DNA of 64,000 bases from assembly GCA_029269725.1 (NCBI GenBank), contig JARJHS010000011.1, forward strand, positions 62,001 to 126,000, in the 5' to 3' direction. Shown piece by piece: positions 1-64,000 of the stretch. Source of the stretch: Pollutibacter soli (GTDB lineage Bacteria > Bacteroidota > Bacteroidia > Chitinophagales > Chitinophagaceae). Both the position numbers and the translations under genes were made by a program. The number at the start of each line of letters is the position of its first letter. Position 1 is the stretch's first letter. Under the pieces are notes generated by a model. It did no database searches, had not been told where the DNA came from, and saw only the letters and a list, made by a program, of their open reading frames with translations.

Positions 1-1222
1 AAAAACCTGCGAGCAAACTTGTAATAGTGTACAAAACAAAATAACCTGCAATTAATTTTCCGTCGAAGAAATAGGAAATCGCGAGTTGTTTATTGGCCAG
101 CTGATTAAACAATGGCAATAAAGATTGTACCAAAGCAATAGCCAGCAGAAAAGCAATCGTGCAGAGAAAAAACGACTCGCCGAGGAACTGGAAGATCAAT
201 TGTTTTCTGTCGCTGCCCATCACTTTACGGATGCCGATTTCTTTCGCCCGCTTAACGGATCGGGCCACTGTGAGGTTCACAAAATTGATGCAGGCTATCA
301 GCAGTATAAACAGCGCAATGCCGGAAAGAATATAGGAATACACCGGGTTGCTGGAGGCTGACAATGTTTTGTCTCCAAACGTATCCATGGTGTTCAGGTG
401 CATTTCCCTGACCGGTTGCAGAAAATAAGTACCCATGGAAAACAGATCCGCATCACCGCCGTCGTTTCTCAGCATTTCAAAAAAAGTCGACCTTGCATCG
501 GAGATGTAAAAGTTCTGCATCTGCTTCTCTACTGTCTGCCGGCTGGCCTTTTCATCCAGTACAACAAAGGTGGTCAGGAAAGAATTGAACCAGTTGTGGG
601 TGTCTTTCGCATCTGCTTCAGAAACTTTGAAAGGCATCAGCGTTTCAAACCGTATGGAGGAATTCTGCGGACTTCGCCTGGCCACCGCCGTTACTTTGTA
701 AGGAACAAAACTGGTATCCTCTTTAACCATCAACGTTTTGCCTGAAACATCAGTAGAACCAAAATATTTTTTTGCAGCGTCTTCGCTCAGCACAATGGAA
801 TTCGGTTCGCTCAGACAGATTTGTCTGTTACCTGATAATAATGGAAATGTAAACACAGAAAAGAAATTGGGATCCACATGCAGCACACCGTTCTGTTCCT
901 GTACTTCATTTCCTGTTCTGATGTCTTCCGTACTACCCTGCACCCGCACAAAAGATTTGATCCCCGGCACATTCTCCGAAAACCTGGGTCCCTGCAAAAC
1001 ACCGGTGGCACCCACCTGATCACCTCCTTTTGCCTTTTTCGCGATGCGGTAGATATTGTTCACGTTGTTATGGAACCTGTCAAAACTCACTTCATCTTTC
1101 ACATAGAGCATGATCAGCATCGCGCATGCCAGGCCGATGGTCAGTCCGGCAATATTGATGAAAGAGTACACGCGGTTACGGGCGAGGGTTCGGAGAGTGG
1201 TTTTGAGATAGTTGCGGAACAT
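1..1222 (-). CDS. ABC transporter permease (FtsX/MacB type), C-terminus outside window
   Basis: Reads from an ATG at 1222 through the window edge without a stop, giving about 407 residues. The start has the usual form of the Bacteroidota permeases (MFRNYLKTTLRTLARNR), followed by a first membrane segment around residues 20-42, a periplasmic MacB-type core domain to about residue 285, and a membrane block near 290-315 followed by the conserved cytoplasmic stretch ARSVKRAKEIGIRKVMGS. The family is usually close to 800 residues with two such halves, so roughly half is missing beyond position 1. These permeases act in the inner membrane with a separate ATPase, either in export of small molecules or in transenvelope signalling or lipoprotein handling; the substrate cannot be told. 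No ATPase gene is visible nearby. Open reading frames on the plus strand here are shadows. Confidence 0.9.
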   Translation of the reverse strand, partial: MFRNYLKTTLRTLARNRVYSFINIAGLTIGLACAMLIMLYVKDEVSFDRFHNNVNNIYRIAKKAKGGDQVGATGVLQGPRFSENVPGIKSFVRVQGSTEDIRTGNEVQEQNGVLHVDPNFFSVFTFPLLSGNRQICLSEPNSIVLSEDAAKKYFGSTDVSGKTLMVKEDTSFVPYKVTAVARRSPQNSSIRFETLMPFKVSEADAKDTHNWFNSFLTTFVVLDEKASRQTVEKQMQNFYISDARSTFFEMLRNDGGDADLFSMGTYFLQPVREMHLNTMDTFGDKTLSASSNPVYSYILSGIALFILLIACINFVNLTVARSVKRAKEIGIRKVMGSDRKQLIFQFLGESFFLCTIAFLLAIALVQSLLPLFNQLANKQLAISYFFDGKLIAGYFVLYTITSLLAGF

Positions 1223-1527
1223 GGGGGGCTGTTTTAAGTACTGTAAGGAGCTATTAGTTTGCCGGCTTCTTTTATTGTTAATAATCAATTGAATACGTCA
1301 TTGATTTCGGGTAAAGATGTACGTTTTCAGGACAGAGGTGTGCGATTTTTGGGACGATGGTGAGAAGAATAGGTTAATTTTTTTACGTGTTGATTCTATT
1401 TCCGGTAATGTTCAGGATATGTATTTATCAATATTGAAGATAACCTGCCATTATTTTGAAAATGCCGAAAGGCATCAAAAATTATACAATCTCACTGAAT
1501 AAAATATGGTAATATGCAATAATACTT
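1223..1527. other. intergenic, no gene seen
   Basis: About 300 AT-rich bases upstream of the permease. A 61-codon plus-strand frame at 1317-1502 has no recognisable features. It would contain the permease promoter but no clear -33/-7 pair was picked out. Confidence 0.5.
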
Positions 1528-1740
1528 CTATTTGTTGTAATGTTTTAGATACATCATTATACCAGCCCAAATACTAATCAATCCCATAGTAATATTTATA
1601 ACACGGCTATGATGTTTTCCCCACAATTTTTTTGAATCATCATAAAGAGACATCCAAAGAGCGTTTCCCTTATTCAGAATTCCTAACACCAAAGAGAGTG
1701 TTCCATAAATCAGTAAAAAAGCTAAATAAAATTTTTCCAT
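1528..1740 (-). CDS. small two-helix membrane protein, unknown function
   Basis: A 70-residue frame with two hydrophobic segments, residues about 4-22 (FYLAFLLIYGTLSLVLGIL) and about 48-64, separated by a polar stretch rich in Lys, His and Ser, and a Lys-rich end. Such a pattern fits a small inner-membrane protein with two spans. No family is recognised and it stands alone: the next gene on the same strand starts 121 bases upstream of it and is also unknown. The upstream region has no Shine-Dalgarno motif, which is normal for this phylum. The call rests on the clean hydrophobicity pattern and on the absence of a competing frame. Confidence 0.5.
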   Translation of the reverse strand: MEKFYLAFLLIYGTLSLVLGILNKGNALWMSLYDDSKKLWGKHHSRVINITMGLISIWAGIMMYLKHYNK

Positions 1741-1860
1741 TGTGTTTTTAATTTCAAAGCAAGACTCATTTATAACTGGTCAAACCAGACCAAATTTAGA
1801 ATCGATCAAGTTTACTCTAACTCCGTTTTCGTAAATATGTCTTTGCCGTCCCGGTTAATT

Positions 1861-2778
1861 CTACTTAACTGAATTTCGCTTCGCCATAAATTTCTCATAA
1901 GCTTCTTTTCCATCGAAACAGTTGGCGCCGCGTTCTGTTATGAAATTTTCCCTAAGCCAGACATGTAACTGGTTTGTAATTTTTTCGAACTGATCAGACT
2001 TGTCCTTTGGATTTCCTTTGTCGAGATACTGGGTGCAATAATTTATATAGTACAACAGGCCATATCCCAGCATTACTGTAGGAGCTGACAGTTGTATGAT
2101 CTCATTTTTTCGCCAAATACCATCCTTCAGATATACTCCATTTTCGCCAGCAATGTCTATAAGATGTGCCGCTTCAAACTCACCTGTAGAAAAATAAAAA
2201 TTCAGGTATTTATGATTAACAGTAATTATTTGAATCGTCTTCTCGAAAGAAACTTTTTCAAATCTTCTTGTATTTTCAGGATGCTTCCAAAACCAGCAGT
2301 AAACATTTAATTTCAACCCGAAAAAAATGAATTGCAGAAAGTCTTTCAAATTATTAACTGACCAATAACTTGTCAGTTCCTTAAATCTGTACCTGATTCT
2401 CGGTTTCTTACAAAACCTGATCGGATTTTCAACCAGTTCTTTTGTAGGCGAATAATCAATGCCAACAGACATCTCCTCTGATATCTTTCTACAGTTCGTG
2501 CAGGTCGTTTCCACGAGAATTTCCCCGATATCATCAGTACTTTCTCTTTGAGTATAAACAAAATGAACAAAAAAGTATTCATTTTTGCATGCACACTTCT
2601 TCTTTTTAGGATACCCTTCTTGTATCAGGTCATACCAATGGTCTATACTGTCCAGGATCAGGTAGTTTTGCTCATCTTTAGTTGTCAGAAGTCCTACTCC
2701 ATTATTTTTAATCAAGCGAACCTGGAATTCAGTTGCCCCATTTTGAGTAGATATATTTTTAGTCAGTTTTTGTTTCAC
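1861..2778 (-). CDS. hypothetical protein with possible zinc-binding cysteines
   Basis: A 305-residue soluble protein that I do not recognise. Near residues 62-96 there are two cysteine pairs (KKCACK and later CTNC), a spacing that could form a zinc ribbon. The middle is rich in aromatic residues (FKELTSYWSVNNLKDFLQF and VYCWFWKHPENTRRFE), and the C-terminal third looks helical. No signal peptide or membrane span is evident. The base composition is AT-rich like the neighbouring cassette-like genes, and a diverged copy of the attC-like repeat lies upstream at 2918-2990, so it may belong to the same accessory region. Function is not inferred. Confidence 0.6.
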   Translation of the reverse strand: MKQKLTKNISTQNGATEFQVRLIKNNGVGLLTTKDEQNYLILDSIDHWYDLIQEGYPKKKKCACKNEYFFVHFVYTQRESTDDIGEILVETTCTNCRKISEEMSVGIDYSPTKELVENPIRFCKKPRIRYRFKELTSYWSVNNLKDFLQFIFFGLKLNVYCWFWKHPENTRRFEKVSFEKTIQIITVNHKYLNFYFSTGEFEAAHLIDIAGENGVYLKDGIWRKNEIIQLSAPTVMLGYGLLYYINYCTQYLDKGNPKDKSDQFEKITNQLHVWLRENFITERGANCFDGKEAYEKFMAKRNSVK

Positions 2779-2917
2779 TATTTTAATAGTTGGTTATTTT
2801 CAACTCCGATGAAATATAGACGTAATGGGGATTTTCCGAATAAAAACGCACTGGCACTAAAATACGAAAAATGGCAAAGGTCATTTTTCAATATCCATCC
2901 GTGTTCCAGATATTAGG

Positions 2918-2990
2918 GATAACATCTGATCTGTGTTCAGGTCGGAACGGAGACATTTGTGTCCCGCATTGCGCAGGAGCCGATGTCAGC
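2918..2990 (+). repeat. diverged attC-like repeat, opposite orientation
   Basis: Shares with the minus-strand repeats at 5005-5200 and 6714-6909 an ATAACATC start, a GGAACnnnnACATTTGTGTCCCGCATTGCGC-like arm order and an inverted-repeat core, but points the other way. Similarity was judged by eye and is weaker than between the two good copies. Confidence 0.35.
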
Positions 2991-3140
2991 AGCAGAATTT
3001 TTAATTTAAGGCTGGAAAGATTTTCCCATCGGTAAGTCGCTCATTCCATGTGTCATACTTTGATTGGAATTATATAATACACATTCATTTTAACTTCTTT
3101 AAAATCATAAGGTTTTGAATTAATAACCCAAAGCTCATCT

Positions 3141-3193
3141 GTGTGAATGTCGATGAGGATATATTCGTCAGGCCGTGTGCGCCGATGTTAGGT
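3141..3193 (-). repeat. attC-like half repeat after the OLD-family gene
   Basis: Read on the minus strand it starts a few bases after the stop codon of the OLD-family gene with ACCTAACATCGG, which fits the RYYYAAC core of integron attC sites, and continues with ATATCCTnATCGACATT, matching the repeat after the frameshifted gene at 6909. The second half seen in the other copies is not evident, so this copy seems truncated. The rest of the 2779-3200 gap holds no gene. Confidence 0.45.
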
Positions 3194-3200
3194 GTAGGCC

Positions 3201-4979
3201 TTATGCCAGAAGCCAAGTTACCAAATTCGTTATCTCTACATGGTCTATTGGAAGAACCACATTTAGGTCATCTGTGTCAAGCCTCGCATTGAAATTTGCC
3301 CAACCCATTTCATTTTTAGGTATTCCGCCGAGATGATTTTCTATTGCCCCTTTAGTCCAAATGTAAATTCCTGACGCCTGCATCTTAATTTTTAAAGATG
3401 CTAGATTGGTCTGAATTGCAGCTTCTTGTGCTAATAGAGCAAAAGCTTCTGAAGCAGTTATGGCACTGCCTGCTTTTGTCGGCCAGCCATTATTTAGCCT
3501 AATTGAATGTGTCGGAGCAATTGAAGCAAGATGTGTTTTTATTGCATTTACATCTGGGTCGTTCGCAGTTAAGAAGCCTTGGTTTTCTCCCTCCTTCAAT
3601 GCATAATCAAGGTCAACAATAGCTTTTGTTGGCATAGCCATTGCAGTTAATACTTCAATTGTTTTTCTAGTACTTCCTGAACCGTCGATTGGAACTAATG
3701 CCGTTTTATGAAGTCCCAAGGTTAGCCCTGACACCTTTTGAATGATTTTCGGAAGAAGTTTATTTTCAGTTTTACCTTCTGCTAATATTACTCTTTCAGC
3801 AAATAGGATATTCGAGGAGTTACTTAATGAAAAAATAATTCCAAGTTGACTTGGATGTGCTGCAGCAACAGTGGCTATAGCAGTTCTTAATGAATTTCTT
3901 TTGTGAGTTCCAAGAGTATCATTTTTTCTGATAAGCAAGGTATTTTCAACGTCATTTGATGTTATCATAAAAGGCGAGTGCGTGGAAAATATAACCTGAT
4001 AACCTTGTGTAGACAATGTTTTAAGTGCATCTCTTAAAACCTCAATTGCTTGTGGATGCAAATACAATTCTGGTTCGTCTATCAACAGAATCGTATTCGA
4101 TGTTTGTTGACCTGAATTCCTCTTAATGTCTGCTAAATGTCTAACTAATGCCATTTGAATTGAGCGTTGAGCTCCATGACCAAGTGCGGAAACATCTTTC
4201 CCTGCAGGGTTAAGGTTTTCAAACACTTTGATTGTTCCTTTAGAAAATATTTCTTTTAACTCCGGTGTGGGAATATGTACTTTTATATTTACTCCAGGAA
4301 AGAAACACTCAACTTTTCCATTAACGGCTATATCAAAAGCATTTAATTCTGCCACTCTTGAAACACCATCTGCATCCAAGAGGTCTTTAATTCCATTTAA
4401 AGCAGTTTGAACCTGTGTACTATAACTGGTTTGAATCGGACCAATGATTTCCCCCAGCAGCTTTCCAATTGTTGTAGTGTTTTTACTCTTACTGACATCT
4501 TCTTCTGCATTTTCCATGGCACCAATATGAATTGGTTCAGGGAAAAGAACTTCTAATGCTTGTGGTAAACCTGTGGGAGGACTTCGCCATTCATTTACAT
4601 TACCAATATTTGCTGGGTCTCTAACAAGCAGTAAAACTCCTTTTGTACCTGTATTTGGCTGTGCTTGAGTACGTTTTATATGCAATGAGTCTGTAAATAA
4701 ATATGGTTGAATGGCTGTCTGTTGATTGCCTGGTAGTTGTCCTAAAATAGTAGCAGAGATTCCACTTATTTTACCTTCCATTTCAACTGCAATCACCTTG
4801 TCATGAAATGCAGTTTCTGGTAACGGGCCACCTCGTAGTATCCACTTTATAGCCTCAAGGATGTTTGATTTTCCAGCATTGTTATAGCCAACAAGAGGTG
4901 TGAATGCAGAAAGTTCTAACGTCTCACTTATAAGCGATTTAAAGTTCCGAATCGAAATTTCCGATAGAATATGTGTCAT
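3201..4979 (-). CDS. OLD-family ATP-dependent endonuclease (AAA ATPase plus Toprim)
   Basis: A 592-residue protein with an SMC/ABC-type ATPase domain first and a Toprim nuclease domain second. Walker A is GYNNAGKS at residues 31-38; the signature-like LGHGAQRS motif and Walker B (LLIDEPELYLHP, near residue 300) follow; the Toprim part shows ILAEGKTENKLL near residue 396 and VDLDYA near 455, the acidic residues that hold the metal. This is the architecture of OLD nucleases, which cleave DNA in an ATPase-controlled way and are known from phage P2 and from antiphage modules such as Gabija. No GajB-like helicase lies next to it. The gene sits between attC-like repeats, only about 30 bases after the upstream one, as a gene-cassette would. 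Defence is an inference from family and context. Confidence 0.88.
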   Translation of the reverse strand: MTHILSEISIRNFKSLISETLELSAFTPLVGYNNAGKSNILEAIKWILRGGPLPETAFHDKVIAVEMEGKISGISATILGQLPGNQQTAIQPYLFTDSLHIKRTQAQPNTGTKGVLLLVRDPANIGNVNEWRSPPTGLPQALEVLFPEPIHIGAMENAEEDVSKSKNTTTIGKLLGEIIGPIQTSYSTQVQTALNGIKDLLDADGVSRVAELNAFDIAVNGKVECFFPGVNIKVHIPTPELKEIFSKGTIKVFENLNPAGKDVSALGHGAQRSIQMALVRHLADIKRNSGQQTSNTILLIDEPELYLHPQAIEVLRDALKTLSTQGYQVIFSTHSPFMITSNDVENTLLIRKNDTLGTHKRNSLRTAIATVAAAHPSQLGIIFSLSNSSNILFAERVILAEGKTENKLLPKIIQKVSGLTLGLHKTALVPIDGSGSTRKTIEVLTAMAMPTKAIVDLDYALKEGENQGFLTANDPDVNAIKTHLASIAPTHSIRLNNGWPTKAGSAITASEAFALLAQEAAIQTNLASLKIKMQASGIYIWTKGAIENHLGGIPKNEMGWANFNARLDTDDLNVVLPIDHVEITNLVTWLLA

Positions 4980-5004
4980 GTCAGTGATGGTATGTGTAAG
5001 GCCT

Positions 5005-5200
5005 ACTGCTTACGCCGACGACATTGCGCAGTGCGGAAATTCAGGTTCCGTCTGCTCGGGACGTCAGCCGAGCAAAGTTATGTCGTCGATGTTATAGTCC
5101 AAAAGTCGATTCGCGTTCATGTCGCCAGAACCACAGCTGGTCTGTATTTATGTTAATTAGAATATATACTTCAGCCGATATTGCGGGAGACCGATCTTGT
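5005..5200 (-). repeat. attC-like repeat between DUF2130 and OLD genes
   Basis: Begins about ten bases after the DUF2130 stop codon and ends about 25 bases before the OLD start. The core 5011-5110 aligns without gaps to 6718-6817 with about 82 of 100 identical bases counted by eye. It contains nested inverted repeats: CGACGACAT pairs with ATGTCGTCG as outer stem, CGGAA with TTCCG, and GCTCGG with CCGAGC as inner hairpin. Such an imperfect stem between short cores is how integron attC sites are built, though this is longer than most. Confidence 0.6.
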
Positions 5201-5210
5201 TCGTTCACTT

Positions 5211-6662
5211 TTATTGCTTAATATTTTTTAATTCATCAAACTTGGCTTTCATTGTTGCATTGCCATGAGTTAATTTTTTTATTGTCAAATCATCGGCTTT
5301 GTCATTTGCCAGTCTTAATTGATTTTCACTTGTTGTCAATTCCTCCTTTACTTTTTGCATTGCAGCTATTGAAGCGTCTATTTTTTTTATTGCTTCTTGA
5401 AAATGACTTTGTGCAGATAGATAGTTCTTTGAAAACCCATCTCGAAACTTGTTCAATTTTTCTTCAAATTCTGTTATGTCCAAATTCTGATTTCTTACCT
5501 TAGCAAGTTCAGTTTTATACTTTAATGAATTCATAGCTGCATTGCGAAGAAATGTGATGACTGGAATGAAAAATTGTGGTCTAATAACATACATTTTTGA
5601 ATACTTATGTGACACATCGACTATTCCCGAATTATAAAGCTCGTTGTCGCTTTCCAAAAGTGAAACAAGAACTGCATATTCACAACCCTTTTTTATACGG
5701 TCTTTGTCAAGTTTATCAAAAAAGTCCTCATTCTTTTTTTTGCTTGCAGTTTCATCTCCTTCGTTTTTCATTTCAAACATTATTGAAATAATTTCCGTGT
5801 CATTCTCATCTATCTCCTTGAAGATATAATCGCCTTTAGTGCCTGAACTTGCGTCATTATCCTTTTCAAAGTATGATTTTTGAAATGCGGTTGGACGAAG
5901 TTTACCAAACTCAATTTCGCAATGTTGTTCAAGGGTTTCTCCTAACATTTTTGTCGAAAGTTTTTGCTTCATTTCCTTTACTCTTGCAATTTCATCATCC
6001 TTGTATCTTATAATCACATCTTTGTTTTGTAACTCTGCCGTATACTGTTGCTTTAGGAAATTTTCCAAATTCTGCTTTTCCAGTTCCTTGGTTTTTACCT
6101 CATTTGCTAATTCATCTCGCTCTTTCTCCAACGGTTTTGTTGCTTCAGCTATAGCCAACTTCTTTTCCATTTCTAGTTTATCGAGCTTTGATTGTACTTC
6201 TATTAATTCTTTATTCTTTTCTGCAAGTTGAGTTGACAAGGCGATTTCGCTTTCTGCTTTTAGTTGAATTATCTGCCTGTCTTTTAATTCTTTTTCTCGT
6301 TCCGCGGTTTGAATTGCTTCTGAAACTGCAAGCCTTTTTTCAGCTTCTGCTTTATCAATTTTAGCCGCTAATTCAGCTATAGCCTTGTCCTTTTCGCCTA
6401 ATTGTTCTGCCAATAATTTTTCATTAGTGGCTTTCAGCTGTAAAATTTCCTTTTCTTTGATTGCAAGCTCAATTTGCTGGCTATTTTTCAAGGTAGCCTC
6501 AGCGAGTTTTATTGCCTCAAGTTTATCTTTCTCTGCGAGGTCTAACCGACCTTTTATTTCTTGTTCAAATTCACTATCTCTGACTTGTTTTAGAATATCG
6601 GCAAAACCAGCTTCATCAACTTTAAAAGCCTTATTGCAATTTGGACATACTATCTCATTCAT
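5211..6662 (-). CDS. DUF2130 protein: coiled coil with PD-(D/E)XK-like domain
   Basis: A 483-residue protein. The N-terminus ([13 protein letters not shown]) carries a CxxC pair typical of DUF2130 proteins. Residues about 25-240 form a very long charged coiled coil rich in Glu, Lys, Ala and Leu. From about 245 the conserved C-terminal part begins ([13 protein letters not shown]), with GTKGDYIF and then [10 protein letters not shown] near residue 297; the spaced D and ExK resemble a PD-(D/E)XK nuclease core, which is my inference. A second helical, probably coiled-coil, stretch closes the protein. The family has no settled function; the shape suggests an SMC-like DNA-binding or nuclease protein. 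It is flanked on both sides by attC-like repeats in the same orientation as the neighbouring nuclease-like genes. Confidence 0.82.
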
Positions 6663-6713
6663 GTATTTAGATTGTTTTTTGTTTTAGTCTTGGTGAATGT
6701 CATTAAAAGTGAA

Positions 6714-6909
6714 GCACAACGCCCACGGCCTTACGCAATACGGGAATTCATGTTCCGTCTGCCGGGGATTTCAGCTGAGTAAAGTTATGTCGCAGATGTT
6801 ATATTCCAAAAGTCGATGCATTTTTCAGTTGCTCGGACAAGCAGCGCTTCCATGCAAATGTCGACTAGGATATTTTCGAAAGCCGTATTGTACAAGCCCG
6901 ATGTTGGGC
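6714..6909 (-). repeat. attC-like repeat between PD-(D/E)XK-like gene and DUF2130
   Basis: On the minus strand it opens with GCCCAACATCGGGC (fits RYYYAAC) and closes with GGGCGTTGTGC (one base off GTTRRRY). The inner part includes CGGGAATTCATGTTCCG, a hairpin matching the one in the copy at 5005-5200. It lies between the end of the frameshifted gene and the DUF2130 start, about 50 bases before the latter. Confidence 0.6.
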
Positions 6910-6981
6910 GCAGAACATTCACAAAGAAGTTTTTCTGTCAAAAATAAAAGAGATTGATTGGAATAAGGGTTGTCCTCATAT

Positions 6982-7426
6982 TTAATCCTGCGAAATGCTA
7001 TTTCCCAATGGCAAGAGTTTAAATGGCTCAATAAGGAGTAAAATTTGTTTGCTCAAGCTATTCCAAGAATAACTGCCTCTATCAGCCCAAGAAATGCTCG
7101 TTGCCATCTGGCTTGAAAAGTTCTCAAGAAAAACTTTTAGCAATTCATCGTGGTTAAATAAATACCAGATGTCTTTATAAGGGAATGCAATAAAAATGTT
7201 TTTTATTCAAATATTTTCTGTCGAACGAAAGCCTTCCTTTTAATTGGACTTTTATAAAGGTAGATCCGTCAATATGTTGAGCTAGAAAATCAGCACCCTG
7301 CCAATCGTCGTCCAACTTTATCGAGGAAAATCCGTAATCGGCCAAAATACCTGCAATTTTTTGAAAATTATATCTTTCTCGTTGCCTACTATTTAAGTCG
7401 GTGTATTTTATATGATTAAGCTGCAT
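6982..7426 (-). pseudogene. frameshifted PD-(D/E)XK-like hypothetical protein
   Basis: The intact first part (MQLNHIKYTDLNSRQRERYN, 83 codons, 7175-7426) stops early, but the reading continues convincingly in the next frame from about 7207 as NKNIFIAFPYKDIWYLFNHD and ends at 6982. Together they would give about 147 residues. The first part has the spacing of a PD-(D/E)XK core: DDDWQGADF followed by KVQLKGR. The shift lies in a run of six A residues, so it may be a real mutation, an assembly or homopolymer error, or slippage. The family is one I know only as a hypothetical protein of mobile regions. It is the first gene of the cassette-like array and is followed by an attC-like repeat. Confidence 0.65.
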
Positions 7427-7506
7427 AAAGAAGTTTTAAAAATTCCGAATGGAAGGTCTTTTTACGCGTTAAAAATAAATTTTACCCGATCCCTCACTCT
7501 CAATCT

Positions 7507-7683
7507 TTACTCCCTCCCCCTCACCCCCATCATCCCCACCCCAAATACCGCAAACACCACCGCCGTATACAAACTGATCTTACCACCTCCAACGGTCAGC
7601 CAGTTGTTAAGCAATAAGATCACGGCTACAATCGTGAAAAACAATCCGATCACAAAACTGAGCTGATTGAGTTTTTTGTACAT
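7507..7683 (-). CDS. 58-residue membrane protein following the symporter
   Basis: Starts at an ATG 9 bases after the symporter stop and reads MYKKLNQLSFVIGLFFTIVA onward to a stop at 7507. It has two hydrophobic segments (residues about 8-24 and 36-50) around a short polar loop with WLTVGGGK, and ends in Arg-rich residues. Tight spacing to the symporter suggests one transcript. Small two-helix proteins of this kind commonly follow SSS symporters in Bacteroidota; whether it is a subunit is unknown. It is short enough to be missed by length cut-offs. Confidence 0.6.
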   Translation of the reverse strand: MYKKLNQLSFVIGLFFTIVAVILLLNNWLTVGGGKISLYTAVVFAVFGVGMMGVRGRE

Positions 7684-7692
7684 ATCCTCAAT

Positions 7693-9345
7693 TTAAAAAA
7701 AGATGATGTTTAAAATGATGGTGGCAAGCAAAAGAATTATTGCGAGCGGACCGATGCGCAGATACCATTTGCCTTCGGCGTATTTCGGTTTGTCGGTCAG
7801 CGAATAGACCAGCCCACGGAGTTCGGCTTCGGGTTTGGGTTTGGTCATCAGGCTCACGATGATCGTGGTGAAAAAATTCACGATCCAGGAAACGCCGGCA
7901 ACGATAAAGGCCTGTCCCATTCCGCTTTTGATTTCATATATATTCGCGATCCAGGCGCCCTTGCCTTCCGCGAGTGTGAGGCCGTGCGTGAGCGCTGCCG
8001 CCAGCGTACCAGCCACCAGTCCCCAGAAAGCACCGTGACCCGTGGTTCTTTTCCAGAACATGCCCAGTAAAAATGTGGCGAACAGAGGGCCGTTCACGAA
8101 ACCAAAAACCAGCTGCAGGAAATCATTGATATTATTAAAGCCTTTCGCGATATAGGCCGTCGCAATCGAGATCAGAATTCCCGCCACCGTTACTATCTTG
8201 CCTACCCGAAGATAGTGTTCATCGCTTTGTTTTTTGACGAGATAAGGCTGATAGATATCATAAGTGAACACGGCATTAAAAGCCGTAACATTCCCTGCCA
8301 TGCCACTCATAAACGAAGCCATCAGCGCGGTTATACCAACTCCGAGCAAACCACTCGGATAATAATGCGCGATCAGCGAAGGCAGGGTCATGGTATAATT
8401 CAGCTGTCCGTCGGCTTCTACCGGTATCGAATAGGCGCTGCCCTGTTTCATCAGTGCAATAGCAATGACACCCGGCAGCACCACGATCAGCGGCATCAGC
8501 ATTTTTGGTATCGAAGCGACGATCGGCGTGAGCTGTGCATCGCGCATGTTGCGGGCAATCATCGCACGCTGCACGACCAGAAAATCCGTGCACCAATAAC
8601 CGAAACTCATCACGAATCCCAATCCGAAAATCAGTGACATGAAATGCAGACCCATCGGGTTATCGTTTGCATTGCCCATGTACTTCCAGGCATGGGTCAT
8701 CTCAGGCGAGAGCTGTGCTTTGATATTTGCCCATCCGCCGGCATCCTGCAAAGCCACAATCACCAGTGGTGATAAACCCATCACAATTAAAAAAAACTGC
8801 AGTACTTCGTTGTAGACCGCACTCGTCAATCCACCTAAAAACGTATATACCATCACGATACCCGCGGCCACCCAGATCGATATATCGAAATCCCAGTGCA
8901 GAATGATCTCGAGCATTTTCGCGAGTGCATATAAAGAAATGCCGGAAGAGAAAACCGTCATCACTGCAAAAGAGATAGCATTCAATCCTCTCGTCTTTTC
9001 ATCGAAACGCAGCTTGAGGTATTCGGGTACCGATCTCGCCTTGCTGCCATAATAAAACGGCATCATGTAAACGCCGAGGAACAGCATCGCGAATATCGCA
9101 CCGACCCAATAGAAGTGCACCGTCATGATCCCGTACTTCGCGCCGCTGGCGACCATGCCGATCACTTCCTGTGCACCCAGGTTGGCGGAAATAAAAGCAA
9201 GACTGGTGATCCAGAGCGGAATGCCTTTGGCACTGGAAAGAAAATCCGAACTGGACTTGATTTTCTTTTTGATGAGGATACCTACACCAATAACAAAAAT
9301 GAAATAGAATACGATGATTAAGTAGTCGGCAGTAGTCAGGTTCAT
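7693..9345 (-). CDS. sodium:solute symporter (SSS family), probably for a sugar or inositol
   Basis: About 550 residues from the ATG at 9345 (MNLTTADYLIIVFYFIFVIG); an in-frame ATG ten codons upstream at 9375 is less likely because the family starts at this point. Some 13-14 membrane helices are visible. Family motifs include SSDFLSSAKGIPLWITSLAF, ISANLGAQEVIGMVASGAKY (first discontinuous helix, sodium and substrate site) and FLGGLTSAVYNEVLQFF. This is the SGLT-like branch, which imports sugars or myo-inositol with Na+. The gene is divergent from a myo-inositol oxygenase at 9994, which makes inositol a reasonable guess for the substrate. It is followed by a small membrane protein in the same transcript. 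Confidence 0.9.
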   Translation of the reverse strand: MNLTTADYLIIVFYFIFVIGVGILIKKKIKSSSDFLSSAKGIPLWITSLAFISANLGAQEVIGMVASGAKYGIMTVHFYWVGAIFAMLFLGVYMMPFYYGSKARSVPEYLKLRFDEKTRGLNAISFAVMTVFSSGISLYALAKMLEIILHWDFDISIWVAAGIVMVYTFLGGLTSAVYNEVLQFFLIVMGLSPLVIVALQDAGGWANIKAQLSPEMTHAWKYMGNANDNPMGLHFMSLIFGLGFVMSFGYWCTDFLVVQRAMIARNMRDAQLTPIVASIPKMLMPLIVVLPGVIAIALMKQGSAYSIPVEADGQLNYTMTLPSLIAHYYPSGLLGVGITALMASFMSGMAGNVTAFNAVFTYDIYQPYLVKKQSDEHYLRVGKIVTVAGILISIATAYIAKGFNNINDFLQLVFGFVNGPLFATFLLGMFWKRTTGHGAFWGLVAGTLAAALTHGLTLAEGKGAWIANIYEIKSGMGQAFIVAGVSWIVNFFTTIIVSLMTKPKPEAELRGLVYSLTDKPKYAEGKWYLRIGPLAIILLLATIILNIIFF

Positions 9346-9477
9346 GTGGATCGTTGAGTTGAAATGGCGATTCACAATATAAGGGTTTTTATAAGAGGGG
9401 CAGAGGGCAGTGGGGAGTGGGCAGAAAGTTCAAACGACGAATTGATATAGCGTTTAATTTCAAATCATTTGAACAAC

Positions 9478-9620
9478 AAACCGCAAAGAAACAGCCAGGA
9501 AGCCGCAGAGGAACAGCCGGGATAAGACCTAACAGGTTTTCGAAAACCTGTTAGGTCTGGAATCGTTTTTCTCTGTATTTTCTCTGTGGGCTGTTTGCTC
9601 GGCTGTTCCTCTGTGGTTTG
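9478..9620. repeat. interspersed inverted repeat with a perfect 34-bp palindrome
   Basis: Outer arms read AAACCGCAAAGAAACAGCC at left and the complementary CTCTGTGGTTTGACTTT type at right. In the middle, 9525-9558 is a perfect palindrome whose half is AGACCTAACAGGTTTTC. It lies in the divergent gap between symporter and oxygenase. Arm words recur at 9692-9830, 11211-11785 and 23375-23660. Confidence 0.75.
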
Positions 9621-9691
9621 ACTTTAATAGGCCGAAGGACGAGTGGCAGAAGGCGAATTGAGAGAGCGTTTAAATTCAAACCATTGAACAA

Positions 9692-9830
9692 CAAACCACA
9701 GAGGAAACAGCCGAGGTTCCACAGAGCAACAACCGAGGAAGCTCTTACCTAGAACCTAAAACTTACAACCTATCACTCTCTTTGCATTTCCTTTGCGGGC
9801 TGTTTTACTTTGCGCCCTTTGCGGTTTGAA
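9692..9830. repeat. second inverted repeat of the CACAGAGGAAACAGCC family
   Basis: Left arm ACAAACCACAGAGGAAACAG near 9692 and right arm TTTGCGCCCTTTGCGGTTTG near 9810-9828. It fills the rest of the divergent gap before the oxygenase start; the promoters must lie in or between these repeats. Confidence 0.6.
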
Positions 9831-9993
9831 TTTATCTCTGATGGCACCATCATACTCTCACAACTACTCAACCTTTTGCCTTTTACCCCCGATAGCTATC
9901 GGGGCCCACTTCCCCTGCCCCTTGCCCCGATTTCCTTTTCTCCCAAAAAATGCAGAACTTCACAGACAGTCATCAACAAACCAAACGATTGTT

Positions 9994-10872
9994 ATGTCCA
10001 ACAAACAATTCACCGAGCAGGAAATCAATCCGTTGAACAGTCTCGACGAATGGGAAGAAGCCGTGGTGGAAAGATACCCGGAGCCGGATGTTACTGCAAA
10101 ATCAAAGGAAGAATACCGCAACTACTCCGATCCGGCGCGTGATACCGTACGCGAGTTTTACCGGCTGAATCACACCTACCAGACCTATGATTTCGTACAG
10201 GAGAAAAAGGCCGATTACCTGCGTTTCAATAAAAAAGAAATGCCCGTATGGCAGGCTTTTGATTTCCTGAACCAGCTGGTGGATGATTCTGATCCCGATA
10301 CCGATCTTGATCAGTTTCAGCACCTGCTGCAGACATCAGAAACGATCCGCCAGGATGGTCACCCCGACTGGATGGTACTGACCGGACTGATGCACGATAT
10401 GGGAAAGGTGCTTTGTCTTTTCGGTGAACCGCAATGGGCCGTTGTCGGTGATACGTTCCCGGTAGGTTGCGGATATTCTGACAAAGTGGTGTATCCTGAA
10501 TATTTTAAAGACAATCCTGATTATAATGATCCGCGTTTCAATACGCAGCTGGGTGTATACGAAAAAGGTTGCGGATTGAGGAATGTACATATGTCGTGGG
10601 GACATGATGAATATGTGTACCAGATGATGAAAGATCATCTTCCGGAAGAAGGATTGTATATGCTTCGTTTCCACTCTTTCTATGCATGGCATCGTGAAGG
10701 TGAGTTTGATTACCTGCTGGATGATCATGATCGTGAGATGCTGAAATGGGTGAAGTTGTTTAATCCTTATGATCTGTATTCAAAGACGCCTGTTCCTCCG
10801 GATTGGAAAGCGTTGAAACCGTATTATGAGGACCTGGTGGCGAAATATTTGCCGGATACGATTAAGTTTTGA
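9994..10872 (+). CDS. myo-inositol oxygenase (MIOX)
   Basis: A 292-residue protein from the ATG at 9994 (MSNKQFTEQEINPLNSLDEW). The frame is open further upstream, but that part is repeat sequence. The enzyme uses O2 and a di-iron centre to open myo-inositol to D-glucuronate in the cytoplasm. It keeps the family signature: His110 in QHLLQTSE, His134-Asp135 in LMHDMGK, FGEPQWAVVGDTFPVGC, His204 in SWGHDEY, His227 in RFHSFY and Asp260 in NPYDLY, which match the six iron ligands of the mouse enzyme. Length agrees with the family. Next to it, divergently, is a sodium symporter, so together they could import and oxidise inositol. Genes for glucuronate breakdown are not in the window. A hairpin terminator follows. 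Confidence 0.95.
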   Translation: MSNKQFTEQEINPLNSLDEWEEAVVERYPEPDVTAKSKEEYRNYSDPARDTVREFYRLNHTYQTYDFVQEKKADYLRFNKKEMPVWQAFDFLNQLVDDSDPDTDLDQFQHLLQTSETIRQDGHPDWMVLTGLMHDMGKVLCLFGEPQWAVVGDTFPVGCGYSDKVVYPEYFKDNPDYNDPRFNTQLGVYEKGCGLRNVHMSWGHDEYVYQMMKDHLPEEGLYMLRFHSFYAWHREGEFDYLLDDHDREMLKWVKLFNPYDLYSKTPVPPDWKALKPYYEDLVAKYLPDTIKF

Positions 10873-10942
10873 GGCAGGAGTTGGGAGGCAGGAGGAACAG
10901 CCCTGTAGTTATCAAGTTTTGAGTTTACAATCTTTAATAGTT

Positions 10943-10974
10943 GACCCTCGTCTGATGATGAGGGTCTTTTTTTT
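10943..10974 (+). terminator. rho-independent terminator after myo-inositol oxygenase
   Basis: GACCCTC and GAGGGTC form a 7-bp stem around a 10-base loop, followed by eight T residues, about 70 bases after the stop codon. Confidence 0.8.
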
Positions 10975-11014
10975 ACGTACGAATTACGAGTGCGAAGGAC
11001 GAAGTAATTTATAC

Positions 11015-11790
11015 AATCTATGTTCTCTATGTATCTATGTGGTTCAAAAAAAATGAATCACTAAGCGCTGATTGCATTTCATCTATGAAAATGGCCTTCG
11101 GGCCGAAAAATTTGAACCACATAGAAAACATAGAATAACATAGACACATAGAAGAAATATATTCTGCAGCTGATTTTCCTGATAAAAGATTCATTCTATA
11201 GACAGGCAAAAACCAAAACGCAAAGCCAACAGCCAAGTAAAACAGCCCGCAAAGGAAATGCAAAGAAAGTGATAGGTTATAAGTTTTAGGTGGTAAGTAA
11301 AAACTCCCTCGGCTGTTTCTCTGCGGCTCCTTGGCTGTTTCCTTTGCGGTTTGCTGTTCGGCTGGTTTGAATTTAAAGACACTTATAATTCGCCACTCGT
11401 TACTCGGCCTTCGGCCTTTTAAAGTCAAACCGCAAAGGAACAGCCGAGCATACAGCCCACAGAGGAAATACAAAGTAGTTATAGGTTATAAGTTTCATGT
11501 ATTAAGTAAATTTTCCTCGGCTGTTCCTTGGCTGTAGTCCCCGGCTGTTTTCTCTGTGGTTTGCTGTTCTAATGATTTGAATTAGAAATCACCTACAATT
11601 CGTCCTTCGACACACAGCCTTTTTAAAGTCAAACCACAGAGGAACAGCCGAGCATACAGCCCACAGAGGAAATACAAGGTAGTTATAGGTTATGAGTTTT
11701 AGGTTGTAAGTATTATCTCCCTTGGCTGTTCCTCTGCGGCTACTTGGCTGTTCTCTCTGCGGTTTGTTGTTCAAGGTCTTTACATGGCAT
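11015..11790. repeat. cluster of interspersed inverted repeats, no gene
   Basis: At 11015-11152 two arms (CTATGTATCTATGTGGTTC and its complement GAACCACATAG...) face each other. From about 11211 to 11785 three more inverted units follow built from words such as AAACCGCAAAGGAACAGCC, GCAAAGGAAATGCAAAG and CTCGGCTGTTCCT, each with the phrase AGTTATAGGTTATAAGTTT or a near variant in the middle. Several frames can be read here, but all are repeat-derived and are not believed. Confidence 0.7.
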
Positions 11791-11888
11791 CGACTTATCA
11801 TTTAATTATCTACTTAACCCCACCAGCACATCACAGTTCCTCCGATACTTTTTCTACATTTAGATTCTGATTAAAACTATTGAGGTAA

Positions 11889-14306
11889 ATGGGTCGTTTC
11901 GTCGTTTGCTTGTTATTCATCATTGCTTCGTCTCTTTTCAATCCGTTAGCCGCGCAAACTGAAGGTGGTAATGGTTTCTGGCTCTGGACATTCCTCGGAC
12001 GTCTTCACCCGATGATCGTACATTTCCCGATCGGATTACTGATCATCGCTTTTGTACTTGAACTGATCGCTTCCAAAAAGAAAACAACAAAATATCTCCC
12101 TTCAATAAAAATTCTTGTTGCAGCTGGTGCATTGTCATCACTGATATCTGTGGCATTCGGATTTATGCTCGCCAATTCCGGTGATTACAGCGGCGACCTG
12201 CTGACTTATCACCAATGGTCCGGCATCGCCACTACAATACTTGCGTTGCTTTCCTGGTTTGCCTACTCGAAATTTTCTGTGCCGATGCAGAAATTGCTGT
12301 CAGGCATAACCGTAATTGCGGTTATACTCGTTGGCCATTTTGGTGCGTCGATGACGCACGGTGAAAATTTTCTTACGGAAGCATTACCCGGTCAAACTCC
12401 GGAACAACCTGAAGGAAAATCAGCTTTCATTCTCACAAAAAATTCCGGTGACTTAAGTGAAGCAGATAAACTTGAGCTTAATCTGCAGGTGCGTACCATC
12501 ATTGCCCACAATTGTACAAGTTGCCATGGTGAAGCAAAATCAAAAGGCGATCTGCGACTCAATTCAAAAGAAGCGGTTTTTACAGGTGGAGAGAATGGTA
12601 AAATCATTGTTCCCGGCGATCCCCAGAACAGTGAAATGCTTCGACGAATAAAACTCCCGCGAGGTCATAAGGAAGCGATGCCGGGAAAAGGAAAGGGCCT
12701 GACCAAAGAAGAAATAGAGATCATCGAATACTGGATAAAGAAAGGCGCACCATGGCCGGATGGCGATCTGAAAAGTATTTACCGGGTTGCAGAAATGGCT
12801 CCCCGCAATCCTGAAATGCCTGCTGCAGTTCAAGGACTTGAATCGCCGATTGATCTTTATGTCGATCAGTATTTCGGCAAACATAACATCAACTGGCACC
12901 GCAGGGTTGAAGATCATATTTTTATACGAAGAGTATATCTTGATATTATTGGATTGATTCCAACGCCTGATTCAGTAGAAGTGTTTATCAGGAATCCGAA
13001 TCCCGGAAAAAGAGAAGTTCTTGTAAACAATTTACTCAACCGCAACAACGACTACGCTCAACATTGGCTGACTTTCTGGAATGATGCACTGCGTAATGAT
13101 TATACCGGTCCCGGATATATTACTGGTGGTCGTTTCGATATTACGAAATGGTTATACAATTCGCTCCGCGATAACAAACCCTATAATGTTTTTGTGAAAG
13201 AGCTGATCAGTCCGGATAAAGAATCAAAAGGTTTTATCAAAGGCATTACCTGGAGAGGAACGATCAATTCCAGTCAGACCACCTCTATGCAGGCGGCACA
13301 GAATGTATCGCAGGTTTTTTTAGGGTTGAATTTAAAATGTGCATCATGCCACGACAGTTTCATCAGCGACTGGAAACTGGAAGACTCATACGCATTCGCC
13401 AATATTTTTTCTGACAGTGCACTCGAGATTAACCGTTGCGATAAACCGACAGGGAAAAAAGCAGGTACGCGAATTCTGTTTAAAGAACTCGGACAAATCG
13501 ATACCAATGTGGTTACTGCCGAAAAGATGAAGCAGCTGGCTGAATATCTTACGCAGCCTAAAGATGGAAGATTGTACCGCACACTGGTGAACAGGATCTG
13601 GGCCCAACTGATGGGCAGAGGTATTGTGGAGCCGGTGGATGAAATGGATAAAGAACCCTGGAGCCAGGACCTGCTGGACTGGCTGGCTTCTGATTTTGTA
13701 GCGAACGGATATGATATTAAAAAGCTGATCTACAAAATTGTTACTTCAAAAACTTATCAGCTGCCATCGGTGGGTATGAAAGATTATGAATCGATTGTTT
13801 CCTCTGAATATGTTTTTACGGGCATGTTACGAAGAAGGCTAACCGCAGAGCAGTTTACGGATGCGGTGGGTAAATCATTAGAACCTTTGTATGGCGACAG
13901 TGTAATTGTATATAATCTACTTCCAAAAGATCTTAAAGGACAGTTGGCATTTCCACGTGCGGTACTGGTAAAAAATGATCCTTATCTGACTGCCTTGGGC
14001 CGACCGAACCGCGAAACAGTGTCGACGAGTCGCGTGTCGCAGGCGAGTTTGTTGCAGGCGCTTGAACTAACCAATGGTGACCGTTTCAATAATGCATTAA
14101 AGACTGCAGCGGTAAAATGGAAGGAGCGGTATCCAGATAAGAATGAAATGATTGTTGCAGTGTACAGGAATACACTCGGCAGAGGTCCTACAGAAAGCGA
14201 ACAGGAGCTTGCTGGGAAATTACTAGGCGACTCACCTAATGAGGCAACTGTACAGGATTTTCTTTGGGCGATGACTTTGCATCCGGAGTTTCAATTGGTA
14301 TTTTAG
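11889..14306 (+). CDS. DUF1549/DUF1553 cytochrome-domain protein with membrane DUF2231-like N-terminus
   Basis: An 805-residue exported protein. A signal peptide or first span (residues 1-22) is followed by four hydrophobic segments to about residue 155 resembling DUF2231. A cytochrome-c-like domain follows with haem motif NCTSCH near residue 207 and GDPQNSEMLRRIKLP. The DUF1549 domain starts with PIDLYVDQYF and RRVYLDIIGLIPTPD, and holds a second CASCH near residue 483; the C-terminal DUF1553 domain includes RTLVNRIWAQLMGRGIVEPVDEMDKEPWS. These large proteins are common in Planctomycetes and Bacteroidota, usually beside a DUF1501 protein, and are thought to act in periplasmic breakdown of complex organic matter; the reaction is unknown. 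The expected DUF1501 partner lies 7.5 kb downstream, beyond the efflux genes. Confidence 0.88.
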   Translation: MGRFVVCLLFIIASSLFNPLAAQTEGGNGFWLWTFLGRLHPMIVHFPIGLLIIAFVLELIASKKKTTKYLPSIKILVAAGALSSLISVAFGFMLANSGDYSGDLLTYHQWSGIATTILALLSWFAYSKFSVPMQKLLSGITVIAVILVGHFGASMTHGENFLTEALPGQTPEQPEGKSAFILTKNSGDLSEADKLELNLQVRTIIAHNCTSCHGEAKSKGDLRLNSKEAVFTGGENGKIIVPGDPQNSEMLRRIKLPRGHKEAMPGKGKGLTKEEIEIIEYWIKKGAPWPDGDLKSIYRVAEMAPRNPEMPAAVQGLESPIDLYVDQYFGKHNINWHRRVEDHIFIRRVYLDIIGLIPTPDSVEVFIRNPNPGKREVLVNNLLNRNNDYAQHWLTFWNDALRNDYTGPGYITGGRFDITKWLYNSLRDNKPYNVFVKELISPDKESKGFIKGITWRGTINSSQTTSMQAAQNVSQVFLGLNLKCASCHDSFISDWKLEDSYAFANIFSDSALEINRCDKPTGKKAGTRILFKELGQIDTNVVTAEKMKQLAEYLTQPKDGRLYRTLVNRIWAQLMGRGIVEPVDEMDKEPWSQDLLDWLASDFVANGYDIKKLIYKIVTSKTYQLPSVGMKDYESIVSSEYVFTGMLRRRLTAEQFTDAVGKSLEPLYGDSVIVYNLLPKDLKGQLAFPRAVLVKNDPYLTALGRPNRETVSTSRVSQASLLQALELTNGDRFNNALKTAAVKWKERYPDKNEMIVAVYRNTLGRGPTESEQELAGKLLGDSPNEATVQDFLWAMTLHPEFQLVF

Positions 14307-14317
14307 GATTTGTTTTG

Positions 14318-14812
14318 AACCACATAGTTCACATAAGGCAACAAAGGCACATAAGAGTAATTAAACTTCCTATGTGCCTATGTAAGCTATGTTGGCTATG
14401 TGGTTCAATTACAACTTGCAGCCTTTTTTTGAACCACATAGTTCACATAAGGCAACAAAGGCACATAAGAGTGATTAAATTCCCTATGTGCCTATGTCGT
14501 CTATGCTGGCTATGTGGTTCAATTACATCTCGCAGCCTTTTTTGAGCCACATAGTTCACATAAGGCAACAAAGACACATAAGAGTGATTAAATTCCCTTT
14601 GTGCCTATGTAAGCTATGTTGCCTATGTGGTTCAATTACATCTTGCAGCCTTTTTTGAACCACATAGATCACATAAGGCAACAAAGACACATAAGAGTGA
14701 TTAAATTCCCTTTGTGCCTATGTAAGCTATGTTGGCTATGTGGTTCAATTACATCTCGCAGCCTTTTTTGAGCCACATAGATCACATAAGGCAACAAAGA
14801 CACATAGAAACT
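14318..14812. repeat. 113-bp tandem repeat, four full copies and one partial
   Basis: Copies start with GA(A/G)CCACATAG at 14318, 14431, 14544, 14657 and 14770, an exact 113-base period; the last is cut after about 40 bases. Each unit is itself an imperfect inverted repeat: GAACCACATAGTTCACATAA on one side and TATGTTGGCTATGTGGTTC on the other, joined by a variable-A/T middle. Copies differ at few positions. The array fills the gap between two convergent genes and may end transcription from both. Confidence 0.9.
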
Positions 14813-14854
14813 TCTCCGTTGTTGGTGTCTAACTTAAACCGCGGGCTGTTCCTC

Positions 14855-14892
14855 CCCCTCTTTCGCGAAGCGAGAGAGGGGGAGGGGGTGAG
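14855..14892. repeat. solo GC-rich palindrome related to the DUF559 element ends
   Basis: CCCCTCTTTCGCGAAGCG and the following GAGAGGGGG-type arm form a hairpin, continued by GGGGGTGAG, which touches the stop codon of the outer-membrane factor gene at 14893. The same order of hairpin and GGGGGTGAG is found at 54530-54567, there touching the stop codon of a tonB gene. Confidence 0.7.
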
Positions 14893-16323
14893 TCAGTTCC
14901 ATCCTCCCCCGAGCGCCTTATAAATATTTACCTTGGACTGCATCTGCTTCAACTTAATCTCGACCAGGTCGATCCTCGATTCCAGAGCTTCACGCTGTGT
15001 CAGCAACACTTCAACATAATCTGCTCGGGCAGAACGGAAGAGACTATTTGAAATATTAATCGACTGCGTGAGAATGTCTACCTCTTTTGATTTGGTTTCA
15101 AAACTTTTTGTGAAATTATCTATCCTGTTGAGCTGATTGATCACTTCAATATGTGCATTCAGGATCGTCTGTTCGTAGTTATAGATGGCCTGTATCTGTT
15201 TTGCATTTGCATTGAGATAATTGGCCTTGATCGCGTTCCTGTTGACCAGCGGAGCGATCATATCACCAGCCAGGTTGTACAGGATCGATTTTACATCAAG
15301 CAGGTACACCGGGTTGAAAGATTGAAGTCCCACGCCGGCGGTTAACCGAAACTGCGGGTAAAAATTTGCCTTCGCTACTTTGATATCCAGTCGTGCAGCT
15401 GCAAGCTCGAGTTCTGCCTGGCGGATGTCCGGACGGTTCACCAGCAGCTGGGATGGAATACCAGCATTCACCACACCAAATGCCATATTATTGAACGAAG
15501 CAGAATTTCTCTCTATCGGCTGCGGAAATCTGCCCGCAAGAAAATTGATCCTGTTTTCGGCTTCAACAATTTTCTGCAGGATTTCATACTGGAGATTCTG
15601 TGTATTGAGCAGCTGCGCCTCAAAACGGTTTACCGCAAGTTGTGTAACCTTCGCCGCTTCTTTTTCCAGCTTGATTACACTGAGCGCGTTACTCTGCAGA
15701 TCCATATTCTGTCGCACGATACTCAACATATTGTCGAGCGCCATGAGTTCGTAATAGGAATTTGTAATCTCTGCTACCAGGTTCGTCTGCAGGAAATTTC
15801 TGCCTTCTGCCGAAGCTGCATATCTCAACACAGCGGCCTTCTTTGCATTTCTCAATTTCTTCCAGACGTCCAGTTCCCATGATGCATATACACCCACCAT
15901 AAAATCAGGCAGCGGTTTTGGGAACTCTTTCCCTGGTTTGATTTCCAGGTTTTCTTCTACGGCACCATTGCGTGTGTACTCACCTGATTTATCAATACCG
16001 ATTCCGGCACCCACATTTACAAAAGGAAGATATTCCCCTTGTCTTGCCCTGATCTCATTTTTACTGATGTTGATTTCCTGCAACACGATATTCAACTCCT
16101 GGTTATTTCTCAGCGCTGTATCAATCAACGCTGAGAGATAAGGATCAGTAAAATATTCTCTCCATTGAATTTTTGCAGAATTGGTACTGTCCTGGGCGCT
16201 GATATAGCCCGCAGGTGTGTTTTTATTTTCCGGTCTACTGGTAAGCTCTGGTGTTTTACATGCCCAGAACATACCCATCAGAAAAAACAGGACTAAGTGT
16301 TTAGGCGATATTTTCTTTACCAT
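14893..16323 (-). CDS. RND efflux outer-membrane factor (TolC/OprM family lipoprotein)
   Basis: A 476-residue lipoprotein with signal MVKKISPKHLVLFFLMGMFWAC and a lipobox Cys at about residue 22. The mature part has two repeats of the outer-membrane efflux family, each with long helices (for example NRPDIRQAELELAAARLDIKVAKANFYPQF, a hallmark region) and short beta strands. It forms the trimeric outer-membrane channel of a tripartite efflux system. The start overlaps the end of the pump gene by 23 bases, so the two are translated together. The order adaptor, pump, channel on one strand is the standard RND arrangement. The stop codon is immediately next to a GC-rich palindrome. Confidence 0.93.
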   Translation of the reverse strand: MVKKISPKHLVLFFLMGMFWACKTPELTSRPENKNTPAGYISAQDSTNSAKIQWREYFTDPYLSALIDTALRNNQELNIVLQEINISKNEIRARQGEYLPFVNVGAGIGIDKSGEYTRNGAVEENLEIKPGKEFPKPLPDFMVGVYASWELDVWKKLRNAKKAAVLRYAASAEGRNFLQTNLVAEITNSYYELMALDNMLSIVRQNMDLQSNALSVIKLEKEAAKVTQLAVNRFEAQLLNTQNLQYEILQKIVEAENRINFLAGRFPQPIERNSASFNNMAFGVVNAGIPSQLLVNRPDIRQAELELAAARLDIKVAKANFYPQFRLTAGVGLQSFNPVYLLDVKSILYNLAGDMIAPLVNRNAIKANYLNANAKQIQAIYNYEQTILNAHIEVINQLNRIDNFTKSFETKSKEVDILTQSINISNSLFRSARADYVEVLLTQREALESRIDLVEIKLKQMQSKVNIYKALGGGWN

Positions 16324-19300
16324 TTTTATTTCTGATTCGTGAGATTAACTTTCTTAATTTTTTTAGCAATGCCTGTTCGGAATGACTTTCAACAAAGTCC
16401 TCACTCAACGGATTCTCATCTTCGTCCCGGATCAGTTTTCTGCCTTCCGCTATCTTACCAAAAATGTAGTACAGACCAGGTATTACAATAACTCCGAAAA
16501 TGGTTCCGAACAACATACCACCCAATGCGGACGAACCGATTGTTCTGTTACCTACTGCACCAGGACCTGTTGCAACCACCAATGGTATCAGACCCGCAAC
16601 GAATGCGAATGACGTCATGAGGATCGGGCGGAAACGCACTTTGGCGCCCTCGATCGCGGCTTCGAGAACCGTCGCGCCCTGGTTGTGTTTCTGAATCGCA
16701 AACTCAACAATCAGGATCGCATTCTTACCAAGCAGACCCACGAGCATGATCAGACCCATCTGCGCATATACGTCATTTGCAAGACCCATAAACTTCAACA
16801 GGAGGAATGACCCGAACACACCCACCGGTAGCGAAAGCAATACCGCCAACGGAATGATGAAGCTTTCATATTGCGCAGCGAGTACGAGATAAACAAATAC
16901 GAGCACAACAAGGAAAATGTACAACGCTTCATTTCCTCTTTGTGCTTCATCAAAGGAAAGTCCCTCCCACGCGATATCATATCCCTGCGGCAGATCTTTT
17001 GCAACTGCCCTGATCGCAGCAATGGCATCCGCACTGGTATATCCTTTCGCAGGCATACCTTTTATTGATGACGAAGTATACAAATTGAAACGTGTGATTT
17101 CATTCGGTCCCTGCGTTTTCTTCATCGACATGAATGAAGAATATGGAACCATTTCGCCATGATCATTCTTGATGAAAAGATTCAGGATATCGCTTGGCAG
17201 TTTTCTGAACTCAGGTGCGGCCTGGGTATATACTTTGAAGAAGGTATTGAACCGCACAAAACCCTGTTCATATGAACTACCAAATAAAATGTCCAGGTTC
17301 TCCATCGCTTTTCCGATGGATACACCTTTCTGCATCGCTAGTTTGTTATCTATTACAAGTTCATACTGAGGATAATTCGCCGCAAAAAATGTAAAGAGCC
17401 CTGTAAGCTCCTTGCGTTTCTGCAAAGCGGTCATGAACTCTTTATTGATCTTATCGAATTCCTGGTAATCGACGGTTGTATTCTTATCCAGCAAACGAAG
17501 AGAGAAACCATCAGAAGAACCATAACCCGGAACGGCAGGTGGTTCGAAGTACTCAATTACAGCTCCGATGTCTTTTGTTTTTTCCTCGAGTTCTTCAACA
17601 ATCTCTTTTACGGAGTGATGACGATGCGACCAATCTTTAAGGTTGATCAGACAGGTGCCCGCATTTGAACCGCGTCCCTCAGTCAAAATCTCATAACCGG
17701 CGAGGGAAGAAACAGATTGAATACCGTCAACCTCTTCTGCAATTTTCTGCAGCTTTCTCGCTACATCATTCGTTCTTTCCAACGTTGCACCGGGAGGGGT
17801 CTGGATGATCGCGTAGATCATACCCTGGTCCTCATTCGGGATAAAACCTGCAGGCAATGTTTTATCAACAGCAACAATGCCGACGCAGAAAAGAATCAAT
17901 GATCCGTAGGTAACGACCCTGCGACCTGCAATCGCTTTTAATAGGCGTGTGTACCTTCCCGTTACCTTATCGAACTTGTTATTGAACCAGTCGATAAACA
18001 TATTGATCGGCGTCTTCCTTCTTTTTCTGCCATGCGGATTCTTCAGGATCATTGCGCACAATACAGGAGTAAGCGTAAGGGCCACCACACCAGAGAGTAC
18101 AATCGACGTTGCCATCGTGATGGAGAAGTTGCGATAGAAAATACCCACCGGACCGGACATGAACGCCACCGGAATAAACACCGCCGTCATCACCAGTGTA
18201 ATAGCTATGATCGCACCGCTGATCTCACCCAACACTTTTCTCACCGCCTGGTATGGATTCAGATGTTCATCATGCATTTTGGCATGCACCGCTTCTACCA
18301 CCACTATCGCATTATCCACCACAATACCAATCGCCAGCACCAATGCAAACAAGGTCACCATGTTGATCGTGAGACCAAAAATCTGCATGAACAAAAATGC
18401 ACCGATCAACGACACAGGAACTGCTAGAATAGGAATAAGCGTCGATCGCCAGTCTCCGAGAAATATAAATACCACCAATGCCACGAGTATAAATGCTTCA
18501 AGCAAAGTGTGAAGCACTTTATCAATCGATGCATCCACAAACTTTGATACGTCGTAGTTGATCTCGTAACTCATCCCTGGCGGAAAGTCTTTCTTCAACT
18601 CCTCCAGTTTCTCTTTCACCTGATCAATTACTTTACTTGCATTACTACCGAAGTTTTGTTTCAACACGATAGATGCAGCGGGAAATCCATCTTTATTGGA
18701 ATAGATATCGAAAAACTCACTACCCAGTTCTACTTCCGCAACATCTTTCAGTTTCAGAATTTCACCGTCAGGATTTGCCTTGATGATGATGTCCTCATAT
18801 TCTTCCGGAAGATTGAAACGACCTTTGTATATAAGTACATACTCCAGCGACTGAGCAGTTTTACCGGATGCCTGTCCAAGACGTCCCGGCCTTCCGATCA
18901 CACTCTGCTCTTTCATCGCATCCATCACTTCCTCGGTGGAAATGTTATAAGCCCGCATTCTGTCGGGCTTGAGCCAGATGCGCATGGCATACTGGCGACT
19001 ACCGAGGATCTGCGCGCGACCCATACCTTTTATCCTCTGCAATTCAGGCAACACATGCACGTTCGCATAGTTGTACAGGAATTTTTCATCTGCATCTTTA
19101 TCCTTGCTGTACAGGTTCACATACATCAACATACTCGGCTGTATGGGCGTGATCACCACACCTTCTCTCTGTACCAGTGGCGGAAGGTTATTCATAACCT
19201 GGTCCACCCTGGTTTTTACGTTTACCACAGCTGCATTGGGATCTGTACTTGGATCAAAAACTATCTGAATGGTGGCTTCACCTGCGGAGGTAGCATCAGA

Positions 19301-19537
19301 AATAATATACTGCATGCCCTGTACACCATTGATCGCTCTTTCGAGAGGAATCAAGGTTGATTTTACAAGTACATCAGCACTGGAACCAGGGTACGCAATA
19401 AAAACCATAACCCTTGGCGGAGCAATTTCCGGGAACTGCGAAATCGGCCTGGTATAAATGGCCATCATCCCCAGGAAAATAATAGCAACCGATAACACGA
19501 TCGCCAGAACGGGTCGTTGTATAAATTTGCTGAACAT
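16301..19537 (-). CDS. RND multidrug efflux pump, HAE1 family (AcrB-like)
   Basis: A 1078-residue inner-membrane pump of full family length, starting MFSKFIQRPVLAIVLSVAII. Two halves, each with six helices and a large periplasmic porter/docking domain, are visible. The fourth helix holds AIGIVVDNAIVVVEAV, with the first proton-relay Asp kept and the second replaced by Asn, as is common in Bacteroidota HAE1 pumps; the tenth helix holds the relay Lys in LLGKNAILIVEF. Such pumps export drugs, detergents or metabolites using the proton gradient, across both membranes together with adaptor and channel. Substrate is unknown. The gene follows the adaptor with 25 bases between and overlaps the channel gene. 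Confidence 0.95.
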   Translation of the reverse strand: MFSKFIQRPVLAIVLSVAIIFLGMMAIYTRPISQFPEIAPPRVMVFIAYPGSSADVLVKSTLIPLERAINGVQGMQYIISDATSAGEATIQIVFDPSTDPNAAVVNVKTRVDQVMNNLPPLVQREGVVITPIQPSMLMYVNLYSKDKDADEKFLYNYANVHVLPELQRIKGMGRAQILGSRQYAMRIWLKPDRMRAYNISTEEVMDAMKEQSVIGRPGRLGQASGKTAQSLEYVLIYKGRFNLPEEYEDIIIKANPDGEILKLKDVAEVELGSEFFDIYSNKDGFPAASIVLKQNFGSNASKVIDQVKEKLEELKKDFPPGMSYEINYDVSKFVDASIDKVLHTLLEAFILVALVVFIFLGDWRSTLIPILAVPVSLIGAFLFMQIFGLTINMVTLFALVLAIGIVVDNAIVVVEAVHAKMHDEHLNPYQAVRKVLGEISGAIIAITLVMTAVFIPVAFMSGPVGIFYRNFSITMATSIVLSGVVALTLTPVLCAMILKNPHGRKRRKTPINMFIDWFNNKFDKVTGRYTRLLKAIAGRRVVTYGSLILFCVGIVAVDKTLPAGFIPNEDQGMIYAIIQTPPGATLERTNDVARKLQKIAEEVDGIQSVSSLAGYEILTEGRGSNAGTCLINLKDWSHRHHSVKEIVEELEEKTKDIGAVIEYFEPPAVPGYGSSDGFSLRLLDKNTTVDYQEFDKINKEFMTALQKRKELTGLFTFFAANYPQYELVIDNKLAMQKGVSIGKAMENLDILFGSSYEQGFVRFNTFFKVYTQAAPEFRKLPSDILNLFIKNDHGEMVPYSSFMSMKKTQGPNEITRFNLYTSSSIKGMPAKGYTSADAIAAIRAVAKDLPQGYDIAWEGLSFDEAQRGNEALYIFLVVLVFVYLVLAAQYESFIIPLAVLLSLPVGVFGSFLLLKFMGLANDVYAQMGLIMLVGLLGKNAILIVEFAIQKHNQGATVLEAAIEGAKVRFRPILMTSFAFVAGLIPLVVATGPGAVGNRTIGSSALGGMLFGTIFGVIVIPGLYYIFGKIAEGRKLIRDEDENPLSEDFVESHSEQALLKKLRKLISRIRNKNGKENIA

Positions 19538-19562
19538 GATTGTTGATTATTTAATGCCGACT

Positions 19563-20648
19563 TTATTCAGCATGTAATTCATTTAATTCAGACATTACTT
19601 TGTTGGGATCTTCAAAATCATACTGGATTTTATCTTCGTTCTTCACCTTCCGTAAACCATCCAGTAAAATTTTGTCTTTTGCAGTAAGTCCTTCTGTCAC
19701 GACGTAGAGGTGTGGCAATTCCTGGCCGACAGTTATCTGTCTTGTATGTACAACATTTTTGTCGTCAATGACAAAAACGAATTTTTTATCAAGAATTTCA
19801 AAGGTGGCTTTCTGCGGAATGATCAAAGCGTGCTTGAGTGAAATCGGGATCAGGATATTTCCTGTTTCACCATGCCTGAGTATACCTTTTGGATTCGGGA
19901 AGGTTGCCCTGAAAGCGATGTTTCCAGTTTCGTTATTGAAATCAGCTTCGATGGTTTCAATCACTCCAATATGATCAAACATTTGTTTGTTTGCCATCTG
20001 CAGATGCACTTTCTGCATACTGTCTTTTTTCGTTTTGGAAGCATAATCCAGGTATTCAGCTTCAGGTACGTTGAAGTACACCCACATTTTACTGTTATCT
20101 GAAAGTGTTGTGAGCAATTCTCCTTCATCGATCAAACTTCCAAGACGTTTCTGGAAGCGATCCATAATACCATCGAAGGGAGCACGTATTTCTGTAAAAT
20201 CAAGATGTGCCTGTGCAAAGGAGAGTTCAGCTTTTGCTTTGTCGAGCTTTGCTTTTGCAAGTGCTAATTCATTCTGGGATACGATATTGCTGTCGGCCAG
20301 ACTCTTGGTGTTTTTGTATTCGATCTCCACAAAATTCATTTCTGCTTTTGCTTTTTCCAGTTCTGCCTGGTAGAGCAAGGGCATGATCTGAAACATCGGT
20401 TGTCCTTTTCTCACAAAATGACCTTCATCCACATAAATTTTCTGCAGATAGCCGCGCTCCTGGCTTCTCATTTCAATATGATTCGCAGCGTGTATCTGAC
20501 TTACATATTCTTTATAAATCAGCGTATCTTTTTCAACAGGGCTGGTAACCAGGAATTTGGCCTCCTCCTCCTTCTCGATTTTCTTAGCCTGACAAGCGGA
20601 CAATAAGATGATGGTAACCAGGCTGGCGAGAATATATATCCTCTTCAT
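19563..20648 (-). CDS. RND efflux periplasmic adaptor (AcrA/MexA type lipoprotein)
   Basis: A 361-residue membrane-fusion protein. The N-terminus MKRIYILASLVTIILLSAC ends in a lipobox Cys near residue 19. It shows the lipoyl-like half motif RGYLQKIYVDEGHFVRKGQP, a coiled-coil hairpin at about residues 95-150 (ELEKAKAEMNFVEIEYKN and KLDKAKAELSFAQ), the second lipoyl half (FTEIRAPFDGIMDR) and a beta-barrel domain. It joins the inner-membrane pump to the outer-membrane channel. It is the first gene of the adaptor-pump-channel operon; 124 bases separate it from a small exported protein upstream. Confidence 0.93.
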   Translation of the reverse strand: MKRIYILASLVTIILLSACQAKKIEKEEEAKFLVTSPVEKDTLIYKEYVSQIHAANHIEMRSQERGYLQKIYVDEGHFVRKGQPMFQIMPLLYQAELEKAKAEMNFVEIEYKNTKSLADSNIVSQNELALAKAKLDKAKAELSFAQAHLDFTEIRAPFDGIMDRFQKRLGSLIDEGELLTTLSDNSKMWVYFNVPEAEYLDYASKTKKDSMQKVHLQMANKQMFDHIGVIETIEADFNNETGNIAFRATFPNPKGILRHGETGNILIPISLKHALIIPQKATFEILDKKFVFVIDDKNVVHTRQITVGQELPHLYVVTEGLTAKDKILLDGLRKVKNEDKIQYDFEDPNKVMSELNELHAE

Positions 20649-20772
20649 TAAAATATCAATTTAGGTTGATGAATGTTGGAAATAATCATTCACTGATGAA
20701 CCAATGAATGCATCAATAGTATTTGGTCAGCATGGTTTGCACCATAAATAAAAATGATCTTTGACCGGGAGA

Positions 20773-21216
20773 CTAAGAAAGAAAACTCTTCCAGGAACGA
20801 TGCAGAATAAAGAAAGGAACCGAACTGCGGTTCTGAATGGAAGAATTGATTTGTAAGAACTGGCTTTGTAAAAATGAATTGTCTGATGGTTCGCCAGTAA
20901 AATATTTTTCAATGAAATGATGCAGGTGTTTACCGATCTTCAATTTAGAAACTTCTTCTTCATTGAGCTCAGCTTCTTTTTCGCGCGAATCTTCTTCATA
21001 TGGAAAATCCGCTGCTATCTGTGTGCCTGCGCCAGCGTGAGAGATCTGAATTTTTTCGCCTTTTGCTCTTGCCTGATTTCCTGAGTGGAAGGTATGGGCA
21101 AGGGCTGAGAACTGTTGTAATGAAAAAACAACAGTCAGAAAAGCAACAAAACAGAAGTTCAGGGTTTTTCTGTTACAGAACCTGCTTCTTCTTTTCAACT
21201 TAAAATTGGTATGCAT
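20773..21216 (-). CDS. small exported protein of unknown function upstream of efflux operon
   Basis: A 147-residue frame with a basic N-terminus (HTNFKLKRRSRFCNRK) followed by a hydrophobic segment at about residues 25-40 (FCFVAFLTVVFSLQQFSALA), which fits a signal peptide cut after ALA. The mature part contains His and acidic stretches (EEDSREKEAELNEEEVSKL) and KIGKHLHHFIEKYF. No family is recognised. Similar short exported proteins precede RND systems in related bacteria and could be sensors or accessory factors, but nothing here proves that. Confidence 0.55.
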   Translation of the reverse strand: MHTNFKLKRRSRFCNRKTLNFCFVAFLTVVFSLQQFSALAHTFHSGNQARAKGEKIQISHAGAGTQIAADFPYEEDSREKEAELNEEEVSKLKIGKHLHHFIEKYFTGEPSDNSFLQSQFLQINSSIQNRSSVPFFILHRSWKSFLS

Positions 21217-21818
21217 TCCTGTTCAGCGAAACTAATGAGTTGCAAATGTAGAAAAAACACCTTCCGATCCGGCAAAATATAGTTAAATGACGCAAATTGT
21301 ACGTCAAACAGGCAATTATAGCAATCGGGATTGAATCGTTGGTGATTGATCTGTATCACTTTTCCCCTGTAAACCAGGGTTCTGGTGATAGCGGGTGCTA
21401 ATATACAGATTTATATTTAGTAAGTTGTAAGTAGGGAGTAGTAAGTAGGGAACAGCACGCTTGAAGAGGGTGCAGAATACGGAATACAGGAAGGAATGGA
21501 GAAACAGAAACAGAAACAGTGAGTAAAAACAGTAACAGGCGGTAGTCATTTCCAACCGTTGGGGCTTTTGTAGAGACATGGCATGCTTTGCCTCTGGGAG
21601 AAACACAGAATACAACATACAGGAAGAAAAAGCATCCGCTTCAAACAGAAAACCGGAAATAGAGTACTGTCTGCAATTCATCCTGATAACTGCACCTGTT
21701 CTGACAACCGATAACTCCTGTAAACTGGCTGTTTTACGCCTGCCTGCCGGCAAACGCAGGTTTAACTTTTTACGTTTAACTTTAAACCAATCAAACGCTG
21801 CCACAATCAACAGGTAAA
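21217..21818. other. intergenic, repeat-derived, no gene accepted
   Basis: About 600 bases between the efflux operon and the DUF1501 gene. It holds short runs such as AAGTAGGGAGTAGTAAGTAGGG, AACAGAAACAGAAACAG, a degenerate TTTTGTAGAGACATGGCATG related to the hairpin at 23427, and CCTGCCTGCCGGCAAACGCAGG. A 245-codon minus-strand frame at 21316-22053 crosses the DUF1501 start and is composed of these words, so it is rejected. Confidence 0.6.
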
Positions 21819-23293
21819 TTGCAGAGAATGAGTTCATTTCGTAACAGGAGGGATTTTTTAAAATCGTATGGTGCTGCAACGCTGGCCGCGATGGCAGCGG
21901 GTGCACCTGTTGCACATTTTCTTTCCGGATGTAAAAATGAACAACCGGAAAAGAAGATCGTCCTTCCTGAAAATTCTGCTGACACAGTAATTCTTCTATG
22001 GCTTGCGGGCGGAATGGCACATACAGAAACTTTTGATCCGAAAAAATATACACCGTTTGAAAAAGGACTAGAAGCGAATCGTGTACTGAGTACGTTCAAA
22101 GCCGTGCCGACAAAACTTGATGGAATAAGTTTTTCAGAAGGACTGGAATCGATTGGGAATGTGATGGATCGCGGAACATTGATACGTTCCTATGTCGCTG
22201 CGGATATGGGTTTCATATTGCACACGCGACATCAATTCAACTGGCACACCTGCTATGAGCCTCCGCAAACTGTTGCTGTACCACATATGGGTGCATGGAT
22301 CGCGAAAGAACTCGGACCAAAGAATAAAGTCATTCCCGCATTTATTGATATTGGCCAACGGATGACCGTAGGCGAAGCTGAAGAACTGAAAGCTTTTCAT
22401 TCTGCCGGATTTCTGGGTAGCGAGTACGGCCCTTTCCAGATCCCTGATCCGACACAGGGACTCGAAGCAGTACGTCCGCCTGTGGGTATGGATTCCACAA
22501 GATTTGAAAGACGCAATCAGTTGTACAATGAACTGATCAATAAAACGGTGATGGGAGAAGTGGGAAGTGATTACCAGAAAGAATCACTGAAGCGTTCGAT
22601 GGAGCAGGCATATATGCTGTTGAATTCTCCCGAAGCAAAAGCATTTGATCTGAGTCTTGAACCAAAAGAATCTTATGATATCTATAATACCGGGCGGTTT
22701 GGATTGGATGTCTGCTTGCGAGGAGACTTACAGAACAGGGAGCAAGATTTATCAGCGTGACGACGGAGTATGAACCCTTCTTCGGATTTGATACTCACGA
22801 GAACGGGCACACGCGTATGATCGGAATGAAAAAAATGATTGATGGCCCGATATCACAACTCGTAAAGGATCTTGAAAAATCCGGTCATCTCGACAGGACA
22901 TTAATAATTATAGCCAGTGAATTCAGCAGGGATATGATGGTAGAAGGTCGTCCTGATGCGAAAGTACAGGAGCAGGTAACACAGCCGGAAGTGATCCATG
23001 ACATGAAGTTTTATGGTATGCATCGTCATTTTACTGATGGTGGATCCATGCTGATGTTTGGTGGCGGAATAAAGAAGGGATTTGTATATGGCAAAACTGC
23101 TGATGAGCGCCCATGCAAGACGATAGAAAATCCCATTAAGATCGACCAGGTTCACCAGACGATGTACCATACACTGGGCATAGATCCCGAAACAAATTAC
23201 GAGATTGAAAAAAGACCTTTCTATACGACGCCTGATGGGAAGGGTAAAGTTGTGAATGAGCTGCTGATAAAGCCTGCAACGTTGAACGTATAA
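21819..23293 (+). pseudogene. DUF1501 exported protein, broken by one frameshift
   Basis: The first part (21819-22760) begins with a twin-arginine-like leader (SFRNRRDFLKSYGAATLAA and HFLSGC) and continues with family motifs LLWLAGGMAHTETFDPK and YVAADMGFILHTRHQF. The family continues in another frame: GCLLARRLTEQGARFISVTT, then FGFDTHENGHTRM, LIIIASEFSRDMM and HFTDGGSMLMFGGGIKKG, ending at 23293. The join is at about 22703-22712, where GGATTGGATGT lacks one G against the expected reading. DUF1501 proteins are sulfatase/phosphatase-fold exported proteins that normally pair with DUF1549/DUF1553 proteins; the partner is at 11889-14306. The break may be a true mutation or a base-calling error. 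An alternative start is the ATG at 21828. Confidence 0.85.
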
Positions 23294-23374
23294 CGTTTGA
23301 GGTTAAATGTAGAACGTTAGAGGTTGCGGTCATAAAAGTCCTGCGTTGTCTGTTAATTATTTTAGTGCTGAACA

Positions 23375-23660
23375 GCATAACACGGAGATACAGCCGAGTG
23401 TTTCACAGAGGAACAGCCGATACGCGTTTTTTGTAGAGACCCATGCATGGCGCCTCTACAAAAAAACTTCTGTATTTTCTCTGTGAGTTGTTTCTTCGGC
23501 TGTATCTCTGTGATATGACTTTCATACGAGCGCCATAGTCTAATACTAATGATGCTTACTCACGCTTTAACTTAAAACTTACAACCTATCACTCCTTTGT
23601 ATTTCCTTTGCGGGCTGTTATCCTGGCTGTTTCCATTGCGGTTTGAATTTCCTGCGAACA
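23375..23660. repeat. inverted repeats with GTAGAGAC hairpin, no gene
   Basis: Outer arms CACGGAGATACAGCCGAG and CTTCGGCTGTATCTCTGTG enclose a hairpin at 23427-23466 (TTTTTTGTAGAG facing CTCTACAAAAAA). From 23595 a further half unit TTGTATTTCCTTTGCGGGCT follows. Same word set as the repeats at 9.4-11.8 kb. Confidence 0.7.
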
Positions 23661-23763
23661 CCGCGTTACAAAATCACCTAAACACAATCATACACTTACT
23701 TATCACCTATAACAAATAACCTAACACCTGCAAGAACGTACGTTCTACGTTCAACTTTATACG

Positions 23764-24828
23764 TTAAAACTTTCCGCGTTCATATTGCTTCGGCCACGCA
23801 ATATTCTCCTTCAGCTCATGCGCCGCACGCAATGGGAAATACGGATCTCTCAAAAACTCACGCGCCATCATAATGAGATCAGCATCGCCGTTCACAAGAA
23901 TGGATTCTGCCTGTGCAGCATTTGTGATGAGTCCTACTGTAGACACCATGATGCCCGCTTCTCTTTTCACTTTTGATGCAAATGGTAACTGATACGCAGG
24001 TCCTGCCACAATTTTCTGATGCTCCACCAAACCTCCCGATGACACATCCAATACATCAGCACCATGATCTCTCAACACACGCGCCAGAGCCACAGCATCC
24101 TCAGGGTTCCATCCACCTTCTGCCCAGTCATAACCAGGTATCCTGACAAACAATGGAATATCATGCGGTAAAACTCTTTTCACCTCCTCAAACACCTGCA
24201 ATAACAAACGGGACCTGTTTTCAAAACTACCGCCGTAAGCATCCTTCCTATGATTCGTTAACGGAGAAAGAAACTGGTGCAACAGGTATCCGTGTGAAGC
24301 GTGAATCTCGATAACTTCAAATCCGGCTTTGATCGCTCTTTCAGCTGCGGCCCTGAAATCACCAATCACCTTCTGTATGCCTGCATCATCAAGTGCTAAC
24401 GGTTTCGGATAGTTGTCAGCATAAGCGGTTGCCGCTGGAGCCACCGGCTGCCATCCACCATCAGCAACACTCACAGCACCGCGACCAAGCCATGGCACAT
24501 TCGTACTCGCTTTTCTCCCCGCATGCGCGAGCTGGATTCCTGCCACTGCCCCTTGTTGTTTCATGAAAGCAGTGATCTGTGATAATTTCCCGATATGCTC
24601 ATCTTTCCAGATGCCCATATCTTCAGGCGAAATACGTGCCTCAGGCGAAACGCCTGTTGCTTCAATGATGATCAAACCAGCACCACCCACTGCCCTGCTG
24701 CCGAGATGTACAAAATGCCAGTCGTTAGCGAAACCATCTATTGATGAATACTGGCACATCGGCGACACCACGATACGGTTTTTTAGTGTGATGCCTTTTA
24801 TAGTTAATGGACTGAATAGTTTTGACAT
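23764..24828 (-). CDS. namA: Old Yellow Enzyme family NADPH dehydrogenase (YqjM/NamA-like)
   Basis: A 354-residue FMN-dependent TIM-barrel enzyme. It begins SKLFSPLTIKGITLKNRIVV and has the YqjM-class Cys25 and Tyr27 in PMCQYSS, the substrate-binding His pair in EIHASHGYLLHQFLSPLTNH, FVRIPGYDWAEGGW, and the phosphate-binding end VSTVGLITNAAQAESIL with LIMMAREFLRDPYFPLRAA. The family reduces activated C=C bonds of electrophiles with NADPH in the cytoplasm. It is the last of a series of minus-strand redox genes that begins with a Crp/Fnr regulator at 26715. Length matches the family. Confidence 0.93.
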   Translation of the reverse strand: MSKLFSPLTIKGITLKNRIVVSPMCQYSSIDGFANDWHFVHLGSRAVGGAGLIIIEATGVSPEARISPEDMGIWKDEHIGKLSQITAFMKQQGAVAGIQLAHAGRKASTNVPWLGRGAVSVADGGWQPVAPAATAYADNYPKPLALDDAGIQKVIGDFRAAAERAIKAGFEVIEIHASHGYLLHQFLSPLTNHRKDAYGGSFENRSRLLLQVFEEVKRVLPHDIPLFVRIPGYDWAEGGWNPEDAVALARVLRDHGADVLDVSSGGLVEHQKIVAGPAYQLPFASKVKREAGIMVSTVGLITNAAQAESILVNGDADLIMMAREFLRDPYFPLRAAHELKENIAWPKQYERGKF

Positions 24829-24905
24829 AACCTGTTAAATTCAAAATTTTCAACTTAAAAAAATCATTAAACGATGCAATTTCTGTATTTGAATTTAATA
24901 ATTCG

Positions 24906-25208
24906 CTACTCTGCAATTTCATTCGTCGCTACGACTTCCCGTTTCTCCAGTAATGGAACAATTTTCCCGATGACGATTTCTTTAAAATGCGGTGAATCCC
25001 GATGTTCATTCACGGCAGTCTGGTCAGCATAACCTTCAGATAACACAATTGTATTCCTGTCAGCAATGCTCTGATGAATTTTATAAAAAAGATTTCCTTT
25101 TTCGTTACGGCTTGCTTCTGCGACTTCTTTGAGCAGGGACAATACATTTTCCGTCTGACCATCTTTCACCTGCCATGTGGCAAAAACATAAACAGCATTG
25201 GTATTCAT
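24906..25208 (-). CDS. antibiotic biosynthesis monooxygenase (ABM/YgiN-like) domain protein
   Basis: A 100-residue single-domain protein of the dimeric alpha-beta barrel fold. The pattern VYVFATWQVKDGQTENVLSL, then KEVAEASRNEKGNLFYKIH, then IVLSEGYADQTAVNEHRDSP and HFKEIV is characteristic of ABM domains, which include quinol monooxygenases acting without cofactor. It lies between a DJ-1/PfpI gene and an Old Yellow Enzyme on the same strand (gaps of 77 and 101 bases), which points to quinone or electrophile stress. Confidence 0.85.
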   Translation of the reverse strand: MNTNAVYVFATWQVKDGQTENVLSLLKEVAEASRNEKGNLFYKIHQSIADRNTIVLSEGYADQTAVNEHRDSPHFKEIVIGKIVPLLEKREVVATNEIAE

Positions 25209-25227
25209 ATTTCAAATTTAAAAAGTT

Positions 25228-25315
25228 TACATCGACGTTCAACGTTCTACGCCTGTCTGCCGTCAAAGGCAGGTTTTACGTTCTAGGTATTACGTTCTAC
25301 GTTCAACGTTTAACG
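25228..25315. repeat. AACGTT-rich intergenic repeat
   Basis: Repeats of ACGTTCTACG and ACGTTCAACG interrupted by CGCCTGTCTGCCGTCAAAGGCAGG-type words. The same words occur at 23283-23320, 23735-23765, 26098-26143 and 41600-41632, always between genes. Confidence 0.6.
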
Positions 25316-25981
25316 ACTCAGCAAAGCAACCATCTTCTCCCCTACTCCTTTCGCTGATGCAGGATTCTGACCTGTTACCAATCGTCCATCTGTAATGCTA
25401 TTGGCAGACCAGGGTTCAGCAGCGTGGAAAATCGCCCCCTGTTTTGTTAAGGCTGTTTGCAGATCGAATGGCACATCTGGCCTTGCATAATTGTCCTCTT
25501 CTTTTGTTGTAAATGAAGCAATGTTTTTTCTGCTGACAAGAAATGTGCCATCACTGAGTTTCACATTCAGCAAAGCAACAGGACCATGACACACAGCGCC
25601 AACGACTCCATTTCTTTCATACGTTTCTGCGATCACTTTTTTCAGCAATGCATTCTCCGGCATATCCACCATTGGTGCAAGTCCGCCTGGTACAAAAATG
25701 GCATCATATGCTTTCACATCTACATTTTCCAGCTTTACCGCTTTCTGCATGGTTGCCCAACCCTTACCGGTTAAAAATTCAAGATTGTCAGGATCTCCGG
25801 CAAGGTTCAATGCATCAAGATAAGGTGTGTCACCGGAAAGGCTTGCAAAATCCACCTGGTAGTCAGCCTTTACAAATTCTGCATAAGGATGCGCCACTTC
25901 GGGCAAAAATGTTCCGGTTCTTCTGTTATTAGGACCGATCGAATTTGCGTTTGAAACGATGATGAGGATTTTCTTTTTCAT
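25310..25981 (-). CDS. DJ-1/PfpI family protein (Hsp31-like class I amidotransferase fold)
   Basis: A 223-residue protein starting KKKILIIVSNANSIG. It shows the nucleophile elbow GAVCHGPVALL, with the reactive Cys near residue 134, followed by His, and the glutamate of TGTFLPEVAHPY that contacts the Cys in Hsp31-type members; FVPGGLAPMVDMPEN is the preceding loop. Members act as stress chaperones, glyoxalases or deglycases in the cytoplasm. It follows a Crp/Fnr regulator and precedes ABM and Old Yellow Enzyme genes on the same strand, which fits carbonyl or electrophile stress. The exact activity cannot be told. Confidence 0.88.
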   Translation of the reverse strand: MKKKILIIVSNANSIGPNNRRTGTFLPEVAHPYAEFVKADYQVDFASLSGDTPYLDALNLAGDPDNLEFLTGKGWATMQKAVKLENVDVKAYDAIFVPGGLAPMVDMPENALLKKVIAETYERNGVVGAVCHGPVALLNVKLSDGTFLVSRKNIASFTTKEEDNYARPDVPFDLQTALTKQGAIFHAAEPWSANSITDGRLVTGQNPASAKGVGEKMVALLSR

Positions 25982-26097
25982 GACTGCAATTTTTTGTTCT
26001 GATGAATTTTTGTTGATAAGTCAAAATTATTCTGCATTGCAGCCGATGAGGAAGGAGATGGATCACTTTTAAAAGGTGATTTGGATCACATTAGGTT

Positions 26098-26143
26098 GGA
26101 CGTTCTACGTTCAACGTTCAACGTTCTACGTTCAACGTACGGG
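26098..26143. repeat. tandem ACGTTCAACGTTCT repeat
   Basis: Three to four repeats of ACGTTCTACGTTCA-type units between the DJ-1 gene and the Crp/Fnr gene, ending a few bases after the regulator stop codon. Confidence 0.6.
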
Positions 26144-26148
26144 ATCGA

Positions 26149-26715
26149 TTATTTGTTAGCGTATAAACGACTCAGTGTTTCGCGGCTCACGCCGAGATAT
26201 TCAGCTATGAGTTTTTTGGGGATTCGTTGCAATAAATCAGGAGAGAGTTTTGAAAATTGCTCATATCGTTGCTGAGGTGTACTTGACAGCAGCATCGCAA
26301 TTCTTTGCTGAAGCGCAACATAGCCGTTGGTAAGTTTCACACGGAAAAAATGTTCCATCTTATGCAGATCCGCAGAAAGTTTTTCGCGTCCGTGGAGAGT
26401 GAGGCACAGAACCTCTCCCTCTTCAATACATTCTACGAACATTGTTGCGGGTACCTGTTTGAAATAAGCAATATAGTCCGTCATCCACCAGTTCTCCCGG
26501 GCAAATTGAAGAATATGTTCTTTCCCGTCCATGTCAACATAAAATACTTTGAATATCCCTTTCACTACCAGGTACTCAAATTTCACATCATCACCTTCAT
26601 GAACGAGGTACTGATTTTTGCGGACTTTTTTTACCGTGAAAAAAGTTTTCAACTGCCTGAATTCATCTTCCGTCAATGTTACTATCTCTTCAATATGTTT
26701 TCGCAGATTCTCCAT
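26149..26715 (-). CDS. Crp/Fnr family transcription regulator
   Basis: A 188-residue regulator from the ATG at 26715 (MENLRKHIEEIVTLTEDEFR); an ATG 15 codons upstream gives an unlikely extension. Residues about 20-125 form a cyclic-nucleotide-binding-like beta barrel (KKVRKNQYLVHEGDDVKFEY, GKEHILQFARENWW), and the C-terminus has a winged helix (RIPKKLIAEYLGVSRETLSR). No Cys cluster for an iron-sulfur centre is seen, so it is not an oxygen sensor of the FNR kind. The shape is that of the Bacteroidota regulators often placed beside stress or detoxification genes; the DJ-1, ABM and Old Yellow Enzyme genes downstream are the likely targets. Confidence 0.9.
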   Translation of the reverse strand: MENLRKHIEEIVTLTEDEFRQLKTFFTVKKVRKNQYLVHEGDDVKFEYLVVKGIFKVFYVDMDGKEHILQFARENWWMTDYIAYFKQVPATMFVECIEEGEVLCLTLHGREKLSADLHKMEHFFRVKLTNGYVALQQRIAMLLSSTPQQRYEQFSKLSPDLLQRIPKKLIAEYLGVSRETLSRLYANK

Positions 26716-26983
26716 TGGGTTGAAAATAAGAAAATTGAATGAAGTCGGGGAATTCTGCACAGTTGATTATCCATATCCATCCGTGATCTCACATAAAATT
26801 CCCGTTTCTTCATTGCCGACCTTCCCGGATTTCTCGGCTAATTCAGGATTGTATCATCAGCTACTTAGACAAAACTCACATCGAAAGCAGGGAACTGGAA
26901 GTCCGGGAACGGATATGATAGCGGGGAAATAACGGAAACGGGTAATTGCTAACAGCTTTACTATAAACTAATGCAGAAGATGA

Positions 26984-28144
26984 TCAGATCGATTTCAGAA
27001 TCAATCCAACAATTGCAGCCAAAAGAATAATGACCGGCTCCTTTAGTTTCTTGTACCTGATGAGCAGCAGTATGGTGATCACAGCAATGATTAATGCAGG
27101 AATATCAGTAATTGCGCGCAACGAAATGACAGCTACTGCACCCGCAAGCATTCCTATCACAGAAGCCGTAATGCCATCAACAAAATTTTTGATAACAGGT
27201 CTGCGTCCATATTTTTTGAAATAAGGTGCAGGGATAACGGTAAATAAATAACAGGGAAGAAAAGTAGCCAGCGCTGCTACAGTCGCGCCGGGAAATCCTG
27301 CCACGAGATAGCCAATAAAACTGACGGTAATCACTACAGGTCCGGGCGTGATCATCGCCACTGCTACTGCATCAAGAAATTCCGCTTCGCTCAGCCAATG
27401 CATTTCATTTACAACTTCGCTGTGGAGAAAGGGAATAATTGCCAAACCGCTGCCAAACACAAATGCACCTGCTTTTCCAAAGAACAATGCAATCTTTTCT
27501 AAATCTTTCGGATCGAATTGCCAGAATCCTGTATTCAAAATAAAAAGCCCGTTACGTACAACTCCAACTTTTTCTTTACTGCTTTTGTAAAGCGCATATG
27601 CGATACCACACACCACACAGATCAGGATATTCTCTTTTTGCGTGTACACAGTGATTGTCGCCGACAAGATGAAAAATATCCATAGCATCCAGCTTTTCTG
27701 AATAGCTGCGGGATTTATTTTTCCGATTGACTTTTCAATCAGCCTGTAACAGCTCATAATAATTATCCCCACGACAGCGGATCCAACTCCATAGAAAATT
27801 GCCTGCATCCATGATAGCCCGCCATACATTTTGTATGCAATTCCTATGATCACCACCATCACAAAAGATGGCAGGACAAATGCCAATCCGCAAAGTGTTG
27901 CTCCTAATATCCGGTAATGAATAAAGCCGATATAAATACTGAGCTGAGCCGCCAGCGGACCAGGCGCAAGTTGTGCCAACGCAAGCCCGTCGCGGTAGTC
28001 TTCTTCAGAGATCCATTTGTTTTTTTCTACCAGGTCGCGGTGCATATAGTTCACCAGTGCAACCGGCCCGCCAAATCCGGAATAACCCAGTCTGAAAAAA
28101 TAGTTGATAATCTGTGAAAGTGTGTATGTTGGAGCTTCCTGCAT
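26984..28144 (-). CDS. chrA: chromate transporter ChrA
   Basis: A 386-residue inner-membrane protein with two homologous CHR halves. The first half has YFFRLGYSGFGGPVALVNYM and LALAQLAPGPLAAQLSIYIG; the second repeats this as FFGKAGAFVFGSGLAIIPFL and VAVAMITPGPVVITVSFIGY. These are the CHR signature motifs. The family exports chromate, giving resistance; some members may move other oxyanions. About 200 bases upstream on the same strand is a ChrB-AraC fusion gene, supporting a chromate response. Length is typical. Confidence 0.93.
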   Translation of the reverse strand: MQEAPTYTLSQIINYFFRLGYSGFGGPVALVNYMHRDLVEKNKWISEEDYRDGLALAQLAPGPLAAQLSIYIGFIHYRILGATLCGLAFVLPSFVMVVIIGIAYKMYGGLSWMQAIFYGVGSAVVGIIIMSCYRLIEKSIGKINPAAIQKSWMLWIFFILSATITVYTQKENILICVVCGIAYALYKSSKEKVGVVRNGLFILNTGFWQFDPKDLEKIALFFGKAGAFVFGSGLAIIPFLHSEVVNEMHWLSEAEFLDAVAVAMITPGPVVITVSFIGYLVAGFPGATVAALATFLPCYLFTVIPAPYFKKYGRRPVIKNFVDGITASVIGMLAGAVAVISLRAITDIPALIIAVITILLLIRYKKLKEPVIILLAAIVGLILKSI

Positions 28145-28346
28145 AACAAGTATTGTAACCCTGTCTTTAATTCGAAAAGATCAGTTACAAACATTCAATA
28201 AACAGTACATCAGGAATAGAACAGAATATACGATTTGTAAGAATTTTACTTTCTTTTATCTTTTATCTCTCTGGCTGGAGCCAGGGACAATTAAGTCACC
28301 TGACGTACCCAATAGATGATGTCAATTCCCTTACAGACACATGCTC

Positions 28347-29192
28347 CTAAACCGACAAACCCATCATCCATTGTTTTTTAAACTGTGATGGATTTTTGCC
28401 AGTCACCTGTTTAAACACGCGTGTGAAATGACTCTGGTCCGAAAAGCCGGTCAGGTACGCAATTTCAGTAAGAGAATATTTATCCTTTTGAATAAGCTCC
28501 TTCGCTTTATCAATTCTTAATTTCCGGATGTACTCACCAAAAGAAAGATCATCAAAATACCTGGAAAATTCACGGGAGAGATAGGATGGATTTAATTCCA
28601 GTTCTTTTGAAATTCCGGTAAGCGAAAGATTCGTATCGATCTGATCCTGGATGATAGCTTTCAGCTCCCCTACCCATTCGGGTGTCTTCTTTCCTTTTTG
28701 TTTTTTACTGATATAAGTTTTATATACATCAAGGAAGATAGAATCGACCGGGTTTTGTGTATGTTTTTCTTTAATCAGATATTTTGCCCAGCTGTAAAGT
28801 CCGTCATATACAATCATCCCCTGTTTCAATAATTCATAGTCATCTTTAATGTTATATGCAAGCCCTGCTGAAATGGCCCATAAACCTGATGACTGACTTG
28901 CCAGGTTGTGTTTGTCAGTATCAGCACCCCTCACAATGGGTGCAAGAATTTTCAACGCAGGATCTGCTATTTTGTGTTTTGAAATGATAAAATCAAAAGT
29001 GCATTTGTCGTTGTAGTGCGTGTATTCAACACCCGGCACATCAAAAGGTATCGCCTTTAATTTTATTGATTGTGTGATTACCTCGCCAGGTGCGCAAAAA
29101 ATAAATTCGGCGGTATCATCAACAAATCTTTTGATCAGCCAGGGACAGGCGATGCGGTCAATTTTAGGTTTTTCCCGCGTGATCCATTTCAT
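28347..29192 (-). CDS. ChrB-type domain fused to AraC DNA-binding domain
   Basis: A 281-residue protein in two parts. Residues 1-150 (KWITREKPKIDRIACPWLIK, AEFIFCAPGEV, VRGADTDKHNLASQSSGLWA) match the C-terminal domain of the chromate-resistance protein ChrB. Residues about 165-275 are an AraC-type double helix-turn-helix (ISKELELNPSYLSREFSRYF and LTEIAYLTGFSDQSHFTRVF). Classic ChrB senses chromate through this domain but has a different DNA-binding part; here the sensor appears joined to an AraC reader. It lies directly upstream of chrA on the same strand, so it is probably the chromate-responsive activator of chrA. That regulatory role is inference. Confidence 0.88.
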   Translation of the reverse strand: MKWITREKPKIDRIACPWLIKRFVDDTAEFIFCAPGEVITQSIKLKAIPFDVPGVEYTHYNDKCTFDFIISKHKIADPALKILAPIVRGADTDKHNLASQSSGLWAISAGLAYNIKDDYELLKQGMIVYDGLYSWAKYLIKEKHTQNPVDSIFLDVYKTYISKKQKGKKTPEWVGELKAIIQDQIDTNLSLTGISKELELNPSYLSREFSRYFDDLSFGEYIRKLRIDKAKELIQKDKYSLTEIAYLTGFSDQSHFTRVFKQVTGKNPSQFKKQWMMGLSV

Positions 29193-29286
29193 GATAGTGA
29201 TTAGGTTTTAAAGCTAAATGTATACGTTAAATCGGTATCATATAGCCACAAATATTTCCGTCGGATTCGCCTTTTTGGCAAATTTC

Positions 29287-29664
29287 TTTTTCCCGCAGAT
29301 CGGCGCAGATGGAATACACGCAGATCATCGCAGATCTTTCAGCAAATCTCTCAATCAGCGAAAATCTGCGTGCCTTGTAATCTGCGGAAATCTGCGGGAA
29401 AAAAATGACGCCACGGCAAGTGAAAACAGGCAATGGAAAACAGCACTGATTCATCCTACAAGGATATGGCTGAAATGAGTAAGTGCAGTCAATCGGGCCG
29501 CTGTTTATTTATCGTGAACCAGAAACAGGTGAGTACAAATTTTCCCGCAGATCGGCGCTGATGGAATACACGCAGATGTCGCAGATCTTTCAGCAAATTT
29601 CCTCTTCAGCGGAAATCTGCGTGCCTTTTCATCTGCGAAATCTGCGGGAAAAAAATGACGCCAC
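29287..29664. repeat. two copies of a CGCAGAT inverted repeat
   Basis: Copies at about 29287-29415 and 29538-29664, close to 250 bases apart. Each starts with TTTCCCGCAGATCGGCGC, runs through GGAATACACGCAGAT and CGCAGATCTTTCAGCAAAT, and ends with the complementary AATCTGCGGGAAAAAAATG followed by ACGCCAC. Each can fold into one long hairpin. They fill the gap upstream of the ChrB-AraC gene; no gene is accepted here. Confidence 0.8.
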
Positions 29665-29735
29665 CGCAAGTATCAGCTAACGAGACGAGGGCAAACGAAA
29701 GAATACGCGATAAACATACAGAAGTCCGATACCCA

Positions 29736-30440
29736 TTACTTTTTCACTATTCTGAGGTCTTTAAAATAACCAGTCGTCCCGATATCCACCCATAAACCTA
29801 TCGATCCATGCTGAGTTGATCCTTTCATTTTACTTACAATCATCGTCGAATACTTTGCATCATTGATAAAAAGTTCTGCTTTTTCACCCTTTACTTCCAG
29901 CCTGAAAACAATCCACTCATCGATATTAACAGGCGCAGAAGTTTCATACATACCTGGTTCGGTTTTGCGCAATGTGTCGAACTTGAAACGGGGATATGAA
30001 TAATACTGCACGGTTCGATTCCTGGCCAACTGATTCGCCGATCTGCCGACCCTGGGTCGCAGGTAAATGGATTCAAATGCAGTATCATTTTCAGCAATAC
30101 GAAATGCAATTCCTATAAAACCCTGCGCAAACTGAAAGGGCGACGGATCCTGTATCCGGCTAAGCATTTTGACTTCGATAGTACCATTTTCAAAATCGAG
30201 ATCCTTCAGCTTTACATAGGTTGGTTCATCAACTGTAGATTCCAGTCGATTTACATCAAAAGGAATTGCGTTCAGATCTCTTTCTAGTTTAAGGACTTGT
30301 TTTCCATCAAGCTTTGAAACAGATGCAATCACATTTTTCGCCTCAAAGCTTTTGCCTTCAAATTGGATTATTTGCGCCTGTGTACAATTTGCTGCCACAG
30401 AAACAAAGCAAATCAGGAATGCAGACTTTATAATTCTCAT
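29736..30440 (-). CDS. exported DUF1080-like (concanavalin-fold) protein
   Basis: A 234-residue protein from the ATG at 30440 (MRIIKSAFLICFVSVAANCT), giving a signal peptide ending near ANCTQAQ; the frame upstream of this ATG runs into the neighbouring gene and is not used. The mature part is all beta in character, with IEVKMLSRIQDPSPFQFAQG, FIGIAFRIAENDTAFESIYL, WIVFRLEVKGEKAELFINDA and HGSIGLWVDIGTTGYFKDL, the order of strands seen in 3-keto-disaccharide hydrolase (DUF1080) and related laminin-G-like folds. It may bind or cleave a glycoside outside the cytoplasm. The reductase gene lies 34 bases upstream. Confidence 0.7.
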   Translation of the reverse strand: MRIIKSAFLICFVSVAANCTQAQIIQFEGKSFEAKNVIASVSKLDGKQVLKLERDLNAIPFDVNRLESTVDEPTYVKLKDLDFENGTIEVKMLSRIQDPSPFQFAQGFIGIAFRIAENDTAFESIYLRPRVGRSANQLARNRTVQYYSYPRFKFDTLRKTEPGMYETSAPVNIDEWIVFRLEVKGEKAELFINDAKYSTMIVSKMKGSTQHGSIGLWVDIGTTGYFKDLRIVKK

Positions 30441-30474
30441 GATAGTATTTTTCTTTGGATGACTTGTTCGTGTT

Positions 30475-31137
30475 TTATCCGGCGAATGAGTGCAGTTTTT
30501 CCTTTGCTTCTGACAGCGTAACCGTTTTTCCGAGTGCGCCGTATTCATGCAGATCGCCAAATACTTCAATCCTGATAGATTCGTCAATACCACCAATACG
30601 CAATGGTTCGAATCCTGAGTCACGAATGAGCTGATTGATATCCCCGTTAATGCTTTCATCGTCAGAAGCATAAAATAAAACTGATGGCTCCTGTTGAAAA
30701 GCTTTTTTCTTCAGCGACTCAACCCCAAGCGTACCGAAAGCCTTAACGAGTTTAGCACCGAGAGGCAGTTTCGTAGAATTGATTTTTCCCGCTGATTCAT
30801 CACTACCGATAATTTTTTTAAAGCCGCTATTGTTATCCGGAGCAATCGGATTTGAAGGATCGATGATTATTTTTCCTTCCAGTTCAGCTTCATATTTTTT
30901 CATCAGTTCATCTATCACATTAAACCAAACGGCGAAAACAATGATATCTGCTGCTTCAATTGCAGTTGATATGTCTGCTGATTTTGCAAGTGAACCGAGC
31001 GTTTTCGCAAACGATTCTGCTTTCTCCAATTTCCTATCTGCCATAATGACCTGACGATTCCCTTTAACAAGATTTCCTGCTATGGTAGTTCCGATATTTC
31101 CCAGCCCGATGATGGCTACGTTTAATTTCTTTGTCAT
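30475..31137 (-). CDS. F420-dependent NADP reductase-like oxidoreductase
   Basis: A 220-residue protein from the ATG at 31137 (MTKKLNVAIIGLGNIGTTIA); the 13 extra codons upstream are not needed. The N-terminus is a Rossmann fold with GLGNIG and RKLEKAE as dinucleotide-binding parts, followed by ADIIVFAVWFNVIDEL and KIIIDPSNPIAPDN, which is the F420_oxidored family pattern. Members reduce NADP with F420 or, in bacteria without F420, act as NAD(P)H oxidoreductases of unknown substrate. A Crp/Fnr gene lies 99 bases upstream on the same strand and may control it. Confidence 0.85.
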   Translation of the reverse strand: MTKKLNVAIIGLGNIGTTIAGNLVKGNRQVIMADRKLEKAESFAKTLGSLAKSADISTAIEAADIIVFAVWFNVIDELMKKYEAELEGKIIIDPSNPIAPDNNSGFKKIIGSDESAGKINSTKLPLGAKLVKAFGTLGVESLKKKAFQQEPSVLFYASDDESINGDINQLIRDSGFEPLRIGGIDESIRIEVFGDLHEYGALGKTVTLSEAKEKLHSFAG

Positions 31138-31236
31138 GTTACCTGATTTAATTGTTTTAAATAGTTGCCATGACAAAATTCAATCACGGTCGCCCGGCAG
31201 CAAATGACATAGTTTAAGAAATAGTCTTAAACTGGT

Positions 31237-31842
31237 TTAAGATTTTTTGGTTTGCCTATTACGCAAACGGCTCAAAAATTCAGGAGTAATACCAAGATAA
31301 GATGCAATCTGCGTCTGCGGAAGCCTGTTAGTGAGGTTGGGATATGTGGATACAAAATATTGATACCGATCTTCGGCAGTCGAACTGATCGTTTGTAATA
31401 AGCGTTTCTGCAGACTTACAAAACTATTCTCTACAAGCACCCTGAAAATCCGATGGAATTTCGGGGCGCTTGTGTAGAGATTTATTAAATCAGTACGACT
31501 GATTTGTAATACCACGGAGTCTTCCAGGGTATCTATAGTAAGTTCCGAAGGAGATTCAGCATAAAAACTTCCAAGATCTGAAATCCAGGAATTCTCCGCA
31601 GCAAACTGAAGAATATGTACTAATCCTTTGTCATCTATTTTGTACATTCTTAAACAACCTCTAACCACAAAATACAGGTGTGTACAGATATCTCCTTCCT
31701 GCAGGAGGTATTGTTTTTTCCGGAATAGTCTCGGATGGAAACTGGCAACAACAATATCTTTTTCGGCCTGATCAAGAGAAATCAAACTCACAAAATGGGA
31801 AAGCAAAAGATCAACAGAAGATTCCAAACCCTCAATTTTCAT
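31237..31842 (-). CDS. Crp/Fnr family transcription regulator
   Basis: A 201-residue protein with an N-terminal cyclic-nucleotide-binding-like domain (RKKQYLLQEGDICTHLYFVV, GLVHILQFAAENSWISDL) and a C-terminal helix-turn-helix (RLPQTQIASYLGITPEFLSR). It resembles the regulator at 26149-26715 in domain order but is clearly a different gene. No iron-sulfur cysteines are visible. It is followed by the F420-type reductase gene, a common pairing of a Crp-like regulator with an oxidoreductase it controls in Bacteroidota. Confidence 0.9.
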   Translation of the reverse strand: MKIEGLESSVDLLLSHFVSLISLDQAEKDIVVASFHPRLFRKKQYLLQEGDICTHLYFVVRGCLRMYKIDDKGLVHILQFAAENSWISDLGSFYAESPSELTIDTLEDSVVLQISRTDLINLYTSAPKFHRIFRVLVENSFVSLQKRLLQTISSTAEDRYQYFVSTYPNLTNRLPQTQIASYLGITPEFLSRLRNRQTKKS

Positions 31843-31896
31843 TCACTAAAGTTAAATGTTCTAAGGATTAATAAAACCCCGGACATCTCCGTTCTC

Positions 31897-32367
31897 CTAT
31901 TGCTGGTTTAATTTCAATACCTCCGCAAGTTCAATCAGGTTCCCCCAGGGATCAGAAAAAAAAGCCAGACGACGACCAATCACTTCCAGGTTAAAAGGTT
32001 CACCAATAATTGTTACATCTCTTCTGCGCAATTCTGCAAGCGTTTCGTCAACGCTGTTCACATTTATACAGAAATGATGATACCCTGCCTGGTGTAAACT
32101 TTCATTCAGATCGCTATAATCGGGTTGATTGGCAGGTGTGCCCCCAGCAAGCAATTCAATCCAGAAATTATCATCTGTTGCAGGTGCCAGGTACGCGAGC
32201 TTCAGATCCCCAAAAGGCCATTCATGCACGATGCGAAAATCGAGTTTTTCAGTATACCATTTTTTGCTGATCTCAAAATCCGGAACCCTCACCGCAACAT
32301 GACTTCCTTTCATATCTGCAAACTTGCTGCTGCTGTTGAGGGCGGGTGTGTTGACTACTGTTTTCAT
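31897..32367 (-). CDS. VOC family protein (glyoxalase/bleomycin resistance fold)
   Basis: A 156-residue protein from the ATG at 32367 (MKTVVNTPALNSSSKFADMK); a longer upstream frame overlaps the next gene and is rejected. It has the two beta-alpha-beta3 modules of the VOC fold: GSHVAVRVPDFEISKKWYTE and YHHFCINVNSVDETLAELRR. Candidate metal ligands are His in SHVAV, Glu in FWIELLAG, His in YHHFC and Glu in NLIELAE. Such proteins are glyoxalase, dioxygenase or resistance proteins; substrate is unknown. An AraC regulator lies 79 bases upstream on the same strand. Confidence 0.85.
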   Translation of the reverse strand: MKTVVNTPALNSSSKFADMKGSHVAVRVPDFEISKKWYTEKLDFRIVHEWPFGDLKLAYLAPATDDNFWIELLAGGTPANQPDYSDLNESLHQAGYHHFCINVNSVDETLAELRRRDVTIIGEPFNLEVIGRRLAFFSDPWGNLIELAEVLKLNQQ

Positions 32368-32446
32368 TTTAGTTTGATTTAGGATACAAAGATGAAAGCA
32401 GGCAGACGCCTCATTGCTATTGAAACCAAAGCAGAACTTATGAATT

Positions 32447-33370
32447 TCAAAGACGATAAGCCTTTCGGAATTCTGATGGCGTAGTCCCCGTATTTTTTTT
32501 GAAGAACGAATTGAAATTGGGCTGATCAGCAAAGCCAATGCTGTAACCAATATCCTGCAAACTCCAATCGGTCTGTAGCAGTAATATTTTTACTTCTTCC
32601 AGCAAACGATTCCGTATATGCGTACTGATATTTTGACCAGTATGTTTTTTCAGTAACGCATTCAAATGATTCGGATGTACTGATAGTTGTGAAGCAAATT
32701 CCTTTGCGGTCCTGATTCGGATAGGTGAAGTATAATTGATGTTTGTGGTTTCTTCTTCCAGTAATTGAAAAAACTGATGGATATACCTGAACTCGTCAGA
32801 AACAACATCCGGTTTGGGAAAATTGCCAATCTTTAAACTTTCAATCAACAGCAATTGCAAGTACGCCTGCATAGAATCCTCACTGAATTTATTCCCCGAA
32901 AGATCTTCTTCATAAAGCCTTATAAATATCATTTCGAGTTCAGAAGCCTGCGGTTGAGTTAAAGCGATTATGCTTTTTGATTTATCACTAAATACATCAT
33001 ACCTGTCAATAGCAGTTTTTAACTGTGGATGTTTTATAAGAAATGATTTCCGGAACAGGCAATAGAACCCTTTGTTTGATTGGGAAAAATTCTTCCACGA
33101 AATAATATCGTTTGGATGTATGAATAATATTGCCGGCTTTTCAATGTAATAAGTATTGAGTCCGATCGTGAAAACGCCAGTGCCTTCCGTCACCAAAAGA
33201 ATCTTATAAAAGTCACGCCTGTTGGGAGAGATATAATTCCTGCATTCGTGTTCTTTTCTATCAAACACCCGGATGCTCCAATTTTCAAAGTATTCACGAA
33301 ACACAGGTATCAGGTCGGGAATATTCCTGAGTGTGTCGATTGTTTTGCTGTCAAGTGTTTGCAGGGGCAT
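32447..33370 (-). CDS. AraC family transcription regulator
   Basis: A 307-residue regulator. The N-terminal 170 residues are cupin-like (YISPNRRDFYKILLVTEGTG, TYYIEKPAILFIHPNDIISW). The C-terminal 100 residues form the AraC DNA-binding domain with two helix-turn-helix units: AKEFASQLSVHPNHLNALLK and LQDIGYSIGFADQPNFNSFF, ending GTTPSEFRKAYR. It sits between the antiporter gene (18 bases) and the VOC gene (79 bases), all on the minus strand, and may control the VOC gene. Inducer unknown. Confidence 0.92.
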   Translation of the reverse strand: MPLQTLDSKTIDTLRNIPDLIPVFREYFENWSIRVFDRKEHECRNYISPNRRDFYKILLVTEGTGVFTIGLNTYYIEKPAILFIHPNDIISWKNFSQSNKGFYCLFRKSFLIKHPQLKTAIDRYDVFSDKSKSIIALTQPQASELEMIFIRLYEEDLSGNKFSEDSMQAYLQLLLIESLKIGNFPKPDVVSDEFRYIHQFFQLLEEETTNINYTSPIRIRTAKEFASQLSVHPNHLNALLKKHTGQNISTHIRNRLLEEVKILLLQTDWSLQDIGYSIGFADQPNFNSFFKKNTGTTPSEFRKAYRL

Positions 33371-33388
33371 TTCGATCTTTTTCTGTGT

Positions 33389-34972
33389 TTAAAACTGATT
33401 CTTCAGTCGTTCCTCTTCCAGATCTATCAGGTACAATTGCCAACGTACTACTTCTTCATTTATCTCCGGATCCCTGTTCAGATCAGACAGGTACTTTCGT
33501 TGACTTTCGAGCATTTCAAAAAAAATGGGTTTTGTTTTTTCATTCAGCCATTCGTCGCCGGAGGCTTTTGTTTTCTCTTCCCAATGACGCAATAACTTTT
33601 CGATCAGCCCGCTATTGGGTAATCCATCATTGAGTTTGCCCTGCAGGAATTGGCGTGTATGTGTCATTAAGCCTTCTCTTAGTTTTTGCCTGGCAACTGC
33701 TTCGGGCTCTTCTGTGAATGCGTCAAATAACTTTGTTCTCTTTATGAAATAAGGTAAAGTAAGGCCCTGGATCAAAAGGGTAAGCAGTATTGCGATAAAG
33801 GTGATGAAAAGTATCAGGTTCCTGAATGGGAAGGCGCTGCCATCATCGAGATATACCGGGATGGCCAGGGCTGCTGCGAGGGATACAACTCCCCGCATAC
33901 CCGTCCAGCCCAGCAGCAAAGGAATCAGGAACCTGCGTCGGCTGGAACCGCGGTGAGGCAGTACCGATCGTCGGAAAATATAAGTTGCCAGTAAAGCAAC
34001 ATAAGAACTGATGATCCTTGCGATAATGAGTACTACTGTCACCAGAACGCCATAACCGATCGCTGTCTTTAACTCAATCCCTTTCGATCGCAATCCCTCT
34101 ACAATTTCCGGAAGTTCAAGTCCGATCAGAAAAAACACAATACCGTTCAGAATAAATACAAAACTTTCCCAAACACTGTAACCCCGGACACGGCTGGTGC
34201 TGTTTAAAAACAGCAATCTTCTGTTTGACATATAAAGGCCGCCACTCACAACAGCGAGTACGCCGGAACTATCCACGTGTTCTGCCAGCCAGTACATAAA
34301 ATAAGGCTCAATAAGTGTCAGCGCGATATCAGAAGGCGCATCTGCGGGTAACCATTTATGCGCCTGAACAAAAAACCATCCGATCAATATACCAATTCCG
34401 ACCCCACCGATCACCATCCATAAAAACTCAAGTGTCGCATCCTGCCATATAAATTGTCCGGTGCCGACTGCAGCCAATGCAAAGCGGAATATAATCAGTG
34501 AGGATGCGTCGTTCAATAAACTTTCTCCTTCCAGAATAGTTGAAGTGGACTTCGGAATCTTTACAAATTTGGTAATTGCTCCAGTGCTTACTGCGTCAGG
34601 AGGCGAAACGATCCCGCCCAAAAGAAATCCCAATGCCAGCGTAAAACCCGGTATCAGGTAAGTGGTTACGACGGCTACAGAAAATGCTGTGAATAATACT
34701 ACGAGAAATGCAAAGCTCCCGATGATGCGCCACCACTTCTTCATTTCCTTAAATGAAATTGCCCAGGTAGCTTCAAACAATAAAGGTGGCAGAAAAATGA
34801 AAAAAATCAGGTTAGGATCTACATGAATAACAGGAAGACCCGGTATAAAACTCAACACCAATCCTGCAGTAACAATCAGCAAGGGATAGGCTATCTTAAG
34901 TTTGTCTGCCAGCATCTTAAGTAAGACGATGGCTGCGATCATGGCGAGAAAAAAAGGCAGTATGTTTTGCAT
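33389..34972 (-). CDS. Na+/H+ antiporter, CPA1 (NhaP/YjcE-like)
   Basis: A 527-residue inner-membrane protein. The first 400 residues contain about 12 hydrophobic helices, with CPA1 motifs PPDAVSTGAITKF and EGESLLNDASSLIIFRFALA (the ion-binding ND pair) and GWTGMRGVVSLAAALAIP. The remaining 125 residues are a charged cytoplasmic tail with a helical pattern ending in EVVRWQLYLIDLEEERLKNQ. It exchanges Na+ or K+ for protons to control pH and salt. An AraC regulator gene follows closely. Confidence 0.93.
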   Translation of the reverse strand: MQNILPFFLAMIAAIVLLKMLADKLKIAYPLLIVTAGLVLSFIPGLPVIHVDPNLIFFIFLPPLLFEATWAISFKEMKKWWRIIGSFAFLVVLFTAFSVAVVTTYLIPGFTLALGFLLGGIVSPPDAVSTGAITKFVKIPKSTSTILEGESLLNDASSLIIFRFALAAVGTGQFIWQDATLEFLWMVIGGVGIGILIGWFFVQAHKWLPADAPSDIALTLIEPYFMYWLAEHVDSSGVLAVVSGGLYMSNRRLLFLNSTSRVRGYSVWESFVFILNGIVFFLIGLELPEIVEGLRSKGIELKTAIGYGVLVTVVLIIARIISSYVALLATYIFRRSVLPHRGSSRRRFLIPLLLGWTGMRGVVSLAAALAIPVYLDDGSAFPFRNLILFITFIAILLTLLIQGLTLPYFIKRTKLFDAFTEEPEAVARQKLREGLMTHTRQFLQGKLNDGLPNSGLIEKLLRHWEEKTKASGDEWLNEKTKPIFFEMLESQRKYLSDLNRDPEINEEVVRWQLYLIDLEEERLKNQF

Positions 34973-35395
34973 GAACGAAAATCAGGCTGATGTGAAATTT
35001 AATCGCTTTAATAATAAACTTCATGAAAGTCATGAAAATATCGGATTGTGTTTCAGAAATTTTGCCGGCAGGCACTATATCCAGCGGACATTCCGGTTTC
35101 CTTCTGATTCTCTGTTGCATACACGAGAATCAGTCTCATGGGATAATAAAAGGGAATCCGGGCGCCAATAAAAATTCATGCCAGCCTGTTTATCTGTTTT
35201 CTGGTTCAAATAAACAAGATACTTCACATAGGTTATGTGTTGACCGTGTTATATTTAACATGAAAATTTCTATTGTGAAAATCCGATGCGTATAAACGGT
35301 GTCAAATTTCACCGGGTACAAACTTTGTACTGAAATAAATCAAATGCTAAGGAGAAGCTAACTGTGAGGCCATCCTAATAAAATTCAACCCAATA
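34973..35395. other. divergent intergenic region, no gene
   Basis: About 420 bases between the antiporter (minus) and the kinase operon (plus). Short plus-strand frames of 89-90 codons at 34902-35295 have no recognisable content. Promoters for both directions should lie here; none was assigned. Confidence 0.5.
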
Positions 35396-38300
35396 TTGAA
35401 CGACGCATCAAATAACAAAAAATCAGCATTTCCTATTACTGCGGGGATCAGTCCCGTTCAGGCTATGCAGGGAGGAGGGTTAACGGGTGAGCTGATCAGG
35501 AATTATGATTGGTCACAAACATCCCTTGGCAATTCAGAAAATTGGCCGCAAAGTCTTCAATCTGCCCTGGGCATCTGTCTGAATTCAAACTTCCCTATTG
35601 CCATTTACTGGGGGCAGGACCTGACGCTTCTTTACAATGATGCCTGGAGCCCGATTCCGGGCAACAAACACCCCTGGGCACTTGGAAAACCAGCAAAGGA
35701 CGTGTGGCCGGACATCTGGAACGATATAGAACCTCAGTTCCGGAAAGCCTTTTCAGGAGTTCCGGGAGGATCTAAAGATGCACTTTTACCTATGCAGCGT
35801 CACGGTTATACGGAAGAGTGTTACTTTGATTTCACATTTACTCCTATTTATGGGGAATCGGGTAAAGTCGATGGAATTTTTAATGCAGTAATCGAAACAA
35901 CTTACCGGGTAATCAATGAGAGAAGGGCGTTTCTCTTACAGAAACTGACCGACGTGATAAATGCGGTGACATCTGCACAAGAAGTATTTCTCAAGACGAC
36001 GGAGATTCTGGATTCTGCAACTACAGATCTTTCCTTTTTTTGTATTTATCTTTTTGATGAAAACAATTCATTAAGGCTTACCACCGCTTCAAAAAACTTC
36101 ACTGGCAATTCATGGCCATTCAATCATACCCCGGCATCGATAACTCATATTGAAGATCTGGCTTCGCTGGGAATATCTATTCCACCAACATATTGGCCTG
36201 AGCCCCCTACTGAAGCAACGGTATCGCCATTGAAGGCTGCAGATGGAACTGTTTTTGGATATATAGCAGGAGGGTTAAGTGCCAGGAGGAAATATGATAA
36301 AGATTACAAATCATTTTTCGAGTCATTGTCAGCCGTAGTAGCGGGTGAATTGAATACGATCAAGGCTCTTGAAGAGCAAACCAAACGTGCGGAGGCACTC
36401 GCACAAATTGATAAGGCCAAGACCATTTTCTTCAGCAATATCAGCCACGAGTTCCGTACGCCTTTAACGCTGATGTTAAGTCCGCTTGAATCTGTACTTA
36501 CATCCGCGACTAACCTCGAAGAGCAGCAACGCAGTAACCTGGAGATATCTCTGCGAAATACACTACGCCTGCAGAAACTCGTTAACACCCTTCTTGATTT
36601 CTCAAGAATTGAAGCCGGTAAAATGCATGCGAAATTTGAACATGTTGATATCGGAAAGCTTACAAAAGAACTTGCGAGTTCTTTTCGTTCTGCCATTGAA
36701 AATGCAGGAATCACTTATGATGTACAGGCTGAAAATATCCGTTCAAAGGTTGCAGTAGATGTTGATATGTGGGAAAAAATTGTTCTGAACCTGATATCAA
36801 ATGCATTTAAATATACCAGGAAGGGCAAAATATCCGTCAGGATCAGCGGGTCGGATTCAAAAATTGTTCTTGAAGTAAGCGATACCGGCATAGGAATTTC
36901 GCCAGCTGACCGTGAAAAAATATTTGAACGCTTTTATCGAGTGAATAATTCAGATGGACGCAGCCAGGAGGGAACCGGTATTGGTCTTTCGATGGTTAAA
37001 GAATTGATTGCGCTTCACCAGGGAGAGATAAAAGTTGACAGTGTACCGGATGAAGGATCAGTTTTTACGGTAACGATTCCGTACCATGATCATCCCGAAG
37101 CAGCGATTAGCAATGAAAACAACGGAACCGGTGAAGTAAGTAAGGCTAACCTTGCCTATGTTGAAGAAGCTTCAAAATGGAACAATAATGATTCCTTAGA
37201 AATAATTAATCATCAGACAAGTGAGACAAGGCCAAAAGTTTTACTAGCCGATGATAATGCAGATATGCGTGATTACGTTCATCGCCTGCTATCTCAACAT
37301 TTTGATGTGCGCAACGTTGCCAATGGCGAAGAGGCATTTGCAGTGGCCCGTGATTGGTTACCCGAATTAATATTGAGTGATGTGATGATGCCGAAGCTGG
37401 ATGGTTTTGGATTACTGAAAAAATTGAAATCAAACATAACGACGCGGAATATTCCTGTGGTTTTTTTATCAGCACGTGCAGGTGAGGAGGCAAGAGTGGA
37501 AGGAATCAGCGCGGGCGCTGATGATTACCTTGTAAAACCATTTTCTGCAAAAGAACTTCTTGCGCGCGTCCAGAATCATATATTGATCAGTCGCGTGCGA
37601 AGGGAAACAGAAAAACAATTTTACAATTTGTTCCTCCAGTCACCTGCTCACATACATGTAATGAGGGGGCCGGATCATGTTCTTGAGTTTTTTCACCCGC
37701 TGGGTATACCTTTTGTTGGTGGCCGGGATATCACGGGAATGAAAATAAAAGAGGCACTTCCGGAACTGGAAGGCCAGGGCTTTTTTGAAATGCTGGACCA
37801 GGTTTATCATCAGGGTCAATCGTACTTTCTACCGGAATCAAAGGCACTTTTCACCCGCCCGGATGGAACTGTTGATGAATATTATTTCAATATTACCTAT
37901 CTGCCATGGCGCAATGTTGATGGTAAAATCCAGGGTGTTCTGCAGTTCACGTTTGATGTAACACAGCAAGCTTTAAGCAATGCCAAAGTGCGGGAAAGTG
38001 AAGAGCGCTTCCGACTGCTCGCCACAAGCATCCCCCAAATAGTTTGGACTACTGACGTGAATGGAAAAATGGATTACCTGTCTGATCAATGGGAAAAATT
38101 TACAGGAACTCCTGCTGCTGACGGTCTCGGAAATTATCTGGATTTTATTCATGAAGCAGATCGTGAAAAAGTAACACGTGCATTGCATGAATCGACAGAA
38201 TCGGATCGACCATGGGATTTAGAATTTCGTTTAAAAAATGCAACTGGTGAATACCGATGGTTCTCCGGGCATACTTTGCCTTTGCGGGATGAGAATGGAA

Positions 38301-39154
38301 CTGTCGTAAAGTGGATCGGATCTGCTACTGACATACACAGCCAGAAAAGCGCAAACGAACAGCTTGAAGGATTGGTAGCAGAAAGAACGTTAGAGTTGCG
38401 TACTCTGGCTGATGAGCTGACAAAATCAAATCGAGAACTGCTGAGATCTAATAAAGATTTGCAGCAGTTTGCCCATGTTACAAGCCACGATCTGAAAGAA
38501 CCCATACGAAAGATCAGATTGTACGAAAATCTGGTGCGTACTACCTATAAAGATACCTTACCACAGAAAGGATTGATGTATCTTGATAAGATCGATCACG
38601 CAGCGAACCGGATGTCGTCCATGATCGACGGAATTTTGCAATACTCATCGGTTGATGCAGTAAAACAATCCTTTGAGAAAATCAATCTGAATGACCTGCT
38701 GATCGGTATAACCGAAGACCTTGAAATTCCAATCACCGAACATAATGCTCGGGTGGATATCGGGCCTCTGCCGAAAGTTGTAGGTTCGCATATACTGCTC
38801 TACCAGTTGTTTTATAATATCCTGAACAATTCATTGAAGTTTATCAGGGAAAAAGAATCGCCGCTGATTGAAATCACGGATAAGACAGGTGCTGATGGTG
38901 AGGAATTTTCGATGTATTATCGCATAGATATCAGCGATAATGGAATTGGTTTTGAACCGGCGTATGCGGAACGGATTTTCGAGTCGTTCATACGGTTAAA
39001 CCCAAAAGATAAGTTTGAAGGGACAGGACTGGGCTTAGCGCTTTGTAAAAAGGTTGCAGAGAGGCACAATGGATTTATTAAGGCAAGAAGTGAAGTAAAT
39101 GAAGGCGCAACTTTTTCTGTTTATCTTCCGGTAATTCAAAAATTATTACAGTGA
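35396..39154 (+). CDS. hybrid sensor histidine kinase with two kinase cores
   Basis: 1252 residues without membrane spans, so probably cytoplasmic. Order: PAS-like sensor (residues about 30-170, GELIRNYDWSQTSLGNSENW), GAF-like region (about 175-325), first HisKA with His351 in FFSNISHEFRTPL, first ATPase domain (DTGIGISPADREKIFERFYR), receiver domain with Asp662 in LSDVMMPKLDG, two PAS/PAC domains (about 740-995), then a second HisKA with His1031 in HVTSHDLKEPIRK and a second ATPase domain (DNGIGFEPAYAERIFESF, GTGLGLALCKK). The start used is a TTG at 35396; the ATG at 35465 is an alternative that keeps the PAS core. Its stop overlaps the start of a receiver gene, and another kinase follows. 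Confidence 0.92.
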   Translation: MNDASNNKKSAFPITAGISPVQAMQGGGLTGELIRNYDWSQTSLGNSENWPQSLQSALGICLNSNFPIAIYWGQDLTLLYNDAWSPIPGNKHPWALGKPAKDVWPDIWNDIEPQFRKAFSGVPGGSKDALLPMQRHGYTEECYFDFTFTPIYGESGKVDGIFNAVIETTYRVINERRAFLLQKLTDVINAVTSAQEVFLKTTEILDSATTDLSFFCIYLFDENNSLRLTTASKNFTGNSWPFNHTPASITHIEDLASLGISIPPTYWPEPPTEATVSPLKAADGTVFGYIAGGLSARRKYDKDYKSFFESLSAVVAGELNTIKALEEQTKRAEALAQIDKAKTIFFSNISHEFRTPLTLMLSPLESVLTSATNLEEQQRSNLEISLRNTLRLQKLVNTLLDFSRIEAGKMHAKFEHVDIGKLTKELASSFRSAIENAGITYDVQAENIRSKVAVDVDMWEKIVLNLISNAFKYTRKGKISVRISGSDSKIVLEVSDTGIGISPADREKIFERFYRVNNSDGRSQEGTGIGLSMVKELIALHQGEIKVDSVPDEGSVFTVTIPYHDHPEAAISNENNGTGEVSKANLAYVEEASKWNNNDSLEIINHQTSETRPKVLLADDNADMRDYVHRLLSQHFDVRNVANGEEAFAVARDWLPELILSDVMMPKLDGFGLLKKLKSNITTRNIPVVFLSARAGEEARVEGISAGADDYLVKPFSAKELLARVQNHILISRVRRETEKQFYNLFLQSPAHIHVMRGPDHVLEFFHPLGIPFVGGRDITGMKIKEALPELEGQGFFEMLDQVYHQGQSYFLPESKALFTRPDGTVDEYYFNITYLPWRNVDGKIQGVLQFTFDVTQQALSNAKVRESEERFRLLATSIPQIVWTTDVNGKMDYLSDQWEKFTGTPAADGLGNYLDFIHEADREKVTRALHESTESDRPWDLEFRLKNATGEYRWFSGHTLPLRDENGTVVKWIGSATDIHSQKSANEQLEGLVAERTLELRTLADELTKSNRELLRSNKDLQQFAHVTSHDLKEPIRKIRLYENLVRTTYKDTLPQKGLMYLDKIDHAANRMSSMIDGILQYSSVDAVKQSFEKINLNDLLIGITEDLEIPITEHNARVDIGPLPKVVGSHILLYQLFYNILNNSLKFIREKESPLIEITDKTGADGEEFSMYYRIDISDNGIGFEPAYAERIFESFIRLNPKDKFEGTGLGLALCKKVAERHNGFIKARSEVNEGATFSVYLPVIQKLLQ

Positions 39155-39525
39155 AAAAGCTTTTACTGATAGACGATGATATGGATGAAGCAGAGCTATT
39201 CAGCGAAGCTTTGGAAACTATTGGTAAAGATTATGAATTCACTTCGTTCAATAACGGACAGGAAGCTTTGCAATACATTTCCAGGAGTAACACACTGCCT
39301 GATTTCATTTTTCTCGATCTGAACATGCCAATGCTTTCCGGAAAAGAGATATTAAGACGATTGCGTGACACTACATCCGGAAGTGGAATTCCTGTTATCA
39401 TCTATAGCACATCGATCACCGACATTGACCGGAAAGAAACCAGTGAGTATGAAGTGACAGACTATCTGCAAAAACCTGAGACTTTTGAAGTACTCTGTAT
39501 AAAATTAAAAAACATTATCAAGTAA
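39151..39525 (+). CDS. single-domain response regulator (Rcp1-like)
   Basis: A 124-residue receiver domain without an output domain, from a GTG at 39151 that overlaps the kinase stop codon by four bases, so translation is probably coupled. It keeps the acidic pocket (LLIDDDMDEAELF), phospho-acceptor Asp56 in IFLDLNMPMLSG, the Thr/Ser switch in IIYSTSITD and Lys in DYLQKPET. The longer loop pattern is like Rcp1, the partner of phytochrome-type kinases. It may pass phosphate from the kinases on either side. Confidence 0.92.
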   Translation: MKKLLLIDDDMDEAELFSEALETIGKDYEFTSFNNGQEALQYISRSNTLPDFIFLDLNMPMLSGKEILRRLRDTTSGSGIPVIIYSTSITDIDRKETSEYEVTDYLQKPETFEVLCIKLKNIIK

Positions 39526-39531
39526 CTTCAG

Positions 39532-41517
39532 ATGACTTTCTTTGACAAGAGTTCAAAAGAGTACAAAGACCCCGGGTTTGAAAACGCCTATAAATTTTTT
39601 AACCAGGCACCGGTGATCATTGGGTTTGTTCGTGGAGAAAACTACGTCGTTGAGTTTGCCAATGAAGAATTGCTGAAAATCTGGAAGGTGGACAATTCCA
39701 TTTATGGCAAATCCATTTTTGCTGTTTTTCCCGAACTCGAGGCGCAGGGCTTCAGACAATTACTGGACAACGTTTGCGCAACAGGAAATCCCTTCACTGC
39801 ATATGAACTTCCTATCGTTTTTGATCGCGGTGAGATCAAAGACACTTACTATTTTGATTTTATCTATCAGCCGTTTTACGAAGGCGACAAAATCACCGGG
39901 GTAATTGCCGTCGGGCATGAAGTGACCGAAAAAGTAAATGCAAAAAAAACTGTTGAACGGGGTGATAGAAAATGGAAACAGCTTGCTGATTCTTTACCTG
40001 TTTTTGTCTGGACCGCTGATGAAAAAGGAAGTATTGATTTTCTGAACGCACGATGGTATGAAATTACAGGCCTGACCCCGGAACAATCACTGGGCTATGG
40101 CTGGGCTAGTGCGATGCATCCGGATGATTTGAAACGGTGTCTTGAAGAATGGAGTTATGCTTTAGCCAACCGGAGCTTAGTCGAGATCGAAGTGCGATAC
40201 AGACAAAAAGATGGAACTTATCTATGGGTACTGGCCAGGGGAATTCCCGTTATAGAGAATGATGTGTTGATCAGCTGGCATGGCACAGGTACAGATATTT
40301 CCGGACAGAAAAATATCGAACGAAAACTGGAGGAAAATATACAGGGTCGGACAAAGGAAATCCTGGAAAAAACAAATCTTCTGGATAGTATTCTGCAAAA
40401 TTCTACCAATGGAATTTCGGTATCTGAATTGATTTTTGACGATGCCGGACATGTTATTGATGCTAGAACTATACTTGCAAATGATGCTGCGGTACAATTC
40501 ATAGGTCTTCCTAAAGAAGATTACCTGACAAAACCAGCAACATACTTTGATCCCGGCATTATTTCATCACCCTATGGTCAGGCCTGTATTAAAACATTGC
40601 AAACGGGTGAGCCTTTTATTATGCGATATTTCCTTGATTTTTCTAATCGCTGGCTGGAATTGACTGTGTCAAGGATGGATGAAAAACACCTGATCCATAA
40701 TTTCACTGATGTAACTACTATTCGTGAAGCGGAAATAAAACTTGAAAGAACACTGGATGAACTTCGGTATTCAAATGCAAACCTGGAAGAGTTTGCTTAT
40801 GCAGCATCGCATGACCTGAAGGAACCCATCAGAAAGTCTTTGTTCTTTGCAAACAAGTTGAAAGAAGATCTTAAAGGCAAACTAACTGTTGAACAGGATT
40901 TTCTGTTTAACAGACTTGAAAGTTCCCAGAGCCGGATGCAAAAATTGATTGAAGATCTTTTAGAATATTCACAAGCCGCTAAGGGATCAGCTGATAAAAA
41001 TGAAATTGATCTAAACGAAGCATTGACAAGTGTACTTGAGGACCTGGAACTTGAAATTCAAAAAAGAGCGGCAACAATTACAATAGATAAGCTTCCAAAA
41101 ATTTCTGGCAACAAAAGACAAATCCACCAGTTATTTCAGAATCTGATCGGGAATGCATTGAAATATTCAAATCAGAATCAAGCAATAGAAATTAAAGTTT
41201 CATCCGTAATGTTGAAAGGTGTTGATGCCGGTAATCATCTTCCGCAGGATAAGCAGGAAAACCTTTTCCATCTTATAAAAGTCAGCGATAATGGAATTGG
41301 CTTCGAACAAAAATATGCGGACAAAATTTTCAAAGTGTTTACCCGTCTTCATTCAGATGAGCAATACCGAGGTTCCGGTATCGGATTGTCGATTGTAAAG
41401 AAAGTGGTTGAAAGTCACAACGGATTTGTATGGGCTGAAAGTGAGGAAGGGAAAGGAGCGGTGTTTTCCATTCTGTTGCCAGAGCACTCAGCTGATTCAG
41501 CTAGTAAAAATGGTTGA
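39532..41517 (+). CDS. PAS domain sensor histidine kinase
   Basis: A 661-residue soluble kinase starting 6 bases after the receiver gene. Three PAS-type sensor domains precede the kinase core: about residues 15-135 (FENAYKFFNQAPVIIGFVRG), 140-260 (WKQLADSLPVFVWTADEKGS, LVEIEVRYRQKDGTYLWVLA) and 275-395 (SILQNSTNGISVSELIFDDA). The HisKA box has His427 in AYAASHDLKEPIRK, the same subtype as the second core of the upstream kinase, and the ATPase domain shows DNGIGFEQKYADKIFKVF and RGSGIGLSIVKKV. The operon of kinase, lone receiver and kinase suggests one signalling unit. A weak hairpin follows. Confidence 0.92.
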   Translation: MTFFDKSSKEYKDPGFENAYKFFNQAPVIIGFVRGENYVVEFANEELLKIWKVDNSIYGKSIFAVFPELEAQGFRQLLDNVCATGNPFTAYELPIVFDRGEIKDTYYFDFIYQPFYEGDKITGVIAVGHEVTEKVNAKKTVERGDRKWKQLADSLPVFVWTADEKGSIDFLNARWYEITGLTPEQSLGYGWASAMHPDDLKRCLEEWSYALANRSLVEIEVRYRQKDGTYLWVLARGIPVIENDVLISWHGTGTDISGQKNIERKLEENIQGRTKEILEKTNLLDSILQNSTNGISVSELIFDDAGHVIDARTILANDAAVQFIGLPKEDYLTKPATYFDPGIISSPYGQACIKTLQTGEPFIMRYFLDFSNRWLELTVSRMDEKHLIHNFTDVTTIREAEIKLERTLDELRYSNANLEEFAYAASHDLKEPIRKSLFFANKLKEDLKGKLTVEQDFLFNRLESSQSRMQKLIEDLLEYSQAAKGSADKNEIDLNEALTSVLEDLELEIQKRAATITIDKLPKISGNKRQIHQLFQNLIGNALKYSNQNQAIEIKVSSVMLKGVDAGNHLPQDKQENLFHLIKVSDNGIGFEQKYADKIFKVFTRLHSDEQYRGSGIGLSIVKKVVESHNGFVWAESEEGKGAVFSILLPEHSADSASKNG

Positions 41518-41534
41518 TTCGACAGGAAAATGAG

Positions 41535-41560
41535 CCTGCTGTTTCTTGCAGGATTTTCTT
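41535..41560 (+). terminator. possible terminator after the kinase operon
   Basis: CCTGC and GCAGG form a 5-bp stem with an 8-base loop followed by ATTTTCTTT, 18 bases after the stop codon. The stem is short, so this is tentative. Confidence 0.4.
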
Positions 41561-41659
41561 TCGTTATTGAAATAAAATACAATCTGGCACCTGCAATGTA
41601 TAACGTTCAACGTTAAACGTTACATGTTAAACCAATGCATCATAAAAATTGAGTTCTTA

Positions 41660-44600
41660 CTACTGAACTACTGATTTTATCTTCACAGGACCTAACAAGC
41701 CTGATGGTAAAAGCTTTGCATCAGCCCGGTAAAAAGGCATCGTAGTAAACGTGGTTTTTATTTTTACATCAGGCTGACTATCGCCAATTAAGCGGTTGAC
41801 CCATAGATTTGTTACTTTCACCTGGATCGTATTATTACCCGACTTCAACGCGTTTGTAATGTCCAGTAGGAATGGTTGTTTCCAGATCGTTCCCATATTC
41901 CTGCCGTTTACAAAAACTTCTGCTATATTTTTTACGTCGCCTAAATCTATTAAATAACTGCCTTTGTTCTTCGTGTTTAGTTTAAAGCTGTTTTCATACA
42001 CAGCTGTCCCGGAAAAATATTTTATTTCGGTATCGCTATTGTCTGACCAAGAGGTTAAATTTTCAAAGGTGGTTTTTTTACCATTAAAATCTACTTTCCA
42101 GGGATTTGTAATTTCAGCTGCTACTGCTTCCGTAGCATTCGGCCTTGTATACGAATTTGCAGACGCCTTATCTGAAAATATGATAAAGTATGCGTCCCAT
42201 GATTCAAACCGCAGCGGCACAATGGTTCTGCCGTCTTTGATCTGATAAGATACTCTTTCCTTTTTCCCAGTCTGGGGATTCCACAATTCAGGTACTTTCC
42301 CGGAAACACGAAAACTGATCTGCGCTTCATTTGTTTCCACGCTCCGGTTGTTCAACCAATAAATATCCTGGTCCTTTGTTTGGCGATGAACATAAAAGAT
42401 TTTTGATTTTGCATTGCGGATAATGACATCTTCCACGATGTTTGCATCGCGAAGCACTTCATGATAATTCTGAGTAACAGTTGCCGCAGTATTGCCCCCT
42501 CCCCAAACAGACTGAACGATTGATTGGAATTCTGAATTATCGTCGCTAAGGCTAGGTGATTTTTCAGGCCTGACACCCGCCACCTTTACACCGGCCTCCA
42601 CCAAGTCCCTGATTTTTTTCAACACAGGCAAAGTCATGAATCGTGCACTTGAATCGATTATCAGTAAACTATAGGACATACCACTGGGCGTTATAATCTT
42701 TCTGTTTTTCGCCTGCATCACATTTATCAATGCCGATGAATTACAAAAATCATATTCATATCCCGGAATTGACGGGAGCCCATCTTTGAATTGCCATGTC
42801 AGGTTAGTGTTTTCGCCATACAGATATAATACGTCCGCAACAAAACGTCCTTTCTGTAAAAGATAACTACTCCTGGCCAGGTAGTCTATCCATGGCTTCG
42901 CCTGTTCGGCCCATGTTTCATGACGGGTAAAGTACTGACCAAAGGGCCCCAGTGAAAAGCCTGGCTTTTTATCATCGAGCGGCTGATGTACCGATGTATG
43001 AATCACAAAACGATTTAAGCCGGATGCCAGCTCAAGATCAGCAGTGCGTTTTAATTTTTCAGGATGAAAACTGAAAGCATTCTGAATGGAAGTCAAGGAC
43101 TCTGCTGCAACAATTTCTTTCCCATAAATATGCGCTACCGAAGCCGACTCCCTGATATCCGCTTCGCTGCGGATTTCCTCATCGGGTCCACTGGCCAGAC
43201 TGCCCGGAATCCACATAGCAGACATGGGTATATCAGAATACCGTTTTACATCCATGCCGTCTGCCAGGTAAATGCGCTTATCTTCCTGGGATTCTGTATA
43301 TCGCTTCATGCCGCGTTTATGCAACTCTTCTCCGATTACATCATAATGATTTTCTACAATGAGCTCGCCAATCGTTTTTCTAAAATCCCAGAGAAATTTT
43401 TCACTCGCTTCCGCGGATGTTACAATTCGTCCGGTCAGCACAGGAATCCATTTTTTAATTTCATAGCCCCTGCGCTTTAGAAATTCTTCGGGAAATGATT
43501 TGGTCCATGTCATATGTCCGGCTTCATAGCTGTCTAGAATCATGTATTGAATTCCCCTGGCCCCCATCAGTCCCCCGGTTGCATCCTTATACATGTCGAG
43601 ATAAGTATTGATATATTTCCTCACGGCTTCCTTATCGAGTTTATCCACTTCCAGACCAGTCGCTTCTGGTGATGCCGGATGATTCTGACGACCAGTGAGC
43701 GAGTAACCGAAGCGCAGAATCATCCAGTTGCCTTGCGGCACGTTCCATTCCAGACTTCCATCCGCTTTCATTTTATCCGTTAAGTCGATCACCTCATCTG
43801 CTATTGCATCAGCATTGGAGGGCACAAAAGTTTTTGTGTCTTCCTTCCATGGAGAGAAGCCGGCTTTATCTTCGAACTGATCAACGCGATCTGTGGTATG
43901 TAAAACAATTTCGGCAATGTCAATTCCTTTAGGTTTGGGTTCTTCCTGCGGACCTCCGGCCATTGCAGCGAAAAGATTTCTTTCCCCCGGTAATGTCTTA
44001 AAAGTAAATCTGAAATATTTTGCGGTCGTTGGCGGGATACTCACGGTATTCTGTGGAACTATACTTCCTGAAATTTTTGCCACCTCCCGGAAGTTCACGC
44101 CATCATCACTCACTTTTAATGCACGGTTCAAAGGCCCGCCCTGGAAATCCTCCATCGCAGTATGACTTGCGCCGGAAACAGAAAAAGCTTTGAAAGTCTG
44201 CGGAGTATCAAATTCAAATTGAATCCACATGTCGTCGCCTACTGCACGGGGTGGCAGGAAATTAGTCGCACTCAGATCGCCATCAGTAAGATCTTTTAAA
44301 TTGAAATTTCCTCCACTCGAGCTGATCTTCGGTTTCAATTCAGATAAGGTTTTGTCTGCAGGCAGCAGACGATAAGCAATTACAGCAGCGTCAGCATAAT
44401 AAGTTGGCAACTTTCCTGTGGTTCCTCCCATCAAACTATTTTCAGATGCACCTGCATTCTGAAACTTTCCTGTTGTTGTTTTTGGCTGAGAAAGATTCCC
44501 CCTGAATACCTGTCCGCCACTGACGCGGGTTTCCGTCCACACGTATTTCTTCATACCGTCCTGAGGTGTTACCCAGGGTCCTCCTGTCACACTCCATCCC

Positions 44601-44962
44601 GGTGATCCCGCAATAGCCATTTCTAGTCCGTTTTTATCTGCCAGTTCTGTCGCGAAACGGAAAGCCTCTTTCCACTCAGGTGTCATAAAAACGAGTTTTT
44701 TGGAAACTACAACCGGAGTAAAAAGATTGGCATCAAAATTCTGGAAACCCCCGATGCCGATCCGCTTCATCCAGTCAAGATCCTTCTGTATTCCTTCTTT
44801 AGTGATATTGCCATTCATCCAATGCCACCACACCCGGGGCTTCGCAGCATTTCCAGGCGAAACAAAGCCATTGTACAGGCTGTCCTTTGCTGATGAATGG
44901 GTTTGAGCATCTGAAGAAAGAAAAAACACCATTGCTGTGAGAAATGCAGAAAGTTTGTTCAT
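41660..44962 (-). CDS. GH106-like alpha-L-rhamnosidase, exported
   Basis: About 1100 residues from the ATG at 44962 (MNKLSAFLTAMVFFLSSDAQ, a signal peptide); an ATG eight codons upstream is less likely. The N-terminal catalytic region opens with AKPRVWWHWMNGNITKEGIQ and DLDWMKRIGIGGFQNFDANL, the hallmark of glycoside hydrolase family 106, followed by GLEMAIAGSPGWSVTGGPWV and later ILDSYEAGHMTWTKSFPEEF and VAAESLTSIQNAFSFHPEKL, where acid residues of the active site are expected. The C-terminus ends in a beta-sandwich (YENSFKLNTKNKGSYLIDLG, VFVNGRNMGTIWKQPFLLDI) like the sugar-binding part of GH2. It likely removes rhamnose from plant polysaccharides such as pectin side chains. It stands alone without a SusC/SusD pair. 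Confidence 0.87.
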   Translation of the reverse strand: MNKLSAFLTAMVFFLSSDAQTHSSAKDSLYNGFVSPGNAAKPRVWWHWMNGNITKEGIQKDLDWMKRIGIGGFQNFDANLFTPVVVSKKLVFMTPEWKEAFRFATELADKNGLEMAIAGSPGWSVTGGPWVTPQDGMKKYVWTETRVSGGQVFRGNLSQPKTTTGKFQNAGASENSLMGGTTGKLPTYYADAAVIAYRLLPADKTLSELKPKISSSGGNFNLKDLTDGDLSATNFLPPRAVGDDMWIQFEFDTPQTFKAFSVSGASHTAMEDFQGGPLNRALKVSDDGVNFREVAKISGSIVPQNTVSIPPTTAKYFRFTFKTLPGERNLFAAMAGGPQEEPKPKGIDIAEIVLHTTDRVDQFEDKAGFSPWKEDTKTFVPSNADAIADEVIDLTDKMKADGSLEWNVPQGNWMILRFGYSLTGRQNHPASPEATGLEVDKLDKEAVRKYINTYLDMYKDATGGLMGARGIQYMILDSYEAGHMTWTKSFPEEFLKRRGYEIKKWIPVLTGRIVTSAEASEKFLWDFRKTIGELIVENHYDVIGEELHKRGMKRYTESQEDKRIYLADGMDVKRYSDIPMSAMWIPGSLASGPDEEIRSEADIRESASVAHIYGKEIVAAESLTSIQNAFSFHPEKLKRTADLELASGLNRFVIHTSVHQPLDDKKPGFSLGPFGQYFTRHETWAEQAKPWIDYLARSSYLLQKGRFVADVLYLYGENTNLTWQFKDGLPSIPGYEYDFCNSSALINVMQAKNRKIITPSGMSYSLLIIDSSARFMTLPVLKKIRDLVEAGVKVAGVRPEKSPSLSDDNSEFQSIVQSVWGGGNTAATVTQNYHEVLRDANIVEDVIIRNAKSKIFYVHRQTKDQDIYWLNNRSVETNEAQISFRVSGKVPELWNPQTGKKERVSYQIKDGRTIVPLRFESWDAYFIIFSDKASANSYTRPNATEAVAAEITNPWKVDFNGKKTTFENLTSWSDNSDTEIKYFSGTAVYENSFKLNTKNKGSYLIDLGDVKNIAEVFVNGRNMGTIWKQPFLLDITNALKSGNNTIQVKVTNLWVNRLIGDSQPDVKIKTTFTTMPFYRADAKLLPSGLLGPVKIKSVVQ

Positions 44963-44986
44963 GAAGGAGGTTTGAAAAGGAAACAA

Positions 44987-45747
44987 ATTTTTTTGCTACT
45001 CTGTGATGTGCTGCTTCAGGTGAATAGATTAAACCTGTTAATTACCTTACAATTCAGCGATCCTGTTTTGCAAGGTAATATTATTGCAGTTTTGAATAGT
45101 AAAATCGATTGGATGAGAAACCTGAAAAACTTTTCTTCTATGACACCGTTCAAAAGGTTGGTTAGTATCCTGGTACTAAAGGTTGATCAAAATTCTAATG
45201 GATGGAATATGTTGCATCAGCAAATCCCCGAATCTCACGCTTTCCTCACTTGCCCGGACTTATGGTAGCTTAGGTCCTGATGGAAAATCACAACTAACTT
45301 TCAAAAGTTTAACTGCTCACCTACTGTGAAGTTTTATCCGGTGCTTTATGGAAGCCAGTAAAACGCCCGTTTACATTTCTTTTCAGGATTTTCTTTTACG
45401 GCATAATATCAAATCACGCGAAAATTGGAGCATTGTTACTATCGGTACATCTATTACTAAAACGTTCAACTGAAATGGTTCAAAATCGAAATTTCTTCAG
45501 ATTGGTAAATTAGATTTACTGTAACTTTTTGAAAGGAAGTTAATTTATAATTGATTTTTACAAACAATAAAGTATACAAAGCAAATATCAACAGCACTGT
45601 ATTCAGGCCGATGGTATGTCATGACAAAAGGATTAGCTTCACACGTTCCGTTATCTGTTATCACAACTGTTGATGGAACTTTCCTGAAAGAAGAATAACC
45701 GTTACATTACTTACAGGTTCGTTTTTTCATTCGTAAATCAATCATTT
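44987..45747. other. 760-base intergenic region, no gene accepted
   Basis: AT-rich sequence upstream of both the GH106 gene and the DUF1259 gene. A 98-codon frame at 44972-45268 starts inside the GH106 leader region and shows no family features. Promoters for both flanking genes should lie here. Confidence 0.5.
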
Positions 45748-46704
45748 ATGAAAGCAGGATTCGTCTTTATACTTTTTATAATAGTTGCGGTTGCATGCAA
45801 CCAGATAAGTGCCAATAAACAAAATCGATCGATAGAGAGTAAAAGTAATCTTGCAATAGCCTGTCCTTCGGACAGCAAATTGAATATTGCTGCCATTGAA
45901 CAGATAACAGGCATGAAGGGTGTTGAAAAAAATGGCGAATATAAGATAACAGTTCCGCAGAATGATTTGACTATTGTGGTGGATGGATTCAAAATTATTC
46001 CAGCGATGGGGCTGGGTAGTTGGGCAGCATTTACACCTTGTGGTGACAGTGCCATGGTTATGGGAGATATTATCGTTACTGAAACAGATTTAAAACCTGT
46101 ACAACAGGAAGTAATCAGGCAGGGATTTGCAGTTACAGCAATTCACAATCATTTTGTCCGCAACCGACCTAATGTAATGTATATGCATATTGACAAGTCT
46201 GCAGATGTACAAACGTTGTCAAAAGGTGTAAAGGCAATATTTGACAAAGTGAAAGAAGTGCGCGGTGGAGACCCGAAAGCAACACCTGCTGACAGTGTTG
46301 CGAATTCATTAAATATAAAGATGCTTGATTCCATAGTTGGTTCCAGGGGTGAATTATCTAAAGGTGTATACAAATACACTATTGGCAGACCAGATGTTCA
46401 GTTGAAGGAACATGGAAAACCAGTGAGTTCATTCATGGGGTTCAATACATGGGCAGCGTGGCAGGGTTCACCAGAAAAAGCTGCTGTTTGTGGTGATTTT
46501 ACAATGCTTGAAAATGAAGTTGAACCGGTAATCAGGGCATTGGTACAAAATGGCATTGAAGTAGTGGCTGTTCATAATCACATGGTTCATGAAGAACCCA
46601 GAACATTTTTCTTGCACTATTGGGGCACCGGAAATGCACAAACACTGGCTAAAGGTCTGCGACAAGCTTTGGATAATACGGGTAAAACATCGGCAATGCA
46701 TTGA
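45748..46704 (+). CDS. DUF1259 (LppY/LpqO-type) lipoprotein
   Basis: A 318-residue lipoprotein with leader MKAGFVFILFIIVAVAC ending in a lipobox Cys at residue 17. The mature part contains two DUF1259 copies, about residues 45-170 and 185-315, seen from the repeated pair AIHNHFVRNRPNVMYMHIDK and AVHNHMVHEEPRTFFLHYWG, and from MGLGSWAAFTPCGDSAMVMG and MGFNTWAAWQGSPEKAAVCG. The conserved His residues suggest metal binding, but the family has no known activity. It ends 36 bases before the left repeat of the candidate island and faces mnmE across that island. Confidence 0.88.
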   Translation: MKAGFVFILFIIVAVACNQISANKQNRSIESKSNLAIACPSDSKLNIAAIEQITGMKGVEKNGEYKITVPQNDLTIVVDGFKIIPAMGLGSWAAFTPCGDSAMVMGDIIVTETDLKPVQQEVIRQGFAVTAIHNHFVRNRPNVMYMHIDKSADVQTLSKGVKAIFDKVKEVRGGDPKATPADSVANSLNIKMLDSIVGSRGELSKGVYKYTIGRPDVQLKEHGKPVSSFMGFNTWAAWQGSPEKAAVCGDFTMLENEVEPVIRALVQNGIEVVAVHNHMVHEEPRTFFLHYWGTGNAQTLAKGLRQALDNTGKTSAMH

Positions 46705-46739
46705 AGATGCCTTCCTTAAATCTTTTTACTGACGTTAAT

Positions 46740-46759
46740 GGTTACTTTCCGATACAGAA
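46740..46759 (-). repeat. att-like direct repeat, distal copy
   Basis: Plus strand GGTTACTTTCCGATACAGAA, identical to 52025-52044. It lies 36 bases after the DUF1259 stop codon, in non-coding sequence, so the mnmE-derived coding sense has no role here. Confidence 0.7.
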
Positions 46760-46858
46760 AGTAAGAATACTTATCTGGGCTAAGTTTCACTAAGTTGAGG
46801 TACAAATGATGTACAAATCCATGCTCCGGATTGTTATACTTCTGATTCCTTAAGAAGA

Positions 46859-47182
46859 TCAAACTTTTGAAATTGCACTTTCGATTATCACGATAATCAT
46901 AGCAACAAACGATATCAATATTGCACTTATGAAAATGAAAAGAGTTTTTCTATAATAAAGTTTAAAAGATTCCTTGGGATAATCCAACTGTAATATACGG
47001 TAGAGAACAATAATATACAGTGGTATTGAAATACAAACGCAGATTGCAATAAAGTATTCAGCCAGCCGGTTAGTTGAAAATGCTTTTCCTGCCCAACCTC
47101 CCGCGAGATTTAAAAGAAAGGCGAGTAATATTCCGGTAGCAGTAACTAATGGCTGTCTGAATGGTTGAAGCTCATCATGCAT
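46859..47182 (-). CDS. small multi-span membrane protein, unknown function
   Basis: A 107-residue frame with three hydrophobic segments, at residues about 12-33 (TATGILLAFLLNLAGGWAGK), 41-64 (EYFIAICVCISIPLYIIVLY) and 82-104 (LFIFISAILISFVAMIIVII), separated by short charged loops. The N-terminus (MHDELQPFRQPLVTATG) is soluble. No family name is known to me; the form is of a small inner-membrane protein of the kind seen often in Bacteroidota. It is the gene closest to the distal repeat of the candidate island. Confidence 0.65.
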   Translation of the reverse strand: MHDELQPFRQPLVTATGILLAFLLNLAGGWAGKAFSTNRLAEYFIAICVCISIPLYIIVLYRILQLDYPKESFKLYYRKTLFIFISAILISFVAMIIVIIESAISKV

Positions 47183-47344
47183 ATTTCTCTCTGTTACGAT
47201 TTCGCACTTTTAGTATTTCCGACTTCATTTAACCAGCATAAATCGTTGTGCAATGGATCAATCACTACGAGCCATTACTAGTCCATCCAGATTTCGAATT
47301 TGTGAAAGCATCGTCCGGGCCGGTAATTGATTACATTTTGACAC

Positions 47345-48409
47345 CTACTTCACAACCTGTATTGCGGGTAACTTATATGTGCCATCTTTGATTTCCTTGC
47401 CTGGTAAATAGCAGCGCATCAATATATTCCAACCATCAGAAATATCGAGCCTGTTTTTTGCATTTGTCGGACATGTTCCGACAGCGCCATAGTAAATTGT
47501 AAATGTCCCGTCCTTGTTAAATTTCACATTAGACCCATTGATGATTGCATTTTCACTTTTCATATAACCATCTTTACCGTATACGGTGATAGACCAGAAT
47601 CCGCCAACATCCGGTACCTTGTATGTCGCAACATAACAGCTGTCACCGGAAAGATTTCCACCGTTGTAATTGATGTATGTAGCATCTTTATTTGGAAATA
47701 ATCCCCAGGCACCAGCTACTGCGTATTTGCGTGTTTGTTCATCTAGAGAACCTCTCAACCCCATCCAGTCATCATGATAACGATCATATTTGGAAATTTC
47801 ATGTTCGTATATTCTTCTGAGAGAATCCAGTGATTTGGAATCCCACTTTGGTTTGGCGAATGGATCAGCACTATTTGATTCGATGATAAATTGCTCCTTC
47901 AATCTGTTTACCATATTAATTTCAGAAGTATCCTTTGGATTGAAAATCTGGATTCGAACTGCAAGAACAATATACTTAGTGTCATTTGGTAATTCATACT
48001 TTCCTGGCTTGTAAAAAACAGCAGGTGCGTAATGATCATTATCAATCACCAGAATGGATGCATATCGTTTATCTGGCATTTTCGGGAAAATTACGCTGGC
48101 TCCCTTTTCTACATCCACGACAGCACCGGAATACAAAACATCTTTATTCATTCGGACTACACTTTGTTCATTCAATGGTGTGACATTTCTGACATGATGG
48201 AATTTGTTGACTCCCCCAGCAATGAGAGTAAAACTATAAAACATGCGATCTGTTTCCGCTCGTATAAAATTTTCCGGAGTTACAATATTTTTTGCTGAGT
48301 CCTGACCTTCACTTCCCGTTGCTATCTGAGATGTTTCTTTAACTGAATTTGTACATTGAATGGATAATAAAATTAGCAGCGCGGGTAATAGCACGTGTTT
48401 TAGATACAT
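47345..48409 (-). CDS. DUF1254/DUF1214 domain lipoprotein
   Basis: A 354-residue lipoprotein (leader MYLKHVLLPALLILLSIQC, lipobox Cys near residue 19). The first part matches DUF1254 (FIRAETDRMFYSFTLIAGGV, then NEQSVVRMNKDVLYSGAVVD); the C-terminal part matches DUF1214 (VGGFWSITVYGKDGYMKSEN, FTIYYGAVG, GWNILMRCYLPGKEIKDGTY). The two domains usually occur together in one exported protein of unknown function. A second protein of the same class starts 36 bases upstream of it on the same strand, suggesting an operon or duplication; the two are quite diverged. Confidence 0.85.
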   Translation of the reverse strand: MYLKHVLLPALLILLSIQCTNSVKETSQIATGSEGQDSAKNIVTPENFIRAETDRMFYSFTLIAGGVNKFHHVRNVTPLNEQSVVRMNKDVLYSGAVVDVEKGASVIFPKMPDKRYASILVIDNDHYAPAVFYKPGKYELPNDTKYIVLAVRIQIFNPKDTSEINMVNRLKEQFIIESNSADPFAKPKWDSKSLDSLRRIYEHEISKYDRYHDDWMGLRGSLDEQTRKYAVAGAWGLFPNKDATYINYNGGNLSGDSCYVATYKVPDVGGFWSITVYGKDGYMKSENAIINGSNVKFNKDGTFTIYYGAVGTCPTNAKNRLDISDGWNILMRCYLPGKEIKDGTYKLPAIQVVK

Positions 48410-48444
48410 ATTTTAAATATAATATAAAAATATAATTTTTCTGA

Positions 48445-49872
48445 TCAATTAACCAATGTCATCGGAGGTGCGTGCCATTTGCCAATAATAGCCTCCTCCT
48501 TCGGTAGGTATAATCTCATAATTACGGAAAAGGGCCCATCGGGTGCAGGCAACCAGTTAGATTCTTTGGTTTTACCGGGTGTTGTATTTTGAATGTATAT
48601 CGTTATACCGCCATCCGCATCCTTTTTGAATTGTGGCAGCATAGGCGAGTTGAGCAGGTAGCGATTAATAGGATTCGCCACCAATAAACTTGCAGGTTGA
48701 GTATACATGGTTATGGACCAGAATGAATTTACGGGTGGTAATTGTCCAGGTGCAAAATGAATCACGTATCTGTTGGACCCGTTTAACTTCTGCCCTTTAT
48801 CATCCGTATAGTATGGAGGATATATGGCTTCTTCTTTTGTATTTCCATAGATACCTAATACTGCACCCGCCATCCGGTAGAGATAATTGTTTTTTAATGA
48901 ATCACGGGTCCCAAAAGGATAAATTAGCTCCCCCATTGCGAGGCGTTTTTGAATTGTTTCAAATTCTGTCCATGCATCTGCGATGCCCTCATGCATAGCC
49001 GCTTTTATGTCTGGTGTGAGGTTTGTGGTATCGAAGAATTTGCCTGCGCCTATTCCGACCTTTGTAAACTTTTCCATCAGCTCCTTTTCAGATGGATGGG
49101 TCGGACAAAACTGGAGGTAAAAATTGAGGTTAGTAAAAAACTGCAACGAAGTTCTTTCTGATTGCGGAGTGAGTGGTTTTAAAAAATTTATCGGTGACGC
49201 TGGAGCGGGTGCAGGCTGGCCCAGATAAGACGATAAGGTTTTAACTATGTATTTATTTTGAATCCTTCTTACATTTTCAAGATCCGAAGGGTTGTATAAT
49301 TGTGTCCTGAATTGGGCAGATGCGATTTCCGTTTCGCATCGGATAACTTTTGTAATTCCCTTTGGTACAGTCCCGTTCCATCTGGGGCCTGTAATCATGT
49401 AGGTTCCGCCGTTATTTCCCGTGGTACGAGTGCCAAGGTAGTCGAAATTGTGAGTGTACAGATCAATAAGCTGCAAACTCCAATACCTGTTTTTCTCAAT
49501 CGCAGGGATAATAAAGATTATTGGTTCTGTGCGTAAATCCAAACCAATCCAGGAGTATGGAGTATCCGAATTCGGGGTTTGAATCGCCTTGTCCTCAGGC
49601 GTAAATACGCGTGGAATATTTTTCAATACATTCCACGGAGCTTTATAATCAGGATCTTCCTTATTAACAAAATATGAGTATTGCACGCGACAATTATCGA
49701 CAATTGGAAATCCGTAAATATATGCTTCCTTGATAATAGTTCTCACTTGGTCCGGAGTCAGTGCCAGTTTTTTCTCGTCCCCGGCGTTCTCTGTATTCTG
49801 AGAAGTTTGATTGCATGCAAATAATATGATAATTAGAATGAAAGCTACCCGAATAGTTAAAGTCCGTTTCAT
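48445..49872 (-). CDS. DUF1254/DUF1214 domain lipoprotein
   Basis: A 475-residue lipoprotein (leader KRTLTIRVAFILIIILFAC, lipobox Cys at about residue 20). DUF1254 is well preserved: IIKEAYIYGFPIVDNCRVQY, FTPEDKAIQTPNSDTPYSWI, then RYWSLQLIDLYTHNFDYLGT. DUF1214 follows in the C-terminal third: VNSFWSITMYTQPASLLVAN, then WLPAPDGPFSVIMRLYLPKE. It is the full-length version of the family, while the gene just downstream is shorter. Such proteins are widespread in soil bacteria; function is unknown. It lies within the candidate island. Confidence 0.88.
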   Translation of the reverse strand: MKRTLTIRVAFILIIILFACNQTSQNTENAGDEKKLALTPDQVRTIIKEAYIYGFPIVDNCRVQYSYFVNKEDPDYKAPWNVLKNIPRVFTPEDKAIQTPNSDTPYSWIGLDLRTEPIIFIIPAIEKNRYWSLQLIDLYTHNFDYLGTRTTGNNGGTYMITGPRWNGTVPKGITKVIRCETEIASAQFRTQLYNPSDLENVRRIQNKYIVKTLSSYLGQPAPAPASPINFLKPLTPQSERTSLQFFTNLNFYLQFCPTHPSEKELMEKFTKVGIGAGKFFDTTNLTPDIKAAMHEGIADAWTEFETIQKRLAMGELIYPFGTRDSLKNNYLYRMAGAVLGIYGNTKEEAIYPPYYTDDKGQKLNGSNRYVIHFAPGQLPPVNSFWSITMYTQPASLLVANPINRYLLNSPMLPQFKKDADGGITIYIQNTTPGKTKESNWLPAPDGPFSVIMRLYLPKEEAIIGKWHAPPMTLVN

Positions 49873-50204
49873 GATATTTCCGATTACTTGCTGGTATTAT
49901 GTATGAAAGTTAAGTTAGTACCAAGAAATTAATATGAGCTGTTAAAACTGGTTTTAATATTCTCTAGGTACAAATAAAGTACTTAACTTAAAATCCTAAA
50001 TTTTATAGTAGCTTACTGAACCTTAATTTTTTGCAATAAACTATAGAAGCGTTTATTACTATACCTGGCAATTGAAATGCCTTCAGGATTCGTCTATGAA
50101 ACCGAAAATATCCCCTATAATAAATTCATCTCCATTATCCTTTATAATTATATCGGACCCTGATTTCCTATTGGTCCTTTTAAGTAAAAAACCCTGATCA
50201 ATTA

Positions 50205-50537
50205 TTAACTGGTTATAAATTTCTTAATATTACGCTTATCCTGATAATTCACAATCATCGCCTGATACATAAAATTCTCAAGATCAAAAAAAACATCATA
50301 TTTCGTTCCACTATATGGACTTCGAATAGTTACCCATGTATTTTTAAATGTTACACCTTCAGTAGACGTCCTTTTATGAACGTCCCATGGATTGTCCCAG
50401 TTTGCTTTAGATTCCACATAGTTGAAGGAATGTGACAAAGGAATTCTATCTGGGTTATTTGCATTAAAATCAACGGTCTCAATTGATCGTTGAACTTGTT
50501 TATCTAACTCCCTGAAATCTATCCGCATCGATTTCAT
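50205..50537 (-). CDS. hypothetical protein, perhaps frameshifted near its end
   Basis: A 110-residue frame from ATG at 50537 (KSMRIDFRELDKQVQRSIE) with a mixed soluble sequence including WVTIRSPYSGTKYDVFFDLE. No family is recognised. From about 50225 another frame without start codon reads EIYNQLIIDQGFLLKRTNRK and onward to a stop at 50083; it has a protein-like composition and would extend this protein by about 45 residues if a one-base shift occurred near 50225. The start overlaps the end of the 46-residue gene upstream, so both may be translated together. The 49873-50204 gap holds this possible extension and nothing else seen. Confidence 0.45.
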   Translation of the reverse strand: MKSMRIDFRELDKQVQRSIETVDFNANNPDRIPLSHSFNYVESKANWDNPWDVHKRTSTEGVTFKNTWVTIRSPYSGTKYDVFFDLENFMYQAMIVNYQDKRNIKKFITS

Positions 50538-50640
50538 CTAATGAATACTCTAATTGATAAATTAAAAGATACAATTCTATAACAGCTATTAAACTTAAGA
50601 CTAGAGCGCCGTAAATAATTCGCCGTTTATTCTGTTGCAT
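50500..50640 (-). CDS. 46-residue single-span membrane protein
   Basis: Reads MQQNKRRIIYGALVLSLIAV and onward from ATG at 50640 to a stop at 50500. Basic residues precede one hydrophobic segment (residues about 9-29) and a short acidic tail follows (LDEIDADRF), so an N-in single-span topology is likely. It starts 6 bases after the end of the restriction-modification remnant and overlaps the next gene by 38 bases. No family is recognised; existence rests on the membrane pattern and tight spacing. Confidence 0.4.
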   Translation of the reverse strand: MQQNKRRIIYGALVLSLIAVIELYLLIYQLEYSLDEIDADRFQGVR

Positions 50641-50646
50641 TTTTAA

Positions 50647-52019
50647 TTATTCAATGTTAATCATGTCTATTTCATTCATAATCCGATTCGTTTCGAATAA
50701 CGCTACAATAATTTTCTGGTAATATAAGATATCTTTAAGCGTCAATTCCCGGCCTTTACGATCCTTAAGCCATTTCTGTGCCGGTTGATACCCACCTATC
50801 AAGAAATGCCACGCTATAAGCGGGGCCCCTTGAAAAAACTGGGTGTCATTTATGTAAACTCTCCCCATTTGATAAACTTGATCAAGATAGATAATATCAT
50901 TCCCGTTCACTTTTTCATAGTTTTCTACGAAATGAATCAGAGTAACTTTATTATCGCCGTCTAATGGGTATTCCGTAATATATGACTCCAATGATTCAAT
51001 TTCAAAAAGTTGAATTTTTCGTAACTCACTACTCAACGCAACTAATCTCCAAAAACTTACTTTACTATCTGGATACGGTACACGTGGAAAATCAATTTTT
51101 AAAAACTTTTTGAATTTCTCTCTCTAGGTTGGTGAATGTAAAATCGCGTTGACTTAATCCAAAATGTCATTTCGGGCAAAAGAATCTTTTGTTGCCTCCT
51201 TTTCCGAGGTAAAAGTTAAACCCAATTCGTCCTCAATTTGGCTCACAAAGTCTACGTTTAAGTTTGGAATTCTTTCCAATTGGTGACCAAATATTTTGCC
51301 CGTTGTTTTCCACATATAAGTACAGTGGAAATACATAACCCTTTCTATTGATTTATTGGAAACGAAAGAGTCATCCACAATTTTATTAATAAGGAAAATA
51401 TGAGAATAGCCATCTGAAAAGATCTGGCGACATAAGTAAATTCCAACATTACCACCTTTCAAAAAGTGTTGCATTACGTCAACTCTCCATCGCAAAAGTA
51501 ATTTATTGACAAAATAAGTATATCTGTCATCAAATAATCTGTATGCGATTATAGCGAATTTTGAAGCTTCTATTTGAATTGATTATCTATTACTTATAAT
51601 CCAATCAGCATAATTCTTACCTAACCCAAATACTCGATTAAGAAACTCTTCATTCATTTCGTTTCCCAAAAAGGAGTTTAATCGTTCTTTTAAAACCGTC
51701 AAATTTTCTTCAATGATAAAACTGTCTCCCATCGTAACAATACCAGTTACATTTTTTGGAAACAAAGCGTCTACTCTAAACCCACTCTTATACTTTTCTT
51801 GTCCTTGGTTGTCTGCAGCGAAAAAAATATAAATGGTTTTTCTGGACTTATCTCTTGAAAATCAACAGATTTTAAGTCCTTTCGAGAAAGAAAATCATAC
51901 TTCATTTCTCTTTCACCGAATAAATCGAAATGAAATACTTCACCTAATTCATTAGGTTTTTTCTTACCTGTTTTCACAAAGAAGTTGATTGAAACACCTT
52001 GCATAATATCAAATACGTT
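50647..52019 (-). pseudogene. C-terminal remnant of a restriction-modification enzyme (type ISP/IIG-like methylase)
   Basis: A decayed reading of about 455 codons. It starts beside the mnmE end with NPANVFDIMQGVSINFFVKT, passes EREMKYDFLSRKDLKSVDFQ, shifts frame near 51800 (KYKSGFRVDALFPKNVTGIV follows in the new frame), and then runs in one frame with three in-frame stops: TAA at 51583-51585 after ADWIISNR, TAA at 51154-51156 after ARNDILD, and TAG at 51124-51126 before REKFKKFLKIDFPRVPYPD. The end has WHFLIGGYQPAQKWLKDRKG and LTLKDILYYQKIIVALFET, typical of the specificity end of single-chain type ISP/IIG enzymes. The methylase and nuclease parts are missing upstream. It cannot make a working enzyme. 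Confidence 0.8.
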
Positions 52020-52024
52020 TGCCG

Positions 52025-52044
52025 GGTTACTTTCCGATACAGAA
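52025..52044 (-). repeat. att-like direct repeat within the mnmE 3' end
   Basis: The minus-strand reading encodes the last residues of MnmE and its TAA stop plus CC. Identical in all 20 bases to 46740-46759. If this is an integration site, the island supplies or keeps the mnmE end so that the gene stays whole. Confidence 0.7.
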
Positions 52045-53403
52045 CTTACTAAACACATAATCCAGCACATCATCATTCGTTACTTCACCGGTAATCTCTC
52101 CGAGAAAATGTAAACAACGACGTATATCCAGTGCAATCAGATCTCCCGGAATTTTTGCATCAAGACCAGCACTGATATCGATCACGGATTGACGCACTTG
52201 CAGCAGTGCTGAATAATGACGCGAATTTGTAATAATTACATCTTCTGTATTCACCTCGCCGGAAAGAACAGATTCGGTCAGACCTTTTTTTAATTTATCG
52301 ATGTGATCGTTGTTTTTTGCAGAAAGAAAAATGATGCCCGGTATTGACCCGAATTTTTCTAAAGCATTATCCTCTCCAATAATATCAGCTTTGTTACCGG
52401 CAAGTACATAGCGAATATCACGCGACTTAAAATCTTCGGTTATCCCCCTTAATTCCTCCTCAGTCATTTCATTTACATCAAACAGATAAATTACCAGGTC
52501 GGCCTGGTTCATTTTTTCGATGCTTCTCTGTACACCGATACTTTCGATAACATCAGAAGTGTGCTCGCGGATTCCGGCTGTATCAATAAGTCTGAAGAGA
52601 ATTCCATCAATATTCAATACTTCTTCAATGGTGTCCCTCGTTGTTCCTGCAATCTCGCTTACGATGGCACGATTATCATTCAGAAGCGCATTCAGCAATG
52701 TTGATTTGCCTGCATTGGGTTTGCCAATGATTGCCACCTGTACACCGTTCTTTATAACGTTACCAAGTTTATATGATTCAAGTAATGCCTCTGTAGTTCG
52801 CTTTGTTTCATCGAGGAGTTGATAGAGTTGCTTTCTGTCGGCGAATTCCACATCTTCCTGGGAAAAATCAAGTTCAAGTTCTATCAATGCCGAAAAGGAA
52901 ATCAACCGATCACGCAATTCTTTCAGCTTTCCGGAAAAACCTCCCCTGATATTATTCAGCGCAGCTTTCCTGGAAGCTTCCGTATTACTGGCGATCAGAT
53001 CAGCAACTGCTTCTGCCTGCGTGAGGTCCATCTTTCCATTCAGGTAAGCACGTTGTGTAAACTCGCCTGGCTTCGCGTGTCGGGCGCCGGCGGCTATGCA
53101 TGCCTGTAATACCTGCTCCTGCACGTATGGCGAACCATGACAGGAAATTTCAACAACATCTTCACCGGTATACGACTTTGGTCCGCGGTACAGGCTCACC
53201 ACCACTTCATCGATAGCAACATTACCAGACTTCAATATGCCAACATGCAATGTATGTGAGGCCGCGTTCTTCAGATCTTTCGATGGAAACAGATCATTGA
53301 TGATATCAAAACTGCGGGCGCCACTCAGCCGTATAACAGCGATCGCGGCAATACCCGGCGCTGTGGCCACTGCAGCAATTGTATCGGTCCATGCTCCCTT
53401 CAT
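52027..53403 (-). CDS. mnmE: tRNA uridine-5-carboxymethylaminomethyl modification GTPase MnmE
   Basis: A 458-residue protein. The N-terminal tetrahydrofolate-binding domain (TIAAVATAPGIAAIAVIRLSG, EISCHGSPYVQEQVLQACI) is followed by a helical domain and an inserted GTPase domain: G1 GKPNAGKST near residue 225, AGTTRDTIEE, DTAGIREHTSD, NKAD and SAKN. It ends with the conserved FSKFCIGK, whose Cys is needed for activity. With MnmG it modifies U34 of several tRNAs. Length is typical and the gene looks intact up to the stop codon, which is inside the direct repeat of the candidate island. An exbD gene ends 40 bases upstream on the same strand. Confidence 0.97.
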   Translation of the reverse strand: MKGAWTDTIAAVATAPGIAAIAVIRLSGARSFDIINDLFPSKDLKNAASHTLHVGILKSGNVAIDEVVVSLYRGPKSYTGEDVVEISCHGSPYVQEQVLQACIAAGARHAKPGEFTQRAYLNGKMDLTQAEAVADLIASNTEASRKAALNNIRGGFSGKLKELRDRLISFSALIELELDFSQEDVEFADRKQLYQLLDETKRTTEALLESYKLGNVIKNGVQVAIIGKPNAGKSTLLNALLNDNRAIVSEIAGTTRDTIEEVLNIDGILFRLIDTAGIREHTSDVIESIGVQRSIEKMNQADLVIYLFDVNEMTEEELRGITEDFKSRDIRYVLAGNKADIIGEDNALEKFGSIPGIIFLSAKNNDHIDKLKKGLTESVLSGEVNTEDVIITNSRHYSALLQVRQSVIDISAGLDAKIPGDLIALDIRRCLHFLGEITGEVTNDDVLDYVFSKFCIGK

Positions 53404-53443
53404 ATAAAAAGATAGAGAGCAAATGTACCGATTGTGACCTTTA

Positions 53444-53944
53444 TTATTCCAGTCGACGCAGATCGTCTCTATCTGGTTCTACGATTGCATAACGCGTAAT
53501 GTTATTGATCAGCATTTCATCCAGGAGATTGATCAGCGTACTGTACTCGCAGGATTCCAGTGGCTTAATCATCACCACCATATCTGTCGCTTTACCTGCG
53601 GCAGCAACCTGGTCTCTGCGTTTAATGATTGCATTACGTAAGGAGTGCATCCCGGGAAGTGTCGATTTCTGAAAACCTGCAGGATCTCCATCTGCACATT
53701 CATACCATGCAACCTGGGAGTCGCTTGCAAGAATGGTAAATGATGTACTGCATTTAGTAGGTGTCGGATCGCCTTCATCCTTTGGCATTTTGAGATCCAG
53801 CGCCTGTGGTTTTATCATTTGTGATGTGAATATAAAAAATGTGATCAGTAAAAAGCCCAGATCCACCATCGGTGTCATATCGATACGAAGCGAGTGGATT
53901 TTTCTGAAGCCTTTTTTGCTGGAGATATTTTCGGTGATTTGCAT
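53444..53944 (-). CDS. exbD: ExbD/TolR family protein (third copy)
   Basis: A 166-residue protein with a short cytoplasmic start, then RIDMTPMVDLGFLLITFFIF, the single membrane span with the proton-path Asp of the ExbD family (VDLGFL), and a periplasmic domain (IKPLESCEYSTLINLLDEML, RYAIVEPD). It is closest in pattern to the ExbD at 57189-57725, with the same RxDMTPMVDLGFLLITFFIF stretch. It helps turn proton flow into work on TonB. It follows the second tonB gene, from which it is now separated by the DUF559 element, and lies upstream of mnmE. Confidence 0.92.
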   Translation of the reverse strand: MQITENISSKKGFRKIHSLRIDMTPMVDLGFLLITFFIFTSQMIKPQALDLKMPKDEGDPTPTKCSTSFTILASDSQVAWYECADGDPAGFQKSTLPGMHSLRNAIIKRRDQVAAAGKATDMVVMIKPLESCEYSTLINLLDEMLINNITRYAIVEPDRDDLRRLE

Positions 53945-54016
53945 AAACTATTTTTTTATAAATCAAGAATTAGAAAACCAAATTATTGGCAGGAGGCTGC
54001 GGGCGCAGTGGGCGAC

Positions 54017-54054
54017 CTCACCCCCGGCCCCTCTCACGCTTCGCGCGAGAGGGG
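54017..54054 (+). repeat. left terminal inverted repeat of the DUF559 element
   Basis: Starts CTCACCCCCGGCCCCTCTC, then CGCTTCGCGCG and GAGAGGGG. It is the inverse of 54530-54567 apart from one C/G difference in the CCGGC/CCGGG stretch. Confidence 0.85.
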
Positions 54055-54152
54055 AGAAAAGGCAGTAAAACCTCGATAATCTATAGAATTTTCACACTGG
54101 ACTTTGTGCATTTCAACTTGTTTTTCATGAGCCTGGAATAGAGTTTTGTACA

Positions 54153-54521
54153 ATGTCAAAAATGGTTTCTATAGTATATGCTCGTGAATTAAGGCAAAAG
54201 CAAACACCCGCAGAGGAACTAGCATGGTATCTTTTACGAAACAGAAAATTTCTGGGTTTAAAATTCAGGAGGCAATACCCGATTCATATCTCGTCAAATG
54301 GACAGTGCCAGATTTTTTACATCGCTGATTTTTATTGTCCACAGTATAAGTTCGTACTTGAACTCGATGGGGATTATCATTTGCACAGAAAAGAATATGA
54401 TCAGATTCGTGATAAGGAAATGGAAGTACAAGGAATTCGTGTTCTCCGAATAAGCAATGATCTCATCTTAAAAAATTATCGTGAAGCCCTTGAAAAAATA
54501 AAACTATTTCTAGGACTCTGA
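54153..54521 (+). CDS. DUF559 endonuclease-like protein (Vsr-related fold)
   Basis: A 122-residue protein of the DUF559 family, which has the PD-(D/E)XK fold of the Vsr mismatch nuclease. The start region ARELRQKQTPAEELAWYLLR is the family hallmark; LKFRRQYPI, then FYIADFYCPQYKFVLELDGD give the catalytic Asp and the ExD that stand for D and ExK, and YHLHRKEYDQIRDKEMEVQG with IRVLRISNDLIL completes the domain. Proteins of this kind occur in many copies in Bacteroidota genomes without known role. It is enclosed by inverted repeats and sits against the strand of its neighbours, so it appears to be the payload or the motor of a small element. Confidence 0.9.
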   Translation: MSKMVSIVYARELRQKQTPAEELAWYLLRNRKFLGLKFRRQYPIHISSNGQCQIFYIADFYCPQYKFVLELDGDYHLHRKEYDQIRDKEMEVQGIRVLRISNDLILKNYREALEKIKLFLGL

Positions 54522-54529
54522 CCATTCCA

Positions 54530-54567
54530 CCCCTCTCGCGCGAAGCGTGAGAGGGCCCGGGGGTGAG
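54530..54567 (-). repeat. right terminal inverted repeat of the DUF559 element
   Basis: CCCCTCTCGCGCGAAGCG followed by TGAGAGGG and CCCGGGGGTGAG. Its last base is next to the tonB stop codon at 54568. The repeat at 14855-14892 has the same order. Confidence 0.85.
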
Positions 54568-55416
54568 CTACTCCTCCTGCAACTGAAACGTTACCGCTTG
54601 ATTGCGATAGGCTTTCACATGTTTCCCATTTTGCAAAGCGGGAATCCATTTTGGACCCTTGCGTATTGCATTTAATGCAATCTCAGCGAGTTTAGATCCA
54701 CTGCCTAAACAATTATTTATTCCTGTCTGACCACAATTAAGCACTCTTACATCGCTTACGTTTCCCTCTGTGTCTACTATAAAATTTATCATAACTGACC
54801 CTGAACGTCCGTCATCCTGAAGTTCATCAATATTGCGATTCACTTCTCTGCTAACATACCTGGTCCATGCTGCGGCACCACCAGGAAACTCCGCTTCCTT
54901 CTCTACCTTAAGAAAAACAGTATCTGCGGGTTTACCTTTCGGGGCATCCATGACAGAACTGACATTGTCAACGGGTGGCGCAATCACACCTTCGAATTTG
55001 CCACCATCCTGAGTTACCGTGCTGATCTTCGCATCCTCTTTATCATCCACTTCAGGAGGCATCTCTTCTTTTTTTACTTCTTCATCCTTTACGACCCTGA
55101 ATGTAACATCGCGTATGGTTGCCACCCTCGGAGGTTCTACCGGTTTCGGTGGAATAATCACCGGTTCATCCTTCGGAATGTCAACTTCTTTGAGATCAAC
55201 AACAGGGACAACTGGTAAAAATTTTACTTTCCCCTCATTCGATGACAACGCATACGAACTCAATAAAATGATTGCAGCCAAGCCAGCAGTAATAACAAGC
55301 GCTTTTGTCAAACGATCATTGTACTTCTTTCTTAACTCGTACGCACCATACTCTTTATTGCGTCCATCAAAAATGATGTCCAGCAGCGGTGCTGTGGTGA
55401 TTTGATTTTTTTCCAT
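54568..55416 (-). CDS. tonB: TonB family energy transducer (second copy)
   Basis: A 282-residue protein from the ATG at 55416 (MEKNQITTAPLLDIIFDGRN); the frame is open 14 codons further but the homologue at 57126 starts at this point. A cytoplasmic motif GRNKEYGAYELRKKYNDRLT precedes one membrane span (KALVITAGLAAIILLSSYAL), a Pro-rich periplasmic linker (IPKDEPVIIPPKPVEPPRV) and a TonB C-terminal domain (GRSGSVMINFIVDTEGNVSD, NAIRKGPKWIPALQNGKHVK). It transmits energy from ExbB/ExbD to outer-membrane receptors. It shares most motifs with the TonB at 56275. An ExbD gene follows beyond the DUF559 element. Confidence 0.93.
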   Translation of the reverse strand: MEKNQITTAPLLDIIFDGRNKEYGAYELRKKYNDRLTKALVITAGLAAIILLSSYALSSNEGKVKFLPVVPVVDLKEVDIPKDEPVIIPPKPVEPPRVATIRDVTFRVVKDEEVKKEEMPPEVDDKEDAKISTVTQDGGKFEGVIAPPVDNVSSVMDAPKGKPADTVFLKVEKEAEFPGGAAAWTRYVSREVNRNIDELQDDGRSGSVMINFIVDTEGNVSDVRVLNCGQTGINNCLGSGSKLAEIALNAIRKGPKWIPALQNGKHVKAYRNQAVTFQLQEE

Positions 55417-55458
55417 AACAGTGTTTTTAATTGAGAAGCTGTATTGAAAAAAATCCAC

Positions 55459-56220
55459 AAAGATTTAGTTGTATTTTATTTCTATCGAAAAGAATATAAC
55501 GGTGTGGAACAAACGAATATATCCCGAAACTTTATTCAGGATAAATTCTTGAAGTATGTTTATTGCAGATGCAAAGTATCGCATCAGGTAGGTTATGTAT
55601 TAGATGCAATTGCCTTACATTTTCACAAACAATCTAAAAAATAGATTTTCAACAGACAAAAAAGATATATATAACTGAAACGAATAAACGAAATTTAAAG
55701 ATTTAAAACTGAGTGTTTTGACGTTCTTTTGACCGAACCTGAAAAAATGAACGTGGTGATTTCGGCTTTGCATGGGTATTTGAAAACCGCTTACTTACTT
55801 GCCGGAGCACTGAAGGAATTGGTATGTTAAACAGGGTCTGCTGTTTGTTGTACAAGTCCTGGTGAATATTGAATTACAAAAGAATTTTGATGCCAGTGAC
55901 GGCATGGATGTAAAAATCAAAACATGAAGACCTTTGTATCCGGTTGGCCTTCACATTAGATTTATACTTTGAATTCTTTATTCTACATTTCTGCAAATCA
56001 CACCTTTTCAATGAACAGCGATGAACGAAAAACGCCGCGTGCCCTCACTTAATCAGCAAGGCCTGATTAATATGCCGTTGCCCAAATAAAAAGTGGAACC
56101 ACCAAGCTGGGTCAACTCAGTCGCAATTTTTACGCCCATTACATTTACAAGCCAGTTTAACACCGGCAACGGGATGCTATCAACTCTCAACTTCAATCTC
56201 CTTCTTATTTCCTGCTAACT
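55459..56220. other. 760-base intergenic region, no gene accepted
   Basis: AT-rich sequence upstream of the second tonB and downstream of the first tonB terminator. A 66-codon plus-strand frame at 55444-55644 shows no family features. It should hold the promoter of the second tonB. Confidence 0.5.
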
Positions 56221-56249
56221 AAAAAAGCCACCCGCTTGCGCGAATGGCT
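56221..56249 (-). terminator. rho-independent terminator after the first tonB
   Basis: On the minus strand AGCCATTCGC and GCGGGTGGCT form a stem around GCAA, followed by TTTTT, 26 bases after the tonB stop codon. It closes the ExbB-ExbD-ExbD-TonB operon and separates it from the second tonB. Confidence 0.85.
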
Positions 56250-56274
56250 TTAAAGCTATTTCTGAGAAGTACAC

Positions 56275-57126
56275 TTATTCTTCAGCAAGCTGGAAGGTTA
56301 CCGGTTGACGGCGATACGCTTTTACCGGGCGACCGTTCTGAATAGCCGCTTTCCATTTTGGACCCTTACGGATAGCATTAACCGCAATCTCCGCAAGTTT
56401 GGTACCGGCGCCAAGGCAATTCGCAACTCCTGCTTCGCCGCAGGCTAACGCTTTCACCTCACTCACCGCACCTTCTTTATCCACGATGAAAAGAACCACC
56501 ACTGTACCGGAACGACCATCTTCCTGCAGCTCATCAATATTTCGTTCGATCTCGCGGGTTACGTATTTGGTCCATCCGGCATTTCCGCCAGGGAACTCAG
56601 CGTCGATCTCCACTTTCTGGAACACTTTATCTTCATCGTCCACTTTCGGAGCTTCAACAACACCACCGGCATCCACCGGAGGTGCAACAATACCTTCATC
56701 CTTGATACCTTCCTGGGTCACGGTACTGATTTTAGTATCCTCCAGTTTCTCTACTTCCGGTGGTTTTTCCTCTTCCTTCACCTCTTCATCTTTTACAACT
56801 TTAGGAGGTGTGAATTTGGTCATTTCTACTTTCGGTGGATCTGGTGGCTTTGGTGGCGGTGGCGGGGGAGGAGGTTCATTCTTTACCTCTTCCACTTTTG
56901 CCAGCTGTACTTCTTTTATCTCCACTGCCTTCTTGGTATCCTTCGGACCAAGGGATGCAATGAACGACCCCAACAGAATAATCAGGGCGATAGAAGCAGT
57001 GATAATCAACGCGAATGTGAGGCGCCGGTTATACTGTTTCCTCAGTTCATATGCACCATAATCCTTGTTGCGACCCTCAAAAATCAGGTCAAGGAGTGGT
57101 GTACTTAATATTTTATTTACATCCAT
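56275..57126 (-). CDS. tonB: TonB family energy transducer (first copy)
   Basis: A 283-residue protein: cytoplasmic start STPLLDLIFEGRNKDYGAYE, membrane span FALIITASIALIILLGSFIA, a linker with a run of eight prolines and a Pro-Lys-Glu repeat region (residues about 85-130), then a TonB domain with VEIDAEFPGGNAGWTKYVTR and FIVDKEGAVSEVKALACGEA, ending RQPVTFQLAEE. It links the proton motive force to TonB-dependent outer-membrane receptors. It is last in a tight operon ExbB, ExbD, ExbD, TonB, with gaps of about 60 bases, and is followed by a strong terminator. Length is usual for the Bacteroidota variant. Confidence 0.95.
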   Translation of the reverse strand: MDVNKILSTPLLDLIFEGRNKDYGAYELRKQYNRRLTFALIITASIALIILLGSFIASLGPKDTKKAVEIKEVQLAKVEEVKNEPPPPPPPPKPPDPPKVEMTKFTPPKVVKDEEVKEEEKPPEVEKLEDTKISTVTQEGIKDEGIVAPPVDAGGVVEAPKVDDEDKVFQKVEIDAEFPGGNAGWTKYVTREIERNIDELQEDGRSGTVVVLFIVDKEGAVSEVKALACGEAGVANCLGAGTKLAEIAVNAIRKGPKWKAAIQNGRPVKAYRRQPVTFQLAEE

Positions 57127-57188
57127 GATGAACAGGTTTAAAACTTAAGATGCAATTGGCTTATTAATTCCATAATTGCGCAGGGTGA

Positions 57189-57725
57189 TTATTGTCCGGG
57201 ACTGGCAGCCTCTGTGATTTTCACCAGCTCGTATTCCTGCGGTGAAATATCTACCATCGCATACCTCTTGATCTCATTGATCGTCATTTCATCCAGAATA
57301 TCTACTGTATTCTTATAGGTAGCTTCTTCTGATGGCTTAATGATCATAACAAGATCTTCGGGGTTAGTGCTCTGTTTTTTCCGGATAATCTCTTCACGGA
57401 TCTTTTTAAAGCTGGACGACTGCAGTTTTGTAGGGTCCAGACCCTCGTAGAAGAAAATGTGGTCCTTACCCCCCAGCAGGATGGTAAATGCACCTGTTTC
57501 TTTTACTTTATTCTGATCCTCGGGCTTTTCCACATCCTTTGGCAGGAACAGCGTCATCGCTGTCGGCTGCGACATGGTTGTGGTAAAGATGAAGAAAGTG
57601 ATCAGCAGAAAACCGAGATCCACCATCGGTGTCATATCCACCCTGGTCGACAGTTTCTTGGCTTTTTTGACGCCCGGGCCTTTTTTATGCCCGCCACTAT
57701 CACCACCACCTTCTATACTGGCCAT
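57189..57725 (-). CDS. exbD: ExbD/TolR family protein (second copy)
   Basis: A 178-residue protein with a Gly/Lys-rich cytoplasmic start (GGGDSGGHKKGPGVKKAKKL), the ExbD span TRVDMTPMVDLGFLLITFFI including the essential Asp, and a periplasmic domain with PTAMTLFLPKDVEKPEDQNK and LVMIIKPSEEATYKNTVDIL. It differs from the neighbouring ExbD at 57793, which keeps PFVDVAFLILSFFML instead, so the two are likely distinct subunits of one complex. It works with ExbB to power TonB. Confidence 0.94.
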   Translation of the reverse strand: MASIEGGGDSGGHKKGPGVKKAKKLSTRVDMTPMVDLGFLLITFFIFTTTMSQPTAMTLFLPKDVEKPEDQNKVKETGAFTILLGGKDHIFFYEGLDPTKLQSSSFKKIREEIIRKKQSTNPEDLVMIIKPSEEATYKNTVDILDEMTINEIKRYAMVDISPQEYELVKITEAASPGQ

Positions 57726-57792
57726 ATTTTTAAATTTGAATAATTAATAAATACTTTGTCTCGTTCCGTGAATTCTGTATTCCGTATTCTGC

Positions 57793-58455
57793 TTACTCCT
57801 TTTTCGTTGCATTCATCTGCTTGGCACGTGTTTCGTACAAAGCAGTGCCCGGAGGTGCATCTTCAGGACTGGTGATCAGCAAAAATTTGTTCTGATCATT
57901 CTTCTTGAATGCCGCGAGGATGTTTTTGAATGCGGGATATTTTGTTGAATTATCCGCTTTCACCAGGATGTTTAGTTTTCTTCCCGAATAAGCTGATAAT
58001 ACATCCCTGATCCAGAAATACATTTCGCCACCGGTAGAATCTTCTGCAGGAACACCAGGAGCTTTAAATTTTTTCTGGTCATCCTGGCTCAGGCTCAGAT
58101 AAGATTTCAGCTGTGTGAACGGAACACCAATACTTGGTGCGTTCACAAAAGCTTTGATTTCAGCGGGAGTCAAACCAAGATTCCTGGTCGTATTCACGTT
58201 TTCAATCACTTTTTTGCTGTACTCAGGATTATCCATTGAGAAATAGGCTTTGCCATCTTTATCAATCTGTACCTGGAAATTATCTTTTTCCGGAACCTGT
58301 GCAGAAGAAACTGAGTTCGGTGTTTTAATTTCCACCGGATCCTCAGGTTTGAATTTAGTAGCCAGCATGAAAAACGACAGGATCAGAAATGCCACATCCA
58401 CAAAGGGCGTCATATCGTTCTCCGGCGCATGCTTTTTTATTTTTACACTGGGCAT
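57793..58455 (-). CDS. exbD: ExbD/TolR family protein (first copy)
   Basis: A 220-residue protein starting PSVKIKKHAPENDMTPFVDV, with its membrane span VAFLILSFFMLATKF and the essential Asp in FVDV. The periplasmic part is longer than usual (ILVKADNSTKYPAFKNILAA, KNDQNKFLLITSPEDAPPGT), with an insert of about 50 residues around FNAPSIGVP-like sequence. It follows ExbB with 59 bases between and precedes the second ExbD with 67. Two unlike ExbD proteins per ExbB is the usual Bacteroidota arrangement. Confidence 0.94.
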   Translation of the reverse strand: MPSVKIKKHAPENDMTPFVDVAFLILSFFMLATKFKPEDPVEIKTPNSVSSAQVPEKDNFQVQIDKDGKAYFSMDNPEYSKKVIENVNTTRNLGLTPAEIKAFVNAPSIGVPFTQLKSYLSLSQDDQKKFKAPGVPAEDSTGGEMYFWIRDVLSAYSGRKLNILVKADNSTKYPAFKNILAAFKKNDQNKFLLITSPEDAPPGTALYETRAKQMNATKKE

Positions 58456-58514
58456 TACTTATACTTTTAATGTTTAGATGCTCAACCCACCGGTTTCCAT
58501 AACCGGCGAATAAA

Positions 58515-59372
58515 TTATTTGTACAAAGAAGCAAAGCTCTGTGTCAGTGTGAAACCTGACTCATCAATACCATAGGTAATAGAGTCAATTTTTGTTGTGA
58601 AAATGTTATACATCATCAGGGCCACGGATGAAGTACCGATACCCAGTGCTGTATTATAAAGTGCTTCAGAGATACCCACAGCAAGTTCAGCTGCAGCACC
58701 GGAACCACCTTCTTCACCAAGAGAAGAGAACGCTTTAATCATACCCATTACCGTACCCAAAAGCGCGATCAGGGTACCGAGAGATGTTAACGTTGAAAGG
58801 AACACCAGGTTCTTCTGAAGCATTGGAAGCTCAAGTGCTGTGGCTTCTTCTACTTCTTTCTGAATAGCCAGTACTTTCTGTTCCGTGTTGTACTCGCTGT
58901 TGGTGATCATTTCCTTGTATTTGCGAAGACCAGCTTTCATTACGTTGCCTACGCTACCTTTCTGTTTGTCGCACTCAGCCAGCGCAGCATCAACATTCTT
59001 GTTGGCAAGATGATACTGTACTTTACGAATGAATTCGGAAATAGAACCGCTGCCGGTTGCTTTGGAAATGGTGAGAAAACGCTCGATAGAAAATGTAACC
59101 ACCATCAGGAAACATCCGATCAGCAACGGTACGATAATACCACCTTCATACATACGATACCATGCACCTTTAGGTCCTTTGTGATCGGGCCAGAAACCAC
59201 CCTCGGGGTCAGGTCTGGTAAATCCACTGTCGGCACCTAAAACGAATCTCCAGAACAAATACCCAGCAATAATACATATGATGGGAGCAAGATAAGAAAT
59301 CGCATTGCTGCTTTTCTTAGGTTGAACTGATGTAGTAGCCTTACCAGCCGCAGTTGGTTTTGTTTCCGCCAT
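58515..59372 (-). CDS. exbB: ExbB/TolQ/MotA family proton channel protein
   Basis: A 285-residue protein with a Lys/Thr-rich cytoplasmic start, a first span (SNAISYLAPIICIIAGYLFW), a second near residue 75-95 (GGIIVPLLIGCFLMVVTFSI), a long cytoplasmic helical region (NVMKAGLRKYKEMITNSEYN), and two C-terminal spans with the family core LPMLQKNLVFLSTLTSLGTL, LIALLGTVMGMIKAFSSLGE and VGISEALYNTALGIGTSSVA. It forms the pentameric channel that works with ExbD to energise TonB. It is first in the operon; its promoter lies in the 59373-59677 gap shared with the divergent metalloprotease gene. Confidence 0.95.
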   Translation of the reverse strand: MAETKPTAAGKATTSVQPKKSSNAISYLAPIICIIAGYLFWRFVLGADSGFTRPDPEGGFWPDHKGPKGAWYRMYEGGIIVPLLIGCFLMVVTFSIERFLTISKATGSGSISEFIRKVQYHLANKNVDAALAECDKQKGSVGNVMKAGLRKYKEMITNSEYNTEQKVLAIQKEVEEATALELPMLQKNLVFLSTLTSLGTLIALLGTVMGMIKAFSSLGEEGGSGAAAELAVGISEALYNTALGIGTSSVALMMYNIFTTKIDSITYGIDESGFTLTQSFASLYK

Positions 59373-59677
59373 GACTTAAATTTTTAGAATTTTTGAATTT
59401 GCTGTTTGGGTAAAAAAAAAAGAGTTACAATTCTACTGAAAATAGTTTTGGATTCCCCGATAGGTGTGGATTTTTTTTTGAGCCTGGAAAAGCAAGATAA
59501 TAAATTTCTGATATCAATTCAGGGCATCAAATTAATTCCTACAAAATAGAATATTTCGTATAGAAAATGCCCCGGATTACATCTATGCCACTCATATCAT
59601 AGATACACCATATTTCGATTAAACCTGTTCGGGTATCCATCTTTCGTCTATTTTCGCTCACTTAAAAAACAAAATAC

Positions 59678-62236
59678 ATGAGATTAGCTTCAACAGCGAA
59701 GAATGCGCTTTTGTTTGGAGCCTGCTTAGTCATTGGCGCAAGCAGTGTTATGGCTCAAAACAGAAGACCATCCGCACCCACAACCCCAACCACTACTCCA
59801 TCAGGCACAGTGCCTCCAATGGTGCCTCCCGCCCGGAGTACTGGTCCAAAACCCTATAAAGAAGTAATTACGTCAAAAGCAGTAACCTCAAAGGGTTTGT
59901 TCACGGTTCACAAAGTAGAGGACAAATATTATTTCGAACTTCCTGATTCGATATTTAACCGCAAGATCATGGCTGTTTCCAGGCTTTCCAAAGTAGCCGG
60001 TGGTACAGGGATGTATGGTGGTGAGCTGGCCAACCAGCAGGTGATCCGTTTTGAAAAAGGCCCTGATAATAAAATTTTCATGCGGGTGGTGATTGTGATC
60101 AATGTGGCAGGAGATTCATCACAGCCCATCTATAAAGCAGTAAGCAATTCCAACCTGGATCCTATCGCTGCTGCATTTGATATTAAATCTTTGGGTAAAG
60201 ATTCAAGCGGGGTTGTCATCGATGTTACTGATTACTTCAAAGGAGATAACCAGGTGGTTTCAATGACACCAGGCGTAAAACGCAGGCTTACTTTAAGCGG
60301 TCTTCAGCCGGATAAGTCATATATCGAGAGCATTCGCAGCTATCCAATCAATACAGAAGTTAAAACTGTAAAAACTTTTTCATCAACTTCCGGCGGACCT
60401 TCACTCGGCTCCCCTGTTCCTACGCCATCGGTTCCTGCTGCTTCAGCATCAGGATCGATTACCGTAGAAATGAACACTTCATTTATCATACTACCGGCCA
60501 CGCCTATGCGCAAACGACCTGCAGATATCCGTGTAGGTTATTTCACTGATGATTTCACAGTATATGATGACAACCAGCAGAAAGTTGAGCAGAGTGAGTT
60601 TGCAGTTCGCTGGCGCCTCGAGCCCAAAGACGGCGAATGGGATAAATGGAAAAATGGCGAACTCGTTGAACCAAAGAAACCAATCGTTTATTACATTGAT
60701 CCGGCAACACCAAAGAAATGGCGCCCATACCTGATCCAGGGTGTAAATGACTGGCAGGCTGCCTTTGAAAAAGCTGGTTTCAAAAATGCGATCATGGCAA
60801 AAGAGTGGCCGGAGAACGACACCACCATGAGTCTTGAAGATGCACGCTATTCTGTGATCCGTTATTTCGCTTCTGATATCGAAAACGCTTATGGCCCCAA
60901 TATTCATGACCCACGCAGCGGTGAAATTATCGAAAGCCATATCGGCTGGTATCATAACGTGATGAAATTGTTGCACGACTGGTTCTTTGTACAGACTGCA
61001 GCCGTATATCCCGACGCGCGTAAGATGAAATATGATGATGACCTGATGGGCATGCTGATCCGTTTTGTTTCTTCACATGAAGTCGGACACACCCTCGGTC
61101 TGCGTCACAATATGGGATCCAGCAGCAAAACACCTGTTGAAAAACTGCGTGACAAAGCATTTGTTGAAGCCAATGGTCACACAGCGTCAATTATGGACTA
61201 TGCGCGTTTCAACTATGTGGCACAACCCGAAGACAATATTGGTCGCATGGGCCTGTTTCCCCGCATCGGCGAATATGATCACTGGGCTGTTGAATGGGGA
61301 TATAAATATGTGAATGCGAAAGATGAAGAAGAAGAGAAAAAAGAATTGAGCAAATTGTACAATGAGCGTCTCGCAAAAAATCCACGCATCTGGTTCGGTA
61401 CTTATGAATACGGGAATTTTGCTGACCCACGCACACAAAGCGAAGATCTGGGAGACAATGCCATGAAGGCAAGTGATTACGGGATCAGAAACCTGAAAAG
61501 AATAATTGCCAATCTTCCTGAATGGACAAAAGAAGAAGCTGATCAGTACAAAAATCTTTCTGAAATGTACAGCCAGGTGCTGATCCAGTTCCAGCGCTAT
61601 CTTGGTCATGTTGTTCGCAATGTGGGCGGATATTATGAAACACAGAAATCAGTTGAACAAAACGGCCTTGTATACGAAGTGACACCAAAAGCCACACAGA
61701 AAGAAGCGGTGTCGTTTCTTCAGAAACAGCTCTTCGAAACACCATCATGGTTATACGATAAAAATGTGCTCAACAGAATTTCAAGTCCGGTTTCAGATCA
61801 GCTCAGCATGCTCCAGGACAATATGATGGGCTCATTACTGAATCCTTCCAGACTTGAAAGATTGCTCACAGGAGCAAACCGTTTCGATAATACTTACACG
61901 ATCGAGGAGTTCTACAGTGACCTGAAAAAAGGCATCTGGAGTGAAGTTCCTGCAAGGAGAAAAATCGATGTATATCGCAGAAACCTGCAGAAAAGTTATG
62001 TGGAAAGAATGATCACGCTGATCAATCCTCCTCCACCCATTCAATCAGGCGCGTTTACCATTCGTTTTGGTCCTGACGTGCTGAAAACAGATATCAGTTC
62101 CCTGACACGTGCTCATCTTTCAACCTTGCGTAGCGAATTTCTTGCAGCTGCTCCAGCGATGACGGATCCGATGACGCGTTATCATTTACAGGATCTGGCG
62201 GAGAGGATTAAGAGGGCGTTAAATCCGGGGAATTAA
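59678..62236 (+). CDS. exported zinc metalloprotease, DUF5117/DUF5118/DUF4953 type
   Basis: An 852-residue secreted protein. A signal peptide (RLASTAKNALLFGACLVIGA to MAQ) is followed by a Pro/Thr-rich linker, DUF5118 and DUF5117 regions (TSKAVTSKGLFTVHKVEDKY, DSIFNRKIMAVSRLSKVAGG), then the catalytic part with HEVGHTLGLRHNMGSS: His467, Glu468, His471 and third ligand His477, as in the M10-like HExxHxxGxxH group. The domain WAVEWGYKYVN and the C-terminal DUF4953 part (TYTIEEFYSDLKKGIWSEVP) complete it. It likely cuts proteins outside the cell or in the periplasm. A hairpin terminator follows at 62332. Confidence 0.93.
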   Translation: MRLASTAKNALLFGACLVIGASSVMAQNRRPSAPTTPTTTPSGTVPPMVPPARSTGPKPYKEVITSKAVTSKGLFTVHKVEDKYYFELPDSIFNRKIMAVSRLSKVAGGTGMYGGELANQQVIRFEKGPDNKIFMRVVIVINVAGDSSQPIYKAVSNSNLDPIAAAFDIKSLGKDSSGVVIDVTDYFKGDNQVVSMTPGVKRRLTLSGLQPDKSYIESIRSYPINTEVKTVKTFSSTSGGPSLGSPVPTPSVPAASASGSITVEMNTSFIILPATPMRKRPADIRVGYFTDDFTVYDDNQQKVEQSEFAVRWRLEPKDGEWDKWKNGELVEPKKPIVYYIDPATPKKWRPYLIQGVNDWQAAFEKAGFKNAIMAKEWPENDTTMSLEDARYSVIRYFASDIENAYGPNIHDPRSGEIIESHIGWYHNVMKLLHDWFFVQTAAVYPDARKMKYDDDLMGMLIRFVSSHEVGHTLGLRHNMGSSSKTPVEKLRDKAFVEANGHTASIMDYARFNYVAQPEDNIGRMGLFPRIGEYDHWAVEWGYKYVNAKDEEEEKKELSKLYNERLAKNPRIWFGTYEYGNFADPRTQSEDLGDNAMKASDYGIRNLKRIIANLPEWTKEEADQYKNLSEMYSQVLIQFQRYLGHVVRNVGGYYETQKSVEQNGLVYEVTPKATQKEAVSFLQKQLFETPSWLYDKNVLNRISSPVSDQLSMLQDNMMGSLLNPSRLERLLTGANRFDNTYTIEEFYSDLKKGIWSEVPARRKIDVYRRNLQKSYVERMITLINPPPPIQSGAFTIRFGPDVLKTDISSLTRAHLSTLRSEFLAAAPAMTDPMTRYHLQDLAERIKRALNPGN

Positions 62237-62331
62237 TGTGGAGGCAGGAGATGGGAGGCAGGAGAAAACAGCCAGCCATGGCGTTAGCCGAAGTCTAAAG
62301 CCAAATGCAAAAAAAAGCTTCTACCAATGTT

Positions 62332-62362
62332 AAAAGACCGCCAGTGATGGTGGTCTTTTTTT
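62332..62362 (+). terminator. rho-independent terminator after the metalloprotease
   Basis: AAAGACCGCC and GGTGGTCTTT form a stem around a short AGTGAT loop, followed by T residues, about 95 bases after the stop codon. The 62237-62331 stretch between holds a GGAGGCAGGAG repeat. Confidence 0.8.
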
Positions 62363-62560
62363 ATTCGGTTTTTATATGTAAGATAAATTTCGTCCGCGTG
62401 CATAAATTATTCCCTATGACAATGTCGGCCAAAATCCAGATATCTTAACTGCCACTTCACCAACCGCTGTCGTGAATAATGAACAACGAATAACGAACAA
62501 CGAAAACCGATTAACTATGAACCGGCTGTTTTCTTCTGCCTCCTGCCTCCCTACTCCTGC

Positions 62561-63832
62561 CTACTCATACCTCAACGCCACAATCGGATCCAGTCTCGAA
62601 GCCTTTAGCGCAGGATAAATCCCTGCCAGTAATCCTACAAAAGAACAGATCGTGATACCTAGAAATATCACTTTCCATGGTATAAAGAATGGAGTATCCA
62701 TTAATTGTCCGACAAGATTACCGACAAGTACACCTAGGAATATTCCGATCAATGCACCCATCAGACTGATGATAATGGATTCGAAAAGGAACTGTATCCT
62801 GATGGCATTCTTTTTACCTCCCAGTGCTTTCACCAGGCCCACTTCCTTCGTTCGTTCGGAAACCGCTACCAGCATGATATTCATCAATCCGATAGCAGCA
62901 CCAATCAGTGTTATAAACCCGATAACACTTGCTGCAATAGTGATAGTACTCAGCAGTTTGATGAAAGTCTCTGCGATACTATCACTCTTGTCGATATAAA
63001 AATTGCTGTCGTCTTTTACCCCCAGCCCACGGATGGGTCTGAACGCCGCTTCAGCCTCCCCGATCGCATCATCCATCTGCTTAATATCGTCTACCATAAT
63101 CGCAATATTGAAGCTCTGGTTATTGCTAGAATACAACCGACGAACATTCGTATAAGTAGTGAAAACGACGTTATCTGCGCGCATCATCGCACTCGATCCT
63201 TTTTCTTTTGCAACACCGATGATCCTATATTTATTGGTGCCGACACGAATCACTTTATCAATCGCACGCTCCTTTCTGTTGCTGAAAAATTTCTTGGCAA
63301 CATCGCTTCCGATGATGCAAACATTCCGGCCACTCTCCACATCCAGCTTATTAAAATTCCTGCCGTATTCAATTTCATAACCATTGAGCGCCAGATAATT
63401 TTCATCACCCCCATTCATTGCCACTGTGGGATTGGTTTTCGCATTTTCGAAAAACACAGTATAGTTGCGACCACCATTTAAACCCACACTGACTTTTGCC
63501 GGATAATCAAATTCCCTTTTAAAAAGTCTTGCCTGCTGATAAGTAATGATCTGACCGGAACGGGATTTTTTTTCTTTCTTGCGCTTATCGGTTTTCTTCA
63601 CTTCATCGCCATTACCAAAACGGATACGGCGTTCCTTAAACCGGATACTGAAGGCATTGGCACCCATCGTGGCAAAGCTTTCGCGAAGACTGTTATTCAT
63701 CGCTTCAATGGCAGTAATGATTCCTACCAATGCCATGATACCAAAAGCGATAATCGCCACGGTGATTCCTGTGCGCAGTTTATTGCCACGGACAGTCCGA
63801 TAGGCCAGTGAAAATATATCCCGGATTTTCAT
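62561..63832 (-). CDS. ABC transporter permease (MacB-like)
   Basis: A 423-residue inner-membrane protein. It starts [20 protein letters not shown] with a first span ([20 protein letters not shown]), then a periplasmic MacB core domain (about residues 50-300: [40 protein letters not shown]), and an FtsX-type block of three spans with [20 protein letters not shown], the coupling helix, and a Lys/Arg-rich end [15 protein letters not shown]. It is a classic single-half permease and probably works as a dimer with an ATPase and adaptor not seen in the window. Distinct from the duplicated-type permease at 1-1222. Confidence 0.93.
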
Positions 63833-64000
63833 TCGCTAAAGGTAAATAAACAAGTAAGAAGTAAGAAGTGAGAAGTAAGAAGGGTTGAAATTTGATTTTG
63901 GCTGGCGAATAGCGGTGTTTTCGGGAGTTGTCAGTCTGCCGGCCGGCAGGCGTCGGTTCTCAGTAGTCAGGAACAGCCAGGCAACAGGCACCAGATATTG
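63833..64000. other. intergenic to window end, repeat words
   Basis: AAGTAAGAAGTAAGAAGTGA runs and CTGCCGGCCGGCAGGC palindrome-like words; no gene. Confidence 0.5.

Follow-up and report, generated by a model that had tools for sequence, protein, structure and literature searches.

A DUF559 gene enclosed by inverted palindromes

The window (the whole 64 000-nucleotide stretch of Pollutibacter soli DNA that was analyzed) contains a DUF559 nuclease gene at 54153–54521 on the plus strand, which encodes a protein of 122 amino acids. Its PF04480 match (E-value of 9e-29, 99.9 bits; the curated cut-off is 20.6) was the only one returned by the profile search of the 6.1-Mb genome, and Pfam assigned nothing else to the protein apart from one PvuRts1I-like match below the cut-off. 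The gene is preceded by a terminal palindrome (54017–54054, plus strand) that begins with a head, CTCACCCC, followed by a spacer and a hairpin, CCCCTCTC..GAGAGGGG. On its other side lies the inverted copy of this palindrome (54530–54567, minus strand), which abuts the start of the tonB stop codon. The neighboring genes, assigned by Pfam as ExbD (53444–53944) and a TonB_C protein (54568–55458), are both on the minus strand, so the first-pass annotation was correct in placing the DUF559 gene between tonB and exbD on the opposite strand. The ORF list of the window contains no further ORF of at least 80 amino acids wholly inside the outer ends of the element.

The outer 38 bases of the two arms match as inverted copies at 37 positions, and complementarity over 46 nt (54017–54062 with 54522–54567) is 91%. 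Inverted-repeat alignment of the flanks gave a score of 72 (the best of 100 shuffles scored 29), and each arm forms its own hairpin as single-stranded DNA. The z-scores of these hairpins range from −0.7 to −2.9, depending on the arm and strand; by themselves, the hairpins therefore depart only moderately from expectation. The lone gene within foldable inverted ends, as first described, is thus confirmed, and a chance repeat as the source of the arms was ruled out by their complementarity and the shuffle comparison. The pattern CCCTCTC-N11-GAGAGGG (up to two mismatches) has four matches in the window, two of them overlapping, compared with 0.11 expected. At the element ends, no target duplication beyond two matching bases was detected with offsets allowed, and this lack of a direct target repeat ruled out the simple form of a duplication-making insertion sequence. 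Rfam searches at the gathering score gave 0 matches in the window and in seven of the in-frame loci described below. The best reading of the 551-bp segment, which we consider somewhat better than an even chance, is that it is a copy of a nuclease element bounded by palindromes.

In a pattern scan, the exact form of the head pattern of the left palindrome recurs at solo sites. When up to three mismatches were allowed, the head CTCACCCCCGGCCCCTCTC had eight occurrences in the genome (none for the backward control). Two of these are the element ends, and the remaining six belong to five more palindromes, one of which (L004/L007) carries heads on both sides. A solo palindrome of the same kind that lacks a nuclease is intergenic in the window (14852–14892, minus strand; pattern match 14854–14880; G000:C3:76874-76892) and stops at the start of the stop codon of the adjoining ORF (14893–16323), which by reading encodes an outer-membrane efflux-like protein. 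The stems vary among the palindromes. Read by eye, the two sides of L008 carry matching changes (CCACTCTC with GAAAGTGGGG). As a separate observation, the palindromes at 14852–14892 and 54530–54567 both end at the start of a neighbor's stop codon, which may reflect a site preference or selection.

Predicted structure of the nuclease

An alignment of 20 sequences has D59, E70, and D72 in every member and E21 and H76 in nearly all. By analogy with PD-(D/E)XK/EDxHD families, we take these five residues to be catalytic. The structure model of the window protein has a pLDDT of 87. In a fold search with this model, the nearest match was 3hrl, a DUF559 structure (E-value of 5e-7, the sole match below 0.001), which is also the sole sequence match in the PDB. 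The second was 3r3p, the homing endonuclease I-Bth0305I (E-value of 1.3e-3, probability of 1.00, 18–19% identity), and PvuRts1I/AbaSI ranked third; E. coli Vsr was absent from the best 50 fold matches. The protein is therefore predicted to adopt a nuclease fold that is nearest to DUF559 and then to a homing endonuclease. Pfam still labels DUF559 as a family of unknown function.

Close relatives and the tonB/exbD position

Protein matches were found in 18 of 60 genomes, own genome included. The closest relatives of the window protein are those of G033 (70%) and G031 (46%), and the same palindrome adjoins both, on both sides of the gene in G031 and as a single two-headed copy on one side in G033. 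None of the other 23 relative loci scanned has a head and hairpin of the window type together, and several of these carry a different inverted palindrome. Across the 60 genomes, the exact sequence CTCACCCCNNNCCCCTCTC occurs at five places in the own genome, two in G033, 17 in G031 and one in G047; with one mismatch, it is present in 11 of the 60. Three of the four genomes with an exact head are exactly those with a cognate DUF559 protein (Fisher's test, 1.2e-4). Together with the five additional palindromes of the own genome, these matches bear out the earlier suggestion that solo copies exist. The 17 exact head patterns of G031, compared with five in the own genome, are spread over several contigs.

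In the own genome, G033, and G031, the nuclease gene lies between tonB and exbD, as established by translating the neighbors. Because the position is shared, the window copy was inherited within the genus and is not a fresh insertion; it is an old copy, placed identically in two relatives of the same genus. The empty tonB–exbD junction that the first-pass annotation proposed to look for was not found among the exbD loci examined (flanks of up to 1.5 kb). These loci are arranged as exbB-exbD-exbD-tonB or parts thereof and have no such extra exbD behind tonB, and therefore offer no comparable empty junction.

Inverted ends accompany DUF559 genes

Inverted ends, defined by an inverted-repeat score of at least 30, were counted at DUF559 loci and in equally sized control windows from the same contigs. 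They are present at 14 of 20 standalone loci of Bacteroidota (mostly the closest matches from the 60- and 395-genome searches, and not a random draw), compared with 6 of 1859 control windows. For in-frame loci, the counts are 12 of 20 in a first set (11 of 1052 windows) and 64 of 79 in a larger one (4 of 2806 windows; 79 of 80 loci scored). The set from other phyla comprised 17 of the 23 plasmid-collection matches, and nine of these have inverted ends (7 of 703 windows), four from Deinococcota, three from Cyanobacteriota, and two from Pseudomonadota. Loci below the threshold number 6 of 20 standalone, 15 of 79 in-frame, and 8 of 17 outside the phylum; the last eight are E. coli ycjD and loci from Photobacterium, Sinorhizobium, Methylobacterium, Azospirillum brasilense, Picosynechococcus (one), and Synechocystis (two). 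Shuffle scoring of relative loci omitted L026, L027, and L032 (short flank). Ends of the same kind thus occur at other DUF559 loci, in agreement with what the first-pass annotation had anticipated, and the shuffle score, the control windows, and the solo copies together ruled out a pure terminator reading of the palindromes.

DUF559 relatives were found in 23 plasmid and five phage records, all below 60% identity. The right flank of E. coli ycjD contains one CCCTCTCCC stretch, and end scoring detected no inverted pair at this gene. The 81-bp region behind ycjD was found in 3312 of 5426 E. coli genomes, each with a single copy. With one place per genome and no inverted pair, ycjD was rejected as a model of the element. 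In 178 of the 3312 genomes, the 81-bp region matches at 80–90% identity. On four Deinococcus plasmids, DUF559 lies among 4-hydroxyphenylacetate (hpa) genes in three cases and among paa genes in the fourth (L196, L307, L311, L312).

Palindrome type and enzyme

Among 395 sampled Bacteroidota genomes, 137 have DUF559 matches at an E-value of 1e-10 or below, and 45 contain the exact pattern CTCACCCCNNNCCCCTCTCC, the backward control of which gave no match seen across the same scan. DUF559 was matched at this threshold in 33 of the 45 pattern-bearing genomes and in 104 of the 350 others (p = 2e-8, uncorrected for relatedness and genome size). Of the remaining 12 pattern-bearing genomes, one has PF04480 and 11 have none (compared with four positive among 12 comparison genomes without the pattern), so orphan palindromes exist. 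The link between palindrome and enzyme is thus looser over the 395 genomes than over the 60 near ones. At 51 loci (52 of 75 scored at least 30, with L063 and L068 representing one place and counted once), palindrome similarity correlates with protein similarity (Mantel r = 0.30, 0 of 1000; with close pairs removed, r = 0.24, 0 of 1000), although shared ancestry alone could produce part of this correlation.

In-frame copies inside conserved genes

The larger surprise, absent from the first-pass annotation, is that relatives of the element occur in frame within other genes. Among the matches listed from the 395 genomes, 24 are in open frames of at least 300 amino acids, 19 of which are 839–1484 amino acids long. 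Twenty of the 24 loci were retrieved, and those that were read consist of a single frame in which the DUF559 domain is both preceded and followed by host protein. An alignment of in-frame domains, used to scan named genomes, yielded at least 587 stretches, at least 549 of them encoding relatives, and the best 80 of the 549 were analyzed. These come from Bacteroidota groups except for one 'uncultured bacterium'. All 80 are in open frames longer than 300 amino acids (10 reach a contig end), a rate that is biased because the query was built from in-frame members. The sites are in methylmalonyl-CoA mutase (22), LeuRS site A (30), LeuRS site B (18), IleRS (3; the name is our reading of a class I synthetase), TruB (2), MetH (2), UvrA (1), RecG (1), and a type ISP restriction enzyme (1), with L241 and L245 assigned by eye. 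Overall, at least eight different genes serve as hosts of in-frame inserts. Since no frame is interrupted within the insert, as far as the contigs extend, the in-frame copies are taken to be translated within the host protein.

Pfam detected DUF559 together with host domains in each of nine in-frame proteins. In at least seven of them, host domains flank DUF559 on either side; in TruB, DUF559 is at the C-terminal end. When compared with known structures, the LeuRS of L246 aligns with residues 4–235 of 1h3n and, after ∼160 further residues, with 237–876, and the UvrA of L297 aligns with residues 23–603 and then 610–959 of 9gxk. The inserts are thus discrete. No intein domain was found in nine host proteins at an E-value of 1e-8 or below, which, with the lack of Rfam matches, ruled out an intron or intein. 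In one genome (G164, locus L070), a DNA-methylase-like ORF contains at least three more in-frame palindrome peptides beside its DUF559 insert (by eye).

Occupied, empty, and palindrome-only sites

In Mucilaginibacter, 40 of 61 genomes match the mutase, and 14 of the 40 have open frames of at least 1278 amino acids. The 34 distinct rows available for this site (45 of 52 parsed, 11 duplicates removed; a genus sample plus matches chosen for the nuclease) comprise 23 with the nuclease, eight that are empty (10–12 residues), and three with palindromes or a truncated element and no nuclease (19, 38, and 41 residues). Of all occupied/empty pairs, L244 and L110 are the closest, with 92.5% identical host DNA. 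Many ends read AGCCTCACCC...GGGTGAGGCT, and inspection of the printed ends by eye revealed no direct repeat that would indicate target duplication at the mutase inserts. At LeuRS site B, 23 of the 30 loci of the G107 family were readable; G107 has 161 residues at the site and the other 22 have 13–22, including the nearest relative, G542 (88% in the query part), which is empty with 13 residues. At the empty LeuRS site A of L163 (G532), the peptide SLTPGGEGLA resembles a palindrome remnant.

The mutase states require nine changes on the host tree, at least five of them forced by starred branches. Shuffled labels gave a mean of 10.0 changes and as few in 57 of 200 cases, so the states are not clustered. 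Divergence among the mutase elements parallels that among their hosts (Mantel r = 0.46, 0 of 2000), and the element is more similar than the host in only 4 of 253 pairs. A single origin at the site was not rejected by the AU test (p = 0.157). Given the host-parallel divergence, the unclustered states, and this AU result, an old insertion with repeated loss fits the mutase as well. Repeated gain is hinted at by the clade of L105, L106, L107, and L244, in which the elements are 69–74% alike and the hosts 82–86%, and the three empty members have QGG at the site in common.

LeuRS sites A and B each need several changes (at least five and at least four by starred branches), so that more than one lineage has used the same site. 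One starred group (100/99) spans both sites, with L271 (site A) and L273 (site B) as sisters (100/94). Their elements are 79% alike in amino acids and 82% in DNA, and their hosts are 70% alike before site A, 54% behind it, and 74% at the C-terminus. Around site A (before and behind), L271 is nearer to L283 (82% and 80%) and L273 to L269 (82% and 73%), the elements of which are 66% like that of L271 and 70% like that of L273, respectively. At its own site A, L273 has a 35-residue remnant with two palindromes and no nuclease. We read this pair as suggesting transfer with a change of site, and hence as a sign of movement, but both are metagenome-bin contigs and a binning or assembly fault is therefore possible; the C-terminal host parts are 74% alike between L271 and L273 and 69% between L271 and L283. 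No insertion between near-identical strains was seen. The mobility inferred for the element in the first-pass annotation is thus partly supported, by the occupied and empty orthologues of its relatives and by L271/L273 at different sites, but not for the window copy, which is at the same place in G033 and G031.

A candidate palindrome-bounded element

In REP/RAYT systems, the gene of a Y1/HUH enzyme is located between hairpin palindromes that are inverted relative to each other and have a short head; solo palindromes are also present, and enzyme and palindrome co-vary. The window element shares the enzyme gene alone between inverted hairpin palindromes, the short head, the solo copies, and the co-variation of types, and differs in its enzyme, which is of the PD-(D/E)XK/Vsr type and not a Y1/HUH transposase, and in its relatives, which also occur in frame inside genes. 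The REP-like layout with another nuclease family, as proposed at the outset, is therefore what was found: inverted hairpins and solo copies are present, and no Y1/HUH domain was detected. REP/RAYT systems appear to be among the closest known systems, as far as the accessible parts of their descriptions go (PMC2817692, PMC3116915, PMC8266576).

We propose, with a probability of roughly 0.6, that the segment is a palindrome-bounded element with a REP/RAYT-like layout and a Vsr/EDxHD-type nuclease. Its plan would be a head and hairpin, the DUF559 (Vsr/EDxHD-type) nuclease gene, and a hairpin and head, with each enzyme matched to its own type of palindrome. The nuclease would be the mover, recognizing the hairpin or the imperfect duplex of an extruded or single-stranded palindrome and presumably nicking at the base of the hairpin. 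Host repair might then join the element or a bare palindrome to a new site without target duplication, and the solo copies would be the non-autonomous form. In a sister group, a frame that is open through the palindromes would have permitted an in-frame seat in loops of conserved proteins, with the palindromes coding for Pro/Ser/Gly-rich linkers. The broader proposition, for which we see the chances as evenly balanced, is that DUF559 nucleases are the enzymes of unnamed, cross-phylum, autonomous palindromic elements that drive dispersed C-rich palindromes, one branch of which is unspliced and translated in LeuRS, IleRS, UvrA, RecG, and other proteins.

A different and rather unlikely explanation is homing, in which DUF559 would cut the empty allele of a fixed site, host recombination would copy the element in, the palindromes would be by-products or repair aids, and in-frame insertion would replace splicing. 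I-Bth0305I as the second fold match would fit this, as would the fixed positions of the inserts in conserved genes, their patchy distribution, and the use of LeuRS sites A and B by more than one lineage each. The element tree also follows the host site, with 14 changes compared with 41.9 after shuffling (0 of 200 as low), but inheritance yields such clustering by site too. The protein tree places the L107 element with that of L115 (99/91), in conflict with the host tree. However, its DNA is 74% like that of L115 and 74% like that of L105, and AU tests do not reject one clade, so horizontal transfer of this mutase element was discarded. In its treatment of inteins, one paper assigns a Thermosynechococcus DUF559 gene to the EDxHD homing family (PMC9403480); the accessible part of that paper links DUF559 to homing, and its main text does not mention palindromes. 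Homing leaves without explanation the co-variation of palindrome and enzyme, the solo copies at other sites, and the near-alike elements at LeuRS sites A and B. Since the types co-vary, solo copies occur in near relatives, and a near-alike element is present at two sites, action of the nuclease on the palindromes is favored over homing.

It is improbable that the palindromes belong to another system (Y1/RAYT REPs or terminators) and that DUF559 became trapped between two of them as a passenger. Y1_Tnp genes are present in all 10 genomes tested, four of them in the genome of the window, so absence is no argument against another enzyme, and 11 pattern-bearing genomes lack a DUF559 match. However, in the own genome the palindromes are on contigs 3, 33, and 34 and the Y1 genes on contigs 1, 2, and 23. 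None of the four scanned motifs is present at three of the four Y1 loci. At the remaining one (L324), the Y1 match lies more than 0.9 kb away from two copies of GGGTGAG, which is the head read from the opposite strand. It would also be unlikely for a single gene family to have been captured repeatedly in four phyla. Least probable of all is a housekeeping mismatch-repair or defense nuclease flanked by regulatory palindromes or terminators, comparable to Vsr or to Caulobacter VsrA, which is proposed to repair TG mismatches and on which an SOS response depends according to the accessible part of the report (PMC12907096): E. coli ycjD would fit with its lack of such ends by score, but the inverted copies at both ends, far above control windows, the solo copies, and the inserts inside different conserved genes argue against it.

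Relation to known systems

The palindrome-bounded element that we favor shares features with several other systems. Its predicted nuclease fold resembles that of the EDxHD homing endonuclease I-Bth0305I (PDB 3r3p), which, as described in the accessible part of the paper, has extra DNA-binding regions unlike the 122-residue window protein (PMC3943268). The fixed conserved-gene sites of its in-frame relatives, with occupied and empty versions, are also like those of EDxHD homing genes; unlike in these, no intron or intein was found, there are flanking palindromes and solo copies, and the window copy is intergenic. The Rickettsia palindromic elements, to judge by their description in the portion of the source available, are similar to the relatives' palindromes in that they lie in frame in different genes, whereas the window copy is intergenic; they are ∼150 bp long, with no enzyme named there, unlike the window palindromes that bound a nuclease (PMC10969869). 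Caulobacter VsrA has the same DUF559 domain as the window gene but is a proposed repair enzyme, and the part of the report available mentions neither palindromes nor gene mobility (PMC12907096). The titles and abstract starts searched contained no description of a palindrome-bounded DUF559 arrangement, nor was DUF559 found together with 'inverted repeats' in the literature covered, a search scope outside of which most subscription journals and bioRxiv fall. Within these sources, as far as they were accessible, the link of DUF559 to homing (PMC9403480) and in-frame Rickettsia palindromes (PMC10969869) are already known, and their combination was not found.

If DUF559 mobilizes palindromes, the orphan nuclease family would account for a class of dispersed repeats and the repeats for the family, by a chemistry that REP transposases do not use. 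If nuclease domains do remain unspliced in essential enzymes, splicing would not be a prerequisite for the entry of selfish DNA into highly conserved genes, and the in-frame inserts would serve as natural experiments that reveal how much the loops of tRNA synthetases and repair enzymes tolerate.

Two further loci were noted. In-frame insertion is not confined to Bacteroidota, as a Pseudanabaena galeata plasmid (L309) carries, near brxC, a 4866-bp CDS that contains DUF559 and long inverted ends. In the window itself, ORF fragments at 50205–52076 on the minus strand, adjoining mnmE, resemble by eye the type ISP-like restriction enzyme that hosts the insert of L078 and are apparently decayed.
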